64,000 nt of DNA from Erwinia billingiae Eb661 (GTDB lineage: Bacteria; Pseudomonadota; Gammaproteobacteria; Enterobacterales; Enterobacteriaceae). Both the position numbers and the translations under genes were made by a program. Positions 1 to 64,000 of the stretch are shown in pieces. A model generated the notes under the pieces. It had not been told where the DNA came from. It made no database searches and worked only from the letters and a program-made list of their open reading frames with translations. Positions within the stretch are counted from its first letter, which is position 1, and each line of letters starts with the position of its first letter. Location: the NCBI RefSeq assembly GCF_000196615.1, contig NC_014306.1:3968001-4032000 (forward strand). The letters run 5' to 3'.

Positions 1-248
1 TCCGGCGGCAGGTCGCGCAGCAGTTCGCCAACCACAATCATCTGGCGGGCAAAAATTAGCTCGCTGAAAGGCAGCTCGGCAATCAGCTTTTCCGCTTCTT
101 CCGCCTGATAGCATTCAAACAGCACGTAGCCGGAATCGTCTTTTACCCGCGCAAAGCCAAACACTTCACGCTGGGCGGCTTTAGCGGTAATTTCTGCCGC
201 ACACTCTTTCTCAAAGCCCTGACGGCAATACAGTAATACTTTATTCAT
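1..248 (-). CDS. rlmM: 23S rRNA 2'-O-ribose methyltransferase RlmM, N-terminal part
   Basis: Only the first 82 codons lie in the window; the gene runs off the left edge. The translation starts [20 protein letters not shown], which is the RlmM N-terminus (THUMP-like domain). The family methylates the 2'-hydroxyl of C2498 in 23S rRNA using S-adenosylmethionine. The ATG at 246-248 overlaps the end of ygdD by 8 bases (ATGAATAA), so the two genes are probably translationally coupled, as in the E. coli ygdD-rlmM order. The catalytic Rossmann domain is outside the window. Confidence 0.93.
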
Positions 249-636
249 GGCGTTCTGCCCTTTTTTTCAGACGCAGCGCGCCAACCAACATCAAAATCCA
301 GCCAATCAGGAAGCAGGTGCCGCCGATTGGTGTAACGAAAACCCACAGCTTCAGGTGCGAGAGTGCCAGACAATATAAGCTGCCACTGAACAACACCGTC
401 CCCAGGGCCAGCAAGGCGCTGCTCCAGTAAAACCAGAAATTCGCCCGGCGGATCATCGCCGCAGCCAGACCCATTATCGCCAGCGTATGGAACGCCTGAT
501 AATCCAGACCGGTTTTAATCCAGGCCATTTCCGCTGACCCCAGCGATTTACTCAATACGTGGGCGCCAAAAGCACCCAGCATCACATAGACAAACCCGCT
601 TATTGCTGCAAAAACCAGCATCGCACGACTCGACAT
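241..636 (-). CDS. ygdD: DUF423 inner-membrane protein YgdD
   Basis: This is a small integral membrane protein of 131 residues, the usual length of the family. It has about four hydrophobic segments, with the conserved GAFGAHVL near the N-terminus and an [14 protein letters not shown] segment in the middle. The open frame extends eight codons further upstream, but the second ATG (634-636, MSSRAML) matches the known family start and is used here. It is followed by rlmM with an 8-base overlap and lies downstream of gcvA on the same strand. Its function is not established. Confidence 0.9.
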
Positions 637-696
637 TTCCCAGATCCTCAGAGGGTGCACGCGCCGCCATCAGGCCACGCGGCAAAAAATCACATC

Positions 697-1614
697 TCAG
701 CTCTCGTATCGAAAGCGGAATTTTTCTTGTTCACTGGCGGCTTTTGCCAGAATCCACTGCCGGAAGGCGGCTATTTTACCCAGTTCTGCCTGACTGTCAT
801 GACAAACCAGATAAAAAGCGTTTTTACTGACTAAAACGTCGTTGAACGGGCAAACCAGCCTTCCCGCTTCCAGCTCGGTTTGCGCCATCACATTATTCGC
901 CAGCGCCACGCCCTGCCCGTGAATTGCCGCCTGCAGCACCATCGCACTATGGCTGAAGATCGGCCCTTGCTGCACATTAATATGCCCAACGCCCAGCTGC
1001 CGGGTGTAAGACTGCCAGTCCCGGCGCGAGGCATCATGCAGCAACGTCTGGTTAGCCAGGTCTTCCGGCGTCTTCAGCGGCTTATCCCCGGTCAACAGTA
1101 AGGGCGAACAGACCGGCAGCAGATATTCGGCGTAGAGTTTTTCCACCCGCAGGCCCGGCCAGTTGCCACGACCATAAAAGATAGCCACATCGACATCATC
1201 GGCCAGCTTCTCTTCGTCGCGGTCCACCGCAGAGATCCGTACGTCGATCCCCGGATAAGCTGAGTTAAAGCTGGTGAGCCTCGGCACCAGCCACTGAATG
1301 GCAAAACTGGGCAGCAAACTGACCGTCAGCGCGCCCTTTGCACTGCGCGCCTGAAGCTTGCGCGTCGCATCATTCAGCGAGGTAAAAATCTCTTTAATGT
1401 CGAGGTAATAGCTTTGCCCTTCTTCGGTCAGCAACAGCGAACGATTGCGACGACGGAACAGCTTCAGCCCAAGAAAGTCCTCTAATGACTTAATCTGGTG
1501 GCTGACAGCGGCCTGAGTGACGAACAGCTCTTCGGCGGCTTTGGTAAAGCTGAGATGACGCGCCGCGGCATCAAAAACCCGCAGAGCATTTAAAGGGGGA
1601 AGACGTTTTGACAT
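697..1614 (-). CDS. gcvA: LysR-type regulator GcvA of the glycine cleavage system
   Basis: The protein has 305 residues, as in E. coli, with an N-terminal winged helix-turn-helix (about residues 6-65, including AAEELFVTQAAVSHQIKSLE) and a C-terminal effector-binding domain. GcvA activates gcvTHP when glycine is present, represses it with GcvR when glycine is absent, and drives the sRNA GcvB. Here gcvB is transcribed divergently from 1744, 130 bases away. An ATTAG at 1672-1676 (CTAAT on the other strand) matches the core of GcvA sites and lies between the two genes. Identification rests on near-complete similarity along the whole protein. Confidence 0.97.
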   Translation of the reverse strand: MSKRLPPLNALRVFDAAARHLSFTKAAEELFVTQAAVSHQIKSLEDFLGLKLFRRRNRSLLLTEEGQSYYLDIKEIFTSLNDATRKLQARSAKGALTVSLLPSFAIQWLVPRLTSFNSAYPGIDVRISAVDRDEEKLADDVDVAIFYGRGNWPGLRVEKLYAEYLLPVCSPLLLTGDKPLKTPEDLANQTLLHDASRRDWQSYTRQLGVGHINVQQGPIFSHSAMVLQAAIHGQGVALANNVMAQTELEAGRLVCPFNDVLVSKNAFYLVCHDSQAELGKIAAFRQWILAKAASEQEKFRFRYES

Positions 1615-1708
1615 GGTTACCGGATACTTTTGAACATCATCGGAAGTAACACTCCTGACGGAGCTTTACGTATTAGTTTTTTTTATCCGAGACATTATAA
1701 TTTGTCCG

Positions 1709-1737
1709 TTGAGGATGTACCAGCAAATACCTATAGT
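1709..1737 (+). promoter_or_regulatory. Promoter of gcvB
   Basis: A -35 box TTGAGG (1709-1714) and a -10 box TATAGT (1732-1737) are separated by 17 bases. The -10 ends six bases before the predicted first base of GcvB at 1744. The spacing and the position relative to the conserved RNA 5' end support the call. Confidence 0.75.
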
Positions 1738-1743
1738 TGCCGC

Positions 1744-1949
1744 ACTTCCTGAGCCGGAACGAAAAGCAGTTTGAAATTGGGGCGGAAACGCCGGATTTTG
1801 AAGGGCTTTTGGCTTGTGGTCGTGATGTTGTGTTTGCATTTGATCTGACGCTTTTCAGATCTGATAGCCTGGCTATCTTTTATTCCTGTAGATTTACCCT
1901 GTCTGTCCATAGTGATTAATAGCACCGCAAATTGCGGTGCTTTTTTTTT
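1744..1949 (+). ncRNA. gcvB: GcvB small regulatory RNA
   Basis: The RNA begins ACTTCCTGAGCCGGAACGAA, the conserved GcvB 5' end, and is about 206 nt, as in E. coli. It contains the G/U-rich seed region (ttgtggtcgtgatgttgtg, about 1813-1831), which pairs with many ABC-transporter mRNAs. It also keeps the invariant CCTGTCTGTCCATAGTGATT segment and ends with an intrinsic terminator (AGCACCGCAAATTGCGGTGC plus nine T). GcvB is an Hfq-dependent repressor of amino-acid and peptide uptake. It lies divergent to gcvA, its known activator, and converges on ygdI. The stretch between seed and terminator differs from E. coli, with its own hairpin around TCAGATCTGA (1854-1863). Confidence 0.97.
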
Positions 1950-1958
1950 GCCTGAAGC

Positions 1959-2183
1959 TTACTGGCCCATCTCAACCATTTCTTTCACGTCAGAACGGTT
2001 GATCTGCTGTTTGTTGCCATTGGCATCCTGATAGCTGATCATACCGGTATCGGTGTCGACCACAGGTTTGCCGTCTGCGACGATAGTGCGGCCATCATTG
2101 GTATGCATCACATAGTTGCTTGAACAAGCAGCCAGGGTAAAGGTCATGGCACAGGCGGCCAGAATTGCAGCAAATTTTTTCAT
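1959..2183 (-). CDS. ygdI: DUF903 lipoprotein YgdI
   Basis: This 74-residue lipoprotein has a signal peptide and the lipobox LAAC (Cys20). The mature part is a short SH3-like beta domain with the family motif SNYVMHTNDGRTI and the C-terminal QINRSDVKEM. It belongs to the YgdI/YgdR family of small outer-membrane lipoproteins of unknown function. A paralogue, ygdR, lies at 30468. Its 3' end converges on the gcvB terminator ten bases away. Confidence 0.93.
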   Translation of the reverse strand: MKKFAAILAACAMTFTLAACSSNYVMHTNDGRTIVADGKPVVDTDTGMISYQDANGNKQQINRSDVKEMVEMGQ

Positions 2184-2407
2184 CTTTATTCTCCTTGAAG
2201 ACGGTAATCCGATAAATCACCTTCAGAGCACGACCTGTTGGCAAAATGCGGGTAAATTGCCTGCCAAAAGGGTGCTTATCTGCTGGTAATGTTTTAAAGC
2301 TTTCCTGAAAAAGCATAACCCGCTTTTCCAACTTTGCCAGGAATATGCCTGTTATTCAGAGTGGTCCTGAGTGATACCGCACCAATACATCATTAGTCGA
2401 GGAAATT

Positions 2408-3613
2408 ATGACAAGCTTTAATCCCGCCCTCTTTCGTCAGCATTTCCCGGCGCTGGCTGATGCTGGAGTCTATCTCGACAGTGCGGCCACCACCTTAAAA
2501 CCCTCGGCAGTGATTGACGCTACCCGGCAGTTTTACAGCCTCAGCGCCGGCACCGTTCACCGCAGCCAGTTTGCTGCTGCCCGTGAATTAACCGAAAAAT
2601 ATGAGCAGGCGCGCGAACAGGTTGCCCGGCTGCTGAATGCCCCGCTGGCGACCAATATCGTCTGGACCAAAGGCACCACCGAAGCGATTAACCTGGTGGC
2701 TCAAGGCTATTTTCGTCCTCGTTTAGCGCCAGGTGATGAAATTCTGGTGAGTGAAGCCGAGCATCACGCCAACCTGGTACCGTGGCTGATGGTTGCCGCC
2801 CAGACCGGCGCAAAAGTGGTGAAGTGGCCGCTGGGCAGCCATCTGCTGCCCGATATGGCCTTGCTGCCAGAACTGCTGTCGTCAAAAACCAAAGTGCTGG
2901 CACTTGGACAAATGTCGAACGTCACGGGCGGTTGCCCTGATATCGCTCAGGCCATCGCGCTTGCTCATGGTGTCAGTGCCAAAGTGGTGATTGATGGTGC
3001 TCAGGGCGTGGTTCACGCGCCGCCGGATGTGCAAACCCACGATATCGATTTCTACGCATTTTCTGCCCACAAGCTGTATGGCCCCATGGGCATTGGTGCG
3101 CTGTATGGCAAAACCGCGCTGCTGGAGGAGATGGAACCCTGGCAGGGCGGCGGCAAAATGCTGAGCAGCGTCAGCTTTGACGGATTCGTCCCGCAGCCGG
3201 TGCCGTGGCGCTTTGAGGCAGGAACGCCAAACGTCGCCGGCGTCATTGGGTTAAGCGCCGCGCTAAGCTGGCTGGAAGGCATTGATTTGGACGCCGCCGA
3301 GAGCTGGAGTTGTGGATTAGCCGATGTGGCAGAAGAACGCCTATCCGCGCTGAGTGGATTCCGCAGTTACCGGGCCAGCCGCTCCAGCCTGCTTTCGTTT
3401 GATATCGCCGGCGTTCACCACAGCGATGTGGTCACGCTGTTGGCGGAAAGCGGCATTGCCTTAAGGGCCGGGCAGCACTGCGCACAGCCGCTGTTGCAGG
3501 CATTAGGAGTAAGCGGGACTTTGCGTGCGTCATTTGCGCCGTATAATACCCTTCACGATGTAGACGCGCTGGTCAAAGGGATGACCACCGCACTGGACCT
3601 GTTAGGCGATTAA
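2408..3613 (+). CDS. csdA: Cysteine desulfurase CsdA
   Basis: This is a PLP-dependent group II cysteine desulfurase of 401 residues, SufS-like. It removes sulfur from cysteine and passes the persulfide to CsdE. The PLP lysine is Lys222 (SAHKLYGP) and the catalytic cysteine is Cys358 (GQHCAQP), the same numbering as in E. coli. A Shine-Dalgarno GAGGAAATT precedes the ATG. It is followed after two bases by csdE; the pair forms the CSD sulfur-transfer system, which also feeds the neighbouring TcdA. Confidence 0.97.
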
Positions 3614-3615
3614 TC

Positions 3616-4056
3616 ATGACTTCTTTACTGGCACCTCATCCCTTCGGCGAACTGATTACCGCCGACGGCCTGAAGCAAAAATTCTCGGCGTATACGCAAT
3701 GGGAAGACCGTTATCGTCAGCTGATCCTGATGGGAAAACAGCTTCCGGCGCTGCCAGAGGCATTAAAAACGGCAGATATCGAACTTAGCGGCTGTGAAAA
3801 TCGGGTCTGGCTGGGGCATCAACGGCGTGAAGATGGCAGCCTGCACTTTTACGGTGATAGCGAAGGCCGGATCGTGCGCGGATTGCTGGCGGTATTATTA
3901 ACCGCCGTAGAAGGTCAGCAACCCGCCACTCTGCTGAGTCACGACCCGCTGACGCTGTTTGATGAGCTGGGATTACGTGCCCAGCTGAGCTCGTCGCGCA
4001 GCGCCGGGTTGAGCGCGCTGGCGGAAGCGGTGATCGAAGCGGCTAAGGAAAGCTAA
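3616..4056 (+). CDS. csdE: Sulfur acceptor protein CsdE
   Basis: This is a SufE-like sulfur acceptor of 146 residues. The acceptor cysteine is Cys60 in the motif [11 protein letters not shown]. CsdE stimulates CsdA and relays persulfide sulfur. It lies two bases downstream of csdA in an obvious operon and converges on tcdA, whose product is a known partner in E. coli. Confidence 0.96.
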
Positions 4057-4078
4057 GGCTCACACCTGGTGCACGCCA

Positions 4079-4879
4079 TCAGGCGCGCGCGGCTTTCGCC
4101 ATCATCTTTTTCAGCACGTGGGAAACGGCAATAAAGCCAAAGGTTGCCGTCACCATTGTCGCCGCACCAAAACCTGACGCGCAATCCATCTTCTTCGGAC
4201 CTTCCGCCGTGCTGCGGGAGGCACAAACCGAGCCATCCGCCTGCGGATACATCAACGCTTCCGTCGAAAATACGCAGTCGATCCCCAGCTTGCCCTTACT
4301 GTTTTTCACGATCTTAAAATCGCTCTTCAGCCGCTCACGCAGTTTGGCCGCCAGCGGATCCTGAATAGTCTTCGCCAGATCGGCAACCTGGATCTGAGTC
4401 GGATCGATCTGCCCACCGGCTCCCCCCGTGGTCACCAGCGGGATCTTATTGCGGCGGCACCAGGCCAGCAACGCGGCTTTTGGCCGGACGCTGTCGATCG
4501 CATCAATCACATAGCTAAAGCCGGCGCTCATCAGCTCAGCCGTATTATCCGGGGTAATAAAATCATCCACGCAGGTGACTTTGCACTCCGGGTTAATTGC
4601 CAGAATACGCTCGGCCATCACGTCGGTTTTCGCCTGACCAACCGTCTCTTTCAGCGCATGGATCTGCCGGTTGGTATTGGTGACGCAGACATCATCCATA
4701 TCAATCAGGGTGATGGCACCAATGCCGGTGCGGGCCAGCGCTTCAGCGGCCCACGAGCCGACGCCGCCAATACCCACCACGCAGATATGCGCGTCGGCAA
4801 ACAGCTGCAGCGCCGGTTGCCCATACAAACGCGCCGTGCCGCCAAAGCGTTGCAGCCAGGCGTCAGAAAGAGAAGTCAT
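4079..4879 (-). CDS. tcdA: tRNA t6A37 dehydratase TcdA (CsdL)
   Basis: This is an E1-like ThiF/MoeB-family enzyme of 266 residues that cyclises N6-threonylcarbamoyladenosine at tRNA position 37 to ct6A using ATP. The nucleotide-binding loop VGIGGVGSWAAEAL is at about residues 35-48. The C-terminal CASGFGAATMVTATFG segment and the hydrophobic tail are typical. It works with CsdA/CsdE as sulfur relay in E. coli, and the convergent csdAE genes here fit that. Confidence 0.95.
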   Translation of the reverse strand: MTSLSDAWLQRFGGTARLYGQPALQLFADAHICVVGIGGVGSWAAEALARTGIGAITLIDMDDVCVTNTNRQIHALKETVGQAKTDVMAERILAINPECKVTCVDDFITPDNTAELMSAGFSYVIDAIDSVRPKAALLAWCRRNKIPLVTTGGAGGQIDPTQIQVADLAKTIQDPLAAKLRERLKSDFKIVKNSKGKLGIDCVFSTEALMYPQADGSVCASRSTAEGPKKMDCASGFGAATMVTATFGFIAVSHVLKKMMAKAARA

Positions 4880-4934
4880 GCTTTACCTCAGAATTCAGTG
4901 AAGGGCTGGCGAACCAGCCCGCTAACAGCAACGA

Positions 4935-6080
4935 TTACTGGGTCAGCAGAGCGGAACCGTTAGTGCTATTTGATGCAGAAGAGAATACCGGCACACCAGC
5001 ACCAGGGGCTGATTTCAGCACCCAGACGCGGCCATAATGGTTGAACCAGCCGGCCATATGCCCCGCCTGCTCACCAATGCCCTGATAGATATCAAAGTGT
5101 TGGCCTTTGATCGCACCGCCAACATCCAGCGACACCATCATTCGCATCTCATATTTTCCGGTAAATTTACCGTTGTTGTCCAGTATTGGCACTTCGGCCA
5201 GCAGCGCGGTACCCGGCGGGATCAGCGAACGGTCAGACGCCACGGAGGCTTTCGCCACCAGCGGAACGGCGCTGGCTCCGCGCACCGGCGCAAAGTTTTC
5301 TGGCTTGAAGAACACAAAGGAGGGGTTCTGCTCCAGCAGTTCGCGCACCTGTTCCGGGCTGTGCTCTTCGCCCCATTTGCGGATCGCCTGCATCGACATA
5401 TCTTCACGCTTCACTTCACCGCGATCGATTAACACCTTGCCGATACTGCGATACGCGTGGCCATTCTTGCCGCCGTAACCGAAGAAGGTCAGCGGACGAC
5501 CGTCGCCATAATCCACGTAGCCGCTGCCCTGCACATCCATAATGAAGTTATCCATCAGCGAGTTGCTGTAGCCAACGATGTAGCGATCGCCCAGCGCGCC
5601 GCTGTAAATGTCAGCACGGCTTGGCAGGCGTCCGCCTTTAGCACGCGCAGGCATTCTGTATAAAGGATACTGGAACTCGCCCTGGCGCGTGTAACGGGCC
5701 TGCAGCACCGGCGTGTAGTAACCGGTGAACTGCACGTTGCCATAGTTATCGGTGCCTTCCATCTGATAGGCATCCAGACCAAACTGGCGCAGCTGGCGCG
5801 TGTCGCCGCCCGCCATCAGCCAGGCTTTAATCGAACCGTAGGTGCCGGTCTGGCGGGAATACATCGCCGGCGACGCGTACTGAATTTCGCTGACCTGATC
5901 GCTGAAGTCTTTGCCATTCACCGGACGCCCTTTCGCATTCGGCTGATTGACCAGTCCGAGCGGCTCGTCCAGCTTTCCGTCTTTATACTGCTGGCCACGA
6001 TCGGTCGGTTTTGAGGAACATCCCGCCAGCAGGGCAAGCAACGCCCCTGTTACTGCAAACTTCGCCCAACATCCTTTCAT
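4935..6080 (-). CDS. mltA: Membrane-bound lytic murein transglycosylase A
   Basis: This is an outer-membrane lipoprotein that cleaves the MurNAc-GlcNAc bond with 1,6-anhydro product. The signal peptide ends in the lipobox LAGC (Cys21), followed by SSKPTDRGQQYKDGK as in E. coli. The MltA domain and the C-terminal 3D barrel follow, with the catalytic aspartate region DVGGAIKGQHFDIYQG. The frame is open for 28 more codons upstream, but the start at 6080 has GAGGG nearby and gives a proper signal sequence. At 381 residues it is about 15 longer than the E. coli protein because of a Ser/Asn-rich C-terminal tail. Confidence 0.95.
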   Translation of the reverse strand: MKGCWAKFAVTGALLALLAGCSSKPTDRGQQYKDGKLDEPLGLVNQPNAKGRPVNGKDFSDQVSEIQYASPAMYSRQTGTYGSIKAWLMAGGDTRQLRQFGLDAYQMEGTDNYGNVQFTGYYTPVLQARYTRQGEFQYPLYRMPARAKGGRLPSRADIYSGALGDRYIVGYSNSLMDNFIMDVQGSGYVDYGDGRPLTFFGYGGKNGHAYRSIGKVLIDRGEVKREDMSMQAIRKWGEEHSPEQVRELLEQNPSFVFFKPENFAPVRGASAVPLVAKASVASDRSLIPPGTALLAEVPILDNNGKFTGKYEMRMMVSLDVGGAIKGQHFDIYQGIGEQAGHMAGWFNHYGRVWVLKSAPGAGVPVFSSASNSTNGSALLTQ

Positions 6081-6244
6081 TATTTCACTGCCCTCTATGC
6101 GGAATTCCTCGCCGAAGATAGCAAAGGCACCGGGAGAATTAAACGGCTCAACGGTAAAGTTCATCGGTTGCTGTACGAGAATAAGGCAAATGCAGAAGAA
6201 GTGAGCAGTAAGCGCTATTTTGATGACTTTATTGCAGAAAGGGG

Positions 6245-6272
6245 TTGCATCAAAACTCCTACAGCGTATAGT
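6245..6272 (+). promoter_or_regulatory. Promoter of the initiator-tRNA operon
   Basis: TTGCAT (6245-6250) and TATAGT (6267-6272) are separated by 16 bases, and the tRNA begins at 6286. The sequence after the -10 (GCGCTTCC) is GC-rich, as in stable-RNA promoters under stringent control. Confidence 0.65.
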
Positions 6273-6285
6273 GCGCTTCCACAGA

Positions 6286-6362
<77 letters not shown>

Positions 6363-6427
6363 TTTCTCTTCGGAGAATGTTCTGTGAACAGCAAGACCTG
6401 TTGTGATGGAAGCAACAGTATATCGGA

Positions 6428-6504
<77 letters not shown>

Positions 6505-6571
6505 TTTCTCTTCGGAGAAAGCAGTAAAAGAAAGACCTGTTGTGACGGAAGCAACAGTAGTACACTACGGA

Positions 6572-6648
<77 letters not shown>

Positions 6649-6652
6649 ACTT

Positions 6653-6675
6653 AACACCTTAACGGGTGTTTTTTT
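6653..6675 (+). terminator. Intrinsic terminator of the initiator-tRNA operon
   Basis: The stem AACACC/GGTGTT has a six-base loop and is followed by a run of T. It lies five bases after the CCA of the third tRNA. Confidence 0.85.
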
Positions 6676-6760
6676 GTTTCTGGCCTCCGCCAAATTCCCC
6701 GCAATGGATTTGCCTGTGCGCTTAATGCCGGGCGAGCAGCACCCCGCCCCACAATCCCGA

Positions 6761-8014
6761 TTATTTTCTGGGTGCCAGGCTTGCGCCACTGGCGAAGTAA
6801 GCTTTGATCCCCGCCAGAATAGATTCCGCCACCTGATGCTGATAACGCGTCGTCCGCAGCTTTCGTTCTTCTTCTAAATTACTGATAAACGCTGTTTCCA
6901 CCAGAATCGACGGGATGTCGGGCGCTTTCAGCACGGCAAAGCCCGCCTGGTCGACGGTTCGTTTATGTAAATGGTTGACCTTGCCGAGGCGGGACAGCAC
7001 CTCTTTACCAAATTTCAGGCTGTCGTTGATGGTCAGGCTCTGCACCATATCGAACATGGTGTGATCAAGATAGCGATCGCCGCTCATGCTGACGCCGCCA
7101 ATCAGGTCTGATTCATTCTGCGTCTGCGCCAGAAAACGTGCCGCAGTGCTGGTCGCGCCTTTGGTCGAGAGCGCAAATACCGACGAGCCGCGTGCCGCAC
7201 GGCTGGTGAAGGCATCGGCATGGATGGAGATAAACAGATCGGCACGCTGTTTGCGCGCTTTGGCCACCCTGACTTTTAACGGAATAAAGACATCTTCGTT
7301 GCGCGTCATATAGGCCCGCATATTGGGCTGCTTGTCGATCAACACCTTCAGTCGTCTGGCGATCTTCAGCACGATGTCCTTTTCGCGGGTTTTATGTTTG
7401 CCGATGGCCCCCGAGTCTTCGCCGCCGTGCCCCGGATCGAGCATGATCACAATCGGCCGATCCCGTCCCGCCTTGCCCGGCAAAGCCGCCGCTGCAGGCT
7501 GGCTCTTTTCCAGATCGCCTTTGTTGTAATCTTCCAGTAACGACAGAAGCGGATCGTCAGCATGATCGTAACTGCTGCCTTTTGCCGGATAGAGATCCAG
7601 CACCAGGCGATCGCGGATCCCGGCGACGGGCGCGAGGGTGAAAATCTTTGGCGACACATTTTGCTTTAGCTCAAGCACCAGTCGGACGGTATTGGCATCG
7701 AACTGCCCCACTCGCGCATTTTTAATGTAGGGATCGTTGCTGCGCACCAGGTTCCCGACGCCTTTCAGCGCATGGTTAAGCTGGATATTGGCAATATCAA
7801 TCACCACACGTTCGGGATGACTGAGCGCAAACTGCTTATATTTCAGCGGGCGGTTGGATTCCAGCGTCAGCCGGGAATAGGTTGAAGACGGCCAGATGCG
7901 GATGGCCACCACATGGCTGCTGGCGGCCAGCCCTACTTTGCTGACGCTCAGCAGCACGACGGCGCCGGCGTTTTTTAACCACCGGCGGCGGCCTGGTGAG
8001 GGTAAATCGGACAT
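6761..8014 (-). CDS. amiC: N-acetylmuramoyl-L-alanine amidase AmiC
   Basis: This is a zinc amidase of 417 residues that cleaves the peptide from MurNAc during septum splitting; in E. coli it is activated by NlpD at the division site. The N-terminus carries a twin-arginine signal ([10 protein letters not shown] followed by a hydrophobic stretch), so the protein is exported folded. Then come the AMIN domain (about residues 35-140) and the Amidase_3 domain, with [18 protein letters not shown] and the catalytic-glutamate segment VETAFISN. Length and order match E. coli AmiC exactly. Confidence 0.96.
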
Positions 8015-8200
8015 GCTACTCCAGAGGTGTTTGCTGAACTGTGTCTAAAAAAAAGCCAAATGACTACCAAGTGCAAAAACTTTAGCGAATCCCTCCGGCG
8101 GTGTCACCCAGAAAAAGCGATAAAATGCAGCGTATTAGCGTGGCCGCCAGGGAAAGAAACCAGAAAATACTGAGAAATTGCCCCTTGCGCCCGGCCAATA

Positions 8201-8239
8201 AAAGAATAAAAATACACTTTTAGCGAATAATAATTCATA
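8201..8239 (+). promoter_or_regulatory. Tandem ARG boxes (ArgR operator) of argA
   Basis: Two 18-base ARG boxes lie at 8201-8218 and 8222-8239, separated by exactly 3 bases, the spacing expected for one ArgR hexamer. The downstream box (CGAAT-AATA-ATTCA core) has one mismatch to TGAAT-N4-ATTCA; the upstream box (AGAAT-AAAA-ATACA) is weaker. They end 11 bases before the argA start codon, so ArgR with arginine would block transcription. Confidence 0.85.
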
Positions 8240-8250
8240 GAGGGTTTGCC

Positions 8251-9597
8251 GTGAAGGAACGGAGTACCGAGCTGGTTCAGGGTTTTCGTCATACCGTGCC
8301 CTATATCAATGCCCACCGTGGTAAGACGTTTGTCATTATGTTGGGTGGTGAAGCCATCGAGCATGAGAACTTCTCAAGCATCGTCAATGATATTGGCCTG
8401 CTGCACAGCCTGGGCATTCGCCTGGTGGTGGTGTATGGCGCCCGGCCGCAGATAGACGCCAACCTGGCTGAACACCAGCTGGAGCCGATTTATCACAAGC
8501 ATACCCGTGTCACCGATGCGCAATCCCTTGAGTTGGTTAAGCAGGCCGCAGGCCGTTTACAGCTGGATATTACCGCCCGCCTGTCGATGAGCCTGAACAA
8601 TACCCCGTTGCAGGGTGCGCATATTAATGTGGTCAGCGGCAACTTTATTATTGCCCAACCGTTAGGCGTGGATGATGGCGTGGATTACTGCCACAGCGGC
8701 CGTATTCGTCGTATCGATGAAGAAGCGATTCACCGTCAGCTGGATAGCGGCGCAATTGTGCTGATGGGGCCGGTTGCGGTTTCCGTCACCGGTGAGAGCT
8801 TCAACCTGACCTCTGAAGAAGTGGCGACGCAGTTGGCCATCAAGCTGAAAGCCGAGAAGATGATTGGTTTCTGCTCCGAACAGGGCGTGACCAATGATGA
8901 AGGCAATATCATCTCCGAGCTGTTCCCGAATGATGCCCAGCAGCGTATTGAAGAGCTGGAAACGCGCGATGACTACCTGTCCGGCACCGTGCGTTTTCTG
9001 CGTGGTGCGGTTAAAGCCTGCCGCAGCGGCGTGCGTCGTAGCCATTTGATCAGCTACCAGGAAGACGGCGCGCTGTTACAGGAACTGTTCTCGCGCGATG
9101 GCATCGGTACGCAGATCGTGATGGAAAGTGCCGAGCAGATCCGCCGTGCCACCATTAATGATATCGGCGGCATTCTGGAGTTGATCCGTCCGCTGGAGCA
9201 GCAGGGAATTCTGGTTCGTCGCTCACGCGAGCAGCTAGAGATGGAAATTGATAAGTTCACCATCATTGAGCGCGATAACCTGACGATTGGCTGCGCCGCG
9301 CTCTATCCGTTCCCGGAAGAAGCGATTGGCGAGATGGCCTGTGTGGCGGTGCATCCTGATTACCGCAGTTCCTCGCGCGGTGAAGCCTTGCTGGAACGCG
9401 TGGCACTGCAGGCGCGTCAGATGGGGCTGAAGAAACTCTTCGTGCTGACCACCCGCAGCATTCACTGGTTCCAGGAACGCGGCTTTACGCCGGTCGATAT
9501 CGAACTGCTGCCGGAAAGCAAAAAGCTGATGTACAACTATCAGCGCCGCTCAAAAGTGCTGATGGCCGATCTGCGCCACGCGCGTCTCTTCTCCTGA
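8251..9597 (+). CDS. argA: N-acetylglutamate synthase ArgA
   Basis: This is the first enzyme of arginine synthesis (acetyl-CoA + glutamate to N-acetylglutamate), feedback-inhibited by arginine. The amino-acid kinase-like domain (about 1-290, starting [14 protein letters not shown]) is followed by a GNAT domain (about 295-440, [18 protein letters not shown]). The start is a GTG at 8251 behind AGAGGG. At 448 residues it is five longer than E. coli ArgA, with a short C-terminal extension HARLFS. It is divergent from amiC, and ARG boxes lie directly upstream. Confidence 0.97.
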
Positions 9598-9602
9598 AGA
9601 CC

Positions 9603-9630
9603 AAAAAGGGGCGATTTATCGCCCCTTTTT
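9603..9630. terminator. Bidirectional terminator between argA and recD
   Basis: The sequence AAAAA-GGGGCGA-TTTA-TCGCCCC-TTTTT forms a 7-bp GC stem flanked by A and T tracts. It can therefore stop transcription from argA (plus) and recD (minus). Confidence 0.9.
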
Positions 9631-9650
9631 AACGTCTCATCTCAGCCCGA

Positions 9651-11486
9651 TTATTCGGTAAGCCGTTCGACCAGCCCGCTGCGCCTCAAGGTGCGCATTT
9701 TCACCGCGCTGTTTAACACGTTTTGCTCCGCATACAGCGTTAATCGTAATTTCGCGCGGGTGATGGCGGTGTAAACCAGCTCGCGGGTCAGCACCGGCGT
9801 GAACTGATTAGGCAGCACCAGCACGGTGTGATCGAATTCGGATCCCTGCGATTTATGCACCGTCATCGCATAGGCAGTATCGTGCGGCGGCAGTCGGCTG
9901 GGCTGTACGGCTTTGATGCTGCCGTCAGGCAGTGGGAAGAACACCTTCAGCGCCTGTTCCTCATCCAGCATCGCAATACCAATGTCGCCGTTAAACAGCC
10001 CCAACGCACTGTCGTTGCGGGCAATCATCACCGGCCGGCCGGGATACCATTTATTCGCCGCGCCCGGTGAACGACGGATCAAGCCCGCTTTTTGCAGCGA
10101 GACCTCAATGCGTTCATTCAGCCCCATCACCCCAAACGGCCCTTCGCGCAGCGCGCAAAGCAGCTGGAAACGGCTAAACGCATCCAGCACATCGGCAGGC
10201 TGTGCACCGGCTGCAAGGCGGCTCAGATAGTCGCGGTATCCGGCAACACAGGCAGTAAGCAGATGCTGATACGCTTCGCTACTCCCCAACGTGAAGCGCT
10301 CAATATCGGCGTAATCAGCGGCAAAGACTGCATCGACCTGGCGCGTATCGCCCGCATTGACGGCCAGCGCCAGCTGACCAATTCCTGAAGAGGCATCGAA
10401 GCGGTAGCTCTTGCGCAGCAGGCAAATACTGTCACGCACCGGCGGCGCCTGCGGGTCTTCCCGGCCTTCGATAAGGCAGCCCGTTAAGGCACTCAGCTCT
10501 TCTGCACGTGCAAGACTGTATCCCGTTTCAGCGCAGCGGCAGATATCGCCCAATACCGCGCCCGCTTCAACCGAGGCCAGCTGATCGCGGTCACCGAGGA
10601 AGATCACCCGCGCCTGCGAAGGTAACGCGGCAATCAGGTTAGCCATCATCGGCAGATCGACCATCGACGCTTCATCCACCACCAGCAGATCGAGGTGCAA
10701 TGGGTTACCGGCGTGATAACGCATTCTCTGACTGCCGGGCACCGCACCGAGCAGGCGGTGCAGCGTGGTCGCCTCAGCCGGGAACCGCTGTTTCTCCTCG
10801 TTACTGACCTCCAGCCGCTGCAGAGCTTTGCCCAGCGATTCGGTCAATCGGGCCGCGGCTTTACCGGTTGGCGCGGCCAGACGGATACGTACCGTCTCTT
10901 GCGACAGCGAGAGCAAGGTGGCCAGCAGTTTGGCCACGGTGGTGGTTTTACCGGTGCCTGGTCCGCCGGAAATCACCGAGATCTGACGGGTGATCGCGAC
11001 CGCAGCCGCAATCTTTTGCCAGTCATCCGGCTGCTGACCAAACTGCCGATCCAGTGCTGCGCGCAGCTGCTGCGGGTCGAATGCGGTTGCAGCGGCTTCC
11101 CGCCCAATAAATCGCGCCACCTCTCCTTCAGACTGCCACATGCGGTGCAGGTAAAGACGCTGCTGATGCAAAACCAGCGGTGTGGCCGTGGAACCGTCAC
11201 CGACGGCCTCAGCGTTTTGCAACAGGTCCAGCCACGCTGGTTCACCCGCTGCCCGCCACAGCTGACGGGCAAGTTCAGGCTGTCGCCCGTCAAACAACGC
11301 CTGTTCGGTAAACTGGGCCAAAGGCAGGCAAACATGCCCTTCTCCGGCTTCCGCGCTGACGCAGGCCGCGGCCAGCATTAAAGCAGGATGATCTTCAGAC
11401 GCAATCATGCGGGCAAACTGTATATCCAGCGAGCGGAACAGCCGCAGTTCACCGGCCTGTTGCAACAGCGCGGCTATCCCTGACAT
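9651..11486 (-). CDS. recD: Exonuclease V alpha chain RecD
   Basis: This is the 5'-3' SF1 helicase subunit of RecBCD, 611 residues (608 in E. coli). The Walker A motif is GGPGTGKT at residues 174-181, with the DEAS Walker B-type motif in LLVVDEASMVDLP. The late helicase motif AMTVHKSQGSEFD and VYTAITRAK are near the C-terminus. Its start overlaps the recB stop by 13 bases, so it is translated from the recB message. It ends at the shared terminator with argA. Confidence 0.97.
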   Translation of the reverse strand: MSGIAALLQQAGELRLFRSLDIQFARMIASEDHPALMLAAACVSAEAGEGHVCLPLAQFTEQALFDGRQPELARQLWRAAGEPAWLDLLQNAEAVGDGSTATPLVLHQQRLYLHRMWQSEGEVARFIGREAAATAFDPQQLRAALDRQFGQQPDDWQKIAAAVAITRQISVISGGPGTGKTTTVAKLLATLLSLSQETVRIRLAAPTGKAAARLTESLGKALQRLEVSNEEKQRFPAEATTLHRLLGAVPGSQRMRYHAGNPLHLDLLVVDEASMVDLPMMANLIAALPSQARVIFLGDRDQLASVEAGAVLGDICRCAETGYSLARAEELSALTGCLIEGREDPQAPPVRDSICLLRKSYRFDASSGIGQLALAVNAGDTRQVDAVFAADYADIERFTLGSSEAYQHLLTACVAGYRDYLSRLAAGAQPADVLDAFSRFQLLCALREGPFGVMGLNERIEVSLQKAGLIRRSPGAANKWYPGRPVMIARNDSALGLFNGDIGIAMLDEEQALKVFFPLPDGSIKAVQPSRLPPHDTAYAMTVHKSQGSEFDHTVLVLPNQFTPVLTRELVYTAITRAKLRLTLYAEQNVLNSAVKMRTLRRSGLVERLTE

Positions 11487-14400
11487 ACGTCCTCCTGCGC
11501 GGTACCGGCAAACAGCGCGTCCAGCGCGGTGATAAACCCAACATCCGGCCGCGTTCGGTAAATACCGTTCTCGCTGGCGGTGCCGTCCACGCCGCGTAAA
11601 AACAAATAGAACACGCCACCAAAATGCTGCTGATAGTCATAATCCGCCAGACGATGGCGCAGATAGCGGTGCAGCGCCAGGCTGTAAAGTTGATACTGCA
11701 AATCATAGCGGTGCGATTGCATTGCCAGCGCCATCGCCTCTGGCGTGTAGTCTTCTGCTGAAGCCCCGAGCCAGTTGGATTTGTAATCGAGCAGGTAATA
11801 TTTCCCCTGCCAGCAAAAGACCAGGTCGATAAAGCCTTTCAGCATCCCCTGAACCTGCTGGAAGTTTAGTGGAGGACATTCGGCAGAAAGCGGATCGTGG
11901 TGGCGAATAAGCTTATCCAGTCCGGAAGCGGTCAGCATTTGCTGAATCGGCAGATAGAACTGCAGCTCGACCTGGCGCTTATCGGCAGGAAGCTGGCTGA
12001 GGCTGACGCCGGAATCATCCAGCGGCGTTTGGAGAATCCGCTCCAGCCAGGCCTTCATCACCGGCAGCCAGGCAAGGTCATGTCCTTGTGCCAGCAGCTG
12101 CTCGCTGAGCCACTCATCCTCAACGGGTTGCGTGAAGTCCAGGTTTTCAAAAAGCCCGTGCAGGAAGGTCCCCGGCGCGGCGCCACGCGGAAAACTGTGC
12201 GGCGTCAGCTGGCTCATCAGCGGGTTCTGACCTTCGCCTGCGGCATCGACGTCCAGTTTAGGTAGCAGGTCGAAGGTGACCGACTGTCCGTGTTGCTGAA
12301 GGCCGGAGTAGCTGGTAACTCGCCACTCATCGCGCAGCGTTCGGCCGATCTGCTGGCTGCTTAATACCTGCTCTTCATCCTGCACCGGCTGCCACGGCGT
12401 GGCATCTGGCGCTGCGGCGGCAATCACCTCAATAGAATCATTTTCCAGTGACTGGAGATGGCTGAGCAGCTGGCTGGCATCGGCAGCTTCGCCATGCTGA
12501 ACCAGATAGCCCAACGCGCTGCGATGCAGGTCACTGTTGCCCTCTTTCTTGCGGTTGCCTTTAACCAGAGGCGCAATGCCTACGCTGCAATGCCAGACCG
12601 AACGGGTCAGCGCCACATACAGCAGCCGCAGATCTTCGGCCAGCCGTTCCTGCTCGGCCAGCTCAACACTCTCTTCATCGTCACGCAAATCCAGCAAGGC
12701 CTGATAGCTCTCACGGTCGTGATAAATGCCCTGTCCCGCTTCGCGATAGTTGGCGACAAATGGCAGCCAGACCAGCGGATACTGCAATCCTTTGGATTTA
12801 TGGATGGTGACGATCTGCACCAGATGACGATCGCTCTCCAGCCGCAGCTGCTGGCTGGATGACTGCCCGTTGGGCTGAGCCACTTCCTGCGCCAGCCAGC
12901 GAACCAGCGCATGTTCACTGTCCAGCTGGGCCGAAGCTTCCTGCAGCAGTTCACCGAGATGCAGCAGGTCGGTCAGCCGCCGTTCCCCGCTCTCTGAAGC
13001 CAGTAAATCTTCGGCAATATTGCGGTTAATCATCAGCTCACGCAGCATCGGCAGCACGCCGCGTTTTAGCCAGCGTTGACGGTAGCCGTCGAACTCATCC
13101 ACCAGCGCATCCCAGGCACGCTCATTCTGGTTTAGCGCATCCAGCGTGACCGCATCCAGACCAAAAATGCTGGTGGCCAGCGCGCTGCGCAGCACGCGTT
13201 CCTGCTCCGGGGCCAGAACCGCCTGCAGCAGCCAGAGCATTTCACGCGCTTCCGGTGTGGTGAAAACGCTGTCGCGGTTTGAAAGATACACTGAGGGAAT
13301 ATTCAGGCCATTCAGGGCTTCACGCATCACCGAGGCTTCACCGCGGCTGCGAACCAGAATGGTGATATCAGAGGCCTGAACCGGGCGATGTTTTTCGCCT
13401 TTGCCAATCAGCGCAGTACCTTGCTGACCCGCGGTCAGCCAGTGGCAAATTTCCGCCGCGCACTGACGAGCCATAAACTGTTGGTAATCACTTACTCCGA
13501 CGCCGTCGCCAGGCTGCAGCCAGAAGCGCAATGCCGGTTGCTCAGTGCCATCAAGAGTAAAACTCAGGGCGGCATTCGGTCCGGCAGGTTGCACCGCAAT
13601 AAACGGGATATCGCTGAATAAAAATGGATGTTGTTGCTGAGAAAACAGACGGTTAACGCTGTTAACCATGCCCGGAGAAGAGCGCCAGTTGGTCTCCAGC
13701 GTATAGTGGGCACTAACTTCATTACGCGCTTTCATATAGGTGAAGATGTCTGCACCCCGGAAAGCGTAGATCGCCTGCTTCGGGTCACCTATCAGCAACA
13801 GCGCATTCTCGGGCTGCTTGCCATACAGGGTACGGAAGATGCGGTACTGCTGCGGATCGGTATCCTGGAATTCATCTATCAGCGCCACCGGATAGCGTCC
13901 ACGGATAGCCTCAGCTAATGCGCCTCCGGCCGGTTGCTGAAGCGCACTGTCCAGCCTGCCCAGCAGATCGTCAAAGCCCAGTAACGCGTTGAGCTGCTTC
14001 TCTTTTTGCGTGGCAAAACGGATTTCACTTAAGGCGCGTGCGATCACCAGCTCGCGCAGAGAGAGAGGCTCCGCCAGGAAGCGGTCTATCTCGTCAAACA
14101 GCGGATGCTGAGGTGCTTCACCCTTTTTGGTTTTCTCCAGCAAAACCCGCTGACTAAAACGCTCGAGATCTTTGGGGAAGCTGTAATCCTGCGTCTCTTC
14201 CGTCGCCCACTGATTAAGCTTCTCCAGCCAATTAGGTAAGTGCTTACTACTGTAACTGCGCTTATCCACGCCAGAGTTAGCAATCACATCATGCAGGTTT
14301 CCCGCGGCCAGCCAGGCGGCCTTCAGCCGGTCAATCTCGGCAATGATTTTTTCATGCCGCTCGGTAAAGGTTTCCTGCAGATTGGGCGGGTGTTTGAGTG

Positions 14401-15019
14401 ACGGTGCTTCACCGTTCAACCAGGGCGATAGCGTGCTGAGCAACTGCTCCGGCCCCTGCCACATCTGGGTCATCACCCGGGCAATCGGCAATGGCAACGG
14501 ATAACAGTAGCGACGCCAGAAATCAGCCGTGGCCTGTCGGCGTAACGGATACTCATCTTCAATCAGCTGTTGTTCAAACAGCATGCCGGATTCAAAGGCG
14601 TTGAGGTTGAGCATGCGCTGACAAAAGCCGTGAATGGTGAAGATCCCGGCGTCATCCATCTGACGCTCGGCGGCCAGTAACTGGGCAGCGGCCTGCTGTA
14701 AATCGGGAATTTGCTCAAGGAGGTGGGCCAACATCACATCTGAAGACTGCCCCCGCACGCAGGCGATGCGCAGCTTATGGATGTTTTCCCGGATGCGGCC
14801 ACGCAGTTCAGCGGTGGCCGCCTCGGTGAAGGTCACCACCAGAATTTCCTCTACCGGCAGAGGGCGGCTGTAAGCCGCTTCGCCGCCCAGCCCTAACAGT
14901 AAACGGAGGTAGAGCAATCCGATAGTAAAGGTCTTGCCGGTGCCTGCCGAGGCCTCGATAAGCCTTTCTCCCTGCAATGGCAGCGTTAAGGGATCAAGGC
15001 GCTGGGCAAGTTGAGTCAT
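11474..15019 (-). CDS. recB: Exonuclease V beta chain RecB
   Basis: This is the 3'-5' helicase and nuclease subunit of RecBCD, 1181 residues. The UvrD-like Walker A motif ASAGTGKT is at residues 23-30. DEFQDTDPQQYRIF is the DExx motif, and KSKGLQYPLVWLP a late helicase motif. The C-terminal nuclease domain contains LLDYKSNWLG with the metal-binding Asp and Lys. It loads RecA after Chi in E. coli. The ATG overlaps the ptrA stop (ATGA), and its end overlaps recD. The ptrA-recB-recD order is that of E. coli. Confidence 0.97.
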   Translation of the reverse strand: MTQLAQRLDPLTLPLQGERLIEASAGTGKTFTIGLLYLRLLLGLGGEAAYSRPLPVEEILVVTFTEAATAELRGRIRENIHKLRIACVRGQSSDVMLAHLLEQIPDLQQAAAQLLAAERQMDDAGIFTIHGFCQRMLNLNAFESGMLFEQQLIEDEYPLRRQATADFWRRYCYPLPLPIARVMTQMWQGPEQLLSTLSPWLNGEAPSLKHPPNLQETFTERHEKIIAEIDRLKAAWLAAGNLHDVIANSGVDKRSYSSKHLPNWLEKLNQWATEETQDYSFPKDLERFSQRVLLEKTKKGEAPQHPLFDEIDRFLAEPLSLRELVIARALSEIRFATQKEKQLNALLGFDDLLGRLDSALQQPAGGALAEAIRGRYPVALIDEFQDTDPQQYRIFRTLYGKQPENALLLIGDPKQAIYAFRGADIFTYMKARNEVSAHYTLETNWRSSPGMVNSVNRLFSQQQHPFLFSDIPFIAVQPAGPNAALSFTLDGTEQPALRFWLQPGDGVGVSDYQQFMARQCAAEICHWLTAGQQGTALIGKGEKHRPVQASDITILVRSRGEASVMREALNGLNIPSVYLSNRDSVFTTPEAREMLWLLQAVLAPEQERVLRSALATSIFGLDAVTLDALNQNERAWDALVDEFDGYRQRWLKRGVLPMLRELMINRNIAEDLLASESGERRLTDLLHLGELLQEASAQLDSEHALVRWLAQEVAQPNGQSSSQQLRLESDRHLVQIVTIHKSKGLQYPLVWLPFVANYREAGQGIYHDRESYQALLDLRDDEESVELAEQERLAEDLRLLYVALTRSVWHCSVGIAPLVKGNRKKEGNSDLHRSALGYLVQHGEAADASQLLSHLQSLENDSIEVIAAAAPDATPWQPVQDEEQVLSSQQIGRTLRDEWRVTSYSGLQQHGQSVTFDLLPKLDVDAAGEGQNPLMSQLTPHSFPRGAAPGTFLHGLFENLDFTQPVEDEWLSEQLLAQGHDLAWLPVMKAWLERILQTPLDDSGVSLSQLPADKRQVELQFYLPIQQMLTASGLDKLIRHHDPLSAECPPLNFQQVQGMLKGFIDLVFCWQGKYYLLDYKSNWLGASAEDYTPEAMALAMQSHRYDLQYQLYSLALHRYLRHRLADYDYQQHFGGVFYLFLRGVDGTASENGIYRTRPDVGFITALDALFAGTAQEDVCQG

Positions 15020-17901
15020 GGTTTATCGCTTTTCACCGGGAAAGATTGCTGCAGTTTGGACACTTCTTTCCAGTTGGTAAAGCCTTCTGGTTTGGCATAA
15101 TCCGCCTTATCGTGCTGACTGCCTGAAATTTGTGATAACAGCGTCAGGCCCTGCGGTTCAATCACCGCCTTGTGGAAGAAGGTGGCCATTTTTTCCGGCG
15201 TCAGCGCCTGGATCTGCGCAATCACCTTCTCGCGCGTATCAAACTGGTAGTTTTCACGGTTGAAGTCTTTGCTGAAGCGTCCGGCTTCTTCATCCAGGGT
15301 TTGCGGTCGTTGCTTCAACTCGTTAATCATCGACGCCTGATACTGCGCAAAATCGTCTTTGCTCATCTCACGCAGGCGTTTCTCCGCGGTTGGATAGAAC
15401 GCCTGGAAACGGGTCAGCAGGTAGGCTGGCTGCTTCACGTTACTCTGCAGCAGGAAGCCAATGCCCCACTGACGGCCAACCGGCATCTGGAAGGAGAATA
15501 CCGCATAGCCCAGCTGTTCTTCGGTACGCAGCTGGTTGTAGAACCACGGCTGGATGATCTGGCTTAACAGCGCGCTACTGGCAACGCTCTCATATTCCGG
15601 ATAGCCCAGCGGGACATACAGCGCGGCCAGCGCAGAATCCGTACTGCTGCCTTCATCCTGCAAGTTGGCGGAGGTTTTCTTGTCGATGTACAGATACTGA
15701 CTGTGCCACCAACTTTCTCCTGAGCAGTTCAGCTGGCTCTTCACGTCCGTGGCCAGGGTCTTAGTGGCGTCTTCGGTCATGTTACCCACTACCATCAGCT
15801 CCGGCGTCGCCTTCTCCAGCAGCATATTGCGATAGGCTTTTACCTCATCCAGCGTGATGCCCGCCACCAGCGCACGGCGTTCGCTGCGTTGGGTGTAAGG
15901 CAGTTGCGAAACCATCTGGGCAGGCTGAATGGCCAGCTCAAAGGCTTTGCCCTTCGCTGCGGAGGCCAGCCGTTCCAGATACCAGGACTTAGCCTGATCC
16001 AACATCTGCTGATCGGGCTGGTAGGTGGCGTAGCTTTTCAGCAGCTCTTTCATCAGTTCTGGCAGATGCTGGGTAAAACCGCTGGCGCTAAAGGTCACAC
16101 CATCGTCTTCACCGGTGGAGAAACTGATCCCCGCCACCGAGGCCTGAGAATTCAGCTCGTCCAGCGCCAGCCCGGCCATATAATCATTCAGCCCATACAT
16201 CACCTGATTTTTAGCCGTGCTCATCGCCTCTTTATTACGCAGCGAAAGGGTAATACTGGCCTTGGGGTCATCGGCGTAATACTGGCTAGGCATATAAAAC
16301 ACCCGCAGACCTGGCTGATTCACCACTTCGGCCGGATGATCGTATTTATGATCCGGCTTAATCAGGCTGAAATCGTTGGGGATATACGGGTTAAGCACCG
16401 GCAACGACAGGTCGATTTTTTCACTGGCCGCCTGCCACTGCGCGAAATGCTCAGGGGTGATGGTATCGACCTGATAAGGCGCGTTAACGAAATACGCCAC
16501 TTTGTTGTGAGGTTCGTCCGGGCTGATGTACCAGATGCGGGCATTCTGTGGCGTCATGCCGTCAAGACGGGCCTTGATCGCCTGCGGATCGTACTGGTCG
16601 GCGATATAGGGGGCGTCCAGGGTATCGGCAACCGGAACCCGCAGCATGGTGTCAGCCAGCCATTCGATATAATCCATATCACGGGTAATGGATGGGTAAC
16701 GGAAATCGAGATTCAATACGTTGGCGACTTCATCGAAATAGCGCTTATCGATGCCGCCAGTGCGCAGCGTATTCAGATAGCTGAACACCGCCGCAACCAC
16801 CCGATCGCGGTCAGCCTGGCCCTTATCGGTCAGCGAAACGGAAATAGAGAACACGCCGCCGTTGCGGTCAACCACCGGGTCGGCGCCGGCATCAATGGAA
16901 TCCGCCAGCCCCTGATTTTGCAGCCAGTCAGAAAGGGTGTTCTTACTGCGGTTGCCAATCAGATAGGCAATCAGCGTGTCGGTCTTACTGCGGAATTTGT
17001 CGCTGTTATTTTCAATACGGAATTCAATTTTCAGCTGCTTGCGCGGTTGAGCAGGAACGTAATGAATGATGATGCCTTTCTGCTTGTCGGTGACCACCGG
17101 CACGGTGATAGCCGGCACCGTCGCATTACGGTTTGCCACCCGGCCAAAGGTTTTGGCCGCAATGGTCTGCAGCTCATCCATCGGCTTATTACTGTAAATC
17201 ACCGCCTTCATCAAATTGGCAGAGTAATAACGCTGATAGAAGGCGGTTAACGCATCGTGCAATTTGCTGTCCGGCTTGTCCTTCAACGTGTCCAGATTTC
17301 CGCCGGAGAACAGCGAGCTTGGGTGATCGGGATTCAGCGTTTCGGCACCCACTTGCGCCATACGCAGGCCGTCGCGTGAGCGAGCCATGGTCAGTTCCGC
17401 ATTGACCGCATGACGCTCACGATCGGCATTGACCGGATCCAACAGCGGTTCGGCAATGGCATCCGCCAGGCGATCGACCGCCGGTTCCAGCGCGTCGTTT
17501 TCCACTTCAAGATAGAACGCGGTGCGATAAGACGCGGTGCTGGCATTGTGGCTGCCGCCATGCTTTTTAAGGAATTCGGCCAGGTTGTCAGGTTGAGGAT
17601 AGCGTTTTGAGCCCATCAACAGCATATGCTCAAGGTAATGAGCCAGCCCTTGTTGATTGCGCGGGTTTTCTAAGGAGCCTACGGGGATGGTCAGCGCGGA
17701 AAGCGATTTTGTCGCCTGCGGGTCGGAAACCAGCAGCACCGTCATGCCATTATCCAGCTTGATGGCCTGATACTGACGAGGGTCTTTTTCACTCTTGCGG
17801 ATCGTTTCAGGGATCGGCTGCCAACCAGGTTGTGCCTGTACCAAAGGGCTCAACGTAAACAGCAGGAAAAGCGTGGAAAACCAGACTGCATAACGACGCA
17901 T
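15016..17901 (-). CDS. ptrA: Protease III (pitrilysin)
   Basis: This is a periplasmic M16 zinc protease of 961 residues. A Sec signal peptide covers residues 1-23 (cleavage after VQA). The inverted zinc motif HYLEH is at 88-92. Four M16 lobes follow, including the inactive C-terminal half. It cleaves peptides such as insulin B chain and small proteins in vitro. It sits between recC and recB in one transcription direction, as in E. coli, although it has no known role in recombination. Confidence 0.96.
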   Translation of the reverse strand: MRRYAVWFSTLFLLFTLSPLVQAQPGWQPIPETIRKSEKDPRQYQAIKLDNGMTVLLVSDPQATKSLSALTIPVGSLENPRNQQGLAHYLEHMLLMGSKRYPQPDNLAEFLKKHGGSHNASTASYRTAFYLEVENDALEPAVDRLADAIAEPLLDPVNADRERHAVNAELTMARSRDGLRMAQVGAETLNPDHPSSLFSGGNLDTLKDKPDSKLHDALTAFYQRYYSANLMKAVIYSNKPMDELQTIAAKTFGRVANRNATVPAITVPVVTDKQKGIIIHYVPAQPRKQLKIEFRIENNSDKFRSKTDTLIAYLIGNRSKNTLSDWLQNQGLADSIDAGADPVVDRNGGVFSISVSLTDKGQADRDRVVAAVFSYLNTLRTGGIDKRYFDEVANVLNLDFRYPSITRDMDYIEWLADTMLRVPVADTLDAPYIADQYDPQAIKARLDGMTPQNARIWYISPDEPHNKVAYFVNAPYQVDTITPEHFAQWQAASEKIDLSLPVLNPYIPNDFSLIKPDHKYDHPAEVVNQPGLRVFYMPSQYYADDPKASITLSLRNKEAMSTAKNQVMYGLNDYMAGLALDELNSQASVAGISFSTGEDDGVTFSASGFTQHLPELMKELLKSYATYQPDQQMLDQAKSWYLERLASAAKGKAFELAIQPAQMVSQLPYTQRSERRALVAGITLDEVKAYRNMLLEKATPELMVVGNMTEDATKTLATDVKSQLNCSGESWWHSQYLYIDKKTSANLQDEGSSTDSALAALYVPLGYPEYESVASSALLSQIIQPWFYNQLRTEEQLGYAVFSFQMPVGRQWGIGFLLQSNVKQPAYLLTRFQAFYPTAEKRLREMSKDDFAQYQASMINELKQRPQTLDEEAGRFSKDFNRENYQFDTREKVIAQIQALTPEKMATFFHKAVIEPQGLTLLSQISGSQHDKADYAKPEGFTNWKEVSKLQQSFPVKSDKP

Positions 17902-18060
17902 TCAAACTCCTCGACGATCTAATCTTCTGGCTTACCGCTCCGGTGCGGGCAGAGCGGTAGCAGACATTTAACCTGGATATTTTCTTTGACGGCTGTGGAC
18001 GAAAAAGAAACAAGAAAGTAAAAAACGACAAATGGTTATAAAGTAACACTACAGGATGTC

Positions 18061-21000
18061 TTACTGCATGTCATTCATCTGCAGCAGCGGCAGCAGCCAA
18101 ATTTCCGCGTTGTGCGAGATCTGCTGCACTATTTCATCATCCAGCGTACGGAACAGACGGGCCAGATAGCGATCGCTGCCCTCACCTTCAATCTGCATAT
18201 TCCCCTGCCAGGCCTGCAACAGCTTGATACGGGCTTTGGCCTGCGTGCCATCATCCGTCAGCAGCTGTCCGGCCTTTTCGTCATAACAGGCTTCCAGCCA
18301 GGCACCGCCGGTTCGCGGTAATAACAGTAGCGGTGAGCACATCCCCTGCTGGTAGCCTTCGACATAACGACCCAGCCATTCTCTGGCCTGTTCAGCAGGC
18401 AGTGCGGGAAAGCGCCACTGACTCTCTTTACGGCCAACCATCCGGCTTTCGCCCTGGCCGCCAAGCGTGCAGTAAACCAGGTGTTCCAGCCACAGCGATA
18501 GCCCGTCGGTAAAGTTAAGGTGGCCCGGCCGCCAGCGCAGTAAGCCATCATCCTGAACCTGAGGCAGCCAGCCGTTCAGCTGTATCCCGCCGATCGGCAA
18601 GGCTATTTCCCAACTGACCGCCCCGGCGCGCTGTTCGCGCACGCGATTTGCCAGCTCGGCCATCTCTTCCTGTTGCTCCAGCCAGAACAGCTCACCATAG
18701 GCGCCGTAAGGGAGATTCCCTGAGGCACGCTGCCGGGCGTAAAGCGGCTCGCTCGGCTGTTCATCAATCAGGGTATTAAGCAGTTGGGTGTTAACCTGAT
18801 AACGACTGAGATTATCGAGGGTGAACGGCTCCGCATCGGGTAAACCGGCCTCTTCGGCGATAAAACTTACCCCCAGCCGCTGGCTGAAAAAGGCCCGCAC
18901 CGGATGCCGCCAGAAACGCACCAGCTGCTCGAAATTAAGTTCCGCGATCTCCAGCACTGGCAGCGGCTGCATAAAGGCGGGATGCGGCACGCCGCTGGCA
19001 TTGGCGGCAGGCAACCATTCGGCGGCAAAGCTTTTGAATTCGGCCTGCGGCGAGAAATTTTCCGCGGCAAAAGGCATCCGGCTGTGCAGATGGTGCAGAT
19101 GTCGTATCACCGCCTCGGCGCTTTTGTCGACGTCGAGCGACTGGTCCTCCGGCAGGCAGAAGCTCTGGCTGATGTACTCGACCAGTTCGCTAACCAACAC
19201 CGACGGGAAGCGCTCTGAGTTGTCCTGAATGGTGCGCCCGATATAGCTGATATACAGCTGCTGCTGCGCCGAGTTAATCGCTTCCAGGAACAGATAACGG
19301 TCGTCATCGCGACGGCTACGGTCGCCCTTTTTCGGCTGCTGGCTCATCAGGTCAAAGCCCAATGGCGGCAGCGTGCGCGGATAAACCCCGTCGTTCATTC
19401 CCAGCAGGCAAACCACCTTAAACGGGATGGAGCGCATTGGCATCAGCGTACAGAAGTTGATGGGACCGGCGAGGAAGCGCTGGCTGATCCTTTCCTGATC
19501 GAGGCGGGAAGCCAGTTCATCCCGCAGCAGGGAGAGCGGAACAGCCTGTTGATACTGTGCCTGGATGCCGTAATTAATCGCCTGCTGCCACTGCTCTTCA
19601 ATCAGCGCCAGCGCCGCTTCGGTATCGGCATCGCCGGCAAAGAAATCCTGCAGCAGCGTCCGGCACAGCGGCAGCCACTCTTCCAGTGGTTGCGTGGTAT
19701 TCAGCAGGGTTCGCCAGTGGCGCAAACGCGTTAGCAGCTCGGCCAGGTTGCCGGCCAGTTCTGCAATCAAGCCGCTGGACTCATCATAAGGCAGCACGCC
19801 CTGCCAGTGACCGCTTTCGCTGTTCATCGCATAGCCCAGCAACATTCTGGTCAGGCCAAATTGCCAGGTATGCTGCCCGGTCGGCGGCAGTTCCAGATCG
19901 CGGACGGTATCGTCATCCAGCCCCCAGCGGATCCCGGACTCTTCCACCCAGCGGCGCAGGCGCTTCAGTCCTTCTTCATCAATGGCAAAGCGGTTTGCCA
20001 GTGCCGGAACGTCCAGCAGCGCCAGCACCTCTTCTGAGGTGAAACGGCTGTCGGGCAAACTCAACAGCGAGATAAAGGCCTGCAAGGCGGGATGAGCCTG
20101 ACTGGCGCGGCGGTCAGAAATGGCAAACGGCAGATAACGCCCGGCGGGCGCATTACCAAATACCGCCTGAATAAACGGGGTATAAGCATCAATGTCGGCC
20201 ACCATCACAATCACTTCACGCGGAGACAGCGAAGGATCGTCAGCCATCATTTGCAACAGGCGATCCTGCAGCACCTCCACTTCCCGCTGCGGGCTATGGC
20301 AAAGGTGAAGGCTGATCGATCGATCAGCAGGATCCAGCCGCCGTTTCGCCGTGCTGGTTTCCCACTCATTTTGTTGCAGGCCAATCACCGCGTTGTCTTC
20401 CAGCTCTAACAGGTCGCGCTGTACCGTTTGCAGCAAGGTAGTGGGCTCAATATCGACAAAGGCGTCTATTTCCTGGCACTCCATCTGGGCCAGCAGAAAG
20501 AGGTTATCCCTGCCCAACTTGCCCCAGGAGGCCAGCAATGGATTGCTGAGCTGCTGTTCTCCCGCGTCATTAAACAGCGCGGAGGCATCGGCCTGGCGGA
20601 ACAGCGGGCTTTCACTCTGCCGCTGAAAATGCTGACGGTGGCGGCTCTGTAGTTTGGCGAGGAAAGCATAATCCTGAATGTCGCCCCAATAATGGCGGCA
20701 GGGATTGGTAAACAGCAGATGGATATCAATGTGCCTGCCCAGCGCTTGCAGCGCCTGCAGATAGACCGGTGGCAGGGCAGAAATACCGCAGATAAACACC
20801 CTGTCAGGCAGATTGGGCGGCCGCTCATTGCTGCTCTCAAGCTTACGGATAAAGCGTGCATAGAGATTGGCGCGGTGCCATTCGGGTTGGCCCAGTTCGG
20901 CGGTGTATTCCACCAGCGCGGCCCATAACGGTGCCTGCCACTGCTGCGCCTCGCCCAGCCCGTCAATGATCTGGCCTTTCTCCCAGCTGTTGAGCCATTC

Positions 21001-21429
21001 CGGGCGATAGACCAGATACTGGTCAAATAAATCCGCCACGCGGGAAGCCAGCTGGAAGAGTTTGCGCTTGTCCTGGTCTTCGGTCAGATAGTGCTCTAAC
21101 AGCGTGAATTCGGGGCGTGTCAGCATCGCTGGCAGAATAGCCATCAGCTTCCAACTCATGCTGGCTTTATTAAAGGCACTCTCTTTAGGAATGCCCGGTA
21201 AAACGCGAACAAACATGTCCCAGATAAAGGTCGCCGGTAACGGGAAGGCGATGTTGGCCGCAATACCAAACTGCTCAGCCAGCGACATTTGTAGCCACTG
21301 CGCCATGCCAGGGCTTTGTACCAGCACCACTTCAGACTGAAAGGGATCGCGCAGGGGCTGGTTTTCAATCTGAAAAGCCGCCAGCGATTTCAGCAAGTCC
21401 AGCTGATTTGAGTGGTAAACGGTAAACAT
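18061..21429 (-). CDS. recC: Exonuclease V gamma chain RecC
   Basis: This is the Chi-recognition subunit of RecBCD, 1122 residues, identical in length to E. coli RecC. It has defunct helicase folds and keeps the long SIPFKVVCLLGMNDGVYPR and RRDDDRYLFLEA segments. The frame is open for 33 further codons upstream, but the ATG at 21429 follows AAGGAG at six bases and matches the family N-terminus (MFTVYHSN). It lies 159 bases upstream of ptrA and downstream of the ppd cluster. Confidence 0.97.
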   Translation of the reverse strand: MFTVYHSNQLDLLKSLAAFQIENQPLRDPFQSEVVLVQSPGMAQWLQMSLAEQFGIAANIAFPLPATFIWDMFVRVLPGIPKESAFNKASMSWKLMAILPAMLTRPEFTLLEHYLTEDQDKRKLFQLASRVADLFDQYLVYRPEWLNSWEKGQIIDGLGEAQQWQAPLWAALVEYTAELGQPEWHRANLYARFIRKLESSNERPPNLPDRVFICGISALPPVYLQALQALGRHIDIHLLFTNPCRHYWGDIQDYAFLAKLQSRHRQHFQRQSESPLFRQADASALFNDAGEQQLSNPLLASWGKLGRDNLFLLAQMECQEIDAFVDIEPTTLLQTVQRDLLELEDNAVIGLQQNEWETSTAKRRLDPADRSISLHLCHSPQREVEVLQDRLLQMMADDPSLSPREVIVMVADIDAYTPFIQAVFGNAPAGRYLPFAISDRRASQAHPALQAFISLLSLPDSRFTSEEVLALLDVPALANRFAIDEEGLKRLRRWVEESGIRWGLDDDTVRDLELPPTGQHTWQFGLTRMLLGYAMNSESGHWQGVLPYDESSGLIAELAGNLAELLTRLRHWRTLLNTTQPLEEWLPLCRTLLQDFFAGDADTEAALALIEEQWQQAINYGIQAQYQQAVPLSLLRDELASRLDQERISQRFLAGPINFCTLMPMRSIPFKVVCLLGMNDGVYPRTLPPLGFDLMSQQPKKGDRSRRDDDRYLFLEAINSAQQQLYISYIGRTIQDNSERFPSVLVSELVEYISQSFCLPEDQSLDVDKSAEAVIRHLHHLHSRMPFAAENFSPQAEFKSFAAEWLPAANASGVPHPAFMQPLPVLEIAELNFEQLVRFWRHPVRAFFSQRLGVSFIAEEAGLPDAEPFTLDNLSRYQVNTQLLNTLIDEQPSEPLYARQRASGNLPYGAYGELFWLEQQEEMAELANRVREQRAGAVSWEIALPIGGIQLNGWLPQVQDDGLLRWRPGHLNFTDGLSLWLEHLVYCTLGGQGESRMVGRKESQWRFPALPAEQAREWLGRYVEGYQQGMCSPLLLLPRTGGAWLEACYDEKAGQLLTDDGTQAKARIKLLQAWQGNMQIEGEGSDRYLARLFRTLDDEIVQQISHNAEIWLLPLLQMNDMQ

Positions 21430-21506
21430 GTCTGCTCCTTTTCCGGGATGTTGCTTTGCGCCAACACTGTAACCTGTCAGGGGCAGGTTGCAAATCGCCA
21501 GTCCCG

Positions 21507-21815
21507 TCACTCGGTGATATCGGGGCAACGCAGCAAGGTTAACTGCGCCTGACGTCCGAGCGGGCTGACCACCGACGCAGTTAATAGCGGACAGTTTGCT
21601 GGCCCCATCTGCTGCACCACGGCGCTCTGCCAGTTGGGTGGCTGATAGCCCTCGAAACGCTGTAAGGCATAGCGCCAGGCCTCACGTTGTTGTGCCTGCT
21701 GCTGGAACCCTTTGGCCAGCGCCAGCTGATACTGCAGTAAGGCCGTTAAGCTGCAGGCAAACAGCAGCAGCGCAACCAGGGTTTCCGGCAGGCTAAAGCC
21801 CAGCTGATTTTTCAT
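21507..21815 (-). CDS. ppdC: Prepilin peptidase-dependent protein C
   Basis: This is a small type IV pilin-like protein of 102 residues. The prepilin motif is visible at the N-terminus: short basic leader MKNQLG, then FSLPETLVALLLFACSLTAL with Glu at +5. Such minor pseudopilins prime type II secretion or pilus fibres; the PpdA-PpdB-YgdB-PpdC set can initiate the type II pseudopilus in E. coli. The start overlaps the end of ygdB by 23 bases. A GspI-like role is possible. Confidence 0.88.
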   Translation of the reverse strand: MKNQLGFSLPETLVALLLFACSLTALLQYQLALAKGFQQQAQQREAWRYALQRFEGYQPPNWQSAVVQQMGPANCPLLTASVVSPLGRQAQLTLLRCPDITE

Positions 21816-22236
21816 CGGGATAGCATCCTTCTTCCTCTGCCAGCGGGCAGTAATCAAGCCAGCCGTGGGGCAGCGGTTTGAGGCTCATCGCCCCCGGTCG
21901 TGCTACCCACTGATACTGGGCAATAGTGCCTGGCCCGCTGTCGCCCATTAACAGCTCGCGCTGGTCATTAACAGTCAGCAGGCAACTTCGCCAGCCGCTG
22001 GCGTTTTCCCGCTGACATTGCCATTCCGGCGAGACCGGCCACCGTTGTCGGGCTCCCCAACTCAACGCCGAGCTGGCCTGCACCCTTTGTTGCAGGAACT
22101 GCCGTTCATCATTGACCCGGCTCAGCCCGCCATCCAACTGCTTGCGCGTGGCATTGAGCAAGGCCGCCGATAACGCCAGCAGGATAATCACCATAATCAA
22201 CGCGCCGCCGCCCTGCTGCTTTGGTAAATCAGTCAT
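21793..22236 (-). CDS. ygdB: Minor pseudopilin-like protein YgdB
   Basis: This is a 147-residue protein with a short N-terminal segment (MTDLPKQQGGGALIM) followed by a hydrophobic helix, like the GspK/PilX-type minor pilins, which lack the +5 Glu. Cysteine pairs near the C-terminus (DYCPLAEEEGC) match E. coli YgdB (DFCPLKERALC). The open frame extends 51 codons further upstream into ppdB, but the ATG at 22236 overlaps the ppdB stop as ATGA and is preferred. It is the third gene of the ppdA-ppdB-ygdB-ppdC operon. Confidence 0.85.
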   Translation of the reverse strand: MTDLPKQQGGGALIMVIILLALSAALLNATRKQLDGGLSRVNDERQFLQQRVQASSALSWGARQRWPVSPEWQCQRENASGWRSCLLTVNDQRELLMGDSGPGTIAQYQWVARPGAMSLKPLPHGWLDYCPLAEEEGCYPDEKSAGL

Positions 22237-22775
22237 AGATTGGCCGGGGTCAACCAACGCTCCACCGTCAGCCGAACGGAGGGAAAGGCTTTGGCGAAGG
22301 CGGTGATCGCCAGACGGATCTGGCGATCGACCTGGGTTGCCCGGAACGACTCGATGGTCACGGTGCGGGGGTCGTTTAGCCTTTCCCAACCGCCACCGTC
22401 ACACCGATCGACGCCCCGCTGCGTTTCCAGACTGCCGTCACGCCAACGGTAGCCATAGAAATCACTGTCGCTGCTTTCCACGCCTTCCCATTTGCCGTTA
22501 CTGTTTTCATCCCAACGCACCAACAGGCAGTGGCCATCAGCGCCGAGAGTCAGCCCCTGTCCGCGACATTCTCCCCGGCAATATCCAGCCCGGAGCACCG
22601 ATTTTTCCAGGGTGAACATCATCAACTGCAATTCCTCCTGCAATTGAAAGCGCATCAGGGTTTGCAGATTGTTGCGTTGCAGCACCGGAAGCAGCCTGGC
22701 GGCGCTAAGCAACAGCACGCTACTGATGGCCAGCGCAACCAGCATTTCTGCCAGGCTGAATCCCGTCTGCTTCAC
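22233..22775 (-). CDS. ppdB: Prepilin peptidase-dependent protein B
   Basis: This is a minor pseudopilin of 180 residues. The leader MKQTG is followed by FSLAEMLVALAISSVLLLSA, a class III prepilin signal with Phe+1 and Glu+5. It resembles GspJ-type pseudopilins. The start codon is GTG and overlaps the ppdA stop (GTGA), so translation is probably coupled. Several cysteines (CRGEC, GHC, DRC) may form disulfides in the periplasm. Confidence 0.88.
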   Translation of the reverse strand: MKQTGFSLAEMLVALAISSVLLLSAARLLPVLQRNNLQTLMRFQLQEELQLMMFTLEKSVLRAGYCRGECRGQGLTLGADGHCLLVRWDENSNGKWEGVESSDSDFYGYRWRDGSLETQRGVDRCDGGGWERLNDPRTVTIESFRATQVDRQIRLAITAFAKAFPSVRLTVERWLTPANL

Positions 22776-23221
22776 AGGCAGTTATCCTCACATATCCGCA
22801 CCCGTCCTCGTGACGACACCACCACATGCCGTTCACCGGCTTCCCCGGCGAGGACAATGCGGCCGGGACGGGCAACATTATTGCGGCCATAAAAGCCCAT
22901 TTCCTCGGTCAGTGAACGCAAGCCGACCTCCGGCCAGGGTGCGGGAAACAGGCTGCGTGAGGCTTTGCCGCAGGGTTGCAGCGGGCCGCTGCCCACGCAC
23001 CAGGCTGCCCCAGTGCGTCGCCAAAGTATCCGTGCGGCGTTGTGCTCATTCGCCTCGCTGCGCAACCGCAACAGGAAATGCTGGAGCTGGCGCGCGCTGT
23101 CATTCAGCCGTTGCAATTGCTGCCAGCTTTGCCAGCTGCTCATGGCACCGAGCGTCAGGATACTGGCAATCACCATGACGATTAACAGCTCGGCTAAGGT
23201 AAATCCGCTCATCGTTTTCAT
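22772..23221 (-). CDS. ppdA: Prepilin peptidase-dependent protein A
   Basis: This is a pseudopilin of 149 residues resembling GspH. It has the N-terminal prepilin signal MKTMSG-FTLAELLIVMVIAS with Glu at +5 and a C-terminal domain ending in a cysteine pair (CEDNC). The frame is open far upstream, but the ATG at 23221 puts the prepilin signal at the start. No prepilin peptidase or assembly ATPase is in the window, so the set must depend on genes elsewhere. It is the first gene of the four-gene pseudopilin operon. Confidence 0.88.
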   Translation of the reverse strand: MKTMSGFTLAELLIVMVIASILTLGAMSSWQSWQQLQRLNDSARQLQHFLLRLRSEANEHNAARILWRRTGAAWCVGSGPLQPCGKASRSLFPAPWPEVGLRSLTEEMGFYGRNNVARPGRIVLAGEAGERHVVVSSRGRVRICEDNCL

Positions 23222-23469
23222 CGCTGTATTGTGCTTTTTACCCCACATCAATCCAGCGGCAATCCGGCAAAGCACGCGGCGTTTTCCAACAAGAATTTGG
23301 CGTTGCAGCATAAGGACAAAGTATTTGCGGGGGCTCTCGTAAAATGATTTGCTGGACGGCGAAGCGAATACAACAGGGATTGCCTGGCTCCAACGGCTAT
23401 CCTCTGCTCGAAGACCGTTTTGCCTGTTTTCCTGTGGCTTAAACCTGAGGAGAGAATAAAAGGAAGGAC

Positions 23470-23491
23470 AGGAGCGGAGGGTTCCGCTCCT
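23470..23491 (-). terminator. Hairpin downstream of thyA
   Basis: A 9-bp stem AGGAGCGGA/TCCGCTCCT with a GGGT loop lies eight bases after the thyA stop. The following U content is modest (GTCCTTCCTTTTATT), so termination may be partial and allow read-through toward ppdA. Confidence 0.5.
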
Positions 23492-23498
23492 GCTTAAC

Positions 23499-24293
23499 TC
23501 AGATAGCGACCGGCGCCTTGATAGGCGGATGCGGGTCGTAGCCTTCAATCTCGAAATCTTCAAAACGGTAATCAAACAGCGAAGCAGGCTTGCGCTTAAT
23601 CACCAGTTTTGGCAACGGACGAGGTTCACGCGTCAGCTGCAGATGGGTCTGCTCGAGGTGGTTGCTGTAAAGGTGCGTGTCGCCGCCGGTCCAGACAAAA
23701 TCCCCGACCTCCAGGTCACACTGCTGCGCAACCATATGCACCAGCAACGCATAGCTGGCGATATTGAACGGCAGGCCAAGGAAGATATCGCAGGAGCGTT
23801 GATACAGCTGGCAGGAGAGCTTGCCATTCGCCACATAGAACTGGAAGAACGCATGGCAAGGTGCCAGCGCCATCTTATCCAGCTCGCCGACGTTCCAGGC
23901 TGACACGATGATGCGGCGGGAATCCGGGTCGCTTTTTAACTGTTGCAACACGTTGGTCAGCTGATCGATCTCACGACCGTCGGCTGCGCCCCAGCTACGC
24001 CACTGTTTGCCATACACCGGGCCCAGGTCGCCGTTTTCATCGGCCCATTCGTCCCAGATGGTGACTTTGTTCTCTTGCAGATAAGCGGTGTTGGTATCCC
24101 CATTGAGGAACCACAGCAGCTCATGCACGATTGAACGCAAATGACATTTCTTGGTGGTGACCAGCGGGAAACCATCCTGCAGATTGAAGCGCATCTGATG
24201 GCCAAAAATCGACAGCGTGCCGGTTCCGGTACGGTCATCCTTCGGCGTGCCCTCTTCCAGCACTTTTCGCATTAAATCCAGATACTGTTTCAT
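23499..24293 (-). CDS. thyA: Thymidylate synthase
   Basis: The 264-residue enzyme methylates dUMP to dTMP with methylene-tetrahydrofolate. The catalytic cysteine is Cys146 ([13 protein letters not shown]). The folate- and nucleotide-binding segments ([23 protein letters not shown]) are intact. The length equals that of E. coli. The start overlaps the lgt stop by four bases (ATGA), the same arrangement as in E. coli. Confidence 0.98.
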
Positions 24294-25171
24294 TTTGCCC
24301 CACGTACTTGCTGCGCGCCCTGACGGCGGTAGGCCCAGACCATCATGATCACGCCGGCCAGAATCATCGGAATAGACAGGATCTGCCCCATGCTGATGGC
24401 GTTATCGAACAGGCCCAGCTGCGCATCCGGCTGGCGGAAGAACTCAACGATGATCCGGAACGCGCCGTAACCGATCAGGAACAGGCCGGAGACCGCGCCC
24501 ATCGGACGGTTTTTACGGATAAAGACGTTAAGAATGATAAACAGCACCACGCCTTCCAGCAGCAGCTCGTAAACCTGCGAAGGGTGACGCGGCAGCACGC
24601 CGTAGGTCGCCAGCAGTGACTGCCATTCCGGGTGAGTGGCTGCCAGCGCAACGTCTTCGCTGCGCGAGCCTGGGAACAGCATTGCCCACGGCAAGTCCGG
24701 TGCCACACGGCCCCACAGCTCACCGTTGATAAAGTTGCCTAAGCGCCCGGCACCCAGACCAAACGGGATCAGAGGCGCAATAAAATCAGCCACCTGGAAG
24801 AAGTTACGTTTGGTGCGACGCGCGAACCACAGCATCACGCAGATCACGCCGATCAGGCCGCCGTGGAATGACATGCCGCCATCCCAGACTTTGAACAGGT
24901 ACAGCGGATTGTCGAGGAACAACGGCATGTTGTAGAACAACACGTAGCCGATACGCCCACCGAGGAACACGCCGAGGAAGCCTGCATACAGCAGGTTTTC
25001 AACTTCTTCTTTTTTCCAGCCACTGCCAGGCTTGTTGGCGCGACGCACGGCCAGCCACATGGCAAATACAAAGCCAACAAGGTACATCAAACCGTACCAG
25101 TGCAGGGAAATTGGCCCGATGGAGAATATTATCGGGTCAAATTGAGGGAAAGCCAGATAGCCGTTATTCAT
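24290..25171 (-). CDS. lgt: Phosphatidylglycerol-prolipoprotein diacylglyceryl transferase
   Basis: This is an inner-membrane enzyme of 293 residues with about seven transmembrane segments. It attaches diacylglycerol to the lipobox cysteine of prolipoproteins. The signature [14 protein letters not shown] and the HGGLIG motif are present. It is the first gene of the lgt-thyA pair. The several lipoproteins in this window (MltA, YgdI, YgdR, the efflux adaptor and outer-membrane factors) would be substrates. Confidence 0.97.
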
Positions 25172-25314
25172 CTTTCACCATTGTTAAAGTCTGTCCTGAC
25201 CTGCAGGCGACGGAATAAGTAAACCAGTGCGCGCGGGGCGCTGCATTAAGGCGCGCATAATAGCACAGCCCGAATTGTTGCGATCTCGCGGAACTGTAAA
25301 CTTTGTTAAGAGAT

Positions 25315-27561
25315 TCAGCGCCCGCCGCGGATCAGCCCGCCAAGGCCACGTCGCTCCATAAAGGCGGCAACCAGGTGGCGGACGTCGCTGGCCAGCATCG
25401 CGTCAAGCGCGCGGTTGGCCAGCGCGTGGGCTTCTTCGTAATCAATGTGTTGCAGCAGGTATTTTACCCTCGCCACGTTACGGCCGTTCATGCTCAGGTG
25501 GTGATAACCCAGGCCAATCAGCACCGCCACGCAGATCGGATCACCCGCCATCTCGCCGCACAGGCAGAGCTCAACGCCCGCCTTTTCGGCTTCCAGCGCA
25601 ATGGTTTTCAAACCGCGCAGCACCGCCGGATGCAGGCTGTCGTACAGATTGGCGACCCGCGTATTGTTGCGGTCGACCGCCAGTAAGTACTGGGTAAGAT
25701 CGTTGGTGCCGACCGACACAAAATCGACGCGGCCGGTCAGATGCCCGATCATAAAGATCATCGATGGCACTTCGATCATTACCCCGATGCGCGGTTTCGG
25801 GATGGTGTAACCCAGCATCTCTTCGACTTCGCGCCCGGCACGATCGATCAGCCGTTTGGCTTCATCAATTTCATCGATGCTGGTGATCATCGGCAGCAGA
25901 ATGCTGAGGTTATCGCTGGCGACGTTGGCGCGCAGCATGGCGCGAACCTGCACGAGGAAAATTTCCGGCTGATCCAGCGTCAGGCGAATGCCGCGCCAGC
26001 CGAGGCACGGGTTTTCCTCACTGATCGGCATATACGGCAGCTGTTTATCTGCGCCGATATCCAGGGTGCGCAGCGTCACCGGCTTGTCGAGGAACAGCTG
26101 CAGCATGCCCTGATACTGCGCGACCTGCTCCTCTTCTGAAGGGAAGCCGTTTTGCAGCATAAAAGGAATTTCAGTGCGGTACAGACCGACACCATCCACC
26201 CAGCTTCCCAGCGCTTTTTCATGTTCAGCGCTCAGACCGGCATTCAGCATCACCTTCACCGGCTGACCGCTTTTCAGCGTGGCGGGCTGTTCAACGACAT
26301 TTTCGGCCAGCTTGCTGAGTTCATTTTCTTCGCTGATCAGCTTCTGGTATTCCTGTACCAGTACCGGTTCAGGATCCACCAGCAGCTCACCGCGATAGCC
26401 GTCAACGATCAGCAGCCTGCCATTCATCAACTCGGGCTGAATATCCGCGCCCATCACCGTTGGAATGCCCATCGCGCGCACCATAATGGCGGCGTGTGAG
26501 TTGGCGGCACCGTCCCTGACCACCACACCCGCTAAACGGTCGTGCGGCAGCTCGGCCAGCGTGGTGGCGGTGAGTTCATCGGCCACCAGCACAAACTTTT
26601 CTGGCCAGGTACTGGTGCTCTGCACGCTGTCATCGAGGTGGAACAGTAGGCGCTGTCCCAGCACCCGCAGATCGCCCGAACGCTCACGCAGATAGCTGTC
26701 CTGCAGGCTGGCAAACTGTGCAGCAAACTTCTCAATGACTTTTTTAACGGCCCACTCAGCCACTGAACCGGCGTCAATCTCCGCATAGAGATCTTTCTTC
26801 AGCCGGTTGTCGCTGAGTAAGTGGGAATAGAGGTCGAAGATTGCCGCGCTTTCTTTGTGCACGCTGGCGGTAAAGCGTTTGCTGTAGCGACGGAATTCGC
26901 TGGAGGCTTCATCCATCGCCAGAGAGAGGCGCTCACGTTCGCGGTGCGTATCCAGCGTGGACGCGGCAAACACCAGGTCCAGCGAAGGCTGCGTGGTGTC
27001 CACCCACCCTTCCGCCACCGCCACGCCTGGGGATGCGGCCAGCGCACGAATGCGGGTCTGGCGGTACTGACCAAACAGGGCGTTGAGCTGTGACTGCGAC
27101 AGAATGGTCGCCATCTGCGTGGCCAGCGTGACGAGGAAAGACTCTTCGCTCTCGTCAAACTGACGGTGTTCGCGCTGCTGAACCACCAAAACGCCTAACA
27201 GCTGGCGTCGGCTGATGATCGGCACGCCGAGGAACGAGCGGAAACGCTCTTCTTTTACGGAAGGAACATATTTGAAGCTGGGATGACTTTGCGCGTCAGC
27301 CAGGTTGATTGGCTCAGCCAGCCGGCCCACCAGCCCGACGATCCCTTCGTCAAAGGCCAGTGCGACGGTACGACCACGCGGCTTTTTTAAGCCACGGGTC
27401 GCCATCAGGTAATAGCAGCGGCGGTCGTGATCGGCCAGATACACCGAACAGACTTCGGTATCCATTGCCAGGCAGATCTCATTGACCAGGATATCAAGCG
27501 CCTCGGTTAACCGGGGCGCACCTGCCACTTTTTCAACTATTTCGCGCAGCTGTGTGAGCAT
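25315..27561 (-). CDS. ptsP: Nitrogen-PTS enzyme I (EI-Ntr)
   Basis: This 748-residue protein has an N-terminal GAF domain (about 1-160) followed by the PEP-utilising enzyme I modules. The phosphorylated histidine is His356 in DGAANSHAAIMVRA, and the C-terminal PEP-binding domain contains GTNDLTQYLLAVDRN and ELCLCGEMAGDP. It starts the PEP to EI-Ntr to NPr to IIA-Ntr relay that senses nitrogen status (glutamine and oxoglutarate act on the GAF domain). It lies 12 bases downstream of rppH in one operon. Confidence 0.97.
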   Translation of the reverse strand: MLTQLREIVEKVAGAPRLTEALDILVNEICLAMDTEVCSVYLADHDRRCYYLMATRGLKKPRGRTVALAFDEGIVGLVGRLAEPINLADAQSHPSFKYVPSVKEERFRSFLGVPIISRRQLLGVLVVQQREHRQFDESEESFLVTLATQMATILSQSQLNALFGQYRQTRIRALAASPGVAVAEGWVDTTQPSLDLVFAASTLDTHRERERLSLAMDEASSEFRRYSKRFTASVHKESAAIFDLYSHLLSDNRLKKDLYAEIDAGSVAEWAVKKVIEKFAAQFASLQDSYLRERSGDLRVLGQRLLFHLDDSVQSTSTWPEKFVLVADELTATTLAELPHDRLAGVVVRDGAANSHAAIMVRAMGIPTVMGADIQPELMNGRLLIVDGYRGELLVDPEPVLVQEYQKLISEENELSKLAENVVEQPATLKSGQPVKVMLNAGLSAEHEKALGSWVDGVGLYRTEIPFMLQNGFPSEEEQVAQYQGMLQLFLDKPVTLRTLDIGADKQLPYMPISEENPCLGWRGIRLTLDQPEIFLVQVRAMLRANVASDNLSILLPMITSIDEIDEAKRLIDRAGREVEEMLGYTIPKPRIGVMIEVPSMIFMIGHLTGRVDFVSVGTNDLTQYLLAVDRNNTRVANLYDSLHPAVLRGLKTIALEAEKAGVELCLCGEMAGDPICVAVLIGLGYHHLSMNGRNVARVKYLLQHIDYEEAHALANRALDAMLASDVRHLVAAFMERRGLGGLIRGGR

Positions 27562-27573
27562 AATCTACGTGGC

Positions 27574-28101
27574 TTAACCTCTCTTCCGTCGATAAGCGGG
27601 CATATTTCGCTGTACGGTCGTCTCCTGCAGTGGCATGACCACGCTGGCGAACTCTTTCATCACGCGGCGATAAACGTCGCGTTTAAACGAGACCACCTGA
27701 CGAACCGGATACCAGAAACTGACCCAACGCCAGCCGTCAAATTCCGGCGTGCTGCTGGTCTGCATATTGATATCTGCGTCATTGCACATTAACTGCAAAA
27801 GAAACCATTTTTGTTTCTGGCCGATACAAACCGGCTTTGTGTCCCAACGCACCAAACGTTTTGGCAACTTGTAGCGTAACCAGTTTCGGGTAGAGGCAAG
27901 GATGCGCACATCTTTGCGGTGCAAACCGACTTCCTCGAACAGTTCCCGGTACATCGCCTGCTCCGCAGTTTCACCCGCATTGATCCCACCCTGGGGAAAC
28001 TGCCAGGAGTGCTGGCCAAAACGTCTGGCCCACAACACTTGTCCCTGCCTGTTACAAATTACGATACCAACATTCGGGCGGTAGCCATCATCATCGATCA
28101 C
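27574..28101 (-). CDS. rppH: RNA pyrophosphohydrolase RppH
   Basis: This Nudix hydrolase of 175 residues removes pyrophosphate from the 5' end of mRNA and so starts RNase E-dependent decay. The Nudix box occupies residues 38-60 (GGINAGE, then REL and FEEVGL) with the metal-binding glutamates Glu53, Glu56 and Glu57. The length and N-terminus [14 protein letters not shown] match E. coli. It is followed by ptsP. Confidence 0.97.
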
Positions 28102-28269
28102 TGGACTACCTCAAACTAAAACTCGGATGTTCTGATTGTTTCATACTCCTTACAGGTGGTAAACCACTGCTTTACGCCCTCAGCACGTGGCTGACGCGGG
28201 ATAACTCACAGTTTTGCACCAAGTTATAAACAGAGACCGGCCAGAAAGCGCGATCTTATTCACGTTTTC

Positions 28270-28594
28270 TGTGGATAGCTTTGTGCAGAACTCCCTTAAC
28301 GGTTGGGGAAAACTTTTTGACGCCCAATCGGCTCCCGATTTTACCGGCTGATTAACTGATTCTAAAACCTCGGAATTATCCTGATTTCCACCGAAAAATG
28401 CCTCACGTCATCCTGCTGTCACAGAGGGATATTCAGTGACTGGTGAAAGATCGAACACCCGCGTTTTTATCCACAGGATATGCCGCTCACTTAAGCATAA
28501 ATCGTGCAAAAAGTGGCAAAACAGCCACAGTCAAGGCTGTAAATCGAAACAGTGTTCGCGTAAAAGACGAGTTATCCCATTTTTCTGTGGATAA
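28270..28594. other. DARS2-like DnaA-box cluster between rppH and mutH
   Basis: The 687-base gap between rppH and mutH has no convincing gene. It holds a DnaA-box set. Three boxes are close together: TGTGGATAG (28270-28278), TGTGCAGAA (28282-28290) and TGGGGAAAA (28304-28312), each one mismatch from consensus and in the same orientation. Two more are perfect and in opposite orientations: TTATCCACA (28467-28475) and TGTGGATAA (28586-28594). In E. coli the DnaA-reactivating sequence DARS2 lies in this same rppH-mutH gap, with a three-box core plus outer boxes; it promotes ADP-to-ATP exchange on DnaA. The match in place and layout supports a functional homologue. I did not locate convincing IHF or Fis sites by eye. 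An extended -10 (TG at 28697, TATTAT at 28700-28705) may serve mutH. Confidence 0.75.
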
Positions 28595-28788
28595 CAGGGG
28601 GGGTGATCCTGTTCATTGTCGGTGACAAGTCGGGCATAACCTTTTGCCCTTCCCTTTTTTACCGGGGATGGCGGGGTAAAAAATCATGATTTATCATGCT
28701 ATTATTCCTGTTTTGCACAATCCGCTTTGCCTTAATTTTCCCTGTGCAAAAGAGTGGTGATTTTTTGAACGGCAACAGAGAGTTATCC

Positions 28789-29475
28789 ATGAGTTCTGAA
28801 TTTATTCCGCTAACGCCGCCAGAAAACGAAACCGTGCTGCTGGATCGTGCCCAACAGCTGGCAGGCTTTACGCTGGGTGAACTGGCGGCAAGAGCCGGTC
28901 TGAAGATCCCGCAGGATCTGCGTCGGGATAAAGGCTGGGTCGGAATGTTACTGGAACGCTACCTGGGAGCCAGTGCCGGCAGCAAGCCCGAGCAGGATTT
29001 TGCCGAGATTGGTGTGGAGTTGAAAACCATCCCGATAGACGCGCTGGGTCGCCCACTGGAAACCACCTTCGTCTGCGTCGCGCCACTGACCGGCAACAGC
29101 GGCGTCACCTGGCAGACCAGCCATGTGCGGCACAAACTGGCCAGAGTTTTATGGGTTCCCGTTGAGGGTGACCGGGCGATCCCGCTGGCTGAGCGTCGGG
29201 TGGGTGCGCCGCTGTTGTGGAGTGCCAGTGAGGAAGAGGAAGCGCTGTTGCAGCGCGACTGGGAAGAGCTGATGGATATGATTGTGTTAGGGCAGGTCGA
29301 AAAGATCACCGCCCGCCACGGTGAAGTGCTGCAAATCCGCCCCAAAGCCGCCAACAGCAAAGCGCTGACCGAAGGGATTGGCACTAACGGCCAGCCGATT
29401 ATGACCTTACCGCGCGGTTTTTATCTGAAGAAAAGCTTCACCGGTCCCCTGCTGGCCCGCCATTTTTTATTGTAA
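28789..29475 (+). CDS. mutH: DNA mismatch repair endonuclease MutH
   Basis: This 228-residue endonuclease nicks the unmethylated strand at hemimethylated GATC after activation by MutL. The catalytic residues Asp70, Glu77 and Lys79 ([13 protein letters not shown]) have the E. coli numbering. The frame is open 31 codons further upstream, but the ATG at 28789 gives the family N-terminus ([14 protein letters not shown]). It is monocistronic and follows the DnaA-box cluster. Confidence 0.97.
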
Positions 29476-29578
29476 TCCGACGGGCTGACCGCCCCAGATA
29501 AAAGGAAAGCAGGATAGCGGCGCGACCACGGGTTGCGTATACTCCTCGTTTACTTTTCGTTTAGGAAGCAAAGTTAGC

Positions 29579-30289
29579 ATGTTTGATTGGATTGCAGATC
29601 CCAATGCCTGGCTGGCCCTGGGCACGCTGACGATTCTGGAGATCGTCCTCGGTATCGATAATATTATTTTCCTCTCCCTGGTAGTCGCCAAACTCCCTAA
29701 ACATCAACAGAATACCGCTCGCCGTGTAGGTTTAGCCGGTGCGATGTTAATGCGTCTGGGTCTGTTAGCGTCCATTGCCTGGGTGATCCGCCTGACCACG
29801 CCGCTGTTTACCCTGATGGATCACAGCTTCTCCGCCCGCGATTTGATCCTGCTGTTCGGTGGCCTGTTCCTGCTGTGGAAATCCAGCGCGGAGATCCACG
29901 AAACCATTGAAGGCGGCGATGCCGAGCATAAAACCAATGTGCACTCGTTTGTCGGTGCCATCGTGCAGATTATGCTGCTGGATATTATTTTCAGCCTCGA
30001 CTCGGTGATCACCGCCGTCGGCCTGTCGGATCATCTGATTATTATGATGGCCGCCGTGGTGATTGCGGTGGGTGTGATGATGTTCGCTGCTAAAACCATT
30101 GGCGACTTCGTTGACCGTCATCCTTCGGTGAAAATGTTGGCGCTGGCTTTCCTTATTTTAGTCGGCTTTACGCTGATACTGGAAAGCTTCAATGTGCATG
30201 TTCCTAAAGGCTATATCTATTTCGCCATGTTCTTCTCAATGGCCGTGGAATGCCTGAACCTGATGCGCTCTAAAAAGAACCTCGCCTGA
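29579..30289 (+). CDS. ygdQ: TerC-family membrane protein YgdQ
   Basis: This is an integral membrane protein of 236 residues with about seven transmembrane segments. Two TerC signature repeats are clear: LEIVLGIDNIIFLS near residue 21 and MLLDIIFSLDSVITAVG near residue 134, with paired acidic residues inside the membrane. TerC relatives are implicated in metal (for example manganese) efflux or in partnership with the secretion machinery; the role of YgdQ itself is not settled. A GC-rich hairpin (30296-30318, ACTGGCCGG/CCGGCCAGT) follows but lacks a T tract. Confidence 0.92.
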   Translation: MFDWIADPNAWLALGTLTILEIVLGIDNIIFLSLVVAKLPKHQQNTARRVGLAGAMLMRLGLLASIAWVIRLTTPLFTLMDHSFSARDLILLFGGLFLLWKSSAEIHETIEGGDAEHKTNVHSFVGAIVQIMLLDIIFSLDSVITAVGLSDHLIIMMAAVVIAVGVMMFAAKTIGDFVDRHPSVKMLALAFLILVGFTLILESFNVHVPKGYIYFAMFFSMAVECLNLMRSKKNLA

Positions 30290-30467
30290 TCCTTTACTGG
30301 CCGGTCACGCCGGCCAGTACCTCGCTCTGTAGTATCATCTTACGATTAATGTCAATGGCCCGACGTGCTCGCAGCACATTTTCGGACATCTACTACTGCG
30401 TCTGTTGCCAAAATGCGTTATTAATGGACGTACCAGTATTCAGTAGCGGGCCTTAAGGGAGCGAAGT

Positions 30468-30683
30468 ATGAAGTATATGTTTGGCGCAGCAGCGCTTATG
30501 TTGGCCGTGCTGGTCAGCGGGTGTAGCAGCGATTACGTGATGGCGACTAAGGAAGGCAACATGATCATGACCCAGGGCAAACCTGAGATTGATAAAGAGA
30601 CCGGCCTGGTGAAATATACCGACCGCTCTGGCCATGAGTTACAAATCAACGGTGATGATGTTTCCTCCATCGTTGAGCGCTAA
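30468..30683 (+). CDS. ygdR: DUF903 lipoprotein YgdR
   Basis: This 71-residue lipoprotein has the lipobox VSGC (Cys19) and a DUF903 domain ([15 protein letters not shown], then [12 protein letters not shown]). It is a paralogue of the YgdI protein encoded at 1959-2183, with the same architecture. The ribosome-binding site AAGGGAGCG precedes the ATG. The function is unknown. A weak hairpin AGCCACC/GGTGGCT (30693-30720) follows. Confidence 0.92.
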
Positions 30684-30878
30684 GTCAAATTAAGCCACCT
30701 TTGGCAATCCGTTGGTGGCTCTGCCCGCATTTCCCGATAAATCCCCTCTTCCCCCTGCAGCGAACGGCGGTTATAGTCAAATGCCGGACCTGAGCACGTA
30801 CCGCGGGGCTATGCACCTCATTGCAGGCCGTTCTTCAGGTTCCAGAACCTTTTAATAATGTAAAAAGGAAGCCGGCAC

Positions 30879-31919
30879 ATGCACTATCACCGTATCCCCC
30901 ACAGCACCCTGGAAGTCAGTAGCCTGGGGTTGGGAACCATGACGTTTGGTGAGCAGAACAGCGAAGCCGACGCCCATGCGCAGTTAGATTTAGCTCTCCG
31001 TTCCGGTATTAACCTTATTGATACCGCAGAAATGTATCCGGTGCCTCCGCGTCCGGAAACCCAGGGTTTAACCGAAAAATACATTGGCAGCTGGCTTCAG
31101 GCCCGCGGCAATCGTGACAAAATCATCCTTGCGTCCAAAGTGGCCGGCCCGGTGCGTGGCGCCGATGCGTCAATTCGCCCGAATCAGGCGCTGGATCGCA
31201 AAAACATTCGTGAAGCGCTGGATGCCAGCCTGAAGCGTCTGAAGACTGATTATCTGGATTTGTATCAGCTGCACTGGCCACAGCGTCAGACCAACTATTT
31301 CGGCAAGCTGAGCTACGAATACAACGACACCACGGCCACCGTCACCCTGCTGGAAACGCTGGAAGCGCTGAACGAACAGGTGCGTGCCGGTAAGATCCGC
31401 TATATCGGCGTCTCCAACGAAACCCCTTATGGCGTGATGCGTTACCTGCAGCTGGCGGAAAAACACGAGCTGCCGCGCATTGTCAGCATCCAAAACCCGT
31501 ACAGCCTGCTGAACCGCAGCTTTGAAGTCGGTTTGTCGGAAATCAGCCACCTTGAAGGCGTTGAGCTGCTGGCCTATTCGAGCCTGGCGTTTGGGACCTT
31601 AAGTGGTAAATACCTGAACGGTGCCAAACCGGAAGGTGCGCGTAATACGCTGTTCAGCCGCTTCACCCGTTACAGCGGTGAGCAGGCTCAGCTGGCTATC
31701 GCCGAGTACGTGGCGCTGGCGAAAAAACACGGTCTGGATCCGTCGCAGATGGCGCTGGCCTTTGTCCGTCAGCAGCCGTTTGTTGCCAGTACCCTGTTGG
31801 GTGCCACCACGCTTGAGCAGCTGCAGATTAATATCGACAGCTACAATCTGACGCTGACCGAAGACGTGTTGCAGGAACTGGAAGCGATTCATCGTCGTTA
31901 TACTTTCCCTTCACCATAA
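30879..31919 (+). CDS. tas: NADP(H)-dependent aldo-keto reductase Tas
   Basis: This is an aldo-keto reductase of 346 residues. The TIM-barrel family residues are visible: DTAEMYPVPP with the catalytic Asp and Tyr, ILASKVAGP with the Lys, and LYQLHWPQR with the His. E. coli Tas was found as a suppressor of tyrosine auxotrophy under starvation, but its physiological substrate is unclear. It is monocistronic and converges on lplT through a shared strong terminator. Confidence 0.95.
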   Translation: MHYHRIPHSTLEVSSLGLGTMTFGEQNSEADAHAQLDLALRSGINLIDTAEMYPVPPRPETQGLTEKYIGSWLQARGNRDKIILASKVAGPVRGADASIRPNQALDRKNIREALDASLKRLKTDYLDLYQLHWPQRQTNYFGKLSYEYNDTTATVTLLETLEALNEQVRAGKIRYIGVSNETPYGVMRYLQLAEKHELPRIVSIQNPYSLLNRSFEVGLSEISHLEGVELLAYSSLAFGTLSGKYLNGAKPEGARNTLFSRFTRYSGEQAQLAIAEYVALAKKHGLDPSQMALAFVRQQPFVASTLLGATTLEQLQINIDSYNLTLTEDVLQELEAIHRRYTFPSP

Positions 31920-31952
31920 AAAAACCGAGGCGGGATCGCTCCCGCCTCGGTT
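31918..31952. terminator. Bidirectional terminator between tas and lplT
   Basis: A perfect 13-bp stem (AACCGAGGCGGGA/TCCCGCCTCGGTT) with loop TCGC is preceded by a run of A. It is therefore a strong minus-strand terminator for aas-lplT and a plausible plus-strand terminator for tas. Confidence 0.92.
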
Positions 31953-31993
31953 ATTCACGCCTTATAAGCCGCGACGACACTGCCTTCCTTTAG

Positions 31994-33205
31994 CTATACG
32001 CTGCGCTTGTGACGTTTCTGCGCCAGCTGCCATCCCCACAGCACGGCAATCGCCAGCGCAAACAGCGCCCCAAATCCCACCCCTGTCGCCACCGGCGGCG
32101 CGCCAAGTTTGATCGCCAGCGAGTAAAGCCCCAGCATCAGCAGCATTGCGCTGTTCTCACCGAGGTTCTGCACGGCGATTGCATTGCCTGCGCCAACGCT
32201 CTCTCTACCGCGCATTTGCAGCAGCGCGTTCAGCGGCACCACAAAGAATCCGCCCAACATACCCAGCACGATCAGCAGGCCGTAAGCGCCGGTGGTGGTG
32301 TGTTGCAGCGAGAAAAAGACCACCGCCACACCAATCAGCACGCCAGCAGGCATACAGCGGCCGACGTTTTTCAGCGTCACCAGTTTCGCTGCGGCACCCG
32401 CGCCAAAGACGATACCGATGGCGACCATGGCATTCAGCAAGGTCGGGGTTTTGTTATCGGTAATCCCCAGCGCCACCGGCACCCACAGCACCAGCAGGAA
32501 GCGCAGCGTGACGCCTGCGCCCCAGAACAGGCTGGTGCCGACCAGCGAGAAGCGGGTTTCGCCATCACGCCACAAAATGCGGCAGGCGCTGAAGAAGCTG
32601 GCCGACATTTTTGCCGGATGCCACGACTGGCCAGGTCTGGCCGCCGTCAGCGTCGGGATCAGGGTATTGGCGGCAACCGCCAGACCATAGGCCGCGACGC
32701 AGGCCACCAGTGCGCCGGTCAGGTTCCAGTCAGCCAGCACGCCACCGGCAATCGATCCCAGCAGAATGGCGGCAATGGTCGACGACTCCATCAGGCCGTT
32801 GGCTTTCACCAGCGTATCGCCACCGGAGATCTCACCGAGAATGCCGTATTTGGCCGGTGAATAGGCCGCCGCGCCGACGCCGACCAGGCTGTAGCCGAGA
32901 AACGGATTAAAACCGAAGCAGATGGTCAGCGCGCCCAGCAGCTTGAGGCCGTTAGAGAACATCATCACCCGACCTTTGGCGAAGCTGTCCGCCATCTGGC
33001 CGACAAACGGCGCCAGAATGATGTAGGTGGCAACAAACACCATCTGCAACACCGGCTGGCTCCAGTCGGGATAGACCTGCTGCTTCAGCACCGCGAGGGT
33101 AGCAAACAGCAGCGCATTATCACCAAACGCGGAGAGGAACTGGGCGGCAATCACCGCCATCATCCCTTTCGACATCAGCCCCTGAGGGTTGGCGGGGTTA
33201 GTCAT
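31994..33205 (-). CDS. lplT: Lysophospholipid transporter LplT
   Basis: This MFS flippase of 403 residues has about 12 transmembrane segments and moves lysophospholipids across the inner membrane for re-acylation by Aas. The family segments [18 protein letters not shown] and [18 protein letters not shown] are intact. The frame is open 53 codons upstream inside aas, but the ATG at 33205 overlaps the aas stop by eight bases and matches the family start. The lplT/aas pairing is that of E. coli. Confidence 0.95.
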
Positions 33206-35366
33206 TGGCGTTCTCCGCGTTCTCTGGATTTTCGGCCATGCTGCGCAGGGTGACGAAATCAGGTTTACCGCTGCCCAGTAACGGCAGCTGCTTGAGGAAG
33301 CGGATGTCTCGCGGCACCGCCAGCTCCGGGCTGCCCAACTCACGCGCGGCTTTCTGCAGCCCATCGCGGCTCAGTTCGCTGTCGGTGGTGAACAGCACCA
33401 GGGCTTCGCCACGGTTGCCGTCCGGCTTCATTGAGGCGGCATGCTGCTTCTCTGGCGAGGCTTTCAGCGCCAGTTGCTCAACCGTTTCCAGCGAGACCAT
33501 TTCACCGGCGATTTTGGCAAAGCGCTTCACGCGGCCCTGGATCTGGCAGAAGCCGTGATCGTCAAAGCTGACGATATCACCGGTGTCGTACCAGCCGGCT
33601 TCCATCTGCCCTTCACCGTTATCGGCCTGTGGGGCTTCCAGCACGCCAGGATTTTCCACCCGCAGATAGCCTTTCATAATGTTCGGGCCGCGCAGCTGCA
33701 GCAAACCGCCCTGCTCAATGCCCGGCACCGAAATCAGACGTGAATCCATGCCCGGCAGAATGCGGCCAACGGTATGGTTTTTCGCCGCCATCGGCACGTT
33801 AATCGCCACGACCGGCGCGCACTCGGTCACGCCATAGCCTTCCAGAATACGGATACCAAATTTGTCCATCCAGGTCTGGCGCGTGCCTTCCTGTAATTTT
33901 TCCGCACCCGCGACAACATAACGCAGCCGGCCAAAATCGTACGGGTTGGCGAAGCGCGCATAGTTGCCGAGGAAGGTGGAGGTGCCGAACAGCACGGTGC
34001 AGTTACGGTCATAGACCAGTTCCGGCACGATGCGATAATGCAGCGGGCTGGGATAGAGGAACACCTGCGCGCCGGTCATCAGCGGGGTAAAGAGTCCCAC
34101 CGTCAGGCCAAAAGCATGGAACAGCGGCAGCGCGGACATAAAGCGGTCGCGCGGCGTGAAGTCCGCCACGGTTCTGATCTGCTCAACGTTGGCCAGCAGG
34201 CTTTTATGGGAGTGCACCACGCCTTTCGGGTTGCCTTCCGATCCGGAGGTAAACAGCACCATCGCGGCATCTTCCGGCTGCTGCTTCACTTCGGCCTGAC
34301 GCGGCATCAGCAGATGGCGCAGGATCCAAAGCTTGTCCTGAGTGGTGACGGTGTCTTTCAGATCTTCGAGGAAGATCCATTTCACCTGGGTAATCTCTTC
34401 CGGCAGATGCCACAGCTTGCCTTTGTCGAGGAACTGGCGGGAGGTGAAGACCGTTTTCACTTCCGCAGCATTTAGCGCGCTGCTGACGCCCTTTACTCCA
34501 GCGGTGTAGTTCAGCATCGCCGGGATACGTCCGCGCATCGACGCACCGAGGATCGCCGCCGCGGTAACCGTCGCATTAGGCAACAGCAGACCGATATATT
34601 CACCGGGCGCGGTATAACGCTCCAGAATACGGCCGACGCCGAGGGATTTTTTCAGCAGGCCGGTGTAGCTGTCAGGCGTGAAATTGACGTCTTCGATTGC
34701 CGGTTTGAAGTAGCCATACCGGGTACGCGCAGACAGAAAGGCCTGATACAGGGTTTCGCGTGGACGCACCGCCATACGGGCTTCCATCATGATGTGATGC
34801 AGATGCTCGCCCGCCAGCTTGCGGCGATCGCGCGCTTTTGGCGCGTCCGGCATCGGGATAATGGTGGACGGCAATACGGTCAGGCTGATGCGCGGGAAAA
34901 GACGGCGCTTAAACACGCCGGCCAGGCGACCAAAAGGGGTATATTCCGCCCCTTCAATACGCAGCGGCACCACGGTAGCCTGGGATTTTGCGGCCACGAA
35001 GCCGGCACCGTCGTAGATTTTCATCAGCGAGCCGGTCACGGTGATACGGCCTTCCGGGAAGATCACCACCGGACGGCCCTGGCCTATCATTTTCACCAGA
35101 TGCTTGATCGACATCGGCTTAGTCGGATCCATCGGCACGAAATCGACCACTTTGCTGGCCAGGCGCATCGTCCAGTGCTGACTGACCGACGAGTAAACGG
35201 CAAACACCGGTTTTACCGGCAGAAAAACGGCCAGCAACACGCCGTCGAGAAACGACATGTGGTTGGGCACAATCAGCACTTTTTCTTTATATAATCCAGA
35301 CAGATCGCCCTGCAGGCGGGTGCCGAAGCACAGGCGAAACAGCAGGCGGAAAGTTTTAAATAGCAT
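33198..35366 (-). CDS. aas: Bifunctional 2-acyl-GPE acyltransferase / acyl-ACP synthetase
   Basis: This 722-residue inner-membrane enzyme re-acylates lysophosphatidylethanolamine. The N-terminal PlsC-type domain has the HX4D motif (NHMSFLD, His36 and Asp41, same His number as E. coli). The C-terminal AMP-binding domain contains [19 protein letters not shown] and [10 protein letters not shown]. It is cotranscribed with lplT. In E. coli the next genes toward galR are the Omr sRNAs; here about 17 kb of additional DNA intervenes. Confidence 0.96.
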
Positions 35367-35512
35367 GCCAACTCCTTAGCATAAAAAAGTTGGCTCTAAC
35401 GATGCAGTATCCAGCGCCACAACTCAATGCTCTGCAGGCAAAATAGTCCTCAAACAGGTCAGGATGGAACCGGCTTCACATCGGGTTTAAAGGCCTTCCG
35501 CACTCTCTGCCA

Positions 35513-36919
35513 TCACCGGTCCTGCCAGCCGCCGCCCAGCGCGGCAATCAGCTGGACGCTGGCAACCCACTGCGTGCTTTGCAGCGACAACAGGCTCTGC
35601 TGTGAGCTGAGGCTGGTGTTCTCGGTGGTCGCCACATCCAGATAATCAATCATCCCGGCCTGATACTGGTTATAGGTGACGCGCGCAGACTCTTTCGCCG
35701 CGTCGGTCGCCCGCTGCTGCGCCAGCATCTCGTCCTGCAGAGTGTTCAGCTCAACCAGATAGTTTTCCACTTCCTGGAAGCCGGTCAGCACCGCCTGGCG
35801 ATAGCTTGCCACGTCCGCATCATAGGCGGCGCGGGCCTGATCGACTTTCGCCGAGGTGCCACCAAAGTCCAACAGCGTGCCGCTCAGCTCCGGCCCTAAT
35901 GACCAGACGCGGTTGGGCAGCGAGAGCAAATTGCTGAAGGTGGAACTGGAGAAGCCGCCGGTGGCGCCAAGCGTCAGGTCTGGATAGTACCCGGCAATCG
36001 CCACGCCCACCGCAGCATTGGCCGAAGCCACGGTACGTTCGGCATAGGCGATATCCGGACGGCGCTGCAACAGCTCGGACGGCAGCGCGTTCGGGGTGGT
36101 CGGCAGCGTGGCGGTAAGCGGTGCGGCAGGCAGGCTGAATTCAGCGGGGGTTTTGCCGATCAGCATGGCGATGGCATGTTCGGTCTGCGCCCGTTGCCAG
36201 GTCAGATCCAGCGCGGACGCCCGGGCGCTTTCCAGCTGGGCCTGCGCCTGCGCCAGCGTGGCGCGGGATTCGCTGCCGGACTGGTATTTGTTGTCGATTA
36301 CCTTCAGATAGCGCTGATAGGCGTCGACACTTTGCTGATACAGGGCGATCTGCTGATCCATAATCCGCAGCTGGAAATAATCCTGCGCCAGTTCGGACTG
36401 CGCACTCAGCGTGATGTTGGCTAACTCGGCGGCGCTGGCCTGCGCGCTGGCCTTGTTCTCTTCCAGCGTGCGACGCAGTTTGCCCCAGATATCCAGCTCC
36501 CAGCTGGCGCTGGCTTCCAGCGAGTGGCTGTTGCTGACCGTGCGGCCCGAGCCGGTGGTGGTGTTACTGGCGCTGCCGCTGCGGGTGGAAGCGCCGGTTC
36601 CGGTCACGCTGGGAAACAGATCCGAGCGGGATCCCGACACCAGTGCCTGCGCCTGACGATATTGCGCTTCGTATTGCGCGACGTTTTGGTTGGAAATCGA
36701 CACCTGCTGCAACAGCCCGGCCAGCGATTCATCGTGGTAAACCGCCCACCACGCGCCTTTACTATCCGCATCCTGCGGTTTGGCCTGTTGCCAGCCTTTG
36801 GCTTCTTTGTACTGGCTGGGCACGCTGGCGGTTGGACGATGGTAATCAGGGCCAACGGCACAGCCGCTCAGGATCAGCGCCAGCAAAACAGGGGTCAGTT
36901 TAGTCATTTTCATTATCAT
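35513..36919 (-). CDS. Outer-membrane factor of the MdtABC/MuxABC-like pump
   Basis: This NodT/OprM-family efflux lipoprotein has 468 residues, with the lipobox LSGC at Cys20 followed by AVGPDYHRP. Two outer-membrane efflux repeats follow, including ASWELDIWGKLRRTLE and the RRPDIAYAERTVASANA segment typical of trimeric TolC-like channels. Its ATG overlaps the upstream RND stop as TAATG, so it is translationally coupled and dedicated to this pump. E. coli MdtABC instead uses TolC. The four-gene order matches Pseudomonas muxABC-opmB. Confidence 0.88.
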   Translation of the reverse strand: MIMKMTKLTPVLLALILSGCAVGPDYHRPTASVPSQYKEAKGWQQAKPQDADSKGAWWAVYHDESLAGLLQQVSISNQNVAQYEAQYRQAQALVSGSRSDLFPSVTGTGASTRSGSASNTTTGSGRTVSNSHSLEASASWELDIWGKLRRTLEENKASAQASAAELANITLSAQSELAQDYFQLRIMDQQIALYQQSVDAYQRYLKVIDNKYQSGSESRATLAQAQAQLESARASALDLTWQRAQTEHAIAMLIGKTPAEFSLPAAPLTATLPTTPNALPSELLQRRPDIAYAERTVASANAAVGVAIAGYYPDLTLGATGGFSSSTFSNLLSLPNRVWSLGPELSGTLLDFGGTSAKVDQARAAYDADVASYRQAVLTGFQEVENYLVELNTLQDEMLAQQRATDAAKESARVTYNQYQAGMIDYLDVATTENTSLSSQQSLLSLQSTQWVASVQLIAALGGGWQDR

Positions 36920-39900
36920 TATTCAGCATGACGCAGGCGGGCCCACTGGCGTTTCGTGGCCCGGCTGGCGCGATCAAGATAGAGGTACACCACCGGAGTG
37001 GTGAATAAAGTGAGTAGCTGGCTCAAGGCCAGGCCGCCGGCAATCGCCAGCCCCAGCGGACTGCGTAAATCGGCATCGCCACCGCTGCCCAACGCCAGCG
37101 GCAGCGCGCCAAAGAAGGCGGCCAGCGTGGTCATCATAATCGGGCGGAAACGCATCAGGCAGGCCTGGGTGATCGCCTGCTGCGGTGACAGTCCCTGCTT
37201 ACGCTCGGCCGCCAGCGCAAAGTCGATCATCATAATGGCGTTCTTTTTCACAATGCCGATCAACAACAGAATGCCGATCAGCGCGATCACCGTCAGCTGG
37301 GTGCCGGTCAGCAGCAGCGCGCCAACGCCCGCCGACGGCAAGGTCGACAGGATGGTCAGCGGATGGATATAGCTTTCATACAGCATCCCCAGCACGATAT
37401 AGACCGCCGCCAGCGCGGCGAGGATCAGCCACGGCATCGAAGCGGATAGGTCGGCAAAGGCTTTCGCCGTGCCCTGGAAGCCGGCCTGAATGCTGTCCGG
37501 TAGCGCGATCTGCGCCATCGCCGTTTTGATCAGCGCCGAGGCCTGTTCCAGCGAGACGCCATCGGCGAGGTTAAAGGCAATGGTGCTGGTCGCTGACTGG
37601 CCCTGATGCGCCACCGACAGCGGCGCATTCGCCCCGCTGAAGCTGGCAAAGGCTGAGATCGGCACCTGCGCGCCCTCGTCGTTGACCACAAACATGTTCT
37701 CCAGCATCTGCGGATCGCGGGTGTAGGCATCCTGCACCGACATCACCACATGATACTGGTTAAGCGTTTTATACAGCGTGGCCACCTGCCGCTGGGAAAA
37801 GGCGTTGTTCAGCAGCGTATCCAGCATATTCACATCCACGCCAAGCCGTTTTGCCCGGTCGCGATCGATATTGATCATCACTTCCTGGCCGCCGGTCTGG
37901 GCATCAGAGTCGACGCTGGTCAGCTGCGGGATCGCTTCCAGCGCGGCTTTGACCTTGGGCGTCCAGATGCGCAAGGTATCGAGATCGTCAGCCTGCAGGC
38001 TGTACTGATAAGAGGCGTTGGCGCTGCGTCCACCGATATGAATATCCTGCGCCGCCATCAGGAACAGCTGCACGCCGGGGATATTGGCCGATTTGCCGCT
38101 CAGCCGGTTGGCGACTTCGGTGGCGGTGGCATCGCGCTTGTCGAAGTCCTTCAGATGCACAAAGAAGTTGGCGGTGTTGCGCGAGCCGAACGCCCCGCTG
38201 CCCATCGACGCCATCACGCCATCCACCGCCGGATCCTGCTCAATCATTTTGGCGAACTGCTGCAGCTTGGGCTTCATTGCCTGATAAGAGACGTTCTGGT
38301 CGGCCCGCAACATGCCCATCAACAGGCCGGTATCCTGATTGGGGAAGAAGCCTTTCTGCACCACCGAATAGAGGAACAGATTCAGCAGCACCGTCAGGAT
38401 CAGGCTAAAGAGCGTCAACCGCTGGTGATGCATCACCCAGTCCAGCGCCGAGGAATACGCCGCCAGCAGCCGGTTCAGGCCGTTTTCAATCCACTGATAA
38501 ACCGGGTGCGGACGCCTGGTGACCGCCGGTCGGCGTTTCAGCAGCCGTGAACAGAGCATCGGCGTCAGGCTCAGCGAAACCAGCATTGAGATAATCAGTG
38601 ACACCGTCAGCGTCACCGCAAATTCGCGGAACAGCCGCCCGACAATGCTGCCCATCAACAGGATGGGGATAAACACCGCCACCAGCGACAGCGTCATCGA
38701 CAGCACGGTGAAGCTCACCTCGTGCGCGCCTTTTAGCGAAGCGCGAACCGGGCTCATCCCTTCTTCGATATAACGGGTGATGTTTTCCAGCACCACGATC
38801 GCATCGTCGACCACAAAGCCGGTGGCGATAATCAGCGCCATCAACGACAGGTTATCAAGGCTGTAGCCGAGCATATACATCACGGCACAGGTGCCAATCA
38901 GCGACACCGGCAACGCCAGCGCCGGGATCAACACCGCCTGCACGTTGCGCAGGAAAACGAACACCACGCCGATCACCAGCAGCACGGCAATCAGCAGCGT
39001 CTCTTCGGTGTCATACAGCGAGGCGCGAACGTTGGGCGAGCGGTCGACGACAATTTTCAGCGCCACGTCCGCCGGCAGATCCTTCTCCAGCGCCGGCAGC
39101 TGCGCTTTGATCGCATCGATGGTTTCCAGCATATTGGCGCCCGCCTGACGGGTCACGCCGATCATCACCGATGGCGTCTGGTTGTAGTAGCCGACGTTGT
39201 ATTTGTCTTCGACCGAGTCATACACCGTGGCGACATCGCTGAGGTGGATCGCCCTGCCGTCCTGATAACTGACCACCAGCTTGCGGTATTCGCTGGCCTT
39301 ATCGAGCTGGCCGTTGCTGTCCACCACCCACGACTGATGTTCGCCCTGCAACATCCCCTTCGGCAGATTGGTGGTGCTGTTGGCTATCGCCTCGCGCACC
39401 GTATCCATCGACACGCCGAAGTGCGTCAGCATCTGCGGTTGCAGATCGATTCTCACCGCCGGCAGCGCACTGCCCATCAGCGACACATCGCCGACACCCT
39501 GCACCTGGGCAATCTTCTGGTCGATTTTACTGTCGGCAATATCGTACAGCTCGCCGTTGGTGCGGGTGGTGGAGGTCAGCGCCAGCATCACAATTGGCGC
39601 GTCGGACGGGTTGGCTTTACGGTAGGTCGGCAGCGACGCCATGCTGCTCGGCAGCAGGCTGCGGGCGGCATTGATCGCCGCCTGCACGTCACGCGCGGCA
39701 CCGTTGATGTCCCGGCTCAAATCGAACTGCAAAATGATATTGCTCGATCCCGCCGAACTGCTGGAGGTCATCTCGGTGATGCCGGCAATCTGCCCGAGCG
39801 ATCGCTCCAGCGGCGTGGCCACCGTGGCAGCCATGGTTTCCGGGCTGGCACCCGCCAGCTTCGCCGTCACCATAATGGTCGGGAAATCCACCTGCGGCAG

Positions 39901-40008
39901 CGGGGCCACCGGCAGCAGGCGGTAACCGAGCGCGCCCAACAGCAGCAGCGCCATGGTCAGCAGCAGCGTGGCGACCGGCCGGAAGATAAACAGCCGTGTG
40001 ATATTCAT
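36919..40008 (-). CDS. mdtC: RND multidrug efflux pump subunit, MdtC/MuxC-like
   Basis: This inner-membrane RND proton-drug antiporter has 1029 residues, 12 predicted transmembrane helices and two large periplasmic loops. The proton-relay aspartates are in [17 protein letters not shown] (helix 4) and the lysine in [16 protein letters not shown] (helix 10). In MdtABC-type systems MdtB and MdtC form a mixed trimer, with C thought to be the drug-transporting subunit. The start overlaps the stop of the B subunit (ATGA). Substrates cannot be predicted; known relatives handle bile salts, novobiocin and aztreonam. Confidence 0.88.
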
Positions 40009-43000
40009 CCGCGAACCTTACGCATTCTGCGGCGGGTACGCTCTGCCATGCGGTCGAACCACAGGTAGATCACCGGCGTGGAGAACAGCGTCAGCACCTG
40101 GCTGAAGATCAATCCGCCGACGATCACCAGTCCCAGCGGCTGGCGAAGCTCCGCGCCAGAGCCGGATGCCAGCATCAGCGGCAGCGCACCCAGCAGCGCC
40201 GCCATGGTGGTCATTAGGATCGGGCGGAAACGCAGCAGGCAGGCCTGATGGATCGCCTCACGCGGGCTGAGATGCTGATGCTTCTCCGCGTCCAGCGCGA
40301 AGTCGATCATCATAATGGCGTTCTTTTTCACAATGCCGATCAGCAGGATCACCCCGATTAGCGCAATCAGGCTGAATTCGGTTCCCGACAGCAGCAGCGT
40401 CAGCAGTGCGCCGACCGCCGCGGACGGCAGCGTCGAGAGAATGGTCACCGGATGGATAAAGCTTTCATACAGAATGCCCAGCACCACATACATGGTCAGC
40501 AGCGCGGCGAGGATCAGCCACAGCGTATTGCTGGTGGCGCTCTGGAATGCCGCCGTTTCCCCTTGATAACGCAGGGTGATGCTCGACGGCTGCGCCAGAC
40601 TTTGCTGGGTTTCCGCTATCGCTTGCTGCGCATCTTCCAGCGAATAACCGTCCGTCAGGTTAAAGGAGACGGTCACCGCCGGGAACTGATTGAGGCGCAT
40701 ATGGGTCAGCGAGCCGATACGCTGATGGATGGTGGCAATCGACGTCAGCTTAACCATGCCGGTGGTGCTGGCGGTAGTGCTTGTGCTGCTGTCGCTGGTT
40801 GACGTGGTGCTGGTGGTGCTGGTCGAATCCGTATCCGAACTGCTGGTCGTTGTGCTGCTGGCCGGCGCCAGATAGATATCATCAAACGAGGCCGGAGACT
40901 GCTGATATTTCGGCGCCACTTCCAGCACCACGCGGTACTGATTCGACTGGGTAAAGATGGTCGACACCAGGCGTTGGCCGAAGGCGTTATACAACGCGGT
41001 ATCGACGTCCGCCGCGGTGATGCCATAGCGGGCAGCCGCATCGCGGTTCAGCTCGACGTAGGCCACCTGCCCCTGATCCTGCAGATTGCTGACCACCGAA
41101 CTGAACTCCGGCCGCTTTTTCAGCGCGGCCACCAGTTTTGGCGACCAGCTCACCAGATTTTCACTGTCAGCATCATCCAGCGAGAACTGATACTGATCCG
41201 GCGTGACCTGATCGTTTACCGTCAGATCCTGCGACGCCTGCATATACAGCTGGATGCCCGGCACGCTCTCCGTGGCCTGCTTCAGTTCGGCAATCACCTG
41301 GTCGGCGCGCTCATCGCGCTGGTCAAACGACTTAAGGTTAATTTGCAGCCGTCCGCTGTTCAGGCTGGTGTTGGTGCCGTCGATGCCGATGGTGGATGAG
41401 AGGCTCTCCACCGCCGGGTTTTTCAGCACGATAGCCGCCAGCGCCTGCTGACGTTTGGCCATTTCACTGAACGAGATATCCTGCGAGGCCACGGTGACGC
41501 CCTGGATCAGCCCGGTATCCTGCGACGGGAAGAAGCCTTTGGGGATCACCAGATACAGCAGGCCGGTAAACACCAGCGTCGCCAGCGCCACCAGCAGCGT
41601 CAGCCGCTGATGATTAAGCACGATGGTCAGCAGACGATCGTAACCGGCAATCAGCTTGTCAAAGAACTGGCCGCCTTTACGGTAGAAACGGCTCTGCCGC
41701 TCTTCGGGAATATGGCGCAGCAGATAGGCGCACAGCATCGGCGTTAACGTTAATGACACCACCATCGACACCAGAATCGACACCGCAAGCGTGATGGCGA
41801 ACTCGCGGAACAAGCGCCCGACCACATCGCCCATAAACAGCAGCGGGATCAGTACCGCAATCAGCGAGAAGGTCAGCGAGATAATGGTGAAGCCGATCTG
41901 CGCCGAGCCTTTCAGCGCGGCCTGCATCGGGGTTTCGCCCTGCTCCAGACGGCGCGAGATGTTCTCCACCACCACGATGGCATCATCAATCACGAAGCCG
42001 GTGGCAATGGTCAGCGCCATCAGCGACAGGTTATTCAGGCTGAAGTCGGCGAGGTACATCACGCCAAAGGTGCCGACCAGCGAAAGCGGCACGGCAATGC
42101 TGGGGATCAGCGTGGCAGCCACGTTGCGCAGGAACAGGAAGGTGACCATCACCACCAGTGCAATCGACAGCATCAGCTCAAACTGGACGTCGCTGATCGA
42201 GGCACGAATGGTCTGGGTGCGGTCGGAAAGGATCTGCACCTTGACGCCATCCGGCAAGGCGGCCTGAAGGGTTGGCAGCTGTGCTTTAATCGCATCCACC
42301 ACCGAGATCACGTTCGCGCCGGGCTGGCGCTGCACGCTGATCACAATCGCCGGGGAATTATTGGCCCACGCCGACTGATAGGTGTTCTCCGCCGCTTCCT
42401 GAATGGTGGCGATATCGTGCAATCGCAGCGCCGCGCCGTTCTGATACGTCAGGATCAGGTTGCCGTACTCTTCCGCCGTGCGCAGCTGATCGTTGGCGTC
42501 GATGGTCACCGAGTGATACTGACCGTCGAATCCGCCTTTCGAGCCGTTAACGTTGCTGTTGCCGATCAGCGTATTGACGTCTTCCAGCGTCAGCCCGTGG
42601 GCCGCCAGCGCTTTCGGGTCCATCTGTACGCGGATTGCCGGCTGATGTCCGCCCGCCAGCGTCACCATACCGACGCCGGAAATCTGTGACAGCTTCAGCG
42701 CCACGCGGGTGTTGACCAGGTCCTGCACTTTGATCAGCGGTAGCGTGTCCGAACTCGCCGCCAGGGTGATGACTGCGGTATCCGCCGGGTTAACCTTTTT
42801 GTAGGTCGGCGGGTTCGGCAGATCGGACGGCAACAGGCTGTCGGCGGCGTTGATCGCCGCCTGCACTTCCTGCTCGGCCACGTCCAGCGACAGATCCAGC
42901 GAGAACTTCAGGGTGATCACCGAGGATCCGCTGGAGCTGCTGGACGCCATCTGGCTCAGGCCCGCCATCTGCCCAAGCTGGCGTTCCAGCGGCGCGGTCA

Positions 43001-43187
43001 CCGACGAGGCCATCACGTCCGGGCTGGCGCCAGGATAGAGCGTGGTCACCTGAATGGTCGGGTAATCCACCTGCGGCAGCGCCGAGGTGGAGAGGAAGCG
43101 GTAGGCGAAGATGCCGGAGAGCAGCACCGCCACCATCAGCAGAATGGTGGCAACCGGACGTTCGATAAAGATGCGAGAGGGATTCAT
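40005..43187 (-). CDS. mdtB: RND multidrug efflux pump subunit, MdtB/MuxB-like, with Ser/Thr insert
   Basis: This is an RND transporter of 1060 residues, about 20 longer than E. coli MdtB. The proton-relay residues are in [17 protein letters not shown] and [16 protein letters not shown]. The extra length is a low-complexity Ser/Thr/Asp segment at about residues 775-813 in the second periplasmic loop, just before [14 protein letters not shown]. In the DNA it is a degenerate run of Ser/Thr codons (about 40756-40866). The insert lies in the region that faces the docking domain, so it is expected to be a flexible external loop. The gene overlaps its neighbours by four bases on both sides. Confidence 0.88.
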
Positions 43188-44425
43188 TGCGCTTTCGCGC
43201 TCCCGCTGGCGGTTTTGGTTTCTGCGGCGGTCACCACTTTCACCTTGCTGCCGTTGCTCAGGCGATCGATCCCTTCGGTAACCACCTGCTCACCCGCGCT
43301 GACGCCGGAGAGGATCGCCTGCTGCGTGTCCCCCAGCGTTGGCCCGGTTTTAACCGCCTTGCGGGTCACGGTTTGGTCTTTATTGATCACGTAGACAAAG
43401 CTGCCATCGCTGCTCAGCTGCAGGGCCTGGGCCGGGATCACCGTCGCCTGTTTCAGCGTGCCGGTTTGCAGCCGCAGGTTCACAAACTGGTTGGGATACA
43501 GCGTTTCGTCCTGGTTGGCAAACAGTGCTTTCAGCTTCACCGAGCCGGTGCTGGTATCAATCTGGTTGCTGATAAACTGCACGCTGCCGCTGGCCAGCTC
43601 GGCGTTGCCATCCTGATCGAAGGCGGTGGCGGGCAGGCTCTGGCCGTTGTGCAGCGACTTCAGCAGAACAGGAATGTTGTTCTGCGGCACGCTAAAGGTC
43701 ACGGCGGCAGGCTGGGTCTGGGTGATGGTGACGATGCCGGTGGTATCGGTGGTGTGCACCATATTGCCCGCGTCGACCAGGCGTAAACCGGCGCGACCGG
43801 CAATCGGTGAGGTGATTTTGGTGAACTCAAGGTTCAGCTTAGCGGCGGCAATCTGTGCCTCATCGGCCTTGATGGTGCCGGCATACTGGCCAACGGTGGC
43901 AATCTGCGTATCCAGATCCTGGCGAGCCAGCGAGTCCTGGGCAAACAGCTTGCGGTAACGCGCCAGCGTCAGTTCGGCACTTTTCAGCAGCGCCTGATTC
44001 TGGCTTAAATCACCCTGATACTGCGCCAGCGTGGCCTGATAGCTGCGCGGATCGACCTGCGCCAGCACCTGCCCTGCTTCCACTTTTTGCCCTTCGGTAA
44101 ACAGCACCTTGATCAACTGTCCGTCGACCCGGCTGGTGACCGTCACCGTCGAGTTAGCCACCACGGTGCCTAACGCTGTCAGATAGACCGGAACATCCGC
44201 CGTCGTGACCTCACCCGCGTGCACCGGCGTCACCGCACCGGCCATCATCCCCGGACCGCCAGGCCCACGCATACCGCCATGGCCCCCCGGTCCACCAGGA
44301 CCACCCGCTTCTCCACCCCCGTGCGGCCAGAAACGCCAGGCAAGCAGGGCAACGAGGATGACCAGGATCAGTAAAATGATTTTTTTACGTCGGGAGGATG
44401 AGGTTTTCGAAGTCGTTGGGGTCAT
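43184..44425 (-). CDS. mdtA: RND efflux membrane-fusion protein, MdtA/MuxA-like
   Basis: This periplasmic adaptor has 413 residues from the ATG at 44425. An N-terminal basic stretch and membrane anchor ([15 protein letters not shown]) are followed by a Gly/Pro-rich linker (about 36-63, [11 protein letters not shown]). The lipoyl/hairpin and beta-barrel domains come next ([22 protein letters not shown] is cut by the coiled coil). No lipobox is present. A TTG at 44461 would add 12 residues, but neither start has a clear Shine-Dalgarno, so the start is uncertain. It is the first gene of the mdtA-B-C-OMF operon and lies behind a terminator. Confidence 0.85.
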
Positions 44426-44484
44426 GAGGCTCTGTGGAGTCAAGTGAGGCAAAGGGTTCAACGGGGGCCGTTGCCCACGCCTGA

Positions 44485-44514
44485 AAAAGGTCAGGCCAGC
44501 AAAACTGGCCTGAC
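44485..44514 (-). terminator. Intrinsic terminator of the AcrAB-like operon, upstream of mdtA
   Basis: On the minus strand a perfect 10-bp stem GTCAGGCCAG/CTGGCCTGAC with loop TTTTG is followed by CTTTTT. It lies 73 bases after the stop of the outer-membrane factor gene and about 60 bases before the mdtA ATG. It therefore separates the two efflux operons. Confidence 0.85.
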
Positions 44515-44516
44515 GC

Positions 44517-44578
44517 TATTATGAGCGAGGGGGGTGATTAAATTCCATCCTCAGAGCGTAAGGATTTCGTAAGGAAAT
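44517..44578 (-). promoter_or_regulatory. Candidate mdtA promoter with an 11-bp direct repeat upstream
   Basis: CATAAT on the minus strand (44522-44517) could be a -10 box with a weak -35 region. Upstream lie two copies of an 11-base direct repeat (CGTAAGGATTT, CGTAAGGAAAT on plus; 44557-44567 and 44568-44578), at about -48 to -68. That phasing is typical of OmpR/PhoB-type response regulators. This is an inference from pattern only. Confidence 0.35.
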
Positions 44579-44586
44579 CAAGGGAA

Positions 44587-45999
44587 TCATGATTTCCAAC
44601 CACCGCCGAGCGCTTTATACAGTGTTATTTGCTGGTTCAACCGTCCTAACTGAGTGGTTATCAGCGATTGCTGCGCCGCATACAGTGAACGCTGCGCCAC
44701 CAGCACGTTGAGGTAGTTATCCACTCCCTGCTGATAGCGGATATGGGCGAAGTCATAGTTCCGTTGATTCGCCTGCTCATCCTGCTCTCTGGCCGTCAGT
44801 TCATCTTTGTAGGTGTCCTGTCCGGCCAGCGCATCGCCCACTTCCTTGAATGCCGTCTGGATCGATTTTTCGTAGTCGGCAATTTCAATTCGCTTCTGTA
44901 AATGCGCGATATCGAGGTTAGCCGAATTCACGCCGCCGTCGAAGATCGGCAGGTTGATGCTCGGCCCAAAGGACCAGGCCGCCGTGCCGCCTTCCAGCAG
45001 ATGCCCCAGACTGCTGGAGGTCGATCCGCCGGAAGCCGTCAGGCTGATGCTTGGGAAGAACGCCGCACGCGCCGCGCCGATATTGGCATTCGCCGCTTTC
45101 AGCTCATGCTCCGCCGCGATGATATCCGGACGACGGGTCAACAGATCCGAAGGCAGACCGGATGGCGTCGCCGGGAAGTGCCAGTTTTTGTTCAGGCGGG
45201 CATTGGCCAGCATGTCGGACGGCAGATTGGTGCCGACCAGCAGCGCCAGCGCGTTGACGTCCTGACGTACCTGACGGGTATAAGACGCAACGTCCGCCTG
45301 AGCGGTCCGCACCGAGGTTTCCGCCTGCACCAGATCCTGCTCGCTGCTGACGCCACCATCGACGCTGCGTTTGGTCAGGTTGTAAGAATCCTGCTGGCTT
45401 TTCACCGTGTCCATCGCCAGCTTCAGCAGCTCGTTATCCGCACACAGCGACAGATAGCCAGACGCCACTTCGGAGATCAGGCTGATCTGCGTGGCGCGCT
45501 GGGTGGCAGCGGTGGCCAGGTAGCTTTCCAGCGTCTGGTCACGCAGGCTGCGCAGGCGGCCAAAGAAATCCAGCTCCCAGGCGGTGACGCCCAGGCTGGT
45601 GTTCAACTCATGGTAGGTCACCGGGCCGGTTGAGGCGGTGTTATACAGATTACCCGGAAGATGCGCGGCGGTCTGGGACGCGCTCAGGTCCACCGAGGGC
45701 AGCAATGCGGCCCGGTCAATCTGCACCTGCGAACGGGCCACATCGACATTCAGCGCGGCAACGCGCAGGTCGCGGTTATTCTCCAGCGACAGCGCAATCA
45801 GCTTGTTCATCACCGGATCGGTGAAGAAGTTCTGCCAGCTGATATCCGCGCCGTTTCCGGCCCGATCCTTGCCCTGCTGGCCATAATCTGCCGCCACCGG
45901 CAGCGCCGGGCGCTGGTACGTCGGCTCCATAGTACAGCCGCTGAGCACCAGCATCATCGCCATCGGCAGCGCGGCCAGGGTTAACGTCTTGCGTAGCAT
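44587..45999 (-). CDS. Outer-membrane factor of the AcrAB/MexAB-like pump (OprM type)
   Basis: This is a 470-residue outer-membrane efflux lipoprotein. The lipobox is LSGC (Cys22), followed by TMEPTYQRPALPV. The channel repeats include GVTAWELDFFGRLRSLRDQ and LTRRPDIIAAEHELKAANA. It resembles the OprM/TtgC/SmeF group. The ATG overlaps the pump gene stop as TAATG. A dedicated outer-membrane factor in the operon is the MexAB-OprM arrangement and differs from E. coli acrAB, which relies on tolC. A terminator follows at 44514. Confidence 0.88.
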   Translation of the reverse strand: MLRKTLTLAALPMAMMLVLSGCTMEPTYQRPALPVAADYGQQGKDRAGNGADISWQNFFTDPVMNKLIALSLENNRDLRVAALNVDVARSQVQIDRAALLPSVDLSASQTAAHLPGNLYNTASTGPVTYHELNTSLGVTAWELDFFGRLRSLRDQTLESYLATAATQRATQISLISEVASGYLSLCADNELLKLAMDTVKSQQDSYNLTKRSVDGGVSSEQDLVQAETSVRTAQADVASYTRQVRQDVNALALLVGTNLPSDMLANARLNKNWHFPATPSGLPSDLLTRRPDIIAAEHELKAANANIGAARAAFFPSISLTASGGSTSSSLGHLLEGGTAAWSFGPSINLPIFDGGVNSANLDIAHLQKRIEIADYEKSIQTAFKEVGDALAGQDTYKDELTAREQDEQANQRNYDFAHIRYQQGVDNYLNVLVAQRSLYAAQQSLITTQLGRLNQQITLYKALGGGWKS

Positions 46000-48900
46000 T
46001 ATTTCTTCACCTCAATATGCGTTTTTTTCTTACCTGAGAAGCGTTGCGCCACCACGACGTAAAACATCGGCACGAAGAAGATGGCGAGGAAGGTGGCGGT
46101 GATCATCCCGCCGACCACGGCGGTGCCGATGGAGTGCTGGCTCCCTGCGCCCGCGCCGCTGGAGAGAGTCAGGGGCAGTACGCCAAGCACAAAGGCCATC
46201 GAGGTCATGATGATTGGACGGATACGCAGTTTGGCCGCTTCCATCGCCGCTTCCACCAGCCCTTTGCCCTCTTTCTCATGCAGCTCTTTGGCAAACTCGA
46301 CAATCAGAATGGCGTTTTTCGCCGCCAGCCCGACGGTGGTCAGCAGCCCCACCTGGAAGAACACATCGTTCTCCAGCCCGCGCATCAGCACCGCCAGAAT
46401 GGTGCCGAGCACGCCCAGTGGCACCACCAGGATCACCGAGAACGGGATCGACCAGCTCTCGTACAGCGCCGCCAGGCAGAGGAACACCACCAGGATTGAG
46501 AGGGTATAGAGCGCGGGCGTCTGCGAGCCGGAACTCTGTTCTTCATACGACAGGCCATGCCACTGCACCTTGAAGCCCGCCGGCAGTTTGGCGGCAATCT
46601 CTTCCACGGCTTTGGTGGCATCGCCCGAGCTGTAGCCCGCAGCCGGTGAACCCATGATTTCTACCGCCGAGATGCCGTTAAAGCGCTCGTAACGCGGCGA
46701 ACCGTATTCCCACTTGCCGCTGCCAAAGGCCGAGAACGGCACCATTTCGCCGCTGGTGTTGCGGAAGTACCACTTGTTCAAATCTTCAGGCGTCACGCGT
46801 GAACCGGCGTTGCCCTGCAGATAGACCTTCTTCACGCGGCCGTGGTAGATAAACTGGTTCACGTAGGTTGAACCCCACGCGGTGGAGAGCGTGTCGTTGA
46901 TGTCTTCCAGACTCAGGCCCAGCGCCCTTGCCCGCTCGTCATCAATGATCAGATGGTATTGCGGCTCATCTTCCATGCCGTTCGGACGGGTCGCCATCAG
47001 GCGCTTGTCCTGCGCGGCCATGCCGAGGAACTGATTACGGGCGGCCATCAGCGCTTCGTGGCCTTTGTTGTCGGTATCCTGCAGGAAGAAGTCAAAGCCG
47101 GTGGCGTTGCCCAGTTCCATGACCGCAGGCGGCACCAGGGCAAAGACTTTGGCATCCTGCAGCGAGCCGAAGTGCGCCATGGTGCGCTGCGCCAGCTTCT
47201 GCACGGTCTGTTCGCTGTTACGCTGCGCCCAGGGCTTCAGCAGCACAAAGGACATCGCGGTGTTTTCCCCGCGCCCGGAGAAGCTGAAGCCGTTCGGCGA
47301 GAACACCGAGCTGACTTCCGGCTCGTTCTTCAGCAGCCAGGACTGAATATCATCCAGCACCTGCTGCGTTCGTTCGCTGGAGGCGTTGGCGGGCAGCGTG
47401 GTCTGCATCATCATCACGCCCTGATCTTCATCCGGCAGGAAGGAGGTCGGCACGCGGGTGAACAGATAGCCGGTGGCCACCACCAGCAGCAGATAGATCA
47501 CCAGGAACAGGTTACGCTTGGCGATCACATGGCCGACGCTGTTGCTGTAATGCAGCGTGCCGCTGTCAAACTTGCGGTTAAACCAGCCCGCCAGCCCTGT
47601 GGTTTTGTGATCTGCCGATCCTGGTTTCAGGATGGTGGCGCACAAGGCCGGGGTGAAGATCAGCGCCATCAGCACCGACAGGGCCATCGCCGAGACGATG
47701 GTGATCGAGAACTGGCGGTAAATAACCCCGGTCGATCCGCTAAAGAAGGCCATCGGCAGCAGCACGGCCGACAGCACCAGCGCGATACCAAACAGCGCGC
47801 CCTGGATCTGCTCCATTGATTTCAGCGTGGCGGCTTTGGGATCCAGCCCTTCGTCGTGCATCACGCGCTCGACGTTTTCCACCACCACGATCGCATCGTC
47901 CACCAGCAGCCCGATGGCCAGCACCATGCCGAACATCGTCAGGGTGTTGATGGTGTAGCCGCAGGCCGACAGGATGCCAAAGGTCCCGAGCAGCACCACC
48001 GGCACTACCATGGTGGTGATCAGCGTGGCGCGCAGGTTTTGCAGGAACACCAGCATCACCACAAACACCAGCGCGATGGCTTCGAACAGCGTTTTTACCA
48101 CTTCTTCAATCGACGAGCTAACCACCGGCGAGGTGTCGTACGGGAAGGTCACCTGCACGCCGTCCGGCAGCGAACCTTTGATGCCGTCAACGGTGGCGCG
48201 CACCGCGTTAATCGCATCCAGCACGTTGGCACCACTGGCCAGACGCAGCGCCATACCCGCAGACGGTTTGCCGTTATAGGTCGCGGAAATGCTGTAATCC
48301 TGTGGCCCCAAATCCACTTTCGCCACGTCACGCAGGCGCACCTGAGAGCCGTCCGGATTGACCTTCAGCAGGATGTTTTCGAACTCTTTCACCGACTGCA
48401 GACGGGTTTTACCGATGATGGTGGCGCTGAATTTCGCCCCCGGAATGGTCGGCAGGCCCGCCAGCTTACCGCTGGAGATCTGCACGTTCTGCTGGGTGAT
48501 GGCGGTAGAAACATCGCTGGGGATCAGCTGATACTTATACAGTTTGGCCGGGTCGACCCAGATACGCATGCCGTATTCCGAGCCCATCACCATAAAGTCA
48601 CCCACGCCTTTGGTACGGGAGATCGGATCTTCCAGCTTTGACACCAGCAGGTCGGCCAGGTCACCGTTGCTCATCTTGCCGTTGGTCGAGATCAGGCTGA
48701 CCACCAACATAAAGTTGGCCTGGTACTTACGCACGTTGATCCCTTGCTGGGTCACTTCGGTCGGCAGCTGAGATTCCGCCAGCGACACCTTGTTCTGCAC
48801 CTGTACCTGAGCGATATCCGGATCGGTGCCCTGATCGAAGGTGACGATGATGGTGGCGCTGCCGTCGCTGTTACTCTGCGACTCGATATAGCGCATGTTA

Positions 48901-49118
48901 TCGATGCCGCTCAGTTGCTGTTCGATAACCTGCACCACGGTGTTCTGCGCGGTTTCGGCGCTGGCGCCAGGATAGGTGACCTGAACCGAGATCGCCGGTG
49001 GCGCAATATTGGGATACTGGTTAATCGGCAGCTTGAGGATGGATAATCCACCGACCAGCATCACAATGATCGCCACCACCCAGGCAAAGATGGGGCGTTC
49101 AATGAAGAATTTAGACAT
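45999..49118 (-). CDS. RND multidrug efflux pump, AcrB/MexB-type
   Basis: This is an HAE1-family inner-membrane RND transporter of 1039 residues. The N-terminus [17 protein letters not shown] is typical. Proton-relay residues are in [17 protein letters not shown] (helix 4 Asp pair) and [20 protein letters not shown] (helix 10 Lys). The long hydrophobic first helix and the two porter-domain loops are complete. It works as a homotrimer with the adaptor encoded nine bases upstream. It could be an extra AcrB paralogue; the main acrAB with acrR would be expected elsewhere, and no acrR-like gene is adjacent here. Confidence 0.9.
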
Positions 49119-49127
49119 CAGATTTCC

Positions 49128-50258
49128 TTACTGCGCTGAAGGATCGGTGGTGGACAGATTGGCCTGAGGCGCGGCTTTGTCCTGACTTTCGCTGGCATTG
49201 ACCTTCGCGCCGGAGCGGACGTTCTGTAAGCCATCGACGATCACCCGGTCGCCCGCTTTCAGCCCTGACGTCACCAGCCATTTGCCGTTGATCATCTCGC
49301 CGGTGGTAATGGTTTGCTGCGCCACGGTGTTATCCGCGTTGACCACAAAGACGTAAGGATTGCCCTTGGTGTCATGCATGATCGCCGGCTGCGGTGCCAG
49401 GATGCCGCTATCGGCCACGCCCTGCGGGAAGCTGGCGTGGACATACATGCCCGGCAGCAGCACCCTTTTCGGGTTCGGGAATGACGCGCGCATGGTCACG
49501 CTGCCGGTTCCCTCATCCACCGTCACTTCCGAGAACTCCAGCTTGCCCTGCCCGGCATAGGTCGAGCCGTCTTCCAGAGTCAGCTTCACCGCTGCCGCAT
49601 TCTCGCCAACCTGCTTTAGCTTGCCGTCGGCCAGCGCCCGGCGCTGACGCAGCAGATCCTGCGAGGATTCGCTGACATCGACATAGATCGGGTCCAGTTG
49701 CTGAATGGTGGTCAGGTAACTGGTTTGGCCGTTGGTCACCAGTGCGCCTTCCGTCGACAGCGAGCGGCCGATATGCCCGCTAATCGGCGCGCGTACCTCG
49801 GTGTAATTGAGATTCACCCGCGCCGTTTCCAGATCTGCCTGCGCTTCACGCGCGGCAGCGACCGCATCGTCATAGCTCTGGCCGCTGATGGCATGCGCCG
49901 CCGCCAGCGGTTTATAGCGCTGCGCCAGCTTGCTGGCATTGGTTAAGGTCGCCTGCGCTTTGTCATACGCCGCCTGATAAGTGGCCGGATCGATCTGATA
50001 CAGCGGCTGCCCGGCTTTCACTTCCGCGCCTTCGGTATACAGACGTTTAAGGATGATACCGCTGACTTGCGGACGAACTTCGGCTGTCCGCACGGCAGTG
50101 GTCCGTCCCGGCAACTGGGTGAACAGCGTCACCGGCTCGCTTTTCAGCGTGGTGACACCAACCGGCGTCGGCGTATTGCTGGCAGCACCGGGCGAGGCAT
50201 TCTGGTCGCAGGCGGCCAGCAAAAAAATCAGGCTCGCTGAGAGGATCTGTAAGCGCAT
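49128..50258 (-). CDS. RND efflux adaptor lipoprotein, AcrA/MexA-type
   Basis: This is a periplasmic membrane-fusion lipoprotein of 376 residues with the lipobox LAAC (Cys17). The typical domains are present: beta-barrel start VTLFTQLPGRTTAVRTAEVRP (broken by the lipoyl half-motif), alpha hairpin (about 95-160) and lipoyl return VRAPISGHIGRS. The C-terminus is Ala/Ser-rich. It is the first gene of the adaptor-pump-OMF operon. A TATAAT and a Fur-like palindrome lie upstream. No dedicated TetR or two-component regulator is adjacent. Confidence 0.9.
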   Translation of the reverse strand: MRLQILSASLIFLLAACDQNASPGAASNTPTPVGVTTLKSEPVTLFTQLPGRTTAVRTAEVRPQVSGIILKRLYTEGAEVKAGQPLYQIDPATYQAAYDKAQATLTNASKLAQRYKPLAAAHAISGQSYDDAVAAAREAQADLETARVNLNYTEVRAPISGHIGRSLSTEGALVTNGQTSYLTTIQQLDPIYVDVSESSQDLLRQRRALADGKLKQVGENAAAVKLTLEDGSTYAGQGKLEFSEVTVDEGTGSVTMRASFPNPKRVLLPGMYVHASFPQGVADSGILAPQPAIMHDTKGNPYVFVVNADNTVAQQTITTGEMINGKWLVTSGLKAGDRVIVDGLQNVRSGAKVNASESQDKAAPQANLSTTDPSAQ

Positions 50259-50290
50259 GGTGAATTCTCAAGGTGAAAGGAAATAGAAAT

Positions 50291-50331
50291 AATAATGAGA
50301 GTGATTATTCTCACAAAAGAGGGCAATTATA
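50291..50331 (-). promoter_or_regulatory. Promoter -10 and Fur-like palindrome of the AcrAB-like operon
   Basis: On the minus strand TATAAT lies at 50331-50326. Just downstream is the 19-base palindrome AATAATCACTCTCATTATT (50309-50291), which agrees with the Fur consensus at 13 of 19 positions. It would cover the early transcribed region. The -35 is not convincing. A Fur role is an inference. Confidence 0.45.
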
Positions 50332-50677
50332 GGGAGGTCACCCGGTGAGAAGTGTTAAGTTTCCGCTAAGTTATTTATCAAAACGCTTCCGATAAGCTTT
50401 CCGTGCTTAATCCCGTGCTGACGGGCGCGCAAACGATTCCTTTTGTGCTTTTTTGGGACTGAATGCGCCCCTTTCAGCGCTACCAACAATGAGAGGGGCT
50501 GGCACGCGCCGACGGAATGCGGTGTCGGATCGTGATGGCTTACCTTACCGTGCGAGCACGGTAATGGCTGTTTAGGGAGTGCAAAGAGTCGGTTAAGAGA
50601 TGTGAGCAAGTTCGGCAAGTCGCGCGGTTTTTGTGCGCTATGAGGTTAAGCCTGGGGGCATCAGAGAGGGTTTCAGG
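50332..50677. other. Intergenic stretch without recognisable features
   Basis: This stretch lies between the adaptor promoter and the minisatellite. It has only short open frames in poor context (for example 50355-50618 minus), which show no family resemblance. I see no tRNA, IS end or clear terminator in it. Confidence 0.5.
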
Positions 50678-50809
50678 GTGTTGAAGGTGATGAAGGTGAT
50701 GAAGGTGATGAAGGTGTTGAAGGTGTTGAGGGTGTTGAGGGTGTTGAAGGTGTTGAAGGTAATGAAGGTAATGAAGGTAATGAAGGTGTTGAGGGTGTTG
50801 AGGGTGTTA
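50678..50809. repeat. 9-bp minisatellite (14 full units)
   Basis: Fourteen 9-base units run without interruption from 50678 to 50803, followed by a partial unit. Four unit types occur: GTGTTGAAG, GTGATGAAG, GTAATGAAG and GTGTTGAGG. Their order is not random: one GTGTTGAAG, three GTGATGAAG, then a mixed block of GTGTTGAAG and GTGTTGAGG, then three GTAATGAAG, then two GTGTTGAGG. It lies just downstream of the FtsI-like gene and outside any credible coding region. Because units are multiples of three, several frames stay open through it, which creates spurious ORFs. Confidence 0.97.
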
Positions 50810-50821
50810 ACCGGAGCGTGT

Positions 50822-50853
50822 GCGATGCAGGGCAGAGTGCTGCCCTGCATCGC
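50822..50853. repeat. Perfect 14-bp inverted repeat
   Basis: GCGATGCAGGGCAG and its exact complement are separated by AGTG. It lies nine bases from the stop of the FtsI-like gene and about 18 bases from the minisatellite. No T tract follows on either strand, so it is not a classical intrinsic terminator; it could be a 3' stabilising hairpin of the minus-strand mRNA. Confidence 0.9.
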
Positions 50854-50862
50854 CTGAAAGGA

Positions 50863-52584
50863 TTAATCGCTGTGGGTGGAGTACAACGCGTCCGGCGCCA
50901 CGTTCATATGCTTCAGGACCGGGCCAATGATGTTACCGAACACCGGCGCGGCAACCGAGCCACCGAAGTGATCGCCTGCGGTTGGGTGGTTAATCATAAT
51001 CACCAGCGCCACCTGCGGATTACTGGCGGGCGCGACGCCGGCGGTGTAGTTGATATAGCCGCCGTCATATTTTCCGCTGTCGCCCATCTTCTCTGCCGTA
51101 CCGGTTTTAATCGCCAGACGATAGCCCGGCACCGCCGCACGCACCCCGCTTCCGCCCGGCAGCGCATCGCTCTCCATCATATGCACCACCGAACGCACGG
51201 TCTCTTCATCCGCCACGCGGTTGCCGATCACCGGCGGCGTCACCTTGGTGATCGACAGCGGGCGATAAATGCCGAAGGAACCGAGCGTGGCGTATTCACG
51301 GGCAATCTGCAGCGGCGTGACGCGCAGGCCATAGCCAAACGAGAAGGTGGCACGTTCGATATCCGCCCAGCGCTCACGGTGCAGCGGGAAGTAGCCGACG
51401 CTCTCACCGGTCAGCCCGAGGCCGGTCGGTTTCCCCAGCCCGAACGAGCTGAAGGTGTTGACCAGCACTTCGGCAGGCATCGCCAGCGCAATATGCGACA
51501 CGCCGATATCGCTCGATTTCTGCAGGATGCCGGTCATGGTCAGGCGCGGCCAGTGGCCAACGTCGCGGATCAGATGACCGTTAACCCGGTATGGCGTGGT
51601 ATCCAGCACCGAATCCGGGCGAACCAGTTTGCGGATCAGCCCTTCCATCACCACCAGCGGCTTCACCGTGGAACCCGGCTCGTAGCTGTCGTTAATGGCG
51701 GTATTGCGCATCTGGTTGGCGGAAACGTTGACGAAGTTATTCGGGTTAAATGACGGGTAAGACGCCATGCCGAGGATTTCGCCGGTATCGATTTTGATCA
51801 GCACCGCGGCACCGGAATCGGCCTTGTTCAGCAACACGCCGTCACGCAGTTTGGTGTACATGGTGTACTGATCGAATTTATCGATGCTGAGCTGCACGGT
51901 TGGCGGCTGACGCGGCGGTTCATAATTGATCATCGCCACGATATTACCGTGCGCATCCTGGCGGTATTTTTCCACCCCGGCAGTGCCCTGCAACACCTTA
52001 TCAAAGCCCTTTTCTAACCCGGTCAGCCCGGTGTTATCCGCGCCGACAATGCCGAGCAGCGGCCCGGTGGCATCGCTCATCGGATAGAAGCGGCTGTCGT
52101 CATAAACGGTACTGATCCCGGCGAGGTGCAGCGTGGCAATATCTTTGGCGATGCCCAGCTCGATTTTGCGTCCCAGATACAGGAAGCGGCGTTTCGGGTT
52201 GGCGTTGATTTGCGCGGCAATCTGCTCAGGGCGTTGATCCAGCGCGTGGGCCAGATACTCCCACTTGTCGCTGGTGAAATCCGGATGGGCTTCCAGCACG
52301 CGTTGCGGATCGGCAATGATATCGCGCGACGGCACGCTCAGCGCCAGCGCCTCGCCATTGCGGTCCAGCAGCGTTCCCCGGTTGGTGGGCAGCGTGACGG
52401 TACGCAGCGAACGCTCATCCGCCTGCTTTTCCAGCATCGGATGGTTTAACAGCTGTAAATTTCCGACCCATATCAGCAGCAAAACCAGACAGCCGAACAC
52501 CCCGAGGCAGATCAGACGGAAACGGACAGGATGAAACGGTGATTTTGCCTGGTCTTTTGCCAGTATCTTCTTTAAGCGCGACAT
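50863..52584 (-). CDS. FtsI-like class B penicillin-binding protein (PBP3 paralogue)
   Basis: This peptidoglycan D,D-transpeptidase has 573 residues. A single membrane anchor (about 22-42) precedes the PBP dimerisation domain and the transpeptidase domain. Active-site motifs are S305-TVK (EPGSTVKP), SSD at 357-359 and KTGT at 493-496. FtsI has SSN in the second motif, so Asp here is a difference. The sequence is FtsI-like, yet the gene is far from the mraZ-ftsZ cluster expected for ftsI, so it is most likely a second PBP3. Salmonella has such a paralogue (PBP3SAL) working at acid pH; equivalence is an inference. A hairpin follows its end. Confidence 0.88.
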   Translation of the reverse strand: MSRLKKILAKDQAKSPFHPVRFRLICLGVFGCLVLLLIWVGNLQLLNHPMLEKQADERSLRTVTLPTNRGTLLDRNGEALALSVPSRDIIADPQRVLEAHPDFTSDKWEYLAHALDQRPEQIAAQINANPKRRFLYLGRKIELGIAKDIATLHLAGISTVYDDSRFYPMSDATGPLLGIVGADNTGLTGLEKGFDKVLQGTAGVEKYRQDAHGNIVAMINYEPPRQPPTVQLSIDKFDQYTMYTKLRDGVLLNKADSGAAVLIKIDTGEILGMASYPSFNPNNFVNVSANQMRNTAINDSYEPGSTVKPLVVMEGLIRKLVRPDSVLDTTPYRVNGHLIRDVGHWPRLTMTGILQKSSDIGVSHIALAMPAEVLVNTFSSFGLGKPTGLGLTGESVGYFPLHRERWADIERATFSFGYGLRVTPLQIAREYATLGSFGIYRPLSITKVTPPVIGNRVADEETVRSVVHMMESDALPGGSGVRAAVPGYRLAIKTGTAEKMGDSGKYDGGYINYTAGVAPASNPQVALVIMINHPTAGDHFGGSVAAPVFGNIIGPVLKHMNVAPDALYSTHSD

Positions 52585-52747
52585 GGATCTTCTACTGATG
52601 AGGACAGGATAACTGACTGGGAGTTATACAAAAAATGCCGGGGAGATGACAGGGAAACTGTGTTTCAGATCGTGAGTGAACTGTTGCGAGATTCAGAGCA
52701 TTATGCGCATTTTCAACAGGTTATCCAGACAACCCCGTTTTACAGGC

Positions 52748-52829
52748 AAAAAAAACCTGCGCATCTGCGCAGGTCGGTGAAACAAAGCATAAAAAATCTT
52801 TTTGATGTTCACCCATCAATACCTCTGGG
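52748..52829 (-). ncRNA. omrB: OmrB-like small RNA
   Basis: Read on the minus strand, the RNA starts CCCAGAGGTATTGATGGGTG, the conserved OmrA/OmrB 5' seed. It ends in the terminator CCTGCGCA-GA-TGCGCAGG followed by eight T, which is the E. coli OmrB 3' end. The total is 82 nt. The middle part is not conserved. OmrA/B are Hfq-dependent and repress outer-membrane protein and regulator mRNAs (cirA, ompT, csgD, ompR in E. coli). The position between aas and galR is kept. Only one copy is visible, where E. coli has omrA and omrB in tandem. Confidence 0.93.
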
Positions 52830-52835
52830 ACTTAG

Positions 52836-52900
52836 ACTGTAGCAATCTGGCCGCGTCACTCGCCAGCCAGCATTCGCAACAGTTCTCCGCAAACTGTAAC
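52836..52900 (-). promoter_or_regulatory. omrB promoter with OmpR-like site
   Basis: On the minus strand TACAGT (52841-52836) is six bases before the RNA start, without a good -35. Upstream, GTTACAGTTT (52900-52891) and GTTGCGAATG (52880-52871) resemble the OmpR half-site GTTACANNNN, at about -71 to -42. OmpR is the known activator of omrA/B, so this is a likely OmpR operator. Confidence 0.55.
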
Positions 52901-52914
52901 CAGCTATGTGATTC

Positions 52915-55194
52915 TTAGGCAGTTTTGCAATCTTTCGCCTTTTTGATCTCCACCAGGCAGCTCATGGCGTTCGGCCCCTGCGTTAATGACGAGGTACCGA
53001 TATCCAGCGTCAGCACGTTTGGGTTACCGGCGCGATCGTAAGGTTGCCAGGCTTTACCAAACCCAGGGTCGAACCAGGCACCGGTGGCAATCAGTACCAC
53101 CCTTGGGCTGATGCCATCCGACAGCCTGACGCCCGCCAGCATCCGCCCGCGATCGTTACTGACGTCAATCACATCGCCATCGGCAATGCCGCGCGCCGCA
53201 GCATCGTCCGGGTGCATCCACAGCGTTTCATGCCCGGCGGTTTTATTGGCCTGCACCGACGGCGTGGCGTCCATCTGGCTGTGCAGACGGTCGCTCGGCT
53301 GAATCGAGATCATATGCAGCGGGAAGCGCTGGCTGACCTCGGCCCCCAACCACTCTCGTGGCGGCTGCCATTCCGGATGCGGCGCAAAGTCGGGCAGCTG
53401 ATAGCCGGCGATGGTTTCGCTGAACAGCTCAATTTTGCCACTGGCGGTTTTGATCGGATGGGCAAGCGGATCCTGGCGAAAATCCTCCATAAACACGAAC
53501 GGCTTGCCGCCCTGGGGCACTTCCACATGCCCTTCTTTCCAGAAGGTGTCGAAATCCGGCCAGTCAATGCCCTTACGCTGGTGAGCCCCTGCGCACTGCT
53601 GATACAGATGTTCGATCCACTGCGCTTCATTGCGGTTTTCGGTGAAGGTTTCACGGTAGCCGAGGCGATCCGCCAGGTCAGCGAAAATATCGAAGTCGTT
53701 ACGCGCCTGATGCTGTGGCTTAATCGCCTGATGCATTGCCAGCACGAAGCGGTCACGGGACGAGCCGCCAATATCGTTACGTTCCAGGGTGGTGGTCACC
53801 GGCAAGACGATGTCGGCCATCTTCGCTGCAGGCGTCCAGACAATGTCCTGCACGATCACCGTATCCGGCCGCTGCCAGCCTTCCACCAGCCGGTTAATCT
53901 GCTGATGATGGTGGAACGGGTTGCCGCCTGCCCAGTGGATCAGACGGATCTCCGGGTAGGTGTGCATCTGTCCCTGGAAGTGGTACGGCTCGCCGGGATT
54001 CAGCAGCATATCGCTGATGCGCGCCACCGGGATCGCCAGATCGGCAATCGGATTGACGCCGGTCGACATCATCGGTGCCGGCCCTTCCACGCGCGGGTTA
54101 CCCACGCTGTTCATCGAGCCATGGCCGAAGGAGAAGCCCGCGCCCGGCAGTCCCGGTTGGCCAAGCATCGACGACAGCGCAATCATCATCCAGTAAGGCT
54201 GTTCGCCACGGTGCGCGCGCTGAACGGAATAGGAACAGGTAATAAAGCTGCGTTTGCCAATTAGCTGCTTCGCCAGTTGCTCAATGCGCTGCGCCGGAAT
54301 GCCGGTGATGTCGCTGGCCCACTGCGGCGTTTTTGGCGTGCCGTCGGTTTCGCCCAGCAGATAGCTGCGCAGCTGCGGATAGCCCACGCAATGGGAGCTG
54401 AGGAAGGCGGTATCCACCGCGTTCAGCCGTTCCACTTCAAAGCCTAACGCCAGCATCAGCGCGACGTCGGTGTTCGGCCGGATCGGGATCCACTCGGCGT
54501 TAACAAACTCCGGGCAGTCATCACGCATCGGGCTGATATTGATTACGGTGGTGCCTTTGGCCGCCAGCTCCAGCAGCGCGGGCTTCAGGCTGTGCTGGCC
54601 GGCCCCGCCCGAGGCAACCTGGCTGTTTTTCAGCGCCAGCCCGCCAAAGGCAACGAAGATTTCGCAATGTTCCACCACGTTTGGCCAGTCGGTGACCCGG
54701 CCGGTCAGCGGCATATAGGTGCCAATCACATACGGCAGGAAGAATTGTGCCGCGCCCCAGCTGTAGTTACCCAGCTGATCGATGCCGCCGCCGCCGGTAA
54801 AGTAGAAGCGGCGGATCAGCGTGCGGGCGTGGTTTACGCGGCCCGCCGACGACCAGCCGTAGGAGCCGTTGAAAATCGCCGAGGGACCGTAACGATCGCG
54901 CACCCGGCGGTTCTCTTCAGCCACCAGATCCAGCGCGGTCTCCCAGTCGACCTCAACGAAGTCTTCACGACCACGCAGCGTGCGGTCACTTTTTTCGCGC
55001 TTGGCTAACCACGAGCGGCGCACCATCGGCTTCCTGATCCGCTTATCCGAATAGACCAGTTCCGGGATGCTGTTGAGCATCGGCGACGGGTCTTGATCGG
55101 CGAAAAACGGCTCACAACGCAGCAGTTTCCCGTCTTCGACGACGGCAGTGAAGGCGCCCCAGTGGGCGAGGTGCGGCACTCTTTTAATGGTCAT
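52915..55194 (-). CDS. Molybdopterin S/N-oxide reductase, BisC/TorZ family
   Basis: This is a DMSO-reductase-family molybdoenzyme of 759 residues. It has the cofactor-binding pattern of biotin sulfoxide reductases: GSYGWSSAG with the probable Mo-ligand serine Ser116 (W-x-S), the segment SVQRAHRGEQPYWMM, HWAGGNPFHHHQ and ADIVLPVTTTLERNDIGG. There is no N-terminal iron-sulfur cysteine cluster and no twin-arginine signal, so it is probably cytoplasmic like BisC. The frame is open 56 codons further upstream, but that part has no family resemblance; the start at 55194 (MTIKRVPHLAHWG) is chosen, although its Shine-Dalgarno is weak. No cytochrome or chaperone gene is nearby. The substrate (biotin or methionine sulfoxide, TMAO) is unknown. 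Confidence 0.88.
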   Translation of the reverse strand: MTIKRVPHLAHWGAFTAVVEDGKLLRCEPFFADQDPSPMLNSIPELVYSDKRIRKPMVRRSWLAKREKSDRTLRGREDFVEVDWETALDLVAEENRRVRDRYGPSAIFNGSYGWSSAGRVNHARTLIRRFYFTGGGGIDQLGNYSWGAAQFFLPYVIGTYMPLTGRVTDWPNVVEHCEIFVAFGGLALKNSQVASGGAGQHSLKPALLELAAKGTTVINISPMRDDCPEFVNAEWIPIRPNTDVALMLALGFEVERLNAVDTAFLSSHCVGYPQLRSYLLGETDGTPKTPQWASDITGIPAQRIEQLAKQLIGKRSFITCSYSVQRAHRGEQPYWMMIALSSMLGQPGLPGAGFSFGHGSMNSVGNPRVEGPAPMMSTGVNPIADLAIPVARISDMLLNPGEPYHFQGQMHTYPEIRLIHWAGGNPFHHHQQINRLVEGWQRPDTVIVQDIVWTPAAKMADIVLPVTTTLERNDIGGSSRDRFVLAMHQAIKPQHQARNDFDIFADLADRLGYRETFTENRNEAQWIEHLYQQCAGAHQRKGIDWPDFDTFWKEGHVEVPQGGKPFVFMEDFRQDPLAHPIKTASGKIELFSETIAGYQLPDFAPHPEWQPPREWLGAEVSQRFPLHMISIQPSDRLHSQMDATPSVQANKTAGHETLWMHPDDAAARGIADGDVIDVSNDRGRMLAGVRLSDGISPRVVLIATGAWFDPGFGKAWQPYDRAGNPNVLTLDIGTSSLTQGPNAMSCLVEIKKAKDCKTA

Positions 55195-55371
55195 ATGGCG
55201 ATCCGGCAGGCAAACAATTCTTTTTGGAAGGCCAGAATAGCCTTTTTTTGGAAAGCTGAATATAAACACGCCAATCTCACCGCCAGAATGGACTGAAATA
55301 TCCAGCTTTGCGACACCGCTGGCATTCTGTGTGCTTGAAGTAACAGGGATTTTCCGCAACACTGAACAGCT

Positions 55372-55387
55372 ATGTAAACGCTTACCC
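55372..55387 (+). promoter_or_regulatory. Candidate GalR/GalS operator upstream of galR
   Basis: ATGTAAACGCTTACCC matches the gal operator GTGTAAACGATTCCAC at 12 of 16 positions and contains the near-palindrome GTAAACGCTTAC. It lies 17 bases before the galR start codon, so autoregulation is plausible. Confidence 0.6.
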
Positions 55388-55403
55388 TGGAAGGCTCTTA
55401 CCG

Positions 55404-56405
55404 ATGGCTACGATAAAGGATGTTGCCAGGCTCGCGGGCGTTTCCGTTGCAACGGTTTCCCGCGTTATTAACAACTCACCGAAGGCGAGTGAGGCGTCAC
55501 GCCTGGCCGTTACCAGCGCAATGGATGAGCTGCAATACCACCCGAACGCCAACGCACGCGCCCTGGCGCAGCAGTCTACCGAGACCATGGGGCTGGTGGT
55601 GGGCGATGTTTCCGACCCGTTCTTTGGTGCGCTGGTGAAAGCCGTGGAGCAGGTGGCTTACGAAACCGGCAACTTTTTACTGATTGGTAACGGTTACCAT
55701 AATGAGCAAAAAGAGCGCCAGGCCATCGAGCAATTGATCCGCCACCGCTGCGGCGCGCTGGTGGTCCACGCGAAAAAAATTCCCGACGCCGACCTGATCC
55801 CACTGATGAAACAGATCCCCGGCATGGTGCTGATTAACCGCGCCCTGCCCGGCTACGAGCAGCGCTGTATTGCGCTGGACGATCGCTACGGATCCTGGCT
55901 GGCCACCCGCCATCTGATCCAGCAAGGCCATCAGAACATTGCCTACATCTGCTCGACGCACCCGATTTCCGATACCGAAGATCGCTTGCAGGGGTATTAC
56001 GATGCGCTGAAGGAACATAACCTGCCGTGCAACGACCGTCTGGTGGCGCTGGGCGAGCCGGATGAAGTGGGCGGTGAACAGGCGATGACCGAGCTGCTGG
56101 GCCGCGGCAAGCAGTTTACCGCCGTCGCCTGCTATAACGATTCGATGGCCGCCGGCGCGCTGGCGGTGTTAAGTGATAATGGCGTGCGGGTGCCGGAAGA
56201 GATGTCGTTGATTGGTTTTGATGACGTGCTGGTGTCGCGCTATGTTCGCCCGCGCCTGACCACGGTGCGTTACCCGATTGTCACCATGGCGCAACAGGCC
56301 GCCGCGCTGGCGCTGGCGTTAGCCAATAATCAGCCGCTGCCAGAAGTGACCAATTTGTTCAGCCCGACGCTGGTTCGCCGTCATTCGGTAGGCACGCCGG
56401 ACTGA
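55404..56405 (+). CDS. galR: Galactose operon repressor GalR
   Basis: This LacI-family repressor has 333 residues (343 in E. coli, with a shorter C-terminal tail here). The helix-turn-helix (TIKDVARLAGVSVATVSRVI, residues 3-22) is identical to that of E. coli, so operator recognition should be the same. The periplasmic-binding-protein-like domain binds galactose as inducer. It is divergent from the molybdoenzyme gene and converges directly on the GNAT gene with adjacent stop codons. Confidence 0.96.
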   Translation: MATIKDVARLAGVSVATVSRVINNSPKASEASRLAVTSAMDELQYHPNANARALAQQSTETMGLVVGDVSDPFFGALVKAVEQVAYETGNFLLIGNGYHNEQKERQAIEQLIRHRCGALVVHAKKIPDADLIPLMKQIPGMVLINRALPGYEQRCIALDDRYGSWLATRHLIQQGHQNIAYICSTHPISDTEDRLQGYYDALKEHNLPCNDRLVALGEPDEVGGEQAMTELLGRGKQFTAVACYNDSMAAGALAVLSDNGVRVPEEMSLIGFDDVLVSRYVRPRLTTVRYPIVTMAQQAAALALALANNQPLPEVTNLFSPTLVRRHSVGTPD

Positions 56406-56870
56406 TTAACCGGCAAGCGATCGCTGGTAAAGCCGGACAGACCGGTCCGGATAATCCAGCGCATCGCCAATATACTGCCAGCCAAAGCGCTCGTAATAAT
56501 CCGCACAAGCCGCATACAGATACAGTTGATCGTCGCCGCGCCGGCGGCTTTCCGCCATTACCTTAAGCTGCAACTGCTCGCTCAATCCGCGCCCGCGATA
56601 GCTTTCGTCCACGTATAACGCGGCCAGCCACGGAGACAGATCCTGACGGCTGATCAGGTCACAGCGCCACAACCCTACGGTTCCCACCACCCGGTCGCCG
56701 TCTGTCGCCACCCAAGTGATCGGCAGGTCCGCGCCGCTCAGGCTGCTGGCCAGAATGCTGGCAAAGAAGGGCCGGCTGTTTTCGCTGCCAAAGGCCTGCC
56801 ATAACCAGTCGGTGACCGTGTCGATATGCTGTTTCGCCTCCGCTAGCGGCACAATTTTCAGCGTGCTCAT
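56406..56870 (-). CDS. GNAT-family N-acetyltransferase
   Basis: This acetyltransferase has 154 residues. The acetyl-CoA-binding motif A is ALYVDESYRGRGLSEQLQLKV (about residues 86-105, cut here by the loop), followed by YLYAACADYYERFGW typical of the C-terminal half. The substrate is unknown. Its ATG overlaps the stop of the GntR regulator gene (ATGA), so it is the last gene of the PTS operon by position. It may be a passenger or may act on a product of that pathway. Confidence 0.85.
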   Translation of the reverse strand: MSTLKIVPLAEAKQHIDTVTDWLWQAFGSENSRPFFASILASSLSGADLPITWVATDGDRVVGTVGLWRCDLISRQDLSPWLAALYVDESYRGRGLSEQLQLKVMAESRRRGDDQLYLYAACADYYERFGWQYIGDALDYPDRSVRLYQRSLAG

Positions 56871-57640
56871 ACCAGCTTGCCCTGAAAAATCGGCACCGAC
56901 TCAAACAGATACCCGTCAAAATCTGGGGCATCGGCGTCTGACAGTTCCAGCAGGGATTTCTTCACGTTTTCCAGGTGCTGCCACATCGCCTGCCACGAGC
57001 CCATCACATCGCGACGGCGCAGCGCGGCAAGGATGGTCTGGTGATCGCCCAGCCACTTCAGGCGGTAGCTGCGGGTTTCAATATGGCTGCGCAACTGCTG
57101 CCAAAGCGGGTTGTTCTCATGATGTCGCCAGATGCTGGTAACGGTATCCAGCAGCATCTGATTTTGCGTCGCGCCCGCCAACAGCAGGTGAAACATCTTG
57201 TCGTTATCCTGGCTGGCATCGTTGACCGCAATCGCCTTCTGCTCCTGCTCCAGGATGCGCTTCAGGTTCTCAATGTCCGCTTTGGTGGCCATCTTGGCGG
57301 CAAAGGCGGCGATATTGCTTTCCAGAAGTTGCCGCGCCTGCAGCATTTCAAACGGGCCGACGTCGCTGCGGAAGAACGCTTCCTCTTCGTTGCTGATCTC
57401 AGAAGGAATGCGCATCACGTACACGCCGGAGCTTTGACGGATATCCACCGTCCCTTCCAGCTCAAGCATCAACAACGCCTCGCGCACGATGGTGCGGCTG
57501 ACGCCCCAGGTTTCGGCAATGTTTCGTTCCGGCGGAAGTCGTGAACCAACGGGATAATGACCGTCGAGAATTTGCTGGCGCAGATGCTGTCCGATTTCCT
57601 GATACTGCTTCTTCTCTTGACCCGCCGCGCCCTTTTCCAC
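56867..57640 (-). CDS. GntR/FadR-family regulator, UxuR/ExuR-like
   Basis: This 257-residue regulator has an N-terminal winged helix (about 14-80; LPPERNIAETWGVSRTIVRE) and a C-terminal all-helical FCD ligand domain. Resemblance to UxuR/ExuR is extensive, including PFEMLQARQLLESNIAAFAA, WQHLENVKKSLLE and DFDGYLFES. Those regulators answer to hexuronates or fructuronate and bind TTGGTATACCAA-type palindromes. The start is GTG at 57640 behind AAGGG. It is encoded in the PTS operon, and matching palindromes lie in the IIA/IIC promoter region. The ligand here is probably a sugar phosphate or acid, not known. Confidence 0.9.
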   Translation of the reverse strand: MEKGAAGQEKKQYQEIGQHLRQQILDGHYPVGSRLPPERNIAETWGVSRTIVREALLMLELEGTVDIRQSSGVYVMRIPSEISNEEEAFFRSDVGPFEMLQARQLLESNIAAFAAKMATKADIENLKRILEQEQKAIAVNDASQDNDKMFHLLLAGATQNQMLLDTVTSIWRHHENNPLWQQLRSHIETRSYRLKWLGDHQTILAALRRRDVMGSWQAMWQHLENVKKSLLELSDADAPDFDGYLFESVPIFQGKLV

Positions 57641-57668
57641 GTATTCACCCTTAGCTCGTTAAACATCC

Positions 57669-57716
57669 TGCCGACCGTGCTTTCCATAATTGCGCACTCT
57701 CCTGCTGCGGTCGGCA
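57669..57716. repeat. 9-bp inverted repeat before the UxuR-like regulator gene
   Basis: TGCCGACCG (57669-57677) and CGGTCGGCA (57708-57716) are perfect complements 30 bases apart, in the 87-base gap between the IIB gene and the regulator gene. It can form a hairpin in the operon mRNA; no T tract follows. Confidence 0.7.
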
Positions 57717-57727
57717 AGGTAATCTGC

Positions 57728-58045
57728 CTAGTTTACCAAAGCCAGCGCCTGATCGAGTACTTTTGCTCCATTAAGCGTGCCATAAGCCAGGGTATCAATC
57801 ACCGCGATAGGAATGTGATAGCTGTCGGTCAGCTTGCGGTTCTCTTCCAGCTTGAAGCGAACCTGCGGCCCCAGCAGCACGGCCACCACGTCCGGGCCAT
57901 AATTTTGCAGCTCGTCGCGCAGATTCTGCTCAGGAATGGCATAAATCTGGTATTCCAGACCGCGCGCGACCGCTTCTTTTTCCATCCGCGTCACCACCAT
58001 CGAGGTGGACATGCCTGCGGCGCAGGCTAATACGATACGTTTCAT
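57728..58045 (-). CDS. PTS lactose/cellobiose-family IIB component
   Basis: This is a ChbB-like cytoplasmic IIB protein of 105 residues. The phosphorylated cysteine is Cys8 in VLACAAGMSTS. It accepts phosphate from the IIA encoded at 61015 and passes it to the sugar at IIC. An ATG two codons upstream (58051) touches the Shine-Dalgarno AAGGA, so the second ATG at 58045, six bases from it, is chosen. It lies nine bases downstream of the glucosidase gene. Confidence 0.92.
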   Translation of the reverse strand: MKRIVLACAAGMSTSMVVTRMEKEAVARGLEYQIYAIPEQNLRDELQNYGPDVVAVLLGPQVRFKLEENRKLTDSYHIPIAVIDTLAYGTLNGAKVLDQALALVN

Positions 58046-58054
58046 GGTCATTCC

Positions 58055-59482
58055 TTATTTCATTTCATCATCAAGGGAAAGGGTGAGCTGTCGGCTGTCA
58101 CGGCGCTGGCGATACCAGTGCGCTGATTTTTTCAGGCGGCGCTGGCGGTCGTTCTCCAGCTCGATTTCCACCAGCCCGTAGCGGTTCTTAAAGGCGTTCA
58201 TTGGCGAGACGTTGTCGGTAAAGGCCCACAGCATATAGCCCAGGCAGTTAGCGCCATCTTCACGCGCCCGCAGCGTCTGGTAGAGATGCTCGGCGATAAA
58301 GGCGATGCGATAGTCATCCTGGATCTGCCCTTCCGCGTTTTTGAATTGCGCTTCATCTTCGATGCCCATTCCGCTTTCGGCGACAAACCACGGAATGTTG
58401 CCGTAGTCGTTTTTGATGCGCATCGCCATGTCGTAGATGATGGTCGGCTGAATTTCCCAGCCGCGGGATTTGTTCATCCGCCGGCCCGGCAGTTCAAAAT
58501 GCTCGTAATAGTAAGCGGGATGGAACGGCGTCTCGGGATGCCAGGCGCGGGATGGTGCTTTGACCCGATGCGGGTAATAGAGGTTGATGCCCACCTCATC
58601 CACCCGATACTCGGCAATCAGCTGCAGCTCTTCCGCGCTGACATCCCAGCTGACCTGATGTTTCGCCAGCAGCGCCACCAGCTCCGCCGGGTACTCGCCT
58701 TTGATCGCCGGATCGAGGAAAACGCGGTTGTAGAACAGATCGTACATGGCTGCGGCCTTCACATCGTGCGGCGCAGACGACCGCGGATAGGTCACTTCCG
58801 GATTAAGGATGGTGCCCACCGTGCCGGGATAGCCCTTCTCGCGGTACAGCTTGACCACTTTGGCGGTGGCCAGGTTTTTGTGGTGATTCCACTGCATCCA
58901 CTTCAAGGTGTTTTGCTCATACGGCCAGCGCAGCGCATCAAGATAGACGCGGGTTTGCACCACAATCGGCTCGTTAAAGGTGAACCAACGGGTGACCTTG
59001 CCGGCATAGCGTTCAAAGACTTTTTCCGCATACAGCAGATAGAGCTCAACTACCCTTTTCGAGCCCCAGCCGCCATACTGCTCCAGCAATACCGCCGGCA
59101 GTTCGTAATGTTCCAGGCACAGCATCAGCTCAATGCCCTGCGCCTGCATCTCGGCAATCAGCGCGTCGTAATAGCCGGCGTACTCCTCATCCACCACGCC
59201 GTTTTCATAGTCGGTAAGGAAGCGCGACCAGTTAATCGAGGTGCGATAGTGGGTCAGTCCCGCCGCCTTCATCAGCGCCACGTCTTCCTTGTAGCGGTTG
59301 ATAAAGTCGGTGGCGACTGCCGGACCATAGCCGTTGTGCCAGACGTGCCGGTCGTTCTTGTACCAGGCATCCAGCCAGGAGTCCTGTCCGTCTTTTTTCC
59401 CGCTCCAGCCTTCGGTCTGCCACGCTGATGCGGCCGCACCCAGCATAAAATCGTCAGGAATGTTGATGGTGACCTTACTCAT
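58055..59482 (-). CDS. GH1 6-phospho-beta-glucosidase
   Basis: This glycoside hydrolase family 1 enzyme has 475 residues. The acid/base glutamate is Glu171 (TFNEP) and the nucleophile Glu369 (VAESG; most relatives have ENG). The SPMNAFKNRYG segment carries the Ser/Lys/Tyr set that holds the 6-phosphate in phospho-glucosidases. It would split the phosphorylated disaccharide or aryl glucoside delivered by the adjacent PTS. The exact aglycone is not predictable. It lies between the IIC and IIB genes. Confidence 0.92.
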   Translation of the reverse strand: MSKVTINIPDDFMLGAAASAWQTEGWSGKKDGQDSWLDAWYKNDRHVWHNGYGPAVATDFINRYKEDVALMKAAGLTHYRTSINWSRFLTDYENGVVDEEYAGYYDALIAEMQAQGIELMLCLEHYELPAVLLEQYGGWGSKRVVELYLLYAEKVFERYAGKVTRWFTFNEPIVVQTRVYLDALRWPYEQNTLKWMQWNHHKNLATAKVVKLYREKGYPGTVGTILNPEVTYPRSSAPHDVKAAAMYDLFYNRVFLDPAIKGEYPAELVALLAKHQVSWDVSAEELQLIAEYRVDEVGINLYYPHRVKAPSRAWHPETPFHPAYYYEHFELPGRRMNKSRGWEIQPTIIYDMAMRIKNDYGNIPWFVAESGMGIEDEAQFKNAEGQIQDDYRIAFIAEHLYQTLRAREDGANCLGYMLWAFTDNVSPMNAFKNRYGLVEIELENDRQRRLKKSAHWYRQRRDSRQLTLSLDDEMK

Positions 59483-59491
59483 TACGTCTCC

Positions 59492-60826
59492 TTAGTTTTG
59501 CGCGAATTCAGGTTGCAAGGCTTTCGCTTCAGCGGCTTCAGCACGGCGCGCGGCAATTTTCACAAACGGCACATAGATCACAATGGACACCAGAATGCAG
59601 ATGATTTGTGTTACCACCGCGCCCATCGATCCGGCGGTGGAAAGCCAGGCATTGATGATGGGCGGCGTGGTCCAGGGCACCATCACCACCGCTTTGCCGG
59701 CAAAGCCCATCACCGTGGCGAAGTAGCCGATCGAACCGGTGATCAGCGGCGTGATGATGAACGGGATAGCGAGGATCGGATTCAGCATGATCGGCATGCC
59801 GAAAATCACCGGTTCGTTGATATTGAACAGGCCAGGACCGAAGGAGAGCTTGGCAATTTCGCGCATCTCTTTACGTTTGGTCGCCAGCATCACCGCGCTG
59901 AGCAGGCCAATGGTCAGCCCGGAACCGCCGATGCTCATATACACATCCCAGAACGGCATGGTGATGATGTTTGGCGCCTCTTTGCCCTGCTCAAAGGCGT
60001 TCATGTTGACCAGAATCGCCCCCAGCAGCAGCGGCTCACGGATCGGTTTCACCATCTGGTTGCCGTGAATGCCAATCACCCAGAACATCTGAGCAACAAA
60101 CATCAGCAGCAGAATGCCCCACAGGCTCTGCACCACCGACTCCAGCGGCTCCTGCACCACTTTGTACACCGCATCGTAGAGATACATGCCGGTGAAGCGA
60201 TGGAAGATAAAGCCGAAGGTGGCGATAACCGACACGGTGATGATGGCCGGGATCAGCGCCGAAAACGAGGCGGCGACGTTAGGCGGCACGGTATCCGGCA
60301 TTTTGATTTTCAGCCGTTCTACGTTCTCCAGGCGGCAGTAAATTTCCACCGAGAGGATGGCGATAAACATGCCGAGGAACAGGCTTTTGGTGTCGGAGAA
60401 CTGTTTCGCCAGCACATCGGTGACCAGATGCATCTGCCCGTCGACCAGCATGGTGAGCGTGGTTGGCGTCACGGCGATAAAACAGATGATCGCCAGCAGG
60501 CCGGGAAACAGCGTTTTTATGCCGTTGATTTTGCCCAGTTCAATACCGATCAGGAACACCGCGCCGATATTGAGAAAGCTCAGGGTGGCGTAGTTGATGC
60601 TGGTGGTAATCGGTTTCAGCTCGGCGAGAAAGCCCAGTGCCTGAATGCTGGCGAGGCCGTTTTTCCCGTCCAGCACCATATTGGAGATCAGCACCGAGAA
60701 CGCGCCGACGATGATGACCGGCATCAGGGTAATGAACGACGACTTGATCGCCATGATGTAGCGATAGCTGTTGAATTTGGTGGCGAAGCTGCCTAAAGAG
60801 TCGATGAGTCGATCCTGTAGAGACAT
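59492..60826 (-). CDS. PTS lactose/cellobiose-family IIC permease
   Basis: This is a ChbC-type membrane permease of 444 residues with about ten transmembrane segments. The conserved NINEPVIFGMPIMLNP motif is in the second half (GLFNINEPVIFGMP). The frame extends 58 codons upstream, but the ATG at 60826 with GAGGG upstream gives the family start (MSLQDRLIDSLGSFATKF). It is the first gene of the minus-strand operon IIC-glucosidase-IIB-regulator-GNAT and is divergent from IIA. Confidence 0.93.
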   Translation of the reverse strand: MSLQDRLIDSLGSFATKFNSYRYIMAIKSSFITLMPVIIVGAFSVLISNMVLDGKNGLASIQALGFLAELKPITTSINYATLSFLNIGAVFLIGIELGKINGIKTLFPGLLAIICFIAVTPTTLTMLVDGQMHLVTDVLAKQFSDTKSLFLGMFIAILSVEIYCRLENVERLKIKMPDTVPPNVAASFSALIPAIITVSVIATFGFIFHRFTGMYLYDAVYKVVQEPLESVVQSLWGILLLMFVAQMFWVIGIHGNQMVKPIREPLLLGAILVNMNAFEQGKEAPNIITMPFWDVYMSIGGSGLTIGLLSAVMLATKRKEMREIAKLSFGPGLFNINEPVIFGMPIMLNPILAIPFIITPLITGSIGYFATVMGFAGKAVVMVPWTTPPIINAWLSTAGSMGAVVTQIICILVSIVIYVPFVKIAARRAEAAEAKALQPEFAQN

Positions 60827-60894
60827 GCGTAATACCCTCAGAAGTAAGTGGTGAAGCGTCCCGATATTTTTTCGCCCTGCGGAAGTCCGTTCTT

Positions 60895-61000
60895 GTGGCA
60901 TACCAAAAATAGCGAAACCGAACTTATTTTCTGTGACAAAACCCGCAGAAGTGCATATTGGCATTCCGATAGGATGTATTTTCACTATTTGGCATACCAA
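60895..61000. promoter_or_regulatory. Three UxuR/ExuR-type operator palindromes in the IIC/IIA divergent region
   Basis: TTGGCATACCAA (60989-61000) is a near-perfect match to the UxuR/ExuR-type palindrome TTGGTATACCAA. A second copy, GTGGCATACCAA, is at 60895-60906, and a weaker one, TTGGCATTCCGA, at 60958-60969. The centres are 63 and 31 bases apart, close to whole turns of the helix. The regulator encoded in the operon belongs to the family that binds this motif, so these are probably its sites, acting on both directions. Confidence 0.7.
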
Positions 61001-61014
61001 TACCGGAGGCAGGA

Positions 61015-61344
61015 ATGGATTTTGAGCAAACCATGATGGAGCTGTTGATCAGTGCAGGCGAGGCGCGGTCTCACGCGATGAGCGCGATTCAGTTCGCCCG
61101 CAAGAAGCAGTGGCAGCAGGCGGATGAGGCGCTGGCCGCGTCGCTGGAAGCATCGAAAGGCGCGCACCATATCCAGACCCAGCTGATTGGCGCTGATGAA
61201 GGCTGCGGGAAAGTGCCGGTGACGCTGATTCTGGTCCATGCGCAGGACCATCTGATGAATGCGATGCTGTGCCGCGATCTGGCGGAGGAAATTGTGTTGC
61301 TGCGGAAGGAGTTACTGGGTGGAGAGCGTCTGACCGAGGCCTGA
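61015..61344 (+). CDS. PTS lactose/cellobiose-family IIA component
   Basis: This is a ChbA/LacF-type IIA of 109 residues, expected to be a helical trimer. The phosphorylated histidine is His75 (LILVHAQDHLM). A strong Shine-Dalgarno GGAGG precedes the ATG. It is transcribed away from the IIC-glucosidase-IIB operon; splitting IIA from the rest is less usual than the chb order B-C-A. The nearest operator copy is 14 bases before the start codon. Confidence 0.93.
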   Translation: MDFEQTMMELLISAGEARSHAMSAIQFARKKQWQQADEALAASLEASKGAHHIQTQLIGADEGCGKVPVTLILVHAQDHLMNAMLCRDLAEEIVLLRKELLGGERLTEA

Positions 61345-61387
61345 ACCCGGCCTGCGGTTAGCCGCCTGAAACCCAGGCGGCCGGTTC
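61343..61387. terminator. Imperfect hairpin between the convergent IIA and lysA genes
   Basis: GAACC...GGTTC flank a core GCCGCCTG/CAGGCGGC (61361-61368 with 61374-61381). It can fold on both strands but lacks a T tract, so it is only a possible terminator. Confidence 0.4.
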
Positions 61388-61406
61388 ACAACGTCAGGGA
61401 TGCCGC

Positions 61407-62660
61407 TTACAGCTCCAGCGCCAGCAGTTCCTGTATGGTTTGCGGGCGGCGGATCTCACGCGGCTGGCCCGCTTCAAACAGCACTTCCGGCAGCAGCGGG
61501 CGGCTGTTGTAGTTAGAGGACATCGACGCGCCGTAAGCGCCGGTGTCGTGGAAGACCAGGTAATCACCCGGTTTAACCTGCGGCAGCGCGCGGGTTTCCA
61601 CCTTACCGCCTTCCAACTGAGTAAACACATCGCCTGATTCGCACAACGGCCCCGCGACCACGCTGTCGACGGTGTTCTGCTCATCCAGCGGGCGGTCATC
61701 GCCGGCGATGGCAGAAATATGGTGGTAGCTGCCGTACATCGCAGGACGCATCAGATCGTTAAAGCCGGCATCCACCAGCACAAAGTGACGGCTGCCCATC
61801 GCCTTCACCGCACGCACTTTGGAGACCAGCACGCCAGATTCCGCCACCAGGAAGCGACCCGGTTCAATTTCCAGCTTCACCGGGTGGCCGAGATGTTTTG
61901 CCACGCGCTGACGGGCCGCATCCCACAGACCGAAATAGTGTTCGGTATTGATCGCCTCTTCACCGAAGCGATAGGGGATCGACAAGCCGCCGCCCGCCGA
62001 GATGGCTTCCAGATCGTGACCTAAGCCAATCACCTGATTAACCATCGCATCACACACCTGCTCCAGGTGGGCATAATCCACGCCGGAGCCGATATGCATA
62101 TGGATGCCGACCAGCTTCAGCCTGTGTTGCTTGATGGCTTCCAGCGCCAGCACCAAATCGGTATACCAGATGCCGTGCTTGCTGTTTTCGCCGCCGGTAT
62201 TGGTTTTCTGACTGTGGCCGTGACCAAAACCGGGATTGACGCGCAGCCACACCGGATGGCCTTCAGACACCTCGCCCAGCTGGTGCAGCATATCGACGGA
62301 ACCGGCGTTGACCGGGATTTTCAGCTCGGCCAGACGTGCCAGCGTCGGCTCATCCAGCACGTCGGCGGTGAAGACAATCTCGTCGCCGCCCGGTGTGAAG
62401 CCGGCCACCAGCGCACGCTCAATTTCGCCCAGCGACACCGAATCCACCTTCACGCCTGCGGCGCGCATCAGGCGCAGAATATGGATGTTGGAACAGGCTT
62501 TTTGCGCAAAGCGCACCACATCAAACTGCTGCAGCTGCGAGATACGTTCGGCAATGACGCTGGCGTCATAGGCCCAAACCGGTCCACCGTACTGGCGCAC
62601 CAGCGGCAGCAGGTTGTCACGGGTTAAAGCGGTTTGGGTGTTGGTAAGTAAGCGTGGCAT
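61407..62660 (-). CDS. lysA: Diaminopimelate decarboxylase
   Basis: This PLP-dependent fold-III decarboxylase of 417 residues makes lysine from meso-diaminopimelate. The PLP lysine is Lys54 (FAQKACSN), and the catalytic cysteine is in GPLCESGDV. GHGHSQKTNTGGENSKHG and the glycine-rich SAGGGLSIPY are typical. It is divergent from lysR, which activates it when diaminopimelate is abundant. Confidence 0.97.
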   Translation of the reverse strand: MPRLLTNTQTALTRDNLLPLVRQYGGPVWAYDASVIAERISQLQQFDVVRFAQKACSNIHILRLMRAAGVKVDSVSLGEIERALVAGFTPGGDEIVFTADVLDEPTLARLAELKIPVNAGSVDMLHQLGEVSEGHPVWLRVNPGFGHGHSQKTNTGGENSKHGIWYTDLVLALEAIKQHRLKLVGIHMHIGSGVDYAHLEQVCDAMVNQVIGLGHDLEAISAGGGLSIPYRFGEEAINTEHYFGLWDAARQRVAKHLGHPVKLEIEPGRFLVAESGVLVSKVRAVKAMGSRHFVLVDAGFNDLMRPAMYGSYHHISAIAGDDRPLDEQNTVDSVVAGPLCESGDVFTQLEGGKVETRALPQVKPGDYLVFHDTGAYGASMSSNYNSRPLLPEVLFEAGQPREIRRPQTIQELLALEL

Positions 62661-62779
62661 CGGGACTCTCCTGAAGATAATAAGGCTATTACGCCACAGC
62701 CTGAACAGGATGAAAAATATCTGTTTTAACGGAGTCTATTCATCCATGATATGACTTCAATCGTCTCCAGGATAAAAGT

Positions 62780-63700
62780 ATGGCTGGCATTACGCTGCGA
62801 CATATCGAAATTTTTCACGCCGTGGTCACCGCGGGCAACCTGACGGAAGCCGCTGCGTTGCTGCATACCTCGCAGCCCACCGTCAGCCGCGAACTGGCGC
62901 GTTTCGAAAAGCTGGTCGGCCTGAAGCTGTTCGACCGCGTGCGCGGCCGTCTGCAGCCCACGGTGCAGGGCCTGCGGCTGTTTGAAGAGGTTCAGCGTTC
63001 CTGGTATGGCCTGGACCGGATCGTCAGCGCCGCCGAAGGCCTGCGCCAGTTTCGTCAGGGTGAACTGTCAATTGCCTGCCTGCCGGTGTTTTCGCAGTCG
63101 CTGCTGCCGCTGTTTTGTCGGCCCTTTTTGCAACGCTACCCGGACGTCAGCCTGAACATTATTCCGCAGGAATCCCCGCTGCTTGAAGAGTGGCTCTCCG
63201 CGCAGCGCTACGATTTGGGGCTGACGGAAACCCGCCTGACGCCGGCCGGAACCGAGCGCACCGAGCTGTTTACCGGTAATGAGGTGTGCGTGCTGCCGGA
63301 CGGTCATCCGCTGGCGGCGAAAGCCTGCTTAACGCCGGAGGATTTTGCCGGTGAGGATTACATCAGCCTGTCGCGAGCCGACAGCTATCGCCAGCTGCTG
63401 GACAATCTGTTTCATGAGCAGGGCGTGCAAAGGAGGATGGTGCTGGAGACGCACAGCGCGGCGTCGGTGTGTTCGATGGTCAGAGCCGGCGTCGGCGTGT
63501 CGATCGTCAACCCGCTGACCGCGCTGGACTATGCCGGAAGCGGCGTGGTGATCAGGCGCTTCAGTATTGATGTGCCCTTTACCGTCAGCCTGGTCAGGCC
63601 ACGCCACCGCCCTTCTTCGGCGCTGGTTGAGGCTTTCTGCGCCCATTTACTTGAGCACATCAGCCTGGTTAACCAGCGCCTTGCGGCGTTATTGCATTAA
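62780..63700 (+). CDS. lysR: LysR, activator of lysA
   Basis: This LysR-type regulator of 306 residues (311 in E. coli) has its helix-turn-helix at about 19-38 (NLTEAAALLHTSQPTVSREL). It activates the divergent lysA and represses itself. The 119-base gap between the two genes should hold its site; I could not fix the operator by eye. It ends overlapping the MFS gene stop by three bases, convergently. Confidence 0.96.
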   Translation: MAGITLRHIEIFHAVVTAGNLTEAAALLHTSQPTVSRELARFEKLVGLKLFDRVRGRLQPTVQGLRLFEEVQRSWYGLDRIVSAAEGLRQFRQGELSIACLPVFSQSLLPLFCRPFLQRYPDVSLNIIPQESPLLEEWLSAQRYDLGLTETRLTPAGTERTELFTGNEVCVLPDGHPLAAKACLTPEDFAGEDYISLSRADSYRQLLDNLFHEQGVQRRMVLETHSAASVCSMVRAGVGVSIVNPLTALDYAGSGVVIRRFSIDVPFTVSLVRPRHRPSSALVEAFCAHLLEHISLVNQRLAALLH

Positions 63701-64000
63701 GCGTTGACGGTCTGCGCCTGTCCACGTGACGGACGGAAGGTAATCAGACAGAGGATCAGGCCGCCGACCGCCAGCACGGCCGCCGCCACCGGCACCGCCG
63801 TCAGGCCATAACCGCTGCCAATCACCGCACCACCGGCCCAGGCACCAAAGGCGTTCCCGACGTTAAAGGCGGAGATATTCAGCGTCGACACCAGGTTCGG
63901 CGCCTCTTTACCGTGACGCACCACGTTGATCTGCAAACCCGGTACGGTGGCAAAGGTGGCCATCGCCCACAGGAACAGCGTCAGTTCGGCCAGCCACAGC
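63697..64000 (-). CDS. MFS transporter, AraJ/YdhP-like, C-terminal part
   Basis: This is the C-terminal ~100 residues of a 12-helix major-facilitator permease; it continues beyond the right edge with no start in the window. The segment LWAMATFATVPGLQINVV followed by NISAFNVGNAFGAWAGGAVI resembles the last three helices of E. coli YdhP/AraJ. The substrate is unknown. Confidence 0.85.
   Translation of the reverse strand, partial: LWLAELTLFLWAMATFATVPGLQINVVRHGKEAPNLVSTLNISAFNVGNAFGAWAGGAVIGSGYGLTAVPVAAAVLAVGGLILCLITFRPSRGQAQTVNA

Follow-up and report, generated by a model that had tools for sequence, protein, structure and literature searches.

DARS2 of Escherichia coli recharges DnaA, the protein that starts chromosome copying, and its reference description is reportedly that of Fujimitsu in 2009. 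DARS2 lies between rppH and mutH, whereas a second site, DARS1, occupies the bioD-uvrB gap. The head-to-head arrangement of DnaA boxes I and II is essential in DARS (PMC10380432; PMC8682772), and the E. coli region with boxes I-III has been replaced using two primers (Frimodt-Moller et al., 2015; PMC4585315). DARS2 homologues are listed for Erwinia carotovora, Yersinia, Photorhabdus, Rahnella, Vibrio and Shewanella (PMC8682772, Figure 8 legend). In this study, we analysed a window of 64,000 nucleotides from Erwinia billingiae Eb661 (NC_014306.1, positions 3,968,001 to 4,032,000), in which an earlier note had proposed, from the letters alone, a DARS2-like site conserved in the rppH-mutH gap. 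Alignments with E. coli MG1655, with 80 relatives and with 60 one-per-genus genomes agree with this proposal. We regard the gap as the orthologue of E. coli DARS2 with a probability of about 0.93, its function being attributed by homology.

Materials and Methods

The set of 82 gaps consists of the window, MG1655 and 80 relatives (80 loci kept of 278); among the latter, the MutH of Erwinia typographi is the closest (91% identity), followed by other Erwinia and Pantoea. A second set of 60 genomes, one per genus, represents 60 of the 67 family genomes in which the box I-II stretch is matched exactly, which was the selection criterion, and may overlap the 80 relatives. Together with the window and MG1655 these genera form the second alignment of 62 sequences. 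Offsets of IHF and Fis matches were counted in a set of 141 gaps and measured from box I. Published DnaA ChIP-seq peaks were placed on NC_000913.3; the footnote to the source table cites NC_000913.2, but the coordinates listed there for oriC and datA agree with NC_000913.3 (PMC11317965). Published work is cited from the parts of each paper that were covered.

Results

The rppH-mutH gap and its conserved islands

By sequence and ORF list, the gap between rppH and mutH (28102-28788, 687 bases) is gene-free. Counting DnaA boxes with no more than one mismatch, it contains 11, where 0.8 are predicted from the window average; in 1000 dinucleotide shuffles of its sequence the count averaged 1.9 and never exceeded 8. 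Four of the six perfect boxes of the window lie here. The two perfect boxes TTATCCACA in opposite orientation (28467, +; 28586, -) that the earlier note had listed are both present, as are its one-mismatch boxes at 28270, 28282 and 28304, all on the minus strand and spanning 43 bases. Strands and mismatches were given correctly, but the list was short of six further boxes, namely one-mismatch boxes at 28212 (+), 28224 (+), 28256 (+) and 28503 (-) and perfect TTWTNCACA boxes at 28711 (+) and 28743 (-). The last two, TTTTGCACA, face each other before mutH (28711-28751) and are poorly conserved, being perfect in 6/82 and 2/82 gaps, respectively.

The 82-gap alignment resolves into near-fully conserved islands with low-information sequence between them (Table 1), and the same islands appear in the 62-sequence alignment. 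The core averages 1.74 bits of information, block F 1.80, block G 1.64 and the box V island 1.32, compared with 0.40 bits outside the islands, whose limits were set by eye. These alignments also support the idea that the boxes are conserved while the sequence between them changes freely. Judging from its position on the leader side of rppH, island A probably lies outside DARS2. An RNA gene in the gap was dropped as a candidate, with no Rfam match at E up to 1 within 28000-28900. In E. coli, the gene ygdT is annotated inside DARS2 (L002:3331-3477). The aligned frame of the window has no ATG, GTG or TTG start and contains an internal stop, and ygdT may therefore be a spurious gene; for the same two reasons, which concern the window only, a small protein YgdT was rejected as the cause of conservation.

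Table 1. Features of the rppH-mutH gap of Erwinia billingiae Eb661 and its flanks, in window coordinates.
Feature	Position	Strand	Evidence or conservation
rppH, left flank of gap	27574..28101	-	ORF list; tblastn anchor in relatives
Conserved island A, leader side of rppH	28102..28170	-	Footprint, 82 gaps; mean information 1.57 bits
Island B, including one-mismatch DnaA box TTATAAACA at 28224-28232	28198..28234	+	Footprint
Core DnaA box I TTATTCACG	28256..28264	+	One mismatch in 81/82 gaps, two in 1
Core DnaA box II CTATCCACA	28270..28278	-	At most one mismatch in 82/82 gaps
Core DnaA box III TTCTGCACA	28282..28290	-	At most one mismatch in 82/82 gaps
Two overlapping weak IHF-like matches, two mismatches each	28341..28361	-	Consensus match
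Island TGg..AAAGATC.A.CA beside box V	28441..28462		Footprint
Perfect DnaA box, box V by position	28467..28475	+	Perfect in 81/82 gaps
Block F GTCAAGGCTGTAAATnGAAnCAGT	28530..28554		Information 1.80 bits
Block G: half-site TTATCCCA and perfect box TTATCCACA (28586-28594, -), head to head	28572..28594		
AAGATCCTGTTnATTgtc (window: GTGATCCTGTT...) beside block G	28602..28621		Information 1.63 bits
A-tract and ATCATnnnnTTA, IHF-like	28678..28705	+	One-mismatch IHF match 28692-28704, offset +436
mutH, right flank of gap	28789..29475	+	Sequence and ORF list; query for finding relatives

The core aligns with E. coli DARS2

The window gap and the MG1655 gap share their gene neighbours and can be aligned in blocks. 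The earlier note had made its proposal depend on an alignment of a three-box core with E. coli DARS2, and the core does align, although its composition had to be revised. The boxes at 28270 and 28282 belong to it as boxes II and III; box I at 28256 (+) had been overlooked. The trio of 28270, 28282 and 28304 was rejected as the core, as a box within one mismatch of the consensus occupies the 28304 position in just 17/82 gaps. Boxes I and II are placed head to head with an offset of 14, and box III follows box II at an offset of 12, in all 82 gaps; both offsets, like the position between rppH and mutH, are those of E. coli DARS2. The 60 genera, selected by an exact box I-II match, show a core in agreement with this. 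A search of the window for boxes opposed in this way, neither with more than one mismatch, gave a single pair; 20 shuffles gave none. Furthermore, the arms of the two published primers flank the E. coli stretch TTATTCACC...GTGAAGAA (PMC4585315), and the aligned stretch of the window comprises boxes I-III. The box of island B, TTATAAACA or TTATGAACA, has one mismatch in 82/82 gaps. Its E. coli counterpart lies within the arm of primer MutH-9 and should therefore have been retained in that DARS2 deletion (PMC4585315).

Distances between the core, box V and block G are fixed

Box V lies 211 bp from box I in 81/82 gaps, and among the 60 genera its offset is 211 in 52, 210 in 5 and 209 in 2, with no box found in 1; here and below, the spacing counts are not independent events because the sequences are related. 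The spacer at 28316-28440 has a mean pairwise identity of 0.37 (62 sequences), and box III and the island beside box V are 164 bp apart in 55/62 sequences and 1 or 2 bp closer in the remainder. Other segments of the gap are less constant in length: for the segment right of block G the modal length is shared by 48/62 sequences, and for the segment left of island B by 29/62. The right box of block G lies 330 bp from box I in 78/82 gaps, and in the 60 genera this distance is 330 bp in 53 and 327-329 bp in 7. In E. coli, both moving the IHF sites towards the Fis sites and moving the Fis sites towards the IHF sites were worse at 5 bp than at 10 bp, and a site with the IHF sites moved towards the core was partly active at 5 and 10 bp (Kasho et al., 2014; PMC4245941). 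Taken together with these shifts, the fixed spacing would fit selection on helical phase and length, and 164 bp held constant across largely unconserved sequence is consistent with a bent complex that depends on helical phase.

The distances also bear on a simpler explanation, in which the boxes merely titrate DnaA or let DnaA regulate rppH or mutH transcription, without nucleotide exchange. The boxes are indeed situated between two divergent genes, with island A and the boxes at 28711 and 28743 near the gene starts, and E. coli DnaA binds the right half strongly, with a 213-fold ChIP peak (PMC11317965). However, titration needs boxes and not fixed distances, and the invariant offsets within the core together with the 211 bp to box V therefore count against it, as does the poor conservation of the mutH-side boxes. 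We consider this explanation very improbable and retain the orthologue of DARS2 as the reading of the site.

IHF and Fis sites

MG1655 has two one-mismatch IHF matches 3 bp apart (L002:3229-3241 and 3245-3257), which fit IBS1-2 as assigned from the published 3-bp separation. At the place of IBS2 (+109 from box I), 101/141 gaps have an IHF match with two or fewer mismatches, against an average of 1.7 per offset. The IHF site expected at this place was not found in the window, where 28365-28377 has five mismatches. Among the 31 relatives listed (of 80), the IBS2 position has 4-6 mismatches in 8, including the six closest by MutH (L011-L016). Of the two weak IHF-like matches of the window, the one at 28349-28361 matches E. 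coli IBS1 in offset and strand; by our estimate, about 1.2 such matches are expected by chance in the 55 offsets scanned, compared with the two found. IHF control in the window DARS2 is uncertain, because the IBS2 position has five mismatches and the weaker matches are close to the number expected by chance.

Potentially, the Erwinia lineage keeps DARS2 with its IHF control moved or weakened, so that another IHF site, HU or Fis alone would act as the switch. The mismatches at the IBS2 position in the window and in its six closest relatives would agree with such a shift, given that most of the 141 gaps keep the match. On the other hand, the match at the IBS1 offset and strand remains, the window keeps the modal distances, and loss in a single lineage is a presumption. 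IHF reads DNA shape besides sequence, and a consensus count can therefore overlook an IHF site. We think it unlikely that IHF control has shifted in this lineage.

Further to the right, IHF matches with at most two mismatches occur at +435 in 98/141 gaps and at +436 in 30/141. An in vivo IHF peak was reported just outside DARS2 in E. coli (PMC13036160), and the IHF-like site next to the A-tract possibly corresponds to it. The island beside box V is, by its position, a candidate Fis region equivalent to FBS2-3. Fis matches with no more than one mismatch accumulate at +213, where they overlap box V (90/141 gaps), and at +226 (77/141), against a mean of 2.0 per offset; in the window, the putative site at +213 deviates from the Fis consensus at one position and that at +226 at two. 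The activators of DARS2 are available in the host, as IhfA, IhfB and Fis are encoded in the genome and Fis is 100% identical to E. coli Fis over 98 residues.

The conserved right half

Conservation in blocks F and G and in the AAGATCCTGTT island is at about the level of the core. Block F is a single copy in the genome (one match at up to 3 mismatches) and has no clear DnaA, IHF or Fis match. It was rejected as a promoter, since no promoter match overlaps it, and its single copy excludes a repeated motif. Two-mismatch IHF matches in block F at 28529 and 28542 have offsets that are kept in 39/141 and 52/141 gaps, compared with a mean of 1.7, a retention that conservation of the sequence from whatever cause would produce. 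Block G, 316 bp from box I, repeats the 14-nt offset of boxes I and II and shares TTTCTGTGGATA with them. Its right box is perfect in 82/82 gaps and the pair is present in 59/60 genera, 53 of them at 316 bp; the left half-site TTATCCCA departs from the DnaA box at three positions, both in the window and in 71/82 gaps.

DnaA ChIP-seq in E. coli gave three peaks in the gap, of 78-, 199- and 213-fold; the 213-fold peak lies near block G and compares with 213 at datA and 218 at oriC (PMC11317965). The right box of block G is one half of an E. coli double DnaA box with its partner on the far side (PMC11317965). At the position of this partner the consensus of the 62 sequences is GGtGtAAG and the window has GGGGGGTG, that is, the partner box is not kept. 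Kasho et al. (2014; PMC4245941) reported that, in E. coli, a plasmid without the right half still caused overinitiation and that DARS2 on a plasmid could do without boxes IV-VI. This dispensability of the right half in plasmid-borne DARS2 might suggest that blocks F and G and their neighbours form a separate regulatory site for mutH or rppH, outside DARS2. Such a separate site is hard to reconcile with the constant 330 bp between box I and the right box of block G in 78/82 gaps and 53/60 genera. Moreover, the sole promoter-like match in 27900-28900 misses the right half (shuffles, mean 1.0), and none of the three terminator-like matches (shuffle mean 1.2) falls on block F or G. A separate site appears unlikely.

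Related sites in the genome and in the family

The window is located on a 5.10-Mb replicon. A DARS1 core is present at C3:1520496-1520517, and uvrB starts about 390 bp further on. A datA-like cluster (C3:532441-532720; L175) has four perfect DnaA boxes after three tRNA-Gly copies, spaced 67/161/12 versus 67/162/12 in E. coli datA; its best IHF match is not at the E. coli place. The 170-kb replicon C2 has two head-to-head patterns, at C2:33453 and C2:53613 (L093:1501-1522 and L094:1501-1522), which were considered as additional DARS sites and are long inverted repeats of head-to-head DnaA boxes. A pair of small genes is present in two copies, one beside each repeat, and relatives of the first repeat occur on four Pantoea and Erwinia plasmids.

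The exact core pattern occurs in 67/149 family genomes and 20/295 order genomes, and the control matches none. With up to 3 mismatches, and with DARS1 and block G also counted, 99/149 family genomes are found among the matches listed; a 3-mismatch match alone proves little, because the reversed control pattern also matches about 46/149 genomes (by eye, among the matches listed). Of the 50 family genomes without a 3-mismatch match, 48 are under 2.0 Mb, one is 2.0 Mb and one is 3.3 Mb, and three genomes under 2.0 Mb do carry a match (all by eye, among the matches listed). Reduced genomes seem to lose DARS-like sites.

Discussion

The rppH-mutH gap of E. billingiae has the position and the core geometry of E. 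coli DARS2, and the site for DnaA recharging together with its internal distances appears to be under strong selection across the family. From the work on E. coli, we infer that DnaA binding, nucleotide exchange, activation by IHF and Fis and feedback would also take place here. By homology, ADP-DnaA would bind boxes I and II head to head, assisted by box III, and contact between the AAA+ domains of the DnaA molecules would loosen ADP. The released DnaA could then reload ATP, which would raise initiation activity before the next round. Activation would come from bending by IHF together with Fis beside box V, and inactivation presumably from ATP-DnaA bound to box V and the weak boxes around it.

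Block G resembles E. coli DARS1, which also has head-to-head DnaA boxes with a 14-nt offset. Using the E. coli DARS1 43-mer, the best ungapped match in the window is block G with 27/43 identities, by a small margin over the core (25) and the following matches (24 and 23). In contrast to DARS1, block G lies at another locus and not upstream of uvrB, and it has the offset without having two DnaA boxes, its left half-site carrying three mismatches in 71/82 gaps. It is nevertheless tempting to speculate that DARS2 is two-headed, with a second, DARS1-like half-core, its left half-site fixed as TTATCCCA, at a distance of 316 bp, which corresponds to about 30 turns at 10.5 bp and would place both on the same DNA face, so that two dimers might act together. 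We hold this idea to be tentative and on balance rather unlikely. If it were true, block G could be, for example, a platform for DnaA loading or for an off-switch, and plasmid assays without the right half would miss its role. In any case, blocks F and G and island B are conserved like the essential core, yet they were dispensable or left in place in the E. coli assays. In the part of the DARS literature that was searched, we did not encounter block G described as a second, DARS1-like half-core, nor the exact fixed spacing across genera or the missing IBS2 in this Erwinia lineage, and we claim no priority for these observations.

Compared with E. coli DARS2, the E. billingiae site lies in the same gap and has the same geometry of boxes I-III, box V at 211 bp from box I and a conserved right half. 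It differs in that the right half in E. coli contains a perfect box TTTTTCACA that is missing from the window, the boxes at 28711 and 28743 are additional, and IBS2 is not recognisable. Among the gamma-proteobacterial homologues, the core and the cluster of Fis and low-affinity boxes are conserved, as is box V in some species (PMC8682772). The figure of that paper compares seven species beside E. coli, and its section on DARS2 homologues gives neither exact spacing nor the right half. In summary, DARS2 and its gamma-proteobacterial homologues are already known and the E. billingiae site adds one more member, and the conserved distances turn the E. coli bending model into a prediction that is testable by comparison.
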